Shown: piece after piece, positions 1 through 33,386 of the stretch
Position numbering within the stretch: position 1 is the first letter of the stretch
Layout of the letters: each line of letters begins with the position of its first letter
Assembly (NCBI GenBank): GCA_032252755.1
Contig: JAVUPY010000031.1
Location: 1-33,386 of the forward strand
Direction of reading: 5' to 3'
From: Terriglobia bacterium
GTDB taxonomy: Bacteria > Acidobacteriota > Terriglobia > Terriglobales > Acidobacteriaceae
Length of the DNA: 33,386 nucleotides
The notes under the pieces: generated by a model
What the model saw: the letters and a program-made list of their open reading frames with translations, nothing else
Databases searched by the model: none
What the model was told of the DNA's origin: nothing
Made by a program: the position numbers and the translations under genes

Positions 1-225
1 ACATTGGCAATCACCGACAGCGAATTCAGTCCTTTGGCTCGTCACTGCGATGCACATCTGCTCGCGTCGGTGGCTAATTCGTCGCTGGCGGCCTCGTACA
101 CGGCAGCGGTCGCGCTGCTGAACTGCATCCTGGTGGCCTGCGCCCACATCGCGCCCGAGCGCTCGCTGGATATGCTTAAACGGATTGAGCACGACAAGCA
201 TAGCGGCGAGCGTTGGGCCGAATAG
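1..225 (+). CDS. RpiR/MurR-type transcriptional regulator, C-terminal end (partial)
   Basis: The reading frame is open from the first base and stops at TAG 223-225, so only about the last 74 residues are present. They resemble the end of the SIS domain of RpiR-family regulators: a short 'ITDSEFSPLARHCDAHLL' strand-loop, then a long hydrophobic helix (LAASYTAAVALLNCILVACA) and a charged C-terminal helix ending in WAE. RpiR proteins carry an N-terminal HTH domain and sense phosphosugars through the SIS domain; the HTH part lies outside the window. The nearby cocE-like gene starts 73 nt downstream on the same strand, so read-through is possible, but a functional link is not shown. The family call rests on the C-terminal fragment only. 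Confidence 0.6.
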   Translation, partial: TLAITDSEFSPLARHCDAHLLASVANSSLAASYTAAVALLNCILVACAHIAPERSLDMLKRIEHDKHSGERWAE

Positions 226-287
226 GCTTATTCGCCGAAAAGGCGGTTCGTTTTCTTCTGCACGCAGCGGGTCCATAACTTCGTCTC

Positions 288-294
288 GAGGAGG
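288..294 (+). promoter_or_regulatory. Shine-Dalgarno that fixes the start of the CocE-like gene
   Basis: GAGGAGG lies 4 nt before ATG 299. The open frame extends upstream to 185, but only the ATG at 299 is followed by a signal peptide and preceded by a strong ribosome binding site, so the upstream 38 codons are not treated as coding. Confidence 0.7.
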
Positions 295-298
295 CACT

Positions 299-2017
299 AT
301 GCTTCGCCGGGCTACTTTCGTACTCTTTTTTCTTTCACTCGGTATTCATGTTTTCGCGCAGCAACAGTCGTACGGCATCAAGCCGGAGTTCGACCGCTGG
401 GTAACCATGCGCGACGGCGTCAGGTTATCGGTCGACATCTATCGGCCCGACGCCCCCGGCAAGTTCCCCGTCATTCTTAGCCGCACTCCCTACACGAAGC
501 CCAGCGCCTACGAGATCGCGAAGAACTTCGTCACGCACGGCTACGTCTGGGTTGCGATGGATGTGCGTGGGCGCGGAGATTCCGAAGGCACCTTTGTTCC
601 CTATCGCCACGACGCACTCGACGGGTACGACGCGATCGAATGGTGCGCGAAACAGCCGTGGTCCACAGGCAAGGTCGCAACTATTGGCGGCTCGTACAAC
701 GGCATGATTCAGTGGCTAACCGCCGTCACACAGCCACCTCACCTCACGACGATGATCGCGATGGTCAGTCCATCCGACCCGTTCGTTGAATTTCCAACCG
801 GCGTGCCCTTGCCCCTCGACATCAGCTGGCTTCACCTGACCGCCGGACACTTGATGCAGAACATGGACGCTGTCGACTGGAAGAAGCTGATGTGGCACCT
901 CCCGTTGTATGACCTGGACGAAGCCGCCGGCCGCCCCAACCAAGGCTGGAAAGACGATATTGACCACGCGCAGGATGGCCCGTACTGGGCACCTCTTCAC
1001 TATCAGGACAAATTTGATCGCGTGAAGGTTCCGGTGCTGCACATCTCCGGTTGGTACGACGACGAGCAGATTGGCACTCCTCTGAACTTCATCGGCATGA
1101 CGGATAAGTCGCAACCAGAAGCCGTCCGCGAGGGACAGAAGCTCATCATGGGGGCCTGGCCTCACGCAATCAACTCCACTACCAAGATGGCCGACGTCGA
1201 TTTCGGCCCCACCGACAAGATCGACATGGAAGGCCTGTGGCTGCGCTGGTTCGATCACTGGCTCAGGGGCGTCGATAACGGTATCGACAAGGAACCGCCG
1301 GTGCATATTTTCATCATGGGTGCGAACAATTGGGACGACGAAAACGAATGGCCGATCGCTCGCACAAAATACACCAAGTACTTCCTATCGAGCGCCGGTC
1401 ACGCCAACACGCTCGACGGCGACGGCAGACTCAGCCCACAATCGCCTGCGCAAGATGCCACGGACAAGTACACCTATGACCCGGCAGATCCCACGCCGTT
1501 CATTACCGCGCCGTCGTTCGCGCAGATCGGCGGTCCCGATGATTACCGCGAGGTGGAGCGCCGGCAGGACGTTCTCGTCTATACATCCGAACCGGTCGCC
1601 GAAGACACGCTGGTCTGCGGGCCCATCCGGGCACAGCTTTACGCGGCATCTTCAGCCAAAGACACTGACTTCATGGCCAAACTAGTCGACGTCTGGCCTA
1701 ATGGCTACGCCCAACGTCTGAGTGATGGCATGGTCCGTGCGCGGTTTCGCCAGGGGATGAACAAACCCGAGTTGATCGAACCCGGAAAGATTTACGCCTA
1801 CGACATCAATCTCTGGAACACCTGCGACATGTTCAAGAAGGATCACCGTATCCGGCTCGAAGTTTCGTCTTCAGCGTTTCCGAAATACGACCGGAATCTG
1901 AACACGGGAGAGGCGCTCGGAAAAACTTCACACATGGAGAAGGCGAACCAGCAGATTTATCACGATGCGCAGCATCCATCATTTGTTCTGCTGCCGATCG
2001 TGCCGGCAAAGGATTGA
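299..2017 (+). CDS. Secreted CocE/NonD family hydrolase (X-Pro dipeptidyl-peptidase S15-like)
   Basis: This is a 572-residue alpha/beta hydrolase. Residues 1-20 form a Sec signal peptide (hydrophobic FVLFFLSLGIHVFA, then QQQ), so it acts outside the cytoplasmic membrane. The nucleophile elbow GGSYNG places Ser132. Asp254 in GWYDDE and His289 in WPHA fit the Asp and His of the triad, and RTPYTK (Tyr65) matches the oxyanion-hole Tyr of cocaine esterase. The C-terminal third (about 380-572) has the jelly-roll region (CGPIRAQLYA, DTDFMAKLVDVWPNG) typical of CocE/S15 enzymes. The family hydrolyses esters, amides or acyl groups; the real substrate cannot be read from sequence. It stands alone between an RpiR regulator and a DNA glycosylase. 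Confidence 0.93.
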   Translation: MLRRATFVLFFLSLGIHVFAQQQSYGIKPEFDRWVTMRDGVRLSVDIYRPDAPGKFPVILSRTPYTKPSAYEIAKNFVTHGYVWVAMDVRGRGDSEGTFVPYRHDALDGYDAIEWCAKQPWSTGKVATIGGSYNGMIQWLTAVTQPPHLTTMIAMVSPSDPFVEFPTGVPLPLDISWLHLTAGHLMQNMDAVDWKKLMWHLPLYDLDEAAGRPNQGWKDDIDHAQDGPYWAPLHYQDKFDRVKVPVLHISGWYDDEQIGTPLNFIGMTDKSQPEAVREGQKLIMGAWPHAINSTTKMADVDFGPTDKIDMEGLWLRWFDHWLRGVDNGIDKEPPVHIFIMGANNWDDENEWPIARTKYTKYFLSSAGHANTLDGDGRLSPQSPAQDATDKYTYDPADPTPFITAPSFAQIGGPDDYREVERRQDVLVYTSEPVAEDTLVCGPIRAQLYAASSAKDTDFMAKLVDVWPNGYAQRLSDGMVRARFRQGMNKPELIEPGKIYAYDINLWNTCDMFKKDHRIRLEVSSSAFPKYDRNLNTGEALGKTSHMEKANQQIYHDAQHPSFVLLPIVPAKD

Positions 2018-2162
2018 GACCTATCGGGGAACGGCCCACCTGATCTGATGGCCTGTTGCCTCGTATCCGGCTAAATTTTAGAGATGTGACTGCCAGCAAG
2101 CCAACAGGGCAGGCGCTCTCTGTCTCGAACCTTTGCAAGAACTATGGCGAGGTCTCACCGGT

Positions 2163-2188
2163 AGCCGACATCATGGTTCATGTCGGCT
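2163..2188. promoter_or_regulatory. Perfect 9-bp stem-loop ahead of the uracil-DNA glycosylase gene
   Basis: AGCCGACAT and ATGTCGGCT pair perfectly around an 8-nt loop. It lies in the 202-nt spacer between the esterase stop and the ATG at 2220, ending 31 nt before that start. No T-run follows, so it is a poor intrinsic terminator; a leader structure or protein site is equally possible. Confidence 0.5.
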
Positions 2189-2219
2189 CCACCCCTGGTC
2201 CTTCCGTTATCATTGGGAC

Positions 2220-2912
2220 ATGCCCTCCGCTCTCTCGGTCCTCAACCGTGAAATCGTCTCCTGTCGCCTGTGCCCGCGCCTCACCGACTATCGCGAGGCT
2301 ATCGGCCGGGAGAAACGTCGCGCCTATCTCGATTGGGAGTACTGGGCAAAGCCCGTGCCCGGCTTCGGCGACCCGAATGCCCGCGTTCTCATTCTTGGTC
2401 TTGCGCCGGGCGCCCACGGCTCCAACCGCACTGGACGCCCCTTCACTGGCGACGCCTCGGGCAAGTTCATGTACCCCGTACTGCACAAAACCGGTTTCGC
2501 GTCGCAACCGAACGCGGACAGTCGCGAGGACGGCCTTCGCCTGATCGACGCGTACATCACTGCGGCAGTCCGCTGCGCGCCACCGGATAACAAACCTACG
2601 CCGGACGAAATCACCGCCTGCGCTCCCTATCTCGATCGTGAATTAGCCGCGCTGAAGAATGTCATAGTTGTGGTCGCCCTGGGCCGCATCGGCTTCGAAG
2701 CCTATCTGAACTTCCTCAAACGCCAGGGCCACACCATCTCGAAGAAGAACTACGCCTTCGGTCACGCCGCCGAATACACGATGCCCAACGGCGTCATCCT
2801 GCTTGCCTCCTACCACCCGTCCAACCAGAACACGGCCACCGGCAAACTCACCGAAATAATGTTTACTGAGATTTTCAGGCGGGCAAGGAAATTAGCAGAA
2901 GCAAAGCGCTGA
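2220..2912 (+). CDS. Uracil-DNA glycosylase, family 5 (UdgB type, 4Fe-4S)
   Basis: This 230-residue protein should excise uracil (and related deaminated bases) from DNA in base-excision repair. The active-site motif GLAPGAHGSNRTGRPFTGD (60-78) has Ala where family-4 enzymes carry a catalytic acid, the mark of UdgB/family 5. The second motif is HPSNQN near the C terminus. Cys15, Cys18, Cys119 and Cys134 are spaced as the four ligands of the 4Fe-4S cluster known in families 4 and 5. I chose ATG 2220 because it places CRLC close to the N terminus, as in relatives; the frame is open further upstream without a convincing start or ribosome site. It is convergent with the glycosyltransferase gene, 24 nt apart. 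Confidence 0.9.
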   Translation: MPSALSVLNREIVSCRLCPRLTDYREAIGREKRRAYLDWEYWAKPVPGFGDPNARVLILGLAPGAHGSNRTGRPFTGDASGKFMYPVLHKTGFASQPNADSREDGLRLIDAYITAAVRCAPPDNKPTPDEITACAPYLDRELAALKNVIVVVALGRIGFEAYLNFLKRQGHTISKKNYAFGHAAEYTMPNGVILLASYHPSNQNTATGKLTEIMFTEIFRRARKLAEAKR

Positions 2913-2926
2913 GGAGGTTGTCTTCC

Positions 2927-2966
2927 GATCTTGCGATTACCAGATTCCCCGATTACCCGATTTCCC
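2927..2966. repeat. Tandem 8-bp repeat, five degenerate units (consensus GATTNCCC)
   Basis: Five successive octamers read gatcttgc, gattacca, gattcccc, gattaccc and gatttccc. The array spans the gap between two convergent genes and supplies the last codons and the stop of the minus-strand glycosyltransferase. It is too short and too degenerate for a CRISPR; it looks like slippage-derived sequence. Confidence 0.7.
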
Positions 2967-4571
2967 CATCCCCAGTGGCCCGATGAGATCACGCGATGGC
3001 ACAATTTTCTTCGCGTTTTGCACGTGCTCTACCATGATCACTGCCGCCCACTGTCCGCCGCGCTCCTCGCTCCACACGATCCGACCCTGCATCAGCATCG
3101 CTGCCTGTTCCGGCCGAAAATCTTCGTGATAGCCGAAGAACCGCTCCTGCAGCCGGTTCCACCACACAAATCCTGCAAGGAAATTTCTCGGCGGGTCGTA
3201 CTTGGTATTGAAGATGAACACCGCGTCGAAGAGATCGCGCTGTTTCACGGCGGCGAGTATTTGCGGGGCTGAGAAGTCTTCCACACGAACCACCGTCATG
3301 GGCTTCTTCACGTAACCGAGAAACGGCCGGTTCAACTCATCCGATCCTGGCCACGCCGTCAGCACCGTCGCTCCCGGATGGTTCTTCTGCAGGTACGCCG
3401 CCGCGTCGGCGTGAAGGTGAACGAAGTCGCTGTAAGCGAGATTGTCTTCCGGCGCAATTCTCCAGGGGGGATTGAAAATCAGCGCGACCACAAACGCCGC
3501 CGCCGACAACCCGCACCACACTGTCCAAGGCTTCATGTGCCGATACAACGCAGTAACCGCCAACAAAATCACGAGCGGAATCGCCGGGAGCATATAGCGC
3601 GCCAGGGCCGCCCCACCCACAATCGAGAACGCGACAACGTGCGCGAGAATAATCAGCCCGAACAGAATCTTCGTCTCGCTGTCGATTCCTTTTCGGTCCC
3701 GCCCGTTGTCCGCGACGACCGGTTCTCGCACCACAACCGCTGCTGCAACCGTCAGCACGAACAGGTTCATGTACCCGAACGTGTGCCATAGCCGGATTCC
3801 GAGCGCGACAAAGATACGCAGCGGACTCAAAGTCGAGTCCAGGTTGTACTGCAGATATTCCGGATTCCCCAGAACGTATCCCGTGCGAAAGTAGTGGTAT
3901 ACATACCAGATCAGCAGCGGGACAGAGCTAAGCAGCATAGTCGCCGCAGCGCCCAAGCGAATCGGCGCCTTCTCCTTCTTCACCCGCGAGATGCCCGCCC
4001 GCAGCACCTCCCAGCCGAAGATCACAAACGGCGTGATGAGTGCCGTCTCTTTCGTCAAGGCCGCGAGCGAAAACATGAGCACCGCGAGCCAGCGCCGCTC
4101 CTCTATATAGAAGTAGAGCGCCCACAGGGTCAGCGCCATCACCGGCATATCCAACTGTGCAAGTGACGACTGCGCGAACATGATGGGGTACAGCGCGGTC
4201 AGAATCACCGTCGCGGTTGCCACTTTCGAGTTCACTACACGCTGCGCCAGTTTCCACAAGCCGAGCAGCCCAAACGCCGCCACCAGCAGCATCGCTGTGC
4301 GCGTCACCGCGGGCGTGTAGTTGCTCAGCTTCCACCACCCGGCCAGCCAGATCATCACGAGTGGAGGGTGGGCGTTCGACAGAGTTGTATGCGGAATCAG
4401 GTCGCCGGTGAGCAAGAAGTCGCGCGCGGCCGGGATGAAGTATCCCGCCTCATCCCAGAAATATGGCAACCGCAGCACCGGCCCATGCAGCAGCCAGATG
4501 GCGCAGAAGATGCCCGCGAACCCGTACGCCGTCCGCGGGAGGGGTAACGGCAAGCTTTCGCGCGAACCCAT
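2937..4571 (-). CDS. GT39/ArnT-like polytopic membrane glycosyltransferase
   Basis: The 544-residue protein has many hydrophobic segments through residue ~390, then a soluble C-terminal region of about 150 residues. Features of the GT-C fold (PMT/ArnT/RgtA group) are visible: WDEAGY (Asp40-Glu41) in the first large loop, AHPPL at 67-71, LAQLDMP (Asp141) and LTKETA (172-177). Such enzymes transfer a sugar from a polyprenyl-phosphate donor to a protein or lipid on the outer face of the inner membrane; donor and acceptor are unknown here. The start ATG lies 3 nt after the stop of the DUF3467 gene, so both are probably one transcript. The last residues (GKSGNRGIW) are encoded by the octamer repeat and may be a recently acquired tail. 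Confidence 0.85.
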   Translation of the reverse strand: MGSRESLPLPLPRTAYGFAGIFCAIWLLHGPVLRLPYFWDEAGYFIPAARDFLLTGDLIPHTTLSNAHPPLVMIWLAGWWKLSNYTPAVTRTAMLLVAAFGLLGLWKLAQRVVNSKVATATVILTALYPIMFAQSSLAQLDMPVMALTLWALYFYIEERRWLAVLMFSLAALTKETALITPFVIFGWEVLRAGISRVKKEKAPIRLGAAATMLLSSVPLLIWYVYHYFRTGYVLGNPEYLQYNLDSTLSPLRIFVALGIRLWHTFGYMNLFVLTVAAAVVVREPVVADNGRDRKGIDSETKILFGLIILAHVVAFSIVGGAALARYMLPAIPLVILLAVTALYRHMKPWTVWCGLSAAAFVVALIFNPPWRIAPEDNLAYSDFVHLHADAAAYLQKNHPGATVLTAWPGSDELNRPFLGYVKKPMTVVRVEDFSAPQILAAVKQRDLFDAVFIFNTKYDPPRNFLAGFVWWNRLQERFFGYHEDFRPEQAAMLMQGRIVWSEERGGQWAAVIMVEHVQNAKKIVPSRDLIGPLGMGKSGNRGIW

Positions 4572-4574
4572 GGA

Positions 4575-4865
4575 TTAGTGAATCGGCCCCGGCGCGAGTT
4601 TCGGATCCAGTTTGATTTCGCCGAAGGTTTGCTCGTAGTTTGCTACGTTCTGCGCCAGGATCGTCGCCAGCGCCTTCGCCTGCTGTGGGCTCAGGTAGAT
4701 TCCCTGGAAGTTACGGACTTCAACACGGTCCTCGATAGGAACAAGCGTTCCGAACACGAGGAAGAAGTCCCATACGTTTACACGCACCTGCACGCTGTTG
4801 GAATAGCCGTCTCGGTACTCTTCTGAATTTGTGACTTTGATTTCAGGCTGGTTAGGAATGGTCAT
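4575..4865 (-). CDS. DUF3467 family small protein
   Basis: This is a 96-residue soluble protein. It has the features of DUF3467 proteins: an N-terminal strand (PEIKVTNSEEYRDGYSNSVQVRVNVWDFFLVFG), a central VEVRNFQGIYLSPQQAKAL segment and a C-terminal helix (ATILAQNVANYEQTFG). The function of the family is unknown. I chose ATG 4865 over the upstream in-frame start at 4907 because GGAG lies 8 nt before it. It is followed at 3 nt by the glycosyltransferase and preceded at 54 nt by a small membrane-protein gene, all on the minus strand, which suggests an operon. Confidence 0.8.
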   Translation of the reverse strand: MTIPNQPEIKVTNSEEYRDGYSNSVQVRVNVWDFFLVFGTLVPIEDRVEVRNFQGIYLSPQQAKALATILAQNVANYEQTFGEIKLDPKLAPGPIH

Positions 4866-4919
4866 GCGGGTTTCTCCGAACCCGTCAAGAGTAACAGAAG
4901 CAGGCACCAGTATCGCGGA

Positions 4920-5273
4920 TCAGAAGCCGTGAGGGTGTTCTTCGGGTCCCAGCACTGTCCGGCAGAAACCACCCACGACACAACCAAGCATCGCCAGTAC
5001 GACCGCCATTCCGCCCAGCGTCCACATGCTCGGCGAAACCAGGTATATGTCGCTCATAACCGGCTCGTTGGTCCTGATGTAGTACTCCGAGCCAATCACC
5101 GCGATCGCCAGCACAATGCAGAGATGAAACCGGTATCGCGCGTTCAGGTAAGCGACGCTGATGGCCGTGGCCAGCAGGATCACCGCCATGTAGCTGGCAG
5201 GCCAACTGTTGTAGTCGCCATAGAACCACAGTGCCGCGCCGAGAAATGTCACAAATAAACCGAACGTCTCCAT
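4920..5273 (-). CDS. Small four-helix membrane protein of unknown function
   Basis: The protein has 117 residues with four likely transmembrane helices (about 3-18, 24-44, 50-66 and 83-105) and a short hydrophilic tail (GPEEHPHGF). I do not recognise a family. The loop between helices 3 and 4 (SEYYIRTNEPVMSDIYLVSPSM) is the longest non-membrane part. It is first in a minus-strand trio with the DUF3467 protein and the GT39-like enzyme, so a cell-envelope role is possible but only by association. The start is ATG 5273 with a weak GAGGA about 11 nt upstream. Confidence 0.6.
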   Translation of the reverse strand: METFGLFVTFLGAALWFYGDYNSWPASYMAVILLATAISVAYLNARYRFHLCIVLAIAVIGSEYYIRTNEPVMSDIYLVSPSMWTLGGMAVVLAMLGCVVGGFCRTVLGPEEHPHGF

Positions 5274-5324
5274 CGGTATTCAGTCCTCGTCGACATCTAC
5301 CCAGCCAAGGGCACGAGCTGATGC

Positions 5325-5343
5325 AAAAGGGACTAGCCCTTTT
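5325..5343. other. 7-bp A/G-rich stem-loop in a divergent intergenic region
   Basis: AAAAGGG and CCCTTTT flank the 5-nt loop actag. It sits between the diverging starts of the membrane-protein gene (5273, minus) and the methyltransferase gene (plus), where a terminator would not be expected. It may be an operator or chance. Confidence 0.35.
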
Positions 5344-5464
5344 CGGGGGAGCGATCTGGGAGAGCTATACAGTGGTCGAATCTTAGCGCAAGTTGGAGAA
5401 TTCTGGAACTCAGATTTTCGTGGGGGCTCGTGTCGTGCCTGACCGGTTACACTCCTCGGAGCAG

Positions 5465-6052
5465 ATGAACTTGAAAGACAAGTCGAACGGATACGAGGCC
5501 TGCGCCGAAATGTTCATCCGCGTGCGCAACCCTCGAATCGGTGCGGACATTCTTCAAGATTGGGCTCGCTCCCTGCCGAAAGATGCCAGCGTCCTTGACC
5601 TCGGCTGCGGTCACGGCATTCCAATCTCTCAGGTCCTGGTAAACCAAGGTATCTCCGTCTTCGGTATAGACGCCTCTCCCACCCTAATTTCTGAATTTCG
5701 CCGCCGCTTCCCTGACTGTCAAACCGAATGCGCTGCCATAGAAGACTCCAACTTCTTCAGCAGGAGGTTCGATGGTGTGGTTGCGTGCGGTTTGGTTTTT
5801 CTGCTGGAGGCCGATACCCAGCGGCTCCTCATACAGAAGACTGCGACAGCCCTCCACCCGTGCGGCCATTTTCTGTTCACCGCCCCAACAGAACCCTTGA
5901 GTTGGCAAGATTCTGTGACTGGTCTTCAGTCCGTTTCATTGGGTGACAAACGTTACCGGGAAATCCTGCGAGAGAACGGCCTTGTAATCATGGGTGAACG
6001 AACAGACGCAGGTGAGAACCACTACTATCTTGCGACGAAGAATGGCCCTTGA
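5465..6052 (+). CDS. Class I SAM-dependent methyltransferase
   Basis: This 195-residue protein has a Rossmann-type methyltransferase fold. Motif I is VLDLGCGHG (43-51), the acidic residue ending strand 2 is Asp69 in FGIDASP, and the post-II/III strand region is FDGVVACGLVFLL (102-114), followed by HPCGHFLFTAP (131-141). The substrate is not evident; relatives act on small molecules, lipids or quinones. The frame is open from a TTG at 5393, but the region before 5465 lacks family-like sequence; a GGAG lies close to (3 nt before) ATG 5465, so the exact start is uncertain. The stop is 78 nt before tRNA-Leu. Confidence 0.85.
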   Translation: MNLKDKSNGYEACAEMFIRVRNPRIGADILQDWARSLPKDASVLDLGCGHGIPISQVLVNQGISVFGIDASPTLISEFRRRFPDCQTECAAIEDSNFFSRRFDGVVACGLVFLLEADTQRLLIQKTATALHPCGHFLFTAPTEPLSWQDSVTGLQSVSLGDKRYREILRENGLVIMGERTDAGENHYYLATKNGP

Positions 6053-6130
6053 GTTCTCTGGTGCCTCTCACCGAACCATGGCACAATAAATATGAAATCC
6101 CTTATTGGAGCGTATCGCTCCTCAGCGTGT

Positions 6131-6216
6131 GCGGGGATGGCGAAATGGCATACGCGGCAGCCTTAGGAGCTGTTGCCCTCACGGGCGTGGGGGTTCAAGT
6201 CCCCCTCCCCGCACCA
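6131..6216 (+). tRNA. tRNA-Leu, anticodon UAG
   Basis: The acceptor stem is GCGGGGA (6131-6137) with TCCCCGC (6206-6212), discriminator A and encoded CCA (6214-6216). The anticodon stem GCAGC/GCTGT closes the loop CTTAGGA, giving UAG at 6164-6166. The long variable arm (TGCCC/GGGCG type) identifies a class II tRNA and the T arm GGGGG-TTCAAGT-CCCCC is intact. It reads CUA and, by wobble, other CUN codons. Confidence 0.97.
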
Positions 6217-6476
6217 CCTTATCGAATGCGCGTATCTGCAACTGGATTTGTACACCGATTTCAATCCGGGAATTTTGTCTCAAACCTTCGCGGCACATTC
6301 GCTGTACCTCAGCTCCTAAGTTGCTGACTCTGTTTGGCTCCCGTATCGGCACTGCAGTATCCGGTTCTTTAGTGACCTTTTCGCGTTACTAGCGTGAGGG
6401 TTGCATCGGTTGAAGCGCTACGGTCGATGTAGTAGGCTGCGAATAACGTAGTTTTAGTGGGCCCAAGGGGTTCGAG
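6217..6476. other. Non-coding spacer between tRNA-Leu and the lon leader
   Basis: With the leader hairpin, about 300 nt separate the tRNA from lon. The open frames crossing this stretch also run through the tRNA or antisense to lon and do not look like genes. There is no T-run after the tRNA and no confident promoter; the lon promoter must lie here. I see nothing else. Confidence 0.5.
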
Positions 6477-6500
6477 GGCTTCGATTCTGTAAGCGAAGCC
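6477..6500 (+). promoter_or_regulatory. Stem-loop in the lon leader
   Basis: GGCTTCG and CGAAGCC form a perfect 7-bp stem around a 10-nt loop, ending 9 nt before the GGGAGG ribosome site of lon. This position could affect access of ribosomes or mRNA stability; regulation is inferred from position only. Confidence 0.4.
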
Positions 6501-6509
6501 GGGTGCCAC

Positions 6510-6515
6510 GGGAGG
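6510..6515 (+). promoter_or_regulatory. Shine-Dalgarno that decides the GTG start of lon
   Basis: GGGAGG lies 8 nt before GTG 6524. An earlier in-frame GTG at 6503 overlaps this site and has no ribosome site of its own, so 6524 is preferred. Confidence 0.7.
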
Positions 6516-6523
6516 CATGGCGA

Positions 6524-8932
<2,409 letters not shown>

Positions 8933-8955
8933 TTGCCAACTCTGGAGTGATCAAT

Positions 8956-8984
8956 AAAGGTCCGCGTATCGCGGACCTTTCATT
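8956..8984 (+). terminator. Intrinsic terminator of lon
   Basis: AAAGGTCCGCG and CGCGGACCTTT form an 11-bp perfect stem with a 3-nt loop (8956-8980), followed by a short T-rich stretch (catttc). It lies 23 nt after the lon stop. The stem is near symmetric in A/T flanks and could act in both directions. Confidence 0.85.
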
Positions 8985-9000
8985 TCGTGCCTGGATGAAC

Positions 9001-9030
9001 CCTTCTAACCCTCAACAGCATCCTTCTAAC
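9001..9030 (+). repeat. Direct repeat CCTTCTAAC x2 upstream of phenylalanine hydroxylase
   Basis: The 9-mer CCTTCTAAC occurs at 9001-9009 and 9022-9030, start to start 21 bp, i.e. two helical turns. The second copy ends 8 nt before ATG 9039. It could be a regulator site or chance. Confidence 0.4.
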
Positions 9031-9038
9031 AAGACATC

Positions 9039-9794
9039 ATGCAGACTCAGAACCCTGTCAACTTCAAGCTCGCGGAACCCTATCTGTGTTCACAGGATTA
9101 CGCGTCCTACACTCCCGAGCAACATGAAACTTGGGCCACTCTCGTCGCACGTCGCCGAAGCCAAATCGAGGATCACGCTTGCGCCGAGTATCTCGACGGC
9201 TATCAGGCGATCGGAATCCGCAACGACCGGATCCCGAACCTCGCCAACATCACCAGCCGTCTGCAGCCCAGAACAGGTTGGAGCACGACTCCTGTAACCG
9301 GCTTCTTACCGGCTCTGGCCTTCTTCGAAATGCTCGCCGCCCGGCACTTCCCATCCACCACATGGCTTCGTGACCGCAGCAGCCTCGAATACACTCCAGA
9401 GCCCGACATCTTCCATGATGTCTTCGGCCACGTCCCGATGCACGCCCATAAGGTCTTCGCCGACTTCCTCCAGTACTACGGCCAGCTTTGCCTCTCTGCG
9501 CACGACGATATCGCCCTGGAGAAACTTGGCCGCGTCTTCTGGTATACCGTGGAGTTCGGCCTCATCCGGCAGCGCGGCAAATTGAAGATCTTCGGCAGCG
9601 GCGTTATCAGTTCCCATGGAGAATCCAGCGCTGTGATCGAGGGCAAATGCGCTGTCGAACCGTTCGACCTCGACACCGTCCTGGACACGCCCGTCAAGGT
9701 CGACGAGATCCACAGCATTCTATTCGCCATCGACAGCTTCGATCAGATGTACGACGCCCTGCTCCAGGCTGAGAAGAGGTTATTCCCGCGATAA
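9039..9794 (+). CDS. phhA: Phenylalanine 4-monooxygenase (pterin-dependent)
   Basis: This 251-residue enzyme should convert L-phenylalanine to L-tyrosine with tetrahydrobiopterin-type cofactor, Fe(II) and O2. The metal triad is visible: His126 and His131 in FHDVFGHVP and Glu172 in WYTVEFGL. The pterin/substrate region GWSTTPVTGFLP (80-91) and the ELLARRHFP-like FFEMLAARHFP are conserved. Length matches the bacterial catalytic-core form, without the regulatory ACT domain of animal enzymes. No clear Shine-Dalgarno precedes ATG 9039. It follows the lon terminator, so it should have its own promoter. No pterin carbinolamine dehydratase (phhB) gene is next to it. Confidence 0.96.
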   Translation: MQTQNPVNFKLAEPYLCSQDYASYTPEQHETWATLVARRRSQIEDHACAEYLDGYQAIGIRNDRIPNLANITSRLQPRTGWSTTPVTGFLPALAFFEMLAARHFPSTTWLRDRSSLEYTPEPDIFHDVFGHVPMHAHKVFADFLQYYGQLCLSAHDDIALEKLGRVFWYTVEFGLIRQRGKLKIFGSGVISSHGESSAVIEGKCAVEPFDLDTVLDTPVKVDEIHSILFAIDSFDQMYDALLQAEKRLFPR

Positions 9795-9861
9795 CATCGG
9801 TCGTCTACTCTGGGCGCGACTGGAAGTGCCCTGACCGGCAGTTTCCGATGGCACGGCCCCA

Positions 9862-9888
9862 TTGACATCCTGAGGTGCGTCGTATTCT
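9862..9888 (+). promoter_or_regulatory. Possible sigma70-type promoter for the M20 amidohydrolase
   Basis: A perfect -35 TTGACA (9862-9867) is followed after 15 nt by TATTCT (9883-9888). The spacer is shorter than ideal. If used, transcription would begin near 9895, which supports ATG 9926 over the GTG at 9875. Confidence 0.4.
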
Positions 9889-9925
9889 TGCCTGTTGCTC
9901 TCTTTTCGCGTACTTTGCTTGCACC

Positions 9926-11227
9926 ATGTCCCGAGTAGCTCTTTTTATCCTGCTCCTCTGCTCCCCGTTGGCCTTCGCCCAGAAATTCGCTCCATCTGCG
10001 CAGGATGTCGACGCTATCTATCCTGCCGCTCAGGCCACCTACGTCGACCTGCACGAGCACCCCGAACTCTCGACGCACGAGATCCGAACTGCGCAGAAGA
10101 TGGCCGATGCTCTTCGCAAACTCGGCTTCGAAGTGACCACAGAAGTCGGTGGCACTGGCGTCGTCGGCGTCCTGAAGAACGGTCCCGGCCCTACCGTCCT
10201 GATCCGCACCGACATGGACGCCCTTCCCGTTCTCGAACGCACCGGCCTTTCTTACGCGAGCAAAGTCGTGGCTAAGGACGACTCGGGGCACGAAGTTGCC
10301 GTCATGCACGCCTGCGGACACGATCTCCACATGTCCTCGTGGCTAGGCACCGCCACGCTGCTCAGCCAAAACAAGAACCGCTGGCGCGGAACCGTCGTCA
10401 TGATGGGACAGCCGGCAGAGGAGCAGGTCAAAGGTGCACGTGCCATGTTGCAGGACGGTCTCTTCACCCGCTTCCCTAAGCCCAATTTCGCGATCGCCAT
10501 TCACGACTCGCCCGACTACGCCGCCGGCACCGTTGCGATCGTTTCAGGCGCCGCTCTCGCCAGCTCCGATGCCATCGAGATCACCGTATTCGGTAAAGGC
10601 GGACATGGAGCTTATCCCAACCACACCATCGATCCCGTCGTGATTTCCGCTCGCATCATCCTCGCGCTGCAAACCATCGTCTCCCGCGAGACCAGTCCTT
10701 TCGATCCAGCCGTCGTCACCGTCGGGTCCATTCACGGAGGCACTCGCGGCAACATCATTCCGGACGAGGTCAAACTCCAGCTCACTATTCGCAGTTACCG
10801 AGACGAAGTCCGCGAACACACTATGACGGCTATCCGCCGTATCTGCGACGCCGAAGCGACTGCCGCTGGCGCTCCGCGTATGCCCGAGATCACCAACCCG
10901 GAGTCCGTGCATTCCACTTACAACGACCCCGTACTTTCAGAACGCCTGACTGCTGCCCTCACGAAGTCAATGGGCGCCGACCATGTCCTCCCCGGCAGGC
11001 CCGTGATGGGTGCGGAAGACTTCAGCGAAATCGGCCGCGCCGGAGTCCCCGCCATCATGATATGGGTCGGTGCCGCCGATCCCGCCAAACTGGCCGAATC
11101 CCAGAAGACTGGCATTCCGTTGCCCCCACTACACTCGTCTCTCTTCGCTCCAGCGCTTCCTGACGCCCTCCTCACCGCCATCCGCGCCGAAGCGACCGCC
11201 GCCTTCGAGCTACTCGGACAACCTTAG
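9926..11227 (+). CDS. Exported M20-family amidohydrolase (IAA-amino acid/hippurate hydrolase-like)
   Basis: This 433-residue metallohydrolase begins with a Sec signal peptide (VALFILLLCSPLAFA, cleavage near residue 18). Family motifs in order: DLHEHPELS (41-49), RTDMDALP (94-101), HACGHD (128-133, metal ligands Cys130 and His132), GQPAEE (161-166), a central dimerisation domain, and MGAEDFS plus HSS near the C terminus. M20D enzymes release the amino acid or acyl part of N-acyl amino acids. An export signal suggests scavenging in the periplasm. The frame opens at GTG 9875, which would add 17 residues before the signal peptide; I prefer ATG 9926. Confidence 0.92.
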   Translation: MSRVALFILLLCSPLAFAQKFAPSAQDVDAIYPAAQATYVDLHEHPELSTHEIRTAQKMADALRKLGFEVTTEVGGTGVVGVLKNGPGPTVLIRTDMDALPVLERTGLSYASKVVAKDDSGHEVAVMHACGHDLHMSSWLGTATLLSQNKNRWRGTVVMMGQPAEEQVKGARAMLQDGLFTRFPKPNFAIAIHDSPDYAAGTVAIVSGAALASSDAIEITVFGKGGHGAYPNHTIDPVVISARIILALQTIVSRETSPFDPAVVTVGSIHGGTRGNIIPDEVKLQLTIRSYRDEVREHTMTAIRRICDAEATAAGAPRMPEITNPESVHSTYNDPVLSERLTAALTKSMGADHVLPGRPVMGAEDFSEIGRAGVPAIMIWVGAADPAKLAESQKTGIPLPPLHSSLFAPALPDALLTAIRAEATAAFELLGQP

Positions 11228-11255
11228 TACTTCTCGGGAATCCAATGCCTTTCGC

Positions 11256-11286
11256 GGAAAATGCCGCCGGCAAATTGGCATTTTCC
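11256..11286. promoter_or_regulatory. Perfect 10-bp stem-loop between amidohydrolase and histidine kinase
   Basis: GGAAAATGCC and GGCATTTTCC pair fully around an 11-nt loop. It begins 29 nt after the amidohydrolase stop and ends 51 nt before the kinase start. The A/T-rich lower stem could act as a terminator, but there is no T-run beyond the stem, so a leader element is possible. Confidence 0.5.
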
Positions 11287-11336
11287 TCGAATCTGACTAG
11301 GATATGTAAACAGGCTGTTCCCCCCTGGGACTCCCG

Positions 11337-14300
11337 ATGCACGAAGTAGCCAGCGCCCATTCCGGTTCCCTGCAGCAGCGACTTCAGGTCGTCGCCGACT
11401 CCGGCACCCTCGCCATCTGGGAGGCCGATCTCGACACCGGCGAAATCGTGTGGAGCACCCAGGGTTATCACCTGCTCGGCATCCCTCCGGAAGACGGGGC
11501 CAGGACAATGCACGAGTTGCTCGCACGACTTCACCCGGAAGACCGTCCGCGCGCGCTCGCTGCGATCGAGGATGCCGTTGCCGCAGGCGTCCCGCATCGC
11601 CGAGACCGTTTCCGCATCGTCCAGCCTGACGGGACCATCCGCTACATCGCGGTTCATGCCAATTTCATCGCCGGGCCCGACCGCAAGGCGCACCGAATGA
11701 TCGCGCTCGCGATCGATGTCACCGACCTCGCCGAGAAGGAAAACCGCCTTGTCGAAACGGAGGAGCGTCTCCGAACCGCTTACGCAGCGGCCAAGGTCTG
11801 GACCTGCCGTCTCGACCTCGAGCACTGGGTCATCACCCGGCCTTTGCAGCCGGACGATACCGGCACCCCGCAATTCGGCCCCGAGCAAACGTTCATCGAC
11901 TGGCTTGAGCGCGTCCACCCCGAAGACCGCCCGCGAGTCGAATCGGGCATGCGTCGCGCCATTGAAACCGGCGAACTTTGGGAAGACGAATTCCGCCTTC
12001 TCTGGCCCGACGGCCGCTACCACTGGATTTATGATCGCGGCCGCAGAATCCACGATCCGGGCCAAGTACCTGTCTTCGCCGGTGCCGCCATGGACATCGA
12101 CGAGCGCAAACTCGTCGAGCAGCAACTCATCGAAAACGAGGAGCGCCTTCGCTCCGCCTACGTCGCCGGGAAGATGTGGCCGTGGGAGATCGAAGTCGGC
12201 TCCGGCCAGATCCTCCGCTCCGATAACATGGGCCTCTATCGCGGCCCCGGACACGCCGAATCCATCGCCGTCTCCGCCTGGCTCGACTATGTTCATCCCG
12301 ACGACCGCGACCGTGTCCACGCAGCCATTCAACGCGCGTTCGAAGGTGAAGGCCAGTACAGTTGCGACTACCGCCTGCGCTGGAATGACAACACCTATCA
12401 CTGGGTAAGTTCTCGCGGAGGCCTCATACAGGATGGTCGCGGCTCATGGAAGCTGATGGGCATCGGTCGCGACATCACTGACGAGAAAGCGACCGAACAC
12501 GCGCTCCAGGAGAGCGAACGCCTGCGCCTGCTCGCCATCGAAGGAGCGCAAATGGGCGTCTTCTTCCAGGAGATCTCTTCAGGTAAGGTTCGCTGGTCTG
12601 ATCGTCAGTTCGAACTCTTCGGCATGTCGCGGGAGCATTTCGCCGATCACCGCGATGACTTCCGTCGCCTCGTCCTTCCCGAAGATCTCGTTACCATCGA
12701 CCGGGAATACGACCGTCTGACCAGCAATCACGCGCGGCGTTTCCGCTTCGAATTCCGCATCCGGCGCCCCAGCGACGGCAAGGTCCGCTGGATCAACTCC
12801 GTCGGCGAATTCAACTACGACGAATCCGGTACCCCCATCAGTATGATGGGAGTCAACTCGGACGTTACCGATCAGAAAGCCCACGAGCAGGAGGTCTGGG
12901 AAATCCAGAAACTCCGCTCCATCGCCCTCAGCGCCGCTGAGATGGGGGTCTGGCAGCAGGACCTCACCACTGGAAAGATCACATGGACAGAACGCGAGTT
13001 CGAACTTTTTGAAGTTCGTCCAGAGGAATTCGATGGCACGCCAGTCACTGCCTTCCGGCACATCGTTCCCGAGGATCGCGAGCGGTTCTATCGTGAATGG
13101 GAGTACCTGGTCGCCAATCACGAACCCCGGCACGTCACCGAATTCCGTATTCAACTTCCTGACGGTGCAATCCGCTGGGTAGCGGCTGTTGGCGAACTGG
13201 TTTACAACGAGCATGGCGAAGCCATCCAGAGCATCGGCGTCAATTTCGATATCACCAGCCGCAAGCATCAGGAAGAGGCGCTTCGCGAAAGTGAACGCCT
13301 TCGCCGTTTATCGCTCAGCGCTGCCCATATGGGAGCTTTCGAGTGGAACGTTGTCAACGGGGACATCTCCTGGTCCCCCGAGCAGTACGAGTTGCTTAAC
13401 TTTGACCCGGTTTCGACCAAGCCCACGCTGGAACTGTTCGAAAACCGCGTCCATCCCGACGACCTGCCGCGCATTCGAGACTTGATGAGTCGCCTCATTG
13501 CGAAGCAGGAAAAGGCATACCGCGCCGAATTCCGAATCATCTGGCCCGACGGAACCACCCGCTGGATTCGTACCCTCGGCGAATTGGTCTATGACGACGC
13601 CGGTCAGGTCATCCGATTGTTCGGCGTCAACTGGGATATCAGCGACCAGAAAGAAGCGGAACAACAGATCGTCCAACTCAATCGCGAACTTCAGCGCAAG
13701 GTCGCCGATTTCGAAGCCCTCATGCACGCCATGCCTGTAGCCGTCGCCGTCGGCCTCGATGCCGAATCCAGCGACATTCGGGTTAATCCGACTTTCGCCC
13801 AAATGCTCGGGGTAAAGGACGGGGCTCAGAATCTCTCGTCTAGTTCCCCGGGGGCTCGCAGCCTGCCCTATCGTTTCCTCCGCGAGGGCGTGGAGATCCC
13901 GCCCAATGAACTACCTCAGCAGAAGGCCGCCCGCCTGAAACAGGAAATCCGCAACGAAGAATTTGAACTCGTGACCGATGACCGCCACATCGACATGTTC
14001 GGTCACGCCGTTCCCATGCTCGACGAATCGGGCAATGTGCGCGGGACCCTCGCCGCCTACATGGATATCACGGAACGCAAGCGCGCGGAAAAGGCCTTGC
14101 GCACGAGCGAGAAGCTCGCCACCGCCGGCAAAATGGCCGCCAGCCTTGCCCATGAGATCAACAATCCTCTCGCCGCCGTCACGAATTTGCTCTACCTCGT
14201 CGCGCAGGACGCATCCCTCAGCCCGCATTCGCAGAAGTTCATCAACATGGCCACGAGCGAGCTTGCCCGTGTCAGCCAGATCACCCGTAACATCCTCGCC

Positions 14301-14840
14301 TTCTACCGTGAGTCTCATTCGCCCATCCACGTCGATATCGGCGAACTCGTAGCCAGCGTCCTCGAACTTTACACTCCCAAGATTCGCCACTCCAATGTGG
14401 AAGTCGATTTCCGCAGAAACGGCGCCTGCTCCATCGTCGCTTTCCCTGGAGAACTCCGCCAGGTTTTCTCTAATCTCATCGTCAATGCAGTAGACGCGAT
14501 GCCGAAAGGCGGAAAGCTCCACATCCGTGTTCGCCCGGCGCAGAATCGCCGGTCGCAGCAATCCGGCGTCAGGCTTGTCGTAGCAGATAGCGGCAGTGGC
14601 ATCCCACGCGACCACCTAACTCACCTCTTCGAACCTTTCTTCACGACGAAGGGTGAAAAGGGCACGGGCCTTGGATTGTGGGTCTCTCGCGATATTATTA
14701 GTAAGCACGACGGCACCGTTCACATCCGAACCGCTTCCGGAGCACAAAAGAGTGGAACCTGCTTTTCCATCTTCTTGCCCGCCGAAAGCGCTTCAGTGCG
14801 AAAACGTGCCGGCAAGAAAGCGGCTTCAACCAACGCCTGA
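11337..14840 (+). CDS. Multi-PAS soluble sensor histidine kinase
   Basis: The 1167-residue protein has no signal peptide and no membrane helix. Seven PAS/PAC-like units are visible by their repeating HPEDR, W(P)DG and GxxxDIT(D/E)xK motifs, at about 13-130, 142-258, 270-385, 395-515, 523-643, 651-772 and 790-915. They are followed by a HisKA helix pair with His939 in SLAHEINNPLA and an HATPase_c domain (N box NLIVNAVDAM, G1 at Asp1084 in DSGSGIP, G2 GTGLGL). Units 4-6 share the same linker pattern, suggesting internal duplication. It should autophosphorylate on His939 after sensing cytoplasmic cues. No response regulator is adjacent, so the partner is elsewhere. Its stop TGA abuts the ATG of engB. 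Confidence 0.95.
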   Translation: MHEVASAHSGSLQQRLQVVADSGTLAIWEADLDTGEIVWSTQGYHLLGIPPEDGARTMHELLARLHPEDRPRALAAIEDAVAAGVPHRRDRFRIVQPDGTIRYIAVHANFIAGPDRKAHRMIALAIDVTDLAEKENRLVETEERLRTAYAAAKVWTCRLDLEHWVITRPLQPDDTGTPQFGPEQTFIDWLERVHPEDRPRVESGMRRAIETGELWEDEFRLLWPDGRYHWIYDRGRRIHDPGQVPVFAGAAMDIDERKLVEQQLIENEERLRSAYVAGKMWPWEIEVGSGQILRSDNMGLYRGPGHAESIAVSAWLDYVHPDDRDRVHAAIQRAFEGEGQYSCDYRLRWNDNTYHWVSSRGGLIQDGRGSWKLMGIGRDITDEKATEHALQESERLRLLAIEGAQMGVFFQEISSGKVRWSDRQFELFGMSREHFADHRDDFRRLVLPEDLVTIDREYDRLTSNHARRFRFEFRIRRPSDGKVRWINSVGEFNYDESGTPISMMGVNSDVTDQKAHEQEVWEIQKLRSIALSAAEMGVWQQDLTTGKITWTEREFELFEVRPEEFDGTPVTAFRHIVPEDRERFYREWEYLVANHEPRHVTEFRIQLPDGAIRWVAAVGELVYNEHGEAIQSIGVNFDITSRKHQEEALRESERLRRLSLSAAHMGAFEWNVVNGDISWSPEQYELLNFDPVSTKPTLELFENRVHPDDLPRIRDLMSRLIAKQEKAYRAEFRIIWPDGTTRWIRTLGELVYDDAGQVIRLFGVNWDISDQKEAEQQIVQLNRELQRKVADFEALMHAMPVAVAVGLDAESSDIRVNPTFAQMLGVKDGAQNLSSSSPGARSLPYRFLREGVEIPPNELPQQKAARLKQEIRNEEFELVTDDRHIDMFGHAVPMLDESGNVRGTLAAYMDITERKRAEKALRTSEKLATAGKMAASLAHEINNPLAAVTNLLYLVAQDASLSPHSQKFINMATSELARVSQITRNILAFYRESHSPIHVDIGELVASVLELYTPKIRHSNVEVDFRRNGACSIVAFPGELRQVFSNLIVNAVDAMPKGGKLHIRVRPAQNRRSQQSGVRLVVADSGSGIPRDHLTHLFEPFFTTKGEKGTGLGLWVSRDIISKHDGTVHIRTASGAQKSGTCFSIFLPAESASVRKRAGKKAASTNA

Positions 14841-15464
14841 ATGCGAATCATGACCAAGTTCCTGCGAGCCTGTGCCGACCCGCGGCAATTTCCACCGCCG
14901 GGACCGCCCGAAATTGCTTTTCTCGGCCGTTCCAACGTCGGTAAATCGAGCCTCATCAATTCGCTCGTCGGAAGTAAGATCGCTAAGACCAGCAATACAC
15001 CGGGGCGCACTCAAACCATCAATTTCTTCGAAATCCGCTGGCCCGGCCGCCCCAAGCCCGATCTGGTATTCGCCGACCTGCCTGGTTACGGCTATGCTCG
15101 TGCGCCGAAGGACCTCGTCCAGGAGTGGCCGAACTTCATCAACCCCTACCTTGAATCCCGCCCCTCACTCGCCCTCTGCGTCTGCCTCGTTGACGGCAAC
15201 ATTCCTCCCCAGCAGAGCGATGCCCAACTTATCGCCTGGCTCCGTCACGTCAATCGACCTTTCGTCGTCGTAGTCACGAAGAGCGACCGCGCCGGTTCGC
15301 AGCTGCAGAAGTCTCTAAACGCAATCCGACAGGAACTCGGCGTAGAAGACCTGCTCACCTTCTCCGCTAAGACCGGCCAGGGCCGCGAAACCCTCTGGAA
15401 GAAACTCCGCGAAGCCGGCAATAAGCTCCAACCCCCAGAAATACTGAACAGCGCCTCCGACTGA
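14841..15464 (+). CDS. engB: Ribosome biogenesis GTP-binding protein EngB (YihA/YsxC)
   Basis: This 207-residue P-loop GTPase is needed for assembly of the large ribosomal subunit in relatives. Motifs: G1 GRSNVGKS (29-36), G2 TPGRTQ (53-58), G3 DLPG (79-82), the YsxC-type GYGYA (82-86), G4 TKSD (146-149) and G5 SAKTG. The start ATG follows the stop of the histidine kinase with no gap (TGA-ATG), so translation is probably coupled; a second ATG at 14850 is also in frame. Linking an essential ribosome factor to a sensor kinase gene is unusual but may only reflect transcript sharing. Confidence 0.96.
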   Translation: MRIMTKFLRACADPRQFPPPGPPEIAFLGRSNVGKSSLINSLVGSKIAKTSNTPGRTQTINFFEIRWPGRPKPDLVFADLPGYGYARAPKDLVQEWPNFINPYLESRPSLALCVCLVDGNIPPQQSDAQLIAWLRHVNRPFVVVVTKSDRAGSQLQKSLNAIRQELGVEDLLTFSAKTGQGRETLWKKLREAGNKLQPPEILNSASD

Positions 15465-15519
15465 CCTCGTAAGGTCAACGGAAGCCCTGCCCAGTTGCCT
15501 CCCACAGGTTTGTTACGAC

Positions 15520-15552
15520 ATTCGACATTGCCGTTCAATCGTCAATGCGAAT
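15520..15552. other. Imperfect stem-loop between convergent engB and BON genes
   Basis: ATTCG-a-CATTG pairs with CAATG-CGAAT (10 bp with one bulged A, 12-nt loop). It lies in the convergent spacer (15465-15576), where a bidirectional terminator would be expected, but no T-run follows. Confidence 0.35.
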
Positions 15553-15576
15553 CTCGTCATTCATCAATCGGCATTA

Positions 15577-16338
15577 CTACTCCATCTGACTCGACACCGC
15601 CAGGTTATCCGTCACGCTGAACACTCCCGGCACCGACCGTGCTTGCATTTCCGCAATCTGCCGGTCGAGTTTGCTGCCCACCACGCCATCGAGCTGCACA
15701 TGGCCGTTTACAACCACGATGCGTATCGGTCTCTGCGGATCAAGTGCATACCCTGGTGGCAACCTGCGGTAGATCGCGCGCGCAACTTCCAGTCGCAGAC
15801 GATCGTCGTAGAACGAAGTCGGTGCGACTTTAATGTTGTCCACCACCCTCTTCACTCCCGCCGTAGTCTCCACCAGGTTAAGCGCCGATTCCTTGTCGTA
15901 TGGAGTGCGCACCGTCCCGCCCACGGTAGCCACACCGCTGTTCACACCAATCGTCAGGTTGTTGAACACGCTGCCGAAACCTTCGCGGTCATAGCGCAGT
16001 TTGTTCGCCAGCGTATCCTGCAACTGCAGGTCGGAAGCCGTGGTGCCCGCGATCTCAACATCGTCGCGAACTCCGGTTACTCCCTTCCGCTTCCCAATCT
16101 TCTGTTCCAGGTTTTTCTTATCGCGATACAGCGGAACCTCACCATTTAGAGTTACGACTCCGTCATTCACTCTCGCCCGAACATCCCTCCACTCCTTCTT
16201 TCCATTAAGTACATTGTTCACTTCTTGCTGGATCTTCTGGTCGTTCGCATCTCCCCGGCGCTCTCCTGCAAACGCCGGGAGCGCAAGCACTGACACCAAG
16301 ACCCATGCCATCCACACCCCTTTTATTCTGTTCAGCAT
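15577..16338 (-). CDS. Secreted triple BON-domain protein
   Basis: The protein has 253 residues. Residues 1-24 form a signal peptide (MAWVLVSVLALPAFA, cleavage before GERR), so it is periplasmic or surface-exposed. Three BON repeats follow at about 33-96, 103-172 and 179-248, each with the pattern helix, 'V.V..G.V.L.G.V' strand and 'GV..V.DN(I/L)'. BON domains, as in OsmY, bind membranes or phospholipid and are linked to osmotic and envelope stress. The start ATG 16338 has GAGG about 6 nt upstream. A 20-bp palindrome lies in its promoter region, pointing to specific regulation. It diverges from the winged-helix/hydrolase pair. Confidence 0.88.
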   Translation of the reverse strand: MLNRIKGVWMAWVLVSVLALPAFAGERRGDANDQKIQQEVNNVLNGKKEWRDVRARVNDGVVTLNGEVPLYRDKKNLEQKIGKRKGVTGVRDDVEIAGTTASDLQLQDTLANKLRYDREGFGSVFNNLTIGVNSGVATVGGTVRTPYDKESALNLVETTAGVKRVVDNIKVAPTSFYDDRLRLEVARAIYRRLPPGYALDPQRPIRIVVVNGHVQLDGVVGSKLDRQIAEMQARSVPGVFSVTDNLAVSSQME

Positions 16339-16360
16339 AGGATCCTCACCGTTATGTAAA

Positions 16361-16392
16361 GTTATATGTAAGTATTAACTTACATCTGTAAA
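16361..16392 (-). promoter_or_regulatory. Promoter with palindrome in an over-long spacer, upstream of the BON gene
   Basis: On the minus strand a -35-like TTTACA (16392-16387) and a -10-like TATAAC (16366-16361) are separated by 20 bp. The palindrome ATGTAAGT-atta-ACTTACAT (16366-16385) fills that spacer. This is the layout used by MerR-family regulators, though the elements are assigned by eye. Confidence 0.45.
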
Positions 16393-16484
16393 AACCCGAG
16401 CCTGCGCTATAAGTTTCTTTCTCGCCCGGTAGCCTGCCCCATCGGTGGTACGAAGATCCATCCCTCCACTCTACAATTAGGAGC

Positions 16485-16493
16485 TGATAGAAT
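16485..16493 (+). promoter_or_regulatory. Possible extended -10 promoter for the winged-helix/hydrolase pair
   Basis: TGATAGAAT matches an extended -10 (TGnTATAAT, one mismatch). A second -10-like TACAAT is at 16472-16477. Neither has a good -35. The leader to GTG 16557 would be about 55 nt. Confidence 0.35.
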
Positions 16494-16556
16494 ACGGCAC
16501 CAAGGTGGGGCGAGGCCGGTCCAAGTACGCCCACGGACCTGAGCCGCCGAGGAAAA

Positions 16557-17783
16557 GTGGCGAAGTACGTTTTTGGCCCGTATCACCTCGATGCGAGTGA
16601 GCGAAGACTCATCTCTGGCAATGAGGAAGTCCGCCTCCGAGCCAAGTTGTTTGACACTCTACGTGTGTTGGTAGAGAACGCAGGTCGCCTCGTCCGGAAG
16701 GACGAGCTTATGCAGGCGGTCTGGCCTGATTCTGTCGTCGAGGAAAACAATCTCGATCACTGTGTCTCGCAGCTTCGCAAGTTGTTTCATCCCGCAAAGT
16801 ACATCGAGACTGTTCCACGTCACGGATATAGATTCACTGCAAACGTGACGCCAGTTCATCCCCTGCACCTGGTGGAACTCCAACCTGCTGTCCAAAGATC
16901 CGATGCACCCGACCAGGAAATCCAATTCTTTACCGCCAGCGATGGCGTGCGTATCGCTTTTACCAAGGGCGGCAGTGGACCGACTCTGGTTCGAACCATC
17001 GATTGGTTGAACCATCTGGATTTCGAGTGGAAGAGCCCCTTCTTGAGGCATTGGCTATCCGAAATCATGCGCCATCACACCCTCGTTCGATACGACCAGC
17101 GGGGCAGCGGCCTTTCTGATTGGAATGTCGACGACTTCTCCTTCGAACGCACGATTCAGGACTTCGAGGAACTCGTCGACGCCGCCGGCCTTGGGAAGTT
17201 CGCAATTCTTGGCGGTTGCCAGGGGGCGGCGGTGGCTGCCGCATATGCTGTCCGTCATCCTGAACGAGTCACCAGGCTGATTTTCACCGGCGCGTTCGCC
17301 AATGGATGGCCGGCACCCGGCGACAGCGTTACGGAGCAATTCAACGCACTGCTCACGCTGATTCGGCTCGGGTGGGGGCGCGACAATCCCGCCTTCCGCC
17401 AGCTCTGGACCACGCTCTTTCGGCCGGATGCGGATTCCGTCGAAATGGACTGGTTGAATGAGCTTCAACGAATCTCAACTTCGCCCGAGAATGCGGTGCG
17501 TATGATGTCGGAATTCCCCAAGATCAAGATTCTCGACCTCTTGCCAAAGATCTCCTGTCCAACCCTCGTCCTCCATTCGCGCGACGACGCGGCTATTCCT
17601 GTTCAGGAAGGCCGACTGATTGCCACACGAATTCGTGGGGCACGCTTCGTTGAGTTGCCCAGCCGGTCGCATCTGGTCAGCCCGGGAGATCCCGGATGGC
17701 AAATCTTCGTCCGAGAGCTCTCCGCGTTTCTCGAGTGGACGAGAATCGACAATCAAGAATCCGCGACTGCGTCAGCGGGATAA
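16557..17783 (+). CDS. Winged-helix / alpha-beta hydrolase fusion, Cys-nucleophile variant
   Basis: This is a 408-residue two-domain protein. Residues 1-98 are an OmpR/CadC-type winged helix (YVFGPYHLD, RLRAKLFDTLRVLVENAGRLV, recognition region EENNLDHCVSQLRK, wing VPRHGYRF). Residues ~120-392 are an alpha/beta hydrolase with RYDQRGSGLSDW (178-189), Asp344 and His372 as likely triad members. The elbow is GGCQG, so Cys221 stands where the paralogue downstream has Ser. There is no membrane helix. By architecture it may be a regulator that binds or hydrolyses a small ligand; substrate and targets are unknown. The start is GTG with GAGG 4 nt before it. It is 36 nt from the second copy. Confidence 0.9.
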   Translation: MAKYVFGPYHLDASERRLISGNEEVRLRAKLFDTLRVLVENAGRLVRKDELMQAVWPDSVVEENNLDHCVSQLRKLFHPAKYIETVPRHGYRFTANVTPVHPLHLVELQPAVQRSDAPDQEIQFFTASDGVRIAFTKGGSGPTLVRTIDWLNHLDFEWKSPFLRHWLSEIMRHHTLVRYDQRGSGLSDWNVDDFSFERTIQDFEELVDAAGLGKFAILGGCQGAAVAAAYAVRHPERVTRLIFTGAFANGWPAPGDSVTEQFNALLTLIRLGWGRDNPAFRQLWTTLFRPDADSVEMDWLNELQRISTSPENAVRMMSEFPKIKILDLLPKISCPTLVLHSRDDAAIPVQEGRLIATRIRGARFVELPSRSHLVSPGDPGWQIFVRELSAFLEWTRIDNQESATASAG

Positions 17784-17819
17784 TCGGCCTCATCATGAAC
17801 ATGCCGAGGCGGAGGATGT

Positions 17820-19070
17820 ATGGAGCGTTACACCTTTGCAGAGTTCACCCTCGATGTCGATGAACACCGTTTTCTGAGAAACGGCGTCGAAATCCGGCTG
17901 CGCGGAAAATTGTTCGAGACTTTGAGCATTTTTGTGCAGAACCCCGCCAAACTCCTCCGAAAGGAAGAGCTTCTTGAGATGATCTGGCAGGGCAGGATTG
18001 TCGAAGAAAACAATCTCGATCACTGCGTCTCGCAACTTCGAAAACTCCTCGGGGACAAGGGGAACAAGTTCCTTGAAACCGTTCCTCGCCAGGGCTACCG
18101 ATTTCTTTGCCCCGTTCGAAGGCTCACCGCCGAGGTCGATCTCACTGTCAACAATGTTCTCCCAGGACAAGTCCCTCAAGTCCCGTCACAGGAAATCCAG
18201 TCTTTTCGGACCAAGGATGGGGTAAACATCGCTTACTCCCGGTGCGGCTCGGGCCCGCCTCTCGTCAAAGCAGCCAATTGGCTGAATCACCTCGAGTTTG
18301 AATGGCAAAGCCCGATCTGGGCCCACTGGGTGGCCGAGCTCACGAAACACCACACGTTGTATCGTTACGATGAACGAGGTAACGGCCTATCCGATTGGAA
18401 CATTTCTGATTTTTCGTTTGAGGCCTGGGTACGCGACTTTGAACAACTGATCGATACCCTGGAACTCGACAGGTTCGCTCTTCTTGGGATCTCGCAGGGC
18501 GGTGCTGTCGCGGTATCGTACGCCGCTCGTTTCCCAGAGCGCGTCAGCAAACTCGTCCTCTATGGTGCATATTCCCGCGGTTGGCTGTTCCGTAACTTGC
18601 CTTCCGAAATCGAACGCCGCAATGCACTTCTCACTCTCGTGAGACTAGGATGGGGAAGGGATAATCCGGCCTTCTGGCAATTGTGGACGACACTATTCAT
18701 GCCAGGTGCGACACCCGAACAAGCCAACTGGTTCAACGAACTGCAGCGAAGAACCACCTCGGCGGAGAACGCCGTACAACTCCTCGCCGAAGCAGGAAAG
18801 ATAAACGTTCTGGATCTCCTGCCCAAGATCCAGTGCCCTACTCTGGTACTACATTGCAAAGACGATGCGGCGATCCCAGTCTCGGAAAGTCGTCTCCTGG
18901 CCGCGAGAATTCCCGGCGCAAAATTCATCGAACTCCCTAGCCGCAACCACCTGGTGCTACCGCAGGAACCCGCATGGGGAATCTTCCTCCGGTCTTTGCA
19001 TGAGTTTCTTGGTTGGGAGCACACCGTTCAGACTTTCGACCGATTGCGGCAATCGGCCCCTGCGTCATAG
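17820..19070 (+). CDS. Winged-helix / alpha-beta hydrolase fusion, Ser-nucleophile paralogue
   Basis: This 416-residue paralogue of the gene just upstream is identical at roughly half or more of positions by eye, with EENNLDHCVSQLRKL and GWGRDNPAF unchanged. The N-terminal OmpR-type winged helix (1-100) is followed by a hydrolase domain (~125-397) with RYDERGNGLSDW (182-193), elbow GISQGG (Ser225), Asp349 and His377, a normal catalytic triad. The start ATG has GGAGG 4 nt upstream. The pair is a tandem duplication, probably co-transcribed. The role is unknown; a ligand-hydrolysing transcription factor is one reading, and a hydrolase tethered to DNA another. Confidence 0.9.
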   Translation: MERYTFAEFTLDVDEHRFLRNGVEIRLRGKLFETLSIFVQNPAKLLRKEELLEMIWQGRIVEENNLDHCVSQLRKLLGDKGNKFLETVPRQGYRFLCPVRRLTAEVDLTVNNVLPGQVPQVPSQEIQSFRTKDGVNIAYSRCGSGPPLVKAANWLNHLEFEWQSPIWAHWVAELTKHHTLYRYDERGNGLSDWNISDFSFEAWVRDFEQLIDTLELDRFALLGISQGGAVAVSYAARFPERVSKLVLYGAYSRGWLFRNLPSEIERRNALLTLVRLGWGRDNPAFWQLWTTLFMPGATPEQANWFNELQRRTTSAENAVQLLAEAGKINVLDLLPKIQCPTLVLHCKDDAAIPVSESRLLAARIPGAKFIELPSRNHLVLPQEPAWGIFLRSLHEFLGWEHTVQTFDRLRQSAPAS

Positions 19071-19080
19071 ACAACAAGAA

Positions 19081-19100
19081 GGGCGACACTGAAGCCGCCC
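19081..19100. terminator. Weak hairpin between convergent genes
   Basis: GGGCG and CGCCC form a 5-bp stem with a 10-nt loop, 10 nt after the stop of the second hydrolase fusion and before the convergent MddA-like stop. No T-run follows; it is a weak candidate terminator. Confidence 0.25.
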
Positions 19101-19126
19101 CTCCGCCTCGACCGCCTCTTTGGGAC

Positions 19127-19903
19127 CTATGCCACCGGACGATAACTCCTCGCCGGTTCTTTCTCCATCCGGTACGGCACCAGTGATGGCATAAGCTTCG
19201 GCACCCGCTTCCGGTAGTCCTCGTAATGGGCTCCGTGAATCGTTACGAGATCGCGCTCTTCCCAGCCGATTGCCATCAGGATATACACCGATGTCATGAC
19301 CGCAAAAAGCAGGTGCGCGCCCGTCATGGTGGGCGTCGCCCAGAAGGCGATGAACCACCCAATATACAAAGGGTGCCGCACAAACTTGTAGAAGAGCGGA
19401 GTACGGAATTCGAGGTGCGTATATGGCTTCCCTGCCAGGAACAACGTCACCTGCCGAAGTCCGAACAGGTCGAAGTGGTTGATTAAGAACGTCGTAACCA
19501 GAACCAAAGCGAAGCCAAAACCAAATACCATGTTAATCGCGTTCCGGATTGCAGGATCAGCGACGTCCCAGATCACGCCGCCGATCGGCTCCCAGAACGC
19601 GAACATAGCTATGAGCGCGAGACTCGAGCAGAGAACATATGTGCTGCGCTCAGCCGGCTCCGGGATGAATTTTGTCAGAAACCGCTTGAATGCCGGCCGC
19701 GCCATCGCGCTGTGCTGGACGGCAAATAGGCCCAGCAGCAGCGTGTCAATCAGCAATGCCTGCCAGAACGGAACCCGCGCTGCGGAGTCCAGTGATCTCG
19801 GGACAACCATATTCCCGATAAACCCAACGGCATAAAGAAATGTGAGAAAAAACACGGCGTAACTCACCACGCCGTACACGAAGACTGTCACTCGCTTCAT
19901 CAT
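19127..19903 (-). CDS. mddA: Methanethiol S-methyltransferase-like membrane protein (MddA / NnrU-ICMT family)
   Basis: This 258-residue integral membrane protein has about five hydrophobic helices (around 8-31, 47-64, 88-112, 122-142 and 180-212). The C-terminal ICMT-type SAM site is clear: RHPLYIGW (176-183) and EERDL...HYEDYRKRVP (215-234). The N terminus (VYGVVSYAVFFLTFLYAVGFIGN...VPRSLDS) matches MddA-type sequences as I know them. MddA methylates methanethiol to dimethyl sulfide. The frame is open to 20101, but the upstream 66 codons have no membrane character; ATG 19903 (or the adjacent ATG 19900) is preferred. The exact substrate is inferred; a related isoprenylcysteine-type methyltransferase is the main alternative. 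Confidence 0.75.
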   Translation of the reverse strand: MMKRVTVFVYGVVSYAVFFLTFLYAVGFIGNMVVPRSLDSAARVPFWQALLIDTLLLGLFAVQHSAMARPAFKRFLTKFIPEPAERSTYVLCSSLALIAMFAFWEPIGGVIWDVADPAIRNAINMVFGFGFALVLVTTFLINHFDLFGLRQVTLFLAGKPYTHLEFRTPLFYKFVRHPLYIGWFIAFWATPTMTGAHLLFAVMTSVYILMAIGWEERDLVTIHGAHYEDYRKRVPKLMPSLVPYRMEKEPARSYRPVA

Positions 19904-20097
19904 GAACTTTCCATCCTCTCTCTTCGGGCCCCGGCTGCATCCGGTATCCCCACGTGATGCAACGAGCTTATCTACGCATTGAATGGAAGTCCTTGAATCA
20001 ACCTGAAATCTGGCTGAGAGTTTTCTGAAAGTCGTTTCCTGCGGAGAAGTGCTCGTCTTGAAAACTGGTTCGGCGGGAGGCCGCCAGGTCTCGCACC

Positions 20098-21030
20098 TCA
20101 TTTTGAGCGCCGCAATACCATGATGCTCGTGTCGTCCAGTCGATTCTCCCGCGTCAAATCAGTAGAGGCATCGAGCAGGGTTGATATCGTCAACAGCGGT
20201 GCGGCATCAGCAGCTTTCGCTGCCAGCGCTGCGACCCATCCGATCGAGAAATCTTCACGATGGTCCCTTCTTTCTATCAGCCCGTCAGAAAAGGCAACGA
20301 TCGATTCGCCTCTTCTCAAATCGACGTCTTGGCACTCATATCGTGGACTGGAAAACACCCCCAGCAATGGGCCACCCGCAGTCGCAATCTCAAAGTTAAC
20401 GTCGCCCCGAATGATCACAGCAGGCGGGTGCCCGGCCAGCGCGCACGAAACCACGCTGCTGCCTTCCTCGAAGCACAGAGCTACTGCGCTCATTAGAGGC
20501 GCTCGGACCCGCGACTCCAAAATCTCCGAATTAAGCCGGCTCAACAGATCGCACACGTTTTGCGATCCTTCTGCCGCACGATGCACAAGGTCGATGACGT
20601 GTGTAAGCCACATCGCCGCCGAGAGTCCCTTGCCCATTAAGTCGCCCAAAACGATAAAGGTCTTTCCACGATGCTGCAGACTGTGAACGAAATCCCCGCT
20701 CACGTGACGCGCCGGTATGATTGTTGAGGCGAATTCAAAGGCACCCAGGTGCTGCAATTCGGGCGCGCAGAGCGCGCGGTGAACTTCCGTCGCCCCTTTC
20801 ATAGCCACCGTTGTCTCGCTCGCGATGTGGCTGCACTTCCCATTTCGGCAAATTTGACTATTGCGGACATGATGCCTCGGGTACTTTGCACGGGTCTCTC
20901 GTCTCACGCTCTCGTCCCTCCTCGATCCGTCGAGCATGAGGTCATTAGGCCCGATTGCGCGAGCTTTCGTCCTTTTATCTGGCTGATATTGATCTGAATT
21001 TGTTCTGAAAACGTCTTCGAAGAACTCCAT
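20098..21030 (-). CDS. SpoIIE/RsbU-type PP2C phosphatase
   Basis: This protein has about 310 residues. The C-terminal two thirds (from about residue 80) are a PPM/SpoIIE phosphatase domain: VHRALCAPELQ helix, PARHVSGDF (Asp113), LGDLMGKGLSAAM (Asp130), AFSDGLIER and LDDTSIMVLR, giving the acidic metal ligands. Such proteins dephosphorylate anti-sigma-factor antagonists or related switch proteins. The first ~80 residues are basic with CRNGKC and match nothing I know. The frame also opens at TTG 21054; ATG 21030 is chosen, and a later ATG at 20802 just before the domain is possible. It lies 36 nt after pcm on the same strand. No RsbV/W partners are adjacent. Confidence 0.82.
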   Translation of the reverse strand: MEFFEDVFRTNSDQYQPDKRTKARAIGPNDLMLDGSRRDESVRRETRAKYPRHHVRNSQICRNGKCSHIASETTVAMKGATEVHRALCAPELQHLGAFEFASTIIPARHVSGDFVHSLQHRGKTFIVLGDLMGKGLSAAMWLTHVIDLVHRAAEGSQNVCDLLSRLNSEILESRVRAPLMSAVALCFEEGSSVVSCALAGHPPAVIIRGDVNFEIATAGGPLLGVFSSPRYECQDVDLRRGESIVAFSDGLIERRDHREDFSIGWVAALAAKAADAAPLLTISTLLDASTDLTRENRLDDTSIMVLRRSK

Positions 21031-21066
21031 TGCGGAGCGTAGAAAGTGCTTCAATGGAACTGTCGC

Positions 21067-21735
21067 TCAGTGCGGATTCGTGAATCCGCACTCCCCGATC
21101 AGCGGCACGAACCGGCAACCTTCAAGATTGCTGGCGTAAATCTCCCCCTGGCTCTTCCTTACGAGTTGCAGTACCTGCATCTCCGACGTCCCCACCGGAA
21201 TTATCATCCGTCCGTCGTCCTGCATCTGGTCGATCAATGGCTGCGGAACGCTCGGGGCAGCCGCCGCCACCAGTATCCGGTCGTACGGCGCGTGCTCTGG
21301 GAATCCAAGCGTCCCGTCGCCAACCACAACTTCGATATTCTCGTACGCCAGTCGCACAAAGATCTCCCGCGCCCTCTCCGCCAGCGAAGCGTGCCGCTCG
21401 ACCGTGTAAACCTGTCGCCCCAGGCGCGACAGCACCGCCGCCTGGTATCCCGTCCCCGTTCCGACCTCGAGCACCACATTCTCCGGTTCGACCGCCAGCA
21501 ACTGCGTCATCAGCGCGACAATGTACGGCTGCGATATCGTCTGCTCTTCCCCTATCGGTACCGGCTGGTCTTCGTACGCGCGAAACCGTCCGGCCTCCGG
21601 TATGAACTCATGCCGCGGAACCTCTTCCGTTGCTCGCAGCACTCGTTCGTCGTGAATGCCGCGCCGGCGAAGCTGGTGCTCCACCATCGCTTGCCGCCGC
21701 GACACATATGGATCGGGTTCGAAGAGATGTTGCAC
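21067..21735 (-). CDS. pcm: Protein-L-isoaspartate O-methyltransferase
   Basis: This 222-residue enzyme uses SAM to methylate L-isoaspartyl residues in damaged proteins, starting their repair. Conserved features: MVEHQLRRRGIHDERVL (17-33), the PCMT loop IGEEQTISQPY (61-71), motif I VLEVGTGTGYQAAVLS (88-103) and the DGR(M/L)IIPVG segment. The start is GTG 21735, giving normal family length; ATG 21687 would remove 16 residues. It lies 51 nt after tamB and may share its transcript. The last codons and stop fall in a perfect inverted repeat. Confidence 0.95.
   Translation of the reverse strand: MQHLFEPDPYVSRRQAMVEHQLRRRGIHDERVLRATEEVPRHEFIPEAGRFRAYEDQPVPIGEEQTISQPYIVALMTQLLAVEPENVVLEVGTGTGYQAAVLSRLGRQVYTVERHASLAERAREIFVRLAYENIEVVVGDGTLGFPEHAPYDRILVAAAAPSVPQPLIDQMQDDGRMIIPVGTSEMQVLQLVRKSQGEIYASNLEGCRFVPLIGECGFTNPH
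21069..21092. repeat. Perfect 11-bp inverted repeat over the pcm stop codon
   Basis: AGTGCGGATTC and GAATCCGCACT are exact reverse complements separated by 2 nt. The repeat contains the last seven codons of pcm and one base of its TGA. No T-run follows on either strand, so it is not a classic terminator. Confidence 0.75.
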
Positions 21736-21786
21736 GTCGAAAACTCAGTGCCGGGGTTGGGTCACTTAGTTGGCCGCAACCTGTGC

Positions 21787-24700
21787 CTACTTCTTGCGCT
21801 GGCGAATCCGCACGTCAAAGCCCAGCACTCCTGTCTGATCGCGGACCCCCTGCAGGGAAAGGTCCCTCGTGATATTCCACTCCACTTGGATAATCTGCTG
21901 CGCCGATTGCGAGAGGTTGGTGATGTAAGTGATGGTGATTTTGTTCGAGACCTGCTGCTCGATCGTGAGCCGCGCGTTGGTATTGTTCTCCGCTCCGCCC
22001 ACCTGCGGATCGATCTTGATCCGGCTCACCCCGAATAGTCGTTGCATGCGGCTGCTCACGGTGGCATTCAGCGCCTGCCCAAGCAGCGCGTTCTCGTCGC
22101 TCTCGCTCAGGGCCTGCTGTTGAGGGTTATACATCTGTGCCGTAGCCGACTCCTGCCTCGTTCGGCCCAGCGCCAGCAGCGCAATGATGTCCGCGGTCGG
22201 CAGCGGCGGATCCGACCGGTAATTGATGCTCGGCCGGTCCGCCGGTCCGTGGAACCCCAGCGTGATGTCGTAGTCTCGAACCCGTGCCGACGCTTCGATA
22301 TCCAGTACCGGTTGAATCTGCGCCGGATTATTGAAACTGATCTCTCCGCGTTCGAGGTGATATGTCGTGCTGTTGAAGACGATGTCACCTTCGAAAATGT
22401 TCACACGTCCCAGCAGCACCGGCCTCGCCGCCGTCCCGCGCAGACGAACATCGATGCTCCCGGTCACCTTTGCCAGCGAAGTCTCCAACTGCAGCTCCGG
22501 CGTCGAGATAATGTGCACATCCAGTCGCAGCCCATTGAGCGGCGAATCCGGATTCACCATCACTTGCGGCTGCCGGCTCTTCGCCAAGTACGAAGCAAAA
22601 TCGAATCTTGGGTTCACTCCAAATCGCGTCACCGTGACGTCGCCCGAGAGCAGCGCGTTCTTCGGCGTGCCCGCCAAGGTCAGGTTCGCGTCCCCCGATG
22701 CACTTACGCCGGGGGGATACCGCAGCCGTATCTCTTTCCCCTGCGCAACCAGGTTGAAAGTTACCCCGTTGCTGTATGTGATAAATCCGGTGATATTGAG
22801 ATCCCCGCCGCCGGTATGCGCCGTGAGTGTACGAATCTGCAGCCGATCCTCGTTGAAGAACATCGTCCCATTGATGTTGCTCAACCCATTCGGCAGATCG
22901 ACATACGACATCGCGCCGTTTGTGATCTGGATCCGCCCGCGAATTCTCGGATGCTCGAACGTCCCGCTAGCATTGAGATCGATCGTACTCAGTCCCGCAG
23001 ACGTGTACTCAGGCCTGAAGCTCTGCAGGATTTTCATGTTCACACTGCCCGTCGCGCGTGCCGCGATGTCGTTCTTACCCGCGAGTCCTATATGCCCTGT
23101 GGCTGTGAAGTCCGTCCCTTCTCCCACCAGGTGCAGGGCCTCAATCCCGAGCATCTGATTCTGCACCGAGAACAGGATGAGCCCCTGGTTCGCAACCTTG
23201 ATGTTCTCAATGCCCGCTACCAGCGAATCGAGCTGCCCTCGCGCAGAAAGTTTCGCCGGCTCGCTCAGCGGCCCATCCAACTCGACCCGCCCCGCCAGCA
23301 ATGTATGACTCGTCGTATGGAACTGCTTCACATAGGCCGCGAACACCGGATCTATGTCGAGGTTCCGGAACGTCACCACAAGATGCGCCGGGAAGCTCTC
23401 GCGCAGATATATCGTCCCATTCATCTGGAGCTCTGCATTCGCAAACTGCGATACTCCCTGCAGCGTCATCTCCGTGCCCCGCGTAGTCGCATCCAGATCG
23501 ATCGCGCCCTCACGCTCGCCTCCGAACGTGAGGTCTCGCAGATGCAATTTCGCATTGACAGTCGGCGCGCTCCGGGTCCCCGAACCCGCAGCCTCCAGTT
23601 GCGCCGTTCCCTCAATGTGAATCCTCTTCTCCTGCAGCAGGTGCAGTCGCGCGAGTTGAATCGTCCCACTGCGAAGGCTGAAGCGGAACGCTGTGGTCTG
23701 AGCGTTATATGCTCCCGTTGCGTTCAACTCACCGGCCGGATTCATTGCTTTCAAGTTCAGGAACCGAACTTCACCGCGGCTGAACTCCAAGTCCGAACTG
23801 ATCGAGACGTGTGTTTCGCCGTAGAACGTCGCATCTCTCAGATGTACGCGGCCCCCGCCCTGCAAATTGTTCGCTGTACCCTTCACCTGCAAATCTGCAT
23901 CCAGCCGCCCGGAAACCGGGTAGTCGTATCCAAGTAACGACTGCACATCGCGAATCTCCGCATTCCCTAACTTCCCGCGCACTGTCAATGGTGAAGAATC
24001 CGTAAACCGGCTCTTTGTCAGTCCGATGTTGGCGTCGAATGTGGCCTGTGCACTGCCGCGCACCAGCGTGGCATTCGATGCCGTAACCTGCGAGGGCGAG
24101 TAATGGATTTCGGCCACGAGGGAATCCCAGTGCACCGGCCCCGTCTGTCCCGGGTGTCCCGCGCGCGCAGCCTCCATCGGGAGAATGGTCGTAAAGTCCC
24201 GCACTTCAACATGCCCTGCAGCGCTCAGGGCCGCGAAACTCCCGGATACTGTTCCATTGAAGACCGCTGGACCATTCAACTCAACGGGATAGGTATTGCC
24301 CGCCTGCAGCGTCCGCAAAATTGGCTGGAACTCTGCCGCGCGTTTCGATTGCGCGTTCGCCTTCAACTGCAGTCGGTACGCCCCGATGCTTCCCTGTATG
24401 GAAACTGTACTCTCCGGCGTCGTCAGATGCGCGCTCGCAATCTCCATCGTCTGGGTTCGATGGAAGAACGTGCCGCGCACATCGGCTGTGACCGGAAGTT
24501 CTCCCGCCGGAGTCACGGTTCGCGGGCTCACCTGCAGCGCAAGATCCGCCCGCGAATCCTGCAATGATCCGCGCCATGTCAGCTTCACCGTTCCGGCCGT
24601 TTCGCCATCAAAATGCAAATCCCGCAGCGGCAAAGAACGCGAGGCCGCCGCTTGCGCCACATCCCGCAGTTGCACACCATTCAGGCGGAGGTCCATCGAT

Positions 24701-25821
24701 CCGGCCTGGTCGTTCGCGGCCATCCAGTTCCGAATCTCACCTTCGCCACTCACCATCCCACCCAGCGCCTTTGCCGAAATTGCCTTGAACGCCATCGTCG
24801 CACGATCGACGGCATACCCGCTCTGTCCAGACAGGTTCGCGACGCGGACGCTGCCATCATCGAAGTGCAGCCCCGCGAACTTCATGCTTCCAGTTGTCAC
24901 CGATCCCCGCGGCGCAAGCTTCGCCGTCCCCTGCAGATCCACGCTCCCAGCCTTCAGGTCGCGTATCCGCGCTGTCGCCGCCATCTCACGAACATCGATA
25001 TGGGCGTTGTATTTGAGATCGGCCGCGAGATGCTCAAAGTCGCTGATGGTTCCGCTCGCCTCAAGCGACGATTTTCCCGATCGCACCGACAGCTTCCGAA
25101 TCACCCCGCGATCGCGATAAAGACTGAACTCCATCTCCGAAATCGTCGGCAGCGGTCTCCATCCATCGACATGCGCTTCGAGCTTTCCGAGCCCCAATCG
25201 CCCGTCGTAGCGCTTCTCCTTGTGATCGAAACTCGAACTGAACGTGACATCGTTCGCGTCTACCGCAATCGGAATCGTCAACTGGTTGAAGATCAGCTCA
25301 GCATTGTTCAGTTGCAGCTTTCCCACCGCCAGGTCCACCAGTTGCTCAACTGGCGTTCGGTCGGACACTCGCTTCTTTTCCGGGACAGGCTGGTTCGTCG
25401 TCCCATCCGGATAAACAATGATGTGAATGGTCGGATGATCTACAAGGAGGTAGTCAAAATCGAATTCACGATGAAAAAAACTCCGTACCTGCACCCGCGC
25501 GAACACCCGGTCGACGTGCGCGAATGGCTTCTCCGAAGGCGCTTCCAGTCCGTGCAGGGTGAGGTCAGTCGCTTCGAACTCCATCTTCGACAGATTCCAT
25601 CGCACCGCGCTGACCGTTGCTCGTCCCCCGGTTGTCGCCTCAATGCGATGCTCAAGCCATATCCGAACCAGGTTCCGAAAGCCGTCGCTCGTCAAAAACC
25701 AGCCAGCCCAGATCACCGCGCCGAGCAGAGCGACTCCGATCAAGCCCTGCAGCAGCTTGCGCCGTCCGCGCATCGGCGGGACCGGACTCTGAGCCTGCGA
25801 TTTTTGCCCAGCCTCTAGCAT
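21787..25821 (-). CDS. tamB: TamB-family translocation and assembly protein (DUF490)
   Basis: This 1344-residue AsmA-like protein has one N-terminal membrane anchor (about 25-47: LLQGLIGVALLGAVIWAGWFLTS) and a very long beta-rich repeat region exposed to the periplasm. The C-terminal TamB/DUF490 domain is clear from about 1010 on (e.g. GRVNIFEGDIVFNSTTYHLERGEISFNNP, SDPPLPTADIIALLALGRT). TamB proteins bridge inner and outer membranes and serve in outer-membrane protein insertion and phospholipid transport. ATG 25821 is 4 nt after the stop of the SurA-like gene and lacks its own ribosome site, suggesting translational coupling. The antisense strand holds very long spurious open frames. Confidence 0.93.
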   Translation of the reverse strand: MLEAGQKSQAQSPVPPMRGRRKLLQGLIGVALLGAVIWAGWFLTSDGFRNLVRIWLEHRIEATTGGRATVSAVRWNLSKMEFEATDLTLHGLEAPSEKPFAHVDRVFARVQVRSFFHREFDFDYLLVDHPTIHIIVYPDGTTNQPVPEKKRVSDRTPVEQLVDLAVGKLQLNNAELIFNQLTIPIAVDANDVTFSSSFDHKEKRYDGRLGLGKLEAHVDGWRPLPTISEMEFSLYRDRGVIRKLSVRSGKSSLEASGTISDFEHLAADLKYNAHIDVREMAATARIRDLKAGSVDLQGTAKLAPRGSVTTGSMKFAGLHFDDGSVRVANLSGQSGYAVDRATMAFKAISAKALGGMVSGEGEIRNWMAANDQAGSMDLRLNGVQLRDVAQAAASRSLPLRDLHFDGETAGTVKLTWRGSLQDSRADLALQVSPRTVTPAGELPVTADVRGTFFHRTQTMEIASAHLTTPESTVSIQGSIGAYRLQLKANAQSKRAAEFQPILRTLQAGNTYPVELNGPAVFNGTVSGSFAALSAAGHVEVRDFTTILPMEAARAGHPGQTGPVHWDSLVAEIHYSPSQVTASNATLVRGSAQATFDANIGLTKSRFTDSSPLTVRGKLGNAEIRDVQSLLGYDYPVSGRLDADLQVKGTANNLQGGGRVHLRDATFYGETHVSISSDLEFSRGEVRFLNLKAMNPAGELNATGAYNAQTTAFRFSLRSGTIQLARLHLLQEKRIHIEGTAQLEAAGSGTRSAPTVNAKLHLRDLTFGGEREGAIDLDATTRGTEMTLQGVSQFANAELQMNGTIYLRESFPAHLVVTFRNLDIDPVFAAYVKQFHTTSHTLLAGRVELDGPLSEPAKLSARGQLDSLVAGIENIKVANQGLILFSVQNQMLGIEALHLVGEGTDFTATGHIGLAGKNDIAARATGSVNMKILQSFRPEYTSAGLSTIDLNASGTFEHPRIRGRIQITNGAMSYVDLPNGLSNINGTMFFNEDRLQIRTLTAHTGGGDLNITGFITYSNGVTFNLVAQGKEIRLRYPPGVSASGDANLTLAGTPKNALLSGDVTVTRFGVNPRFDFASYLAKSRQPQVMVNPDSPLNGLRLDVHIISTPELQLETSLAKVTGSIDVRLRGTAARPVLLGRVNIFEGDIVFNSTTYHLERGEISFNNPAQIQPVLDIEASARVRDYDITLGFHGPADRPSINYRSDPPLPTADIIALLALGRTRQESATAQMYNPQQQALSESDENALLGQALNATVSSRMQRLFGVSRIKIDPQVGGAENNTNARLTIEQQVSNKITITYITNLSQSAQQIIQVEWNITRDLSLQGVRDQTGVLGFDVRIRQRKK

Positions 25822-25825
25822 CGAA

Positions 25826-26602
25826 CTATTTCGGATCCTTCACCGTCTTATCTGCCGCGGCATTTCCGGCGCCATCGTTGTCCGTCGTAATGTGGATTTC
25901 GCTCTGGCTTCGCAGATTCGCCAGCCAGTCCTCCAGCACTGTATCCATCTGCTTCTGCACCAGCAGCTCGCGAATACGCGGCCGCAATTCGTCGAGCGAT
26001 TCGGCGGCCTTACCCGTCTTCTTCACTGCGGGGACAAGTGTCTGGCTGTAGTAGTCCTGAATATCTTCGTTGCTGACACGCACGCTCGGCCGCAGGCGCA
26101 GCTCGACGAAGTGCATCACGGTCAATTGATTCTCGAGTGCGGCATTGAATGCGGCATCCGTCAGCCCATAACTCCGCAGTAATTCGTGCCATCCTTTGTC
26201 AGTCTCCGCACCCTGCAATTGCGTCCGGATCTCATCCTCACGGTCGGCCAGTTCTTGCGGCGTCGCGCTGTAATCCGCCTGCATCTGCTGCGCCAGCAGA
26301 ACGCGATCGATTAACCGGTTGAGCGCCTGCTCGCGCTCTTCAGTCGTGAAAGTCTCGGGCGGCCTTCCCTGCAAAAATCCCTCGAACCGCAAACTGTCTT
26401 CCCACTCGCTCTGCAATACCGGTTGGTGATTCACGGTCGCAACGATCCGGTCGATCGTCTGCACCTCCTGCCCAAGCGCCGCGAAGCAGGCCATGATCAC
26501 GAAAATCAACACGTCCCGCGGACGAATCCGTAGCGTCGTCTTCTCGGCTGTGGCGAAGGCGGCGTCCGGCCTCTTCTCCTCGACCTTTGCAATCACCGTC
26601 AT
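25826..26602 (-). CDS. SurA N-terminal-domain periplasmic chaperone-like protein, no PPIase domain
   Basis: The protein has 258 residues. After a 29-residue charged leader, a hydrophobic segment (31-44: VLIFVIMACFAALG) acts as signal or anchor. Residues 47-235 match the SurA/trigger-type chaperone fold: IDRIVATVNHQPVLQSEWE (50-68), ALNRLIDRVLLAQQM (93-107), then helical RELLVQKQMDTVLEDWLANLR. No parvulin domain is present, so it is a chaperone without isomerase activity, unlike E. coli SurA. Its ATG overlaps the Omp85 stop by one base (TGATG), and tamB begins 4 nt after its stop. A role in guiding outer-membrane proteins to the neighbouring Omp85 is likely from family and context. Confidence 0.85.
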   Translation of the reverse strand: MTVIAKVEEKRPDAAFATAEKTTLRIRPRDVLIFVIMACFAALGQEVQTIDRIVATVNHQPVLQSEWEDSLRFEGFLQGRPPETFTTEEREQALNRLIDRVLLAQQMQADYSATPQELADREDEIRTQLQGAETDKGWHELLRSYGLTDAAFNAALENQLTVMHFVELRLRPSVRVSNEDIQDYYSQTLVPAVKKTGKAAESLDELRPRIRELLVQKQMDTVLEDWLANLRSQSEIHITTDNDGAGNAAADKTVKDPK

Positions 26603-29600
26603 CAGAACGTCTGCCCAATACTGAAGAACACGTTGAACCTTCGCATCGTCTCGTAGTGCGGTACCGCCGGCGCGATCGGGTCCTTGATCGGAAATACCGC
26701 CGGGTTCAGGTTATAGCCGAAATCGATGCGCACCGGCCCAATCGGCGTCTTATACCGAACCCCGGTTCCGACCGCGTGCGCAATAAAGTTGAAATCGCAA
26801 GTCCCCGCCGCCGAGGTATCTTTGCAGCTGTTCGGATTCTTCTGCTTCCACCGGAAAAAGTTTGAAAAAAGATCGTCTGCCGTCGGAAAAACGTTCCCCA
26901 TGTCGTGGAAAAATACCAGGCTGAGGTTTTGACCAACCCACGGCAGGTTCATCGGAGGCAACCGCAACTCGATATTGTTTATGAAATCCGCACTCCCGCC
27001 GATCGGCGTTCCCGAAGCCGGGTCCCGTGGCCCAGCCTGGTTGATCGAGAATCCACGGTGCGAGTTCCCTCCGCCCTCGAAGAAGCGCTCCGGCAGCGGT
27101 ACCACCGGTGATTGTCCCGGCAAGCACGTCGGACAACTCCCGTACGGCGCCTCATACCCGAACCTGGTCGATCGCGCCAGCACGTATTTCTTCTTGAACG
27201 TGTAATACGTCGAATTCTGCACGAAAATCCTGCCGAAGTTGGCCTCTGATCCGAAGTATCCGCTCGCAATGCCAAAGTTTGCGATTGTGTAGTTCCCCTT
27301 CGTCGAGTCAAGCGGATCGTCGCGCTGATCGCGAATGAAAGCGACGCTTGGCATTCCCACGCGCACCGGTTGCGAGTTCAGCGCAATCGTTGTCGGATCG
27401 AAATTCGGGGGCAAATCGCTAGCCTTCACCCGTCGGTAGCTGAATCCATATAGCATCGTGATGGACTTGTTCACGTGATGCTCGAGTTGCGTCGCTTCTT
27501 CCAGTCTCTCCGATGTAAAAGTCGTCACGTCCCGTGTGTTGTCGTAAAACGTGCTGATAGTGAATTTCAGGTTGGGATTGTCAAACAACCTTGGCGCCTC
27601 GAACGTCAGCAGAACGCGCTGCTGCAGCGCACCCAAACTCGACTTGAATATGATGGACTGGTCCTTGCCGCGGAAATTCAGCCGCGTCACGTCGAACGAT
27701 ACGCGCGGGCTCACGCCCGTCTGCCCCTGCGGCGACGTCCCCTGGCCCGCATTCACGCCCGTCCCGATTTCCACTCCAAACCCGTAGTTGAATGTGTATC
27801 TCTTCGCCTCTTTGATCTCGAACAGCAGGTTTTTCTTTTCGGCTGTCCCGTCAGGGTTTTGGACCGCCATATCGACCTGGTTGAAAAGTCCGAGATCATA
27901 GAGGCGGCGCTGGCTGTCCAGCATTGCCAACTGGCTCAGCGCATCGCCTGACTTGATCGAGATGTCGCGATCCACGATCGCTGGCCGCGTATTCTCCAGT
28001 CCGGTCACGTAGACGTTATCGACGAAAACTCTCGGCCCCTCCTCGATCTCATACCGAACGTCCATCCTGTTCGGGTCTTCTTTCGCAGGCTCGAAGAAGG
28101 GCATCACCTGCACGGACGGGAACCCGCGATTGAAATAGTAGTTCAGAATCAGGTCGCGATCTTGTGCCACGTTAACTTGCGAGAACGGCTGCCCCTTGAT
28201 CGTCGACAGCATGTCCTTCAAGTCGCTCTCAGGAAAACTCTTGTCACCGGTAATGGTCATCGAGTGAACCAGCAACTGCGGCCCCTCGACAATGCGGAAC
28301 ACCACTCCCATCCGTTCCGCGTCGTTATCGAGGTTATCCTTCACATTTGCCTTCACTTCGACCTTACTGAAGCCATTCGTACGGTAGAGTTCAGTGATGG
28401 AATTCGCGTCTCGGGTCAGCAGCGACTGACTGTACCGTCCATGAGAAAGCAGCCATCCCGCTGGCTGAATCGTCATCCGTTCGCGGATCAGCGAAGAGGG
28501 GAAATACTTATTTCCCTCAATCTTGACACTCGTAAGTTTGTGGCGAGGCCCACGATCGATCATATAAACAATTTCGACGTGCTTGTTCTGCTGATCGCGG
28601 ATTCGATTGAAACTGACTTTGGCGTCGAAGAAGCCGAGCGTCTGCAGGTAGTCCGTTAGGTTCCGCCTGCCCTCATTCAGCAGGTCGTCATCCACCGCCC
28701 CCTCTTCGTAGACCGGAACATACCGCTTCAGTGTCGACTGTGAGAGCTTCACGCCATCCGTCCGAATTTCTACCGTTGGCCCCGGATCAACGGAAAATGT
28801 GTACTCCACAGTATCGCTGGCGTCGATGTACTTCCGGCTCAGCAGCGTGGTCTGCGCCTCAAGCCGGGTTTCGCCTTGGAACCTCTTCCTCAGCTTCTTC
28901 AGAACCTTCGTCACCGTCTGGGCCCGAACCACGTCGCCCGTGTGCAGACCTGTGATCTCCTGAAACTCCTTAGAACTGAACCCGCTGCTCCCCTCGACAA
29001 TGACATTTCCCACACGCGCCTGCCGACCTGCCGCGACGTGGAACAGGATGTTGACCTGCTGCCTTTCCGGAACGACTGTTTTCTCCGCCGTGACCCTCGC
29101 CCGGTAGTACCCGTCGTCCTGCATCACCTTTTCTATCAGTGGGAAGGCAGCCTGCAGCTTTTCGTCGGTAAGCAGTTCACCCAACTCGAGGTTCGAAGCA
29201 TTCACCAGTTGCGCTTCATTGGGTCCCTTCTTCGGCAACCCCACCACGCCCACCGCGCCGACAAAGTGGTTCCTCGTAACCGCAAACGTGAGGTCCACTC
29301 CGTCCCCGCTGCGCTTCGCCTCCACCGAGATGTCGTCCAGCAATCCGGTGGCGTAAAGCGCACGGATGCTTCGCTGGATCTTCACCCGGTCCAATGGCTG
29401 CCCTACTTTTTGTTCTACTCGTTTGGAAAGGTCCGCTTCCTGGTCAGCCGACACTCCGCGGAACCCGATACTCTTCACCGGAATGCCATACGGAACAGCC
29501 TTCACCATTGGGTTGAGCGAGGTTCGTTCTGGCGCTGGCCTCGTTTCCCCCTGCTGCCCTGCCGCACACACCACCGCCAGCAGGAGACACATCGCCAACC

Positions 29601-29631
29601 GGATTCCCGCGCGGTAGTAGTGCCGTAACAA
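26602..29631 (-). CDS. Omp85 outer-membrane assembly protein (BamA/TamA family) with seven POTRA-like repeats
   Basis: The protein has about 1009 residues. A signal peptide (AMCLLLAVVCAAG) is followed by seven consecutive POTRA-like repeats, each ending in a 'V.F.V..GP' strand and starting the next with 'V..V.I.G', over about residues 50-620. A 16-strand-type barrel follows, with a C-terminal FSIGQTF; the terminal Phe is the usual outer-membrane signal. Omp85 proteins insert beta-barrel proteins into the outer membrane. Whether it is the main BamA or a TamA-like partner of the adjacent TamB cannot be settled here. I chose TTG 29631 (GGGGA upstream); ATG 29592 is possible. The frame open to 29766 runs through an intergenic hairpin and is rejected. 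Confidence 0.9.
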   Translation of the reverse strand: MLRHYYRAGIRLAMCLLLAVVCAAGQQGETRPAPERTSLNPMVKAVPYGIPVKSIGFRGVSADQEADLSKRVEQKVGQPLDRVKIQRSIRALYATGLLDDISVEAKRSGDGVDLTFAVTRNHFVGAVGVVGLPKKGPNEAQLVNASNLELGELLTDEKLQAAFPLIEKVMQDDGYYRARVTAEKTVVPERQQVNILFHVAAGRQARVGNVIVEGSSGFSSKEFQEITGLHTGDVVRAQTVTKVLKKLRKRFQGETRLEAQTTLLSRKYIDASDTVEYTFSVDPGPTVEIRTDGVKLSQSTLKRYVPVYEEGAVDDDLLNEGRRNLTDYLQTLGFFDAKVSFNRIRDQQNKHVEIVYMIDRGPRHKLTSVKIEGNKYFPSSLIRERMTIQPAGWLLSHGRYSQSLLTRDANSITELYRTNGFSKVEVKANVKDNLDNDAERMGVVFRIVEGPQLLVHSMTITGDKSFPESDLKDMLSTIKGQPFSQVNVAQDRDLILNYYFNRGFPSVQVMPFFEPAKEDPNRMDVRYEIEEGPRVFVDNVYVTGLENTRPAIVDRDISIKSGDALSQLAMLDSQRRLYDLGLFNQVDMAVQNPDGTAEKKNLLFEIKEAKRYTFNYGFGVEIGTGVNAGQGTSPQGQTGVSPRVSFDVTRLNFRGKDQSIIFKSSLGALQQRVLLTFEAPRLFDNPNLKFTISTFYDNTRDVTTFTSERLEEATQLEHHVNKSITMLYGFSYRRVKASDLPPNFDPTTIALNSQPVRVGMPSVAFIRDQRDDPLDSTKGNYTIANFGIASGYFGSEANFGRIFVQNSTYYTFKKKYVLARSTRFGYEAPYGSCPTCLPGQSPVVPLPERFFEGGGNSHRGFSINQAGPRDPASGTPIGGSADFINNIELRLPPMNLPWVGQNLSLVFFHDMGNVFPTADDLFSNFFRWKQKNPNSCKDTSAAGTCDFNFIAHAVGTGVRYKTPIGPVRIDFGYNLNPAVFPIKDPIAPAVPHYETMRRFNVFFSIGQTF

Positions 29632-29655
29632 TGCAATCCCCAATTTAAGAAACCC

Positions 29656-29692
29656 GTGCCCCACATGTGCCGCAGTTAGCAGATATGGGTAC
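29656..29692. repeat. Dispersed hairpin element, copy A
   Basis: Arms 29656-29670 and 29679-29692 flank an 8-nt loop (cgcagtta). The stem has a bulged C before the outer three pairs, as in copy C, with two internal mismatches. It lies in the divergent spacer between the Omp85 gene and the ThiF-family gene. Confidence 0.65.
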
Positions 29693-29809
29693 TCTCCCGC
29701 AACGCCGTCATTCCGAGCAGCCACGCGCGGTTGTGCGGCGGAGTCGACGGACCCGCATTTCCCCACAACTTCACGTCTGCTCGAAAACTCTAACTGGAGC
29801 GCAGGCCCT

Positions 29810-29815
29810 TATAAT
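29810..29815 (+). promoter_or_regulatory. Consensus -10 box for the ThiF-family gene
   Basis: A perfect TATAAT lies 20 nt before ATG 29835, with no good -35 at 16-18 nt. If used, the leader would be only about 13 nt. Confidence 0.4.
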
Positions 29816-29834
29816 ACCTTCCGGACCGCATTTC

Positions 29835-30863
29835 ATGGACTCGAACTTGCGTTTGGAAGATCGGTACTCCCGGCAAATTCTCTTCTGGGGCATCGGCGCG
29901 GAAGGCCAGGCCAAACTCGCACAGAGTTCGGTCGCAGTCGTCGGCTGCGGCGCCACAGGTTCAGCCCTCAGTTCGCTACTCGCTCGCGCCGGAATCGGCA
30001 CCCTTCGCGTCATTGATCGCGATTATGTCGAGTCCTCCAATCTTCAGCGCCAGGTCCTCTTCGATGAATCCGACGCCGCCGAATCTTTCCCCAAGGCCAT
30101 CGCCGCCCAGCGAAAACTCCAGTCGGCTAATTCGTCCATCAAGATCGAAGGCCTCGTCGCCGACCTTACTCCCGACAACATCGAAGAGATTCTCGACGGC
30201 GCAGACCTGATCCTCGACGGTACCGACAATTTCGAAACCCGTTACCTGATCAACGATTACGCCGTCTCGAAGAATATTCCCTGGATCTACACCGCCGCCG
30301 TCGGCAGCTATTGCGTCACCATGAATATCCTGCCCGGCGAAACTGCCTGCCTCGCCTGCGTCTTCCCGGATTCCCCCGAGGGTATCGTCGAAACCTGTGA
30401 CACCAGCGGCATTCTCAATTCCGCAGTTAATGCCGCCGCGAGCCTGAGCGCCACCGAAGCCCTCAAGTTTCTCGTCGGCGCTCGCGACAAGATGCGCCGG
30501 ACTTTGCTCTCTTTCGACGTCTGGGAAAACGATCGCGCCGAGATCTCCGCCACCAAACCGCGCACCGGGTGCCGCGCCTGTGGCGAACGCGATTTCGTCC
30601 ATCTCGCCGGCGAAGCCGCTCCGCACATCTCCATGTGCGGCCGCAACTCCGTCCAAATCCACGAGCGCCATCGGCCCATCGACTTCCCTTCGATGAGCGC
30701 GCGGCTCGGCCCCCACGGCACGGTTCGCTATAACGAATTTGTTCTGAAGTTCTACCGGGATCCTCTGGAAATGACCCTTTTTCCTGATGGTCGAGCCATC
30801 ATAAAGGGCACCACGGATACCGGCATCGCCCGTAGTTTATACGCCCGTTTCGTAGGCTCCTGA
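29835..30863 (+). CDS. ThiF/MoeB/HesA-family adenylyltransferase with C-terminal extension
   Basis: This 342-residue E1-like enzyme should adenylate the C terminus of a small sulfur-carrier protein (ThiS or MoaD type). It shows RYSRQILFWGIG (10-21), nucleotide loop VVGCGATGS (35-43), DRDYVESSNLQRQ (61-73), LDGTDNFETRYLIND (127-141), zinc pairs CLAC (172-175) and CRAC (246-249), and the catalytic-type Cys188 in ETCDTSGIL. Residues ~260-342 (CGRNSVQI..., then TLFPDGRAIIKGTTD) form an extra domain in place of the rhodanese domain seen in some relatives. ATG 29835 is chosen by homology; the frame open from 29667 covers non-coding sequence. ThiF versus MoeB cannot be decided, and no carrier gene is adjacent. 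Confidence 0.9.
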   Translation: MDSNLRLEDRYSRQILFWGIGAEGQAKLAQSSVAVVGCGATGSALSSLLARAGIGTLRVIDRDYVESSNLQRQVLFDESDAAESFPKAIAAQRKLQSANSSIKIEGLVADLTPDNIEEILDGADLILDGTDNFETRYLINDYAVSKNIPWIYTAAVGSYCVTMNILPGETACLACVFPDSPEGIVETCDTSGILNSAVNAAASLSATEALKFLVGARDKMRRTLLSFDVWENDRAEISATKPRTGCRACGERDFVHLAGEAAPHISMCGRNSVQIHERHRPIDFPSMSARLGPHGTVRYNEFVLKFYRDPLEMTLFPDGRAIIKGTTDTGIARSLYARFVGS

Positions 30864-30891
30864 CCGCTAGTACAGCACTCAAAAAGACCTG

Positions 30892-30920
30892 TTGGGCATC
30901 TTCGTACTCTGGCCTACAAT
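30892..30920 (+). promoter_or_regulatory. Likely sigma70-type promoter for the small exported protein
   Basis: TTGGGC (30892-30897) and TACAAT (30915-30920) are separated by exactly 17 nt. Transcription would begin near 30927, placing hairpin copy B in the 5' leader. Confidence 0.5.
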
Positions 30921-30933
30921 CCAACTCCGCAGA

Positions 30934-30972
30934 GTGCTCCACTTCTGCCGCCGTTAGCAGATGTGGGTTCAC
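30934..30972. repeat. Dispersed hairpin element, copy B
   Basis: Arms 30934-30948 and 30957-30972 flank an 8-nt loop (cgccgtta). The stem has one mismatch, one G-T pair and an internal asymmetry at the same place as the bulge in copy C. It ends 22 nt before ATG 30995. Confidence 0.65.
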
Positions 30973-30994
30973 GAGATGCCCTTGGAGAAATTCT

Positions 30995-31609
30995 ATGCAG
31001 CGCACCCTCACTGCTTTGCTGCTGTTTCTGTTCACCCTACCCGCGTGGGCACAATCCATCCCAGGAACCTTCAACCGCATGCCACCTCGCCGCGACGTTG
31101 ATCTCTATTCTGTCCCGGTGATCACGACCCCGCAGATCAGCTTCGGTTCGGGTCTCACGCCGCCCGTCATTTCCCTCGGCCAGGAACAGGTTGTCAGCAC
31201 GCCAACTGGCACGTATCCGCCATCGCTCCTATTGCAGCAAGGAGAATCTTACGAGGAGAACCAGCAACCGAATAGCTGGCCCTATGCCCGACTTCGCCCG
31301 GTGAGAATGGCCCGCTTCGACTTCGTTGTCGCGCCCACTGAAGGCGTGGGTCCTGCCCGATCCGAAACGGAGAGCTTAGGGGAAGCCGCCGATTCCATGC
31401 GCAAGGGCCCGCCACCCACGCAGCACACCTACACCAATCAGGACATCGATCGGCTGAATAATTCAAACCAGAACTTCAGCACACCTTCCGCGAAGCCGCA
31501 GGAACAGCCCGCGCAGCCTCCCTCGAACGTGCAACCGCAGAAGCAACAGTTGCAGGAAAACCAGCGCTCTCCGTTCGCTCCGCAACTGACCGCCGACGCC
31601 GACGAATAA
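30995..31609 (+). CDS. Small exported proline/glutamine-rich protein, unknown function
   Basis: The protein has 204 residues. A signal peptide (TALLLFLFTLPAWAQ, cleavage near 19-20) precedes a mature part with no recognised domain. The middle holds short hydrophobic strands (PVITTPQISFGSGL, ARFDFVVAPTEGVG). The last ~60 residues are low-complexity, rich in Gln, Pro, Asn and Ser, and end in a short acidic tail (ADADE). This suggests a secreted or surface, partly disordered protein. GGAG lies 9 nt before ATG 30995, and a 17-nt-spaced promoter is upstream. It is convergent with another secreted protein of unknown function. Confidence 0.75.
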   Translation: MQRTLTALLLFLFTLPAWAQSIPGTFNRMPPRRDVDLYSVPVITTPQISFGSGLTPPVISLGQEQVVSTPTGTYPPSLLLQQGESYEENQQPNSWPYARLRPVRMARFDFVVAPTEGVGPARSETESLGEAADSMRKGPPPTQHTYTNQDIDRLNNSNQNFSTPSAKPQEQPAQPPSNVQPQKQQLQENQRSPFAPQLTADADE

Positions 31610-31623
31610 TTCCTTCACTCTCC

Positions 31624-31660
31624 GTGCCCCACGTCTGCCGCATTGAGCAGACGTGGGCAC
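31624..31660. repeat. Dispersed hairpin element, copy C (best-paired copy)
   Basis: GTGCCCCACGTCTGC (31624-31638) and GCAGACGTGGGCAC (31647-31660) form 11 bp, a single bulged C, then 3 bp, around the 8-nt loop cgcattga. It lies between convergent stops (31609 and 31690), so it may also work as a two-way terminator, although it lacks T-runs. Confidence 0.8.
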
Positions 31661-31689
31661 CACGCTGCCCCAATCGCACCAGATTATCT

Positions 31690-33363
31690 TTACTCCTGAT
31701 CCGAGTTCCCAATAATCATCGTGCTGTTCCGCCCCTTCGTCACCGTCATGATCTCGGTATCCGAACCCTTTGATTGCAGCAGCGTCGTCGCGATCCCCAG
31801 TTGCGCCAACGTCCGAGCTTCATCGTCCGGAATCTCTTTCAGCAGACCCGCCGCCCACAGCGGCGAAATCTCAGAAGCCTGCGACAGCAGCGCTTTCCAT
31901 CCAGCGACCGACGGCCAGTACGCCTTCGGAGCCTGGTTCGGATCGTCGGCATTCGAGTCCGTCTTGAAGATCTTTGCCGCCGAATCCATTCCCTTCTCGA
32001 TATATTTCTTCGCGTCATCCGTCTCGCCCATGCGCGAATAGGCTCTTGCCAGCGACGAGTAGTGCATCAATTGCTGATCGCCGTTGAGCTTATCGATCCC
32101 ATCCGCCGCCTTCGAAAGCGCCTGCTCCGCAACGCTCGGCTGTTTCTTCCATGTGACTTGCGAAATATGCATGTAAGTGTCCACACGGAGTGCATCATTC
32201 TGCAGCGACGCCGCATTCGCGAGTGCGTCCTGCGGATGCTTTTCTGCGTCTTCCCCGATCTTCGCCGCTTTCTGCATTTCCAGCGGACTCGGGAAACTCA
32301 TGCCGCCACGCGGTACCGCACCACCACCGCCGCTGCCACTGCCGATCATGAACGACGTGCTCCCCTTCCCTTTTCCGTCGCCCGGCGCGACCGAGTTCAT
32401 CCCCTGCGGATATTTCGCCAGCAGCGTCTGCACGTCCGTCTGCTCCTTCAGCAACTTGTCCGCTTGCTCCGGGTCGATTGTTCGCAGTGTCGGCAGCAAC
32501 TGGAAAAGCCGATATTGGTACAGTGAGTTCATCTGCACCGCACCTTGCGCCGAGGCAATGCTGATCATCATCGGCTGGGAACTCTGCGACTGCTTCTCCG
32601 CCGTTCGCCGCGCCGACTCTAGTACCGCATCGATTGCCTGGTGCACCAGGCCTGCTGGTAAGTCGTTGGAGAAGCGAACGATCATTTCGGGAAAACCCTC
32701 GTTGCTGAATGCCTGCGAATGATCGTGGTTCTGATAGCTGGCCAGCGCCGCTGTAAATAGCTGCTGCTTATCGTCGGCCTGCTCCGGCGTCATCTGCTCC
32801 ATGATCTTCGACGCCGCGCCATAAGGCATCTCTCCCTCTGCGCTCATCCGGTAAACCAGCCGCAGCGCGTGATCCATTTTCTTCTCGCGCTGATAGTAGT
32901 CCAGCAGGGCCTTCAGCACCTGCTCGCGCCCACGCGCATCCAGTTGCGTCAGATACTCATCCGCCTTCTCCGGCGCCAGCGGAACCATCGCCTTCAGCAC
33001 CTGCTCCTGCAACCGGCCGCCCACCCCCTTCAACCGCTCATTCTGTTGCGCAACTTCTCCCGCCGCGGTCATCGCCTCGTCCAGCAGTTCCAGCGCCTTC
33101 TTCTTATCGAACGATTGATACACCTGCGCTACCTGCATCAGCGTATAAGCACGTGAGCCAGGATCCAGAGATCGCGCCCCCGCCGCCGCGCCCTCCAGCA
33201 GTTGCATGGCGCGCTCGCGCTGTTCTCCAGTCAGCTTCTTTGGTGCAGAACGAGTGGAATCACCACGTACCTCTCGTGCCTGGTTTTGAATTTGGACGTC
33301 TTGTGAAAACGCACCCAAGCAGCATGAAAGAACCGCAAATGTAATCCCGCAAAGACGGCGCAT
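31690..33363 (-). CDS. Secreted alpha-helical repeat protein, unknown function
   Basis: The protein has 557 residues with a signal peptide (CGITFAVLSCCLGAFSQ, cleavage near 20). The mature part is almost wholly helical with TPR-like spacing (RAYTLMQVAQVYQSFDKKKALELLDEA at about 71-97, LMHYSSLARAYSRMGETDDAKKYIEKG in the C-terminal half). The halves are joined by a Gly/Ser-rich linker at about 324-356. I do not recognise a named family; a periplasmic scaffold is the plain reading. The start ATG 33363 has AGGAG 6 nt upstream. The adjacent Cys14-Cys15 could suggest a lipobox, but the pattern is poor. Confidence 0.8.
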   Translation of the reverse strand: MRRLCGITFAVLSCCLGAFSQDVQIQNQAREVRGDSTRSAPKKLTGEQRERAMQLLEGAAAGARSLDPGSRAYTLMQVAQVYQSFDKKKALELLDEAMTAAGEVAQQNERLKGVGGRLQEQVLKAMVPLAPEKADEYLTQLDARGREQVLKALLDYYQREKKMDHALRLVYRMSAEGEMPYGAASKIMEQMTPEQADDKQQLFTAALASYQNHDHSQAFSNEGFPEMIVRFSNDLPAGLVHQAIDAVLESARRTAEKQSQSSQPMMISIASAQGAVQMNSLYQYRLFQLLPTLRTIDPEQADKLLKEQTDVQTLLAKYPQGMNSVAPGDGKGKGSTSFMIGSGSGGGGAVPRGGMSFPSPLEMQKAAKIGEDAEKHPQDALANAASLQNDALRVDTYMHISQVTWKKQPSVAEQALSKAADGIDKLNGDQQLMHYSSLARAYSRMGETDDAKKYIEKGMDSAAKIFKTDSNADDPNQAPKAYWPSVAGWKALLSQASEISPLWAAGLLKEIPDDEARTLAQLGIATTLLQSKGSDTEIMTVTKGRNSTMIIGNSDQE

Positions 33364-33386
33364 GAAGACTCCTTTTCTGTGGCGGG

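Follow-up and report, generated by a model that had tools for sequence, protein, structure and literature searches.

Tandem winged-helix/hydrolase proteins with Cys and Ser nucleophile positions as likely one-component regulators of mddA in a Terriglobia bacterium

Regulators of the PhoB/OmpR family and of the CadC/ToxR type are alike in their Trans_reg_C DNA-binding domain, and PhoB boxes are direct repeats at 11 bp, placed upstream of a poor -35 element. Alpha/beta-hydrolase folds are also found in signalling: D14/KAI2 and RsbQ are hydrolase-fold receptors with a catalytic triad that perceive their signals via partner proteins, and in LipJ-type fusions a hydrolase is joined to an adenylate cyclase. 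The volatile sulfur enzyme MddA adds methyl groups to sulfide and methanethiol on the way to dimethyl sulfide, according to the available text of one paper (PMC13352529), and is described in part of a 2026 review as occurring mainly in soil and freshwater bacteria (PMC13360808). In Ruegeria pomeroyi, transcription of mtoX is raised by methanethiol and an IclR-type regulator adjoins the gene (available text of PMC5739008). Vibrios lack MddA, as stated in the accessible part of a paper on the control of methanethiol production in Vibrio (PMC10819757), so that work has no bearing on mddA control. As far as the accessible text of the open-access literature searched goes, it contains no regulator of mddA and nothing on point for a hydrolase-fold sensor joined to a DNA-binding domain.

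In the window, by which we mean the whole 33,386-nucleotide stretch analysed (contig JAVUPY010000031.1 of a Terriglobia bacterium), two genes on the same strand with a 36-base gap encode regulator 1 (16557..17783, plus strand, GTG start, 408 aa) and regulator 2 (17820..19070, plus strand, ATG start, 416 aa). In both, an N-terminal Trans_reg_C winged helix (PF00486; 60.8 and 56.4 bits, cut-off 26.2) is followed by a C-terminal alpha/beta hydrolase domain (Abhydrolase_1, PF00561; 68.6 and 72.2 bits, cut-off 25.8), at residues ~4-93 and ~120-392, respectively, in regulator 1. These matches bear out the fusion proposed in a preliminary description of this DNA; its term 'OmpR-type' is apt for the DNA-binding domain but does not extend beyond it, as no receiver domain was matched in either protein at E 0.001, where only Trans_reg_C and hydrolase families were found. 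A PhoB/OmpR-type output with a same-chain input and no receiver match is the architecture of a one-component winged-helix regulator. The input matched here is thus an alpha/beta hydrolase rather than the receiver or membrane sensor of the PhoB/OmpR and CadC/ToxR proteins, and the output is a DNA-binding domain where LipJ, with its related hydrolase, has a cyclase. In contrast to D14/KAI2 and RsbQ, with which they share fold and triad, the window proteins hold sensor and DNA-binding domain in one chain and include a Cys version; the Ruegeria regulator likewise adjoins a methanethiol gene but belongs to another family, and no hydrolase domain is mentioned in the available text of that report (PMC5739008).

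The nucleophile elbows are GGCQG in regulator 1 (Cys221; codon TGC, 17217..17219, plus strand) and GISQG in regulator 2 (Ser225; codon TCG, 18492..18494, plus strand), a difference noted at the outset and seen in both translations. Alignment with solved esterases places Cys221 at the position of the nucleophilic serine. Of 44 aligned relatives (L003, a winged helix only, was left out), 37 have Ser and 7 have Cys as nucleophile, with no other residue at this position, and the His is present in 44/44. Since every one of these relatives has Asp or Glu in the acid column, the acid was assigned to D344 and D349, the second Asp of DDAAIP; the base is H372 in regulator 1 and H377 in regulator 2, and the Asp and His are, as first described, kept in both copies. 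Both regulators therefore carry nucleophile, acid and His at the aligned positions of a predicted catalytic triad. Given the constancy of these three columns, neither resembles a dead enzyme, and a catalytically dead hydrolase or pseudo-receptor was ruled out. The same intact triads leave the original division into one catalytic and one sensor-like copy unsupported.

The hydrolase domains do not fall into any of several more specific families. PcaD (3-oxoadipate enol-lactonase) and Est1-type esterases are among their best sequence relatives; these are stand-alone enzymes, and the PcaD model scores of 73.8 and 93.1 are far under its cut-off of 255.85. The dienelactone hydrolase family was rejected (PF01738 is absent among the matches of either regulator at E 0.001), as was the LipJ lipase/adenylate cyclase model (NF058673; 70.0 and 66.7 bits, far under the cut-off of 800), and RsbQ is a weak match only. 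An AlphaFold model of the Cys protein is good for the winged helix and poor for the hydrolase (mean pLDDT 59.5). A search of the genome contigs gave two relatives only, both matched in the hydrolase domain.

Of 398 genomes of the same family searched, 16 have a match at E 1e-80; relatives were collected at this threshold or stronger, so that the family is wider than counted, and as the genomes are drawn samples that overlap between searches the loci are not independent. Within the fusion clade, a Cys copy is present in six genomes of six genera (this genome, G000, and G015, G072, G092, G130 and G143), and on a midpoint-rooted tree of the hydrolase domain these copies form a single clade (support 100/100) on a long stem (0.35). 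The Cys is thus not limited to this strain, as the preliminary description had allowed that it might be. The Cys clade adjoins a Ser clade (73.8/96) in which the second copies from G000, G015 and G143 group, and the two together are supported at 85.2/96; from these adjoining clades we conclude that a duplication predating the split of these genera probably gave rise to the Cys and Ser paralogues. Both paralogues are present in these three genomes, in tandem in the window and in G015 and on separate contigs in G143. The G015 tandem, in a second genus, is the only other one found, and its order is reversed (Ser then Cys); the proposal of a duplicated Cys/Ser pair of one-component regulators is thus, as far as gene content goes, borne out beyond this strain. 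The Ser sister was not found in the Cys-bearing genomes G072, G092 and G130, the last of which is a 69% complete draft.

The Cys hydrolase domain is under constraint. In the G072/G130 pair, for which dS is unsaturated (0.50), dN/dS is 0.093, and the Cys clade has eleven further clade-specific hydrolase positions (R146, I148, Q181, F320, P321 and others). Occurrence in six genera within a supported clade, combined with this constraint, excludes a sequencing slip; chance and strain oddity were likewise excluded. In G072 and G092, which belong to two genera, 10.8 kb or more of DNA containing mddA and the Cys gene is 99.2% identical; this block has its edge at the operator-like site upstream of mddA (discussed below), and because of the near-identity the two genomes count as one transfer and not as two witnesses. 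A seventh Cys, in a LuxR-type fusion of G393 (GCCQG), falls in a different and poorly resolved region of the tree and appears to be an independent occurrence.

The next gene after the regulator pair, on the opposite strand, is mddA, encoding methanethiol S-methyltransferase (19127..19903, minus strand; NF045656, 329.2 bits, cut-off 270); its start was placed at MMKR, where the family profile begins, and its reading frame is open to 20101. It is preceded by a SpoIIE-type phosphatase gene (maximal ORF 20098..21054, minus strand; PF07228, 112.4 bits). The main clade comprises 24 full-length fusion genes at 22 loci, and at 18 of these either mddA (11 loci) or an SBP56 gene (7 loci) lies no more than 4 kb away, and at 15 no more than 0.7 kb. 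For mddA the distance is at most 0.4 kb at ten loci and 1.8 kb at G100:C147; for SBP56 it is at most 0.7 kb at five and 2.4 and 3.6 kb in G809 and G114. The three wider gaps each contain a further regulator in which the winged helix is joined to a TPR or AAA effector. Neither gene is found at G143:C160, G100:C40, G073:C15 and G026:C83; for G100:C40 and G026:C83 the contig ends close by or is 3.7 kb long in all. Four distant full-length fusions with GVSEG elbows at the edge of the threshold (G730, G823:C15, G837:C27 and G891) were left out of the 22 loci; they have neither gene, which would make the count 18/26 overall. All six Cys loci are mddA loci, the mddA of G130 being a fragment under the cut-off. 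The mddA gene is itself uncommon in the same family, with 30 copies in 21/180 genomes, and nine of these adjoin a fusion.

The SBP56 neighbours are only likely to be methanethiol oxidases, since the three proteins scanned match PF05694 strongly (632.6, 627.9 and 609.9 bits) but fall below the cut-off of 650 of the curated MtoX model NF052453 (101.4, 105.4 and 102 bits). The association extends to another phylum: in Gemmatirosa a Ser-elbow fusion has a nearby SBP56 gene with 69% identity. Of the seven plasmid regions inspected (of 97 records matched), this is the only one with SBP56, and a clear mddA is absent from all seven, a Rhizobium region having one weak match at 26% identity. Where plasmid records annotate such genes, they do so as alpha/beta hydrolase (five records); a neighbouring relative in Ruegeria is annotated as a winged-helix protein. 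The neighbours of a Shinella plasmid relative, msuE and genes for flavin-dependent oxidoreductases, may belong to organosulfur metabolism.

Upstream of mddA we found a putative direct-repeat operator of the form TCAG-N7-TCAG-N7-TCAG-N8-AAGGAC (19989..20028, minus strand, exact), and a second exact operator-like site (20969..21008, minus strand) precedes the probable start of the SpoIIE-type gene, whose in-frame starts (GTG 20907 or ATG 20937) lie after it. The arrangement is like that of PhoB boxes in having 11-bp direct repeats before a poor -35. Judged by eye, AAGGAC would be a weak -35 with the repeats positioned as for a PhoB-type activator; TAAT-like sequences, read as the -10, follow it by ~15-19 bases, and a generic scan of 16340-21100 did not find a sigma-70-like promoter.

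A search for the pattern that allowed up to two mismatches covered 50 genomes, of which 15 bear a fusion and 35 have none at the threshold. It gave 33 sites (7 exact, 8 with one mismatch, 18 with two); the reversed pattern gave 4. All 15 sites with 0-1 mismatch fall in 11 of the 15 fusion-bearing genomes and none in the other 35. Five of the two-mismatch sites are in fusion-bearing genomes, three of them at fusion loci (G515, G239:C65 and G100:C40), and the remaining 13, in genomes without a fusion, look like noise. Six of the exact sites are upstream of mddA and the seventh is the one upstream of the SpoIIE-type gene in the window. A site with at most one mismatch is present at 9/11 mddA-linked loci, and one with at most two at 3/7 SBP56-linked loci; the mddA-linked loci G015 and G100:C147 and four of the seven SBP56-linked loci have no site at this level, the G015 tandem having a degenerate one. 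Because the site was first read from the fusion loci, its presence there is partly by construction. At mddA loci without an adjacent fusion it was absent in 24/24 at up to three mismatches, and these include the second mddA copies of G000, G015, G072 and G092. The control set leaves out G239 C50 and C76, which are beside other winged-helix proteins, and sub-cut-off MddA matches; one member, L116, has a nearby winged-helix gene of another kind. Since the loci with convergent genes carry the site before mddA and not before the regulator, it would be more than autoregulatory.

A few sites stand apart from these loci. The third TCAG site of this genome (C11) has one mismatch and stands before a gene whose small protein product looks secreted; a homologue of this protein (52%) is encoded beside the second mddA of G015. 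One-mismatch sites without a known tie are found at G015:C39, before a pyridoxal-dependent decarboxylase gene, and as a second site in G809.

Comparisons between domains show that DNA-binding and hydrolase modules have been exchanged, with DNA identity breaking at the linker. The Cys/Ser pair of G015 is 85% identical in the winged helix and 57% in the hydrolase, and the Cys-type and Ser-type proteins of G092 are 97% and 44% identical, respectively. The reverse holds for the G128 (mddA) and G239:C112 (SBP56) fusions, with 92% DNA identity in the hydrolase and 67% in the winged helix. The tandem partner of the fusion in G809 and G114 is another regulator, with a winged helix 98% and 84% identical, respectively, but with a TPR or AAA effector. 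Thus in four of six measured pairs the DNA-binding domain is held in common (84-98%) and the sensor is not, and one DNA-binding module would therefore carry different inputs. In the window pair the segment VEENNLDHCVSQLRKL, which we take from knowledge of the fold to be the recognition helix, is identical in regulator 1 (16737..16784, plus strand) and regulator 2 (18000..18047, plus strand), the whole winged helices being 52% identical; in the G143 pair the winged helices are 59% identical and the recognition-helix segments differ. The G143 pair and the wider gaps to mddA or SBP56 slightly weaken the simplest picture. Judged by eye, fusions with different recognition helices seem to have sites of different form. 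A rule that an NNLD helix goes with mddA and an NNLN helix with SBP56 fits the linked hydrolase fusions compared; it was dropped, as NNLN is found in a TPR-type regulator beside mddA (G239:C50).

The same hydrolase is found joined not only to Trans_reg_C but also to GerE (LuxR-type HTH, nine proteins), Guanylate_cyc (G402) and Pkinase (G675). An mddA gene adjoins three of the nine LuxR-type fusion genes, two of the nine genomes lying outside the MddA profile search, which did not cover G846 and G867. GGGAC-type palindromes occur near these three genes; such short sites occur elsewhere too.

The link to methanethiol genes, the operator-like site and the module exchange, none of which figures in the preliminary description, make a regulatory role concrete at the level of sequence, and we consider it likely that both window proteins control mddA as one-component regulators, the hydrolase serving as input domain. 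The two paralogues would act on the neighbouring mddA and probably also on the SpoIIE-type gene before it. Their PhoB-like winged helices would bind the three TCAG direct repeats, 11 bp apart, and the position of these just upstream of the weak -35-like AAGGAC suggests activation. The ligand of the hydrolase domain would be a compound connected with the metabolism of methanethiol or sulfide, and the domain may turn it over or be acylated by it. We infer DNA binding, the direction of control, the ligand and the part played by the nucleophile in sensing from this arrangement, and the tie to methanethiol from neighbouring genes and sites. As the Cys and Ser copies have the same recognition-helix segment and different sensor chemistry, the pair could let two chemical inputs reach one promoter. 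A tentative elaboration, possible but held with low confidence, is a two-channel volatile-sulfur sensor, in which Cys221, as a thiolate activated by the triad, would bond covalently to a product of methanethiol (with dimethyl disulfide, for instance, it would give a mixed S-methyl disulfide, and with an S-methyl thioester an acyl-Cys), its Ser counterpart would read an ester or thioester from the same metabolism, and both signals would converge on one shared operator via the same recognition helix.

PutA-type enzymes regulate their own pathway, and the hydrolases could likewise be true enzymes of methanethiol or thioester metabolism, the winged helix letting the enzyme regulate its own pathway. 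The triad intact in 44/44 relatives, the constraint on the hydrolase domain and the linkage to enzymes of a single pathway would all fit; we nonetheless regard this as rather unlikely, since the hydrolase is found with four kinds of signalling output, and the winged-helix/TPR or AAA proteins that stand beside a fusion or mddA are not hydrolases; this is easier to reconcile with a role as input than with a set step in a pathway. It is also doubtful that the two copies are functionally the same, with the Cys merely tolerated and the pair redundant. The shared acid, base and recognition-helix segment of the window pair point that way, as do G072, G092 and G130, where a Cys regulator with no Ser sister found suggests that one may suffice, but redundancy sits poorly with a Cys kept across six genera, on a long stem and accompanied by its eleven clade-specific positions.

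The earlier proposal of one working enzyme, with the Cys copy acting as a sensor that is slow or becomes trapped covalently, is chemically possible, as a Cys nucleophile can form longer-lived acyl or disulfide adducts, and both paralogues are retained in three genomes. Loci with only a Ser or only a Cys copy beside mddA or SBP56 are, however, common, so each type seems able to regulate alone, and we think this division of labour improbable. Least probable of all is a travelling cassette with no regulatory tie, in which another protein uses the TCAG site: the block shared by G072 and G092 indicates that the DNA does move, but the site tracks the fusion and not mddA as such, its form seems, by eye, to vary with the recognition helix, and linkage is found again both where the DNA-binding domain is LuxR-type and where the neighbour is SBP56.

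Regulation of mddA by both proteins thus remains our preferred reading, and it would combine a familiar DNA-binding domain with an unusual, possibly covalent, input domain in a one-component regulator; the window pair may be sulfur-related sensors of a kind so far undescribed. The locus offers a named candidate regulator of mddA, a putative operator and a small regulon, and its natural Ser/Cys pair is well suited to asking whether covalent nucleophile chemistry carries the signal. A wider suggestion from this locus is that bacteria use hydrolase folds as interchangeable sensors of chemicals, and were the two-channel reading true, the hydrolase would be a general, swappable sensory domain of bacteria, serving winged-helix, LuxR, cyclase and kinase outputs.

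Genomes G072 and G092, which belong to two genera, have a region in common that is at least 10.8 kb long and 99.2% identical (extracted loci L058 8219-19001 and L059 538-11321). It starts at the operator-like site upstream of mddA, the methanethiol S-methyltransferase gene, and points to a recent transfer of that site together with mddA, the Cys regulator and downstream genes. In G130, a draft genome of 69% completeness, the mddA that adjoins the Cys regulator (L060 2853-3720) seems to be broken or to carry a frame shift.

A SpoIIE-type phosphatase gene adjoins mddA in both genomes that carry the Cys/Ser tandem (window 20098-21054; L061 11923-12870), with 40% identity between the two, and the copy in the window has an exact operator-like site of its own. 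The third such site of the window's genome, with one mismatch (contig C11, L175 3490-4129), lies upstream of a gene for a 176-aa protein, for which no Pfam family was found; in G015 the gene for its homologue adjoins the second mddA copy.

The fusion, or mddA/SBP56, also has as neighbours winged-helix regulators whose effector is of the AAA or TPR kind (L065 10231-13209, L069 7462-9123, L139 7818-9566 and L144 4415-6079), and in two measured cases their DNA-binding domains are near-identical to those of the fusion. LuxR-type hydrolase fusions adjoin mddA at L128 (5811), L129 (7425) and L130 (near 6600), with GGGAC..GTCCC-like palindromes within or close to the intergenic region, a possible operator of this branch. 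One LuxR-type fusion, in G393 (L062 4079-5158), has a Cys nucleophile (GCCQG), apparently of independent origin; a search of that genome for mddA and SBP56 gave no match to either.

Beyond the group studied, a further close fusion pair is present on a Ruegeria conchae plasmid (L187 3986-5170 and 6576-7751, same strand, 1.4 kb apart). The same hydrolase domain as in the winged-helix regulators is also fused to a Ser/Thr protein kinase in G675 (L125 6438-8273) and to a nucleotide cyclase domain in G402 (L029 492-2045).
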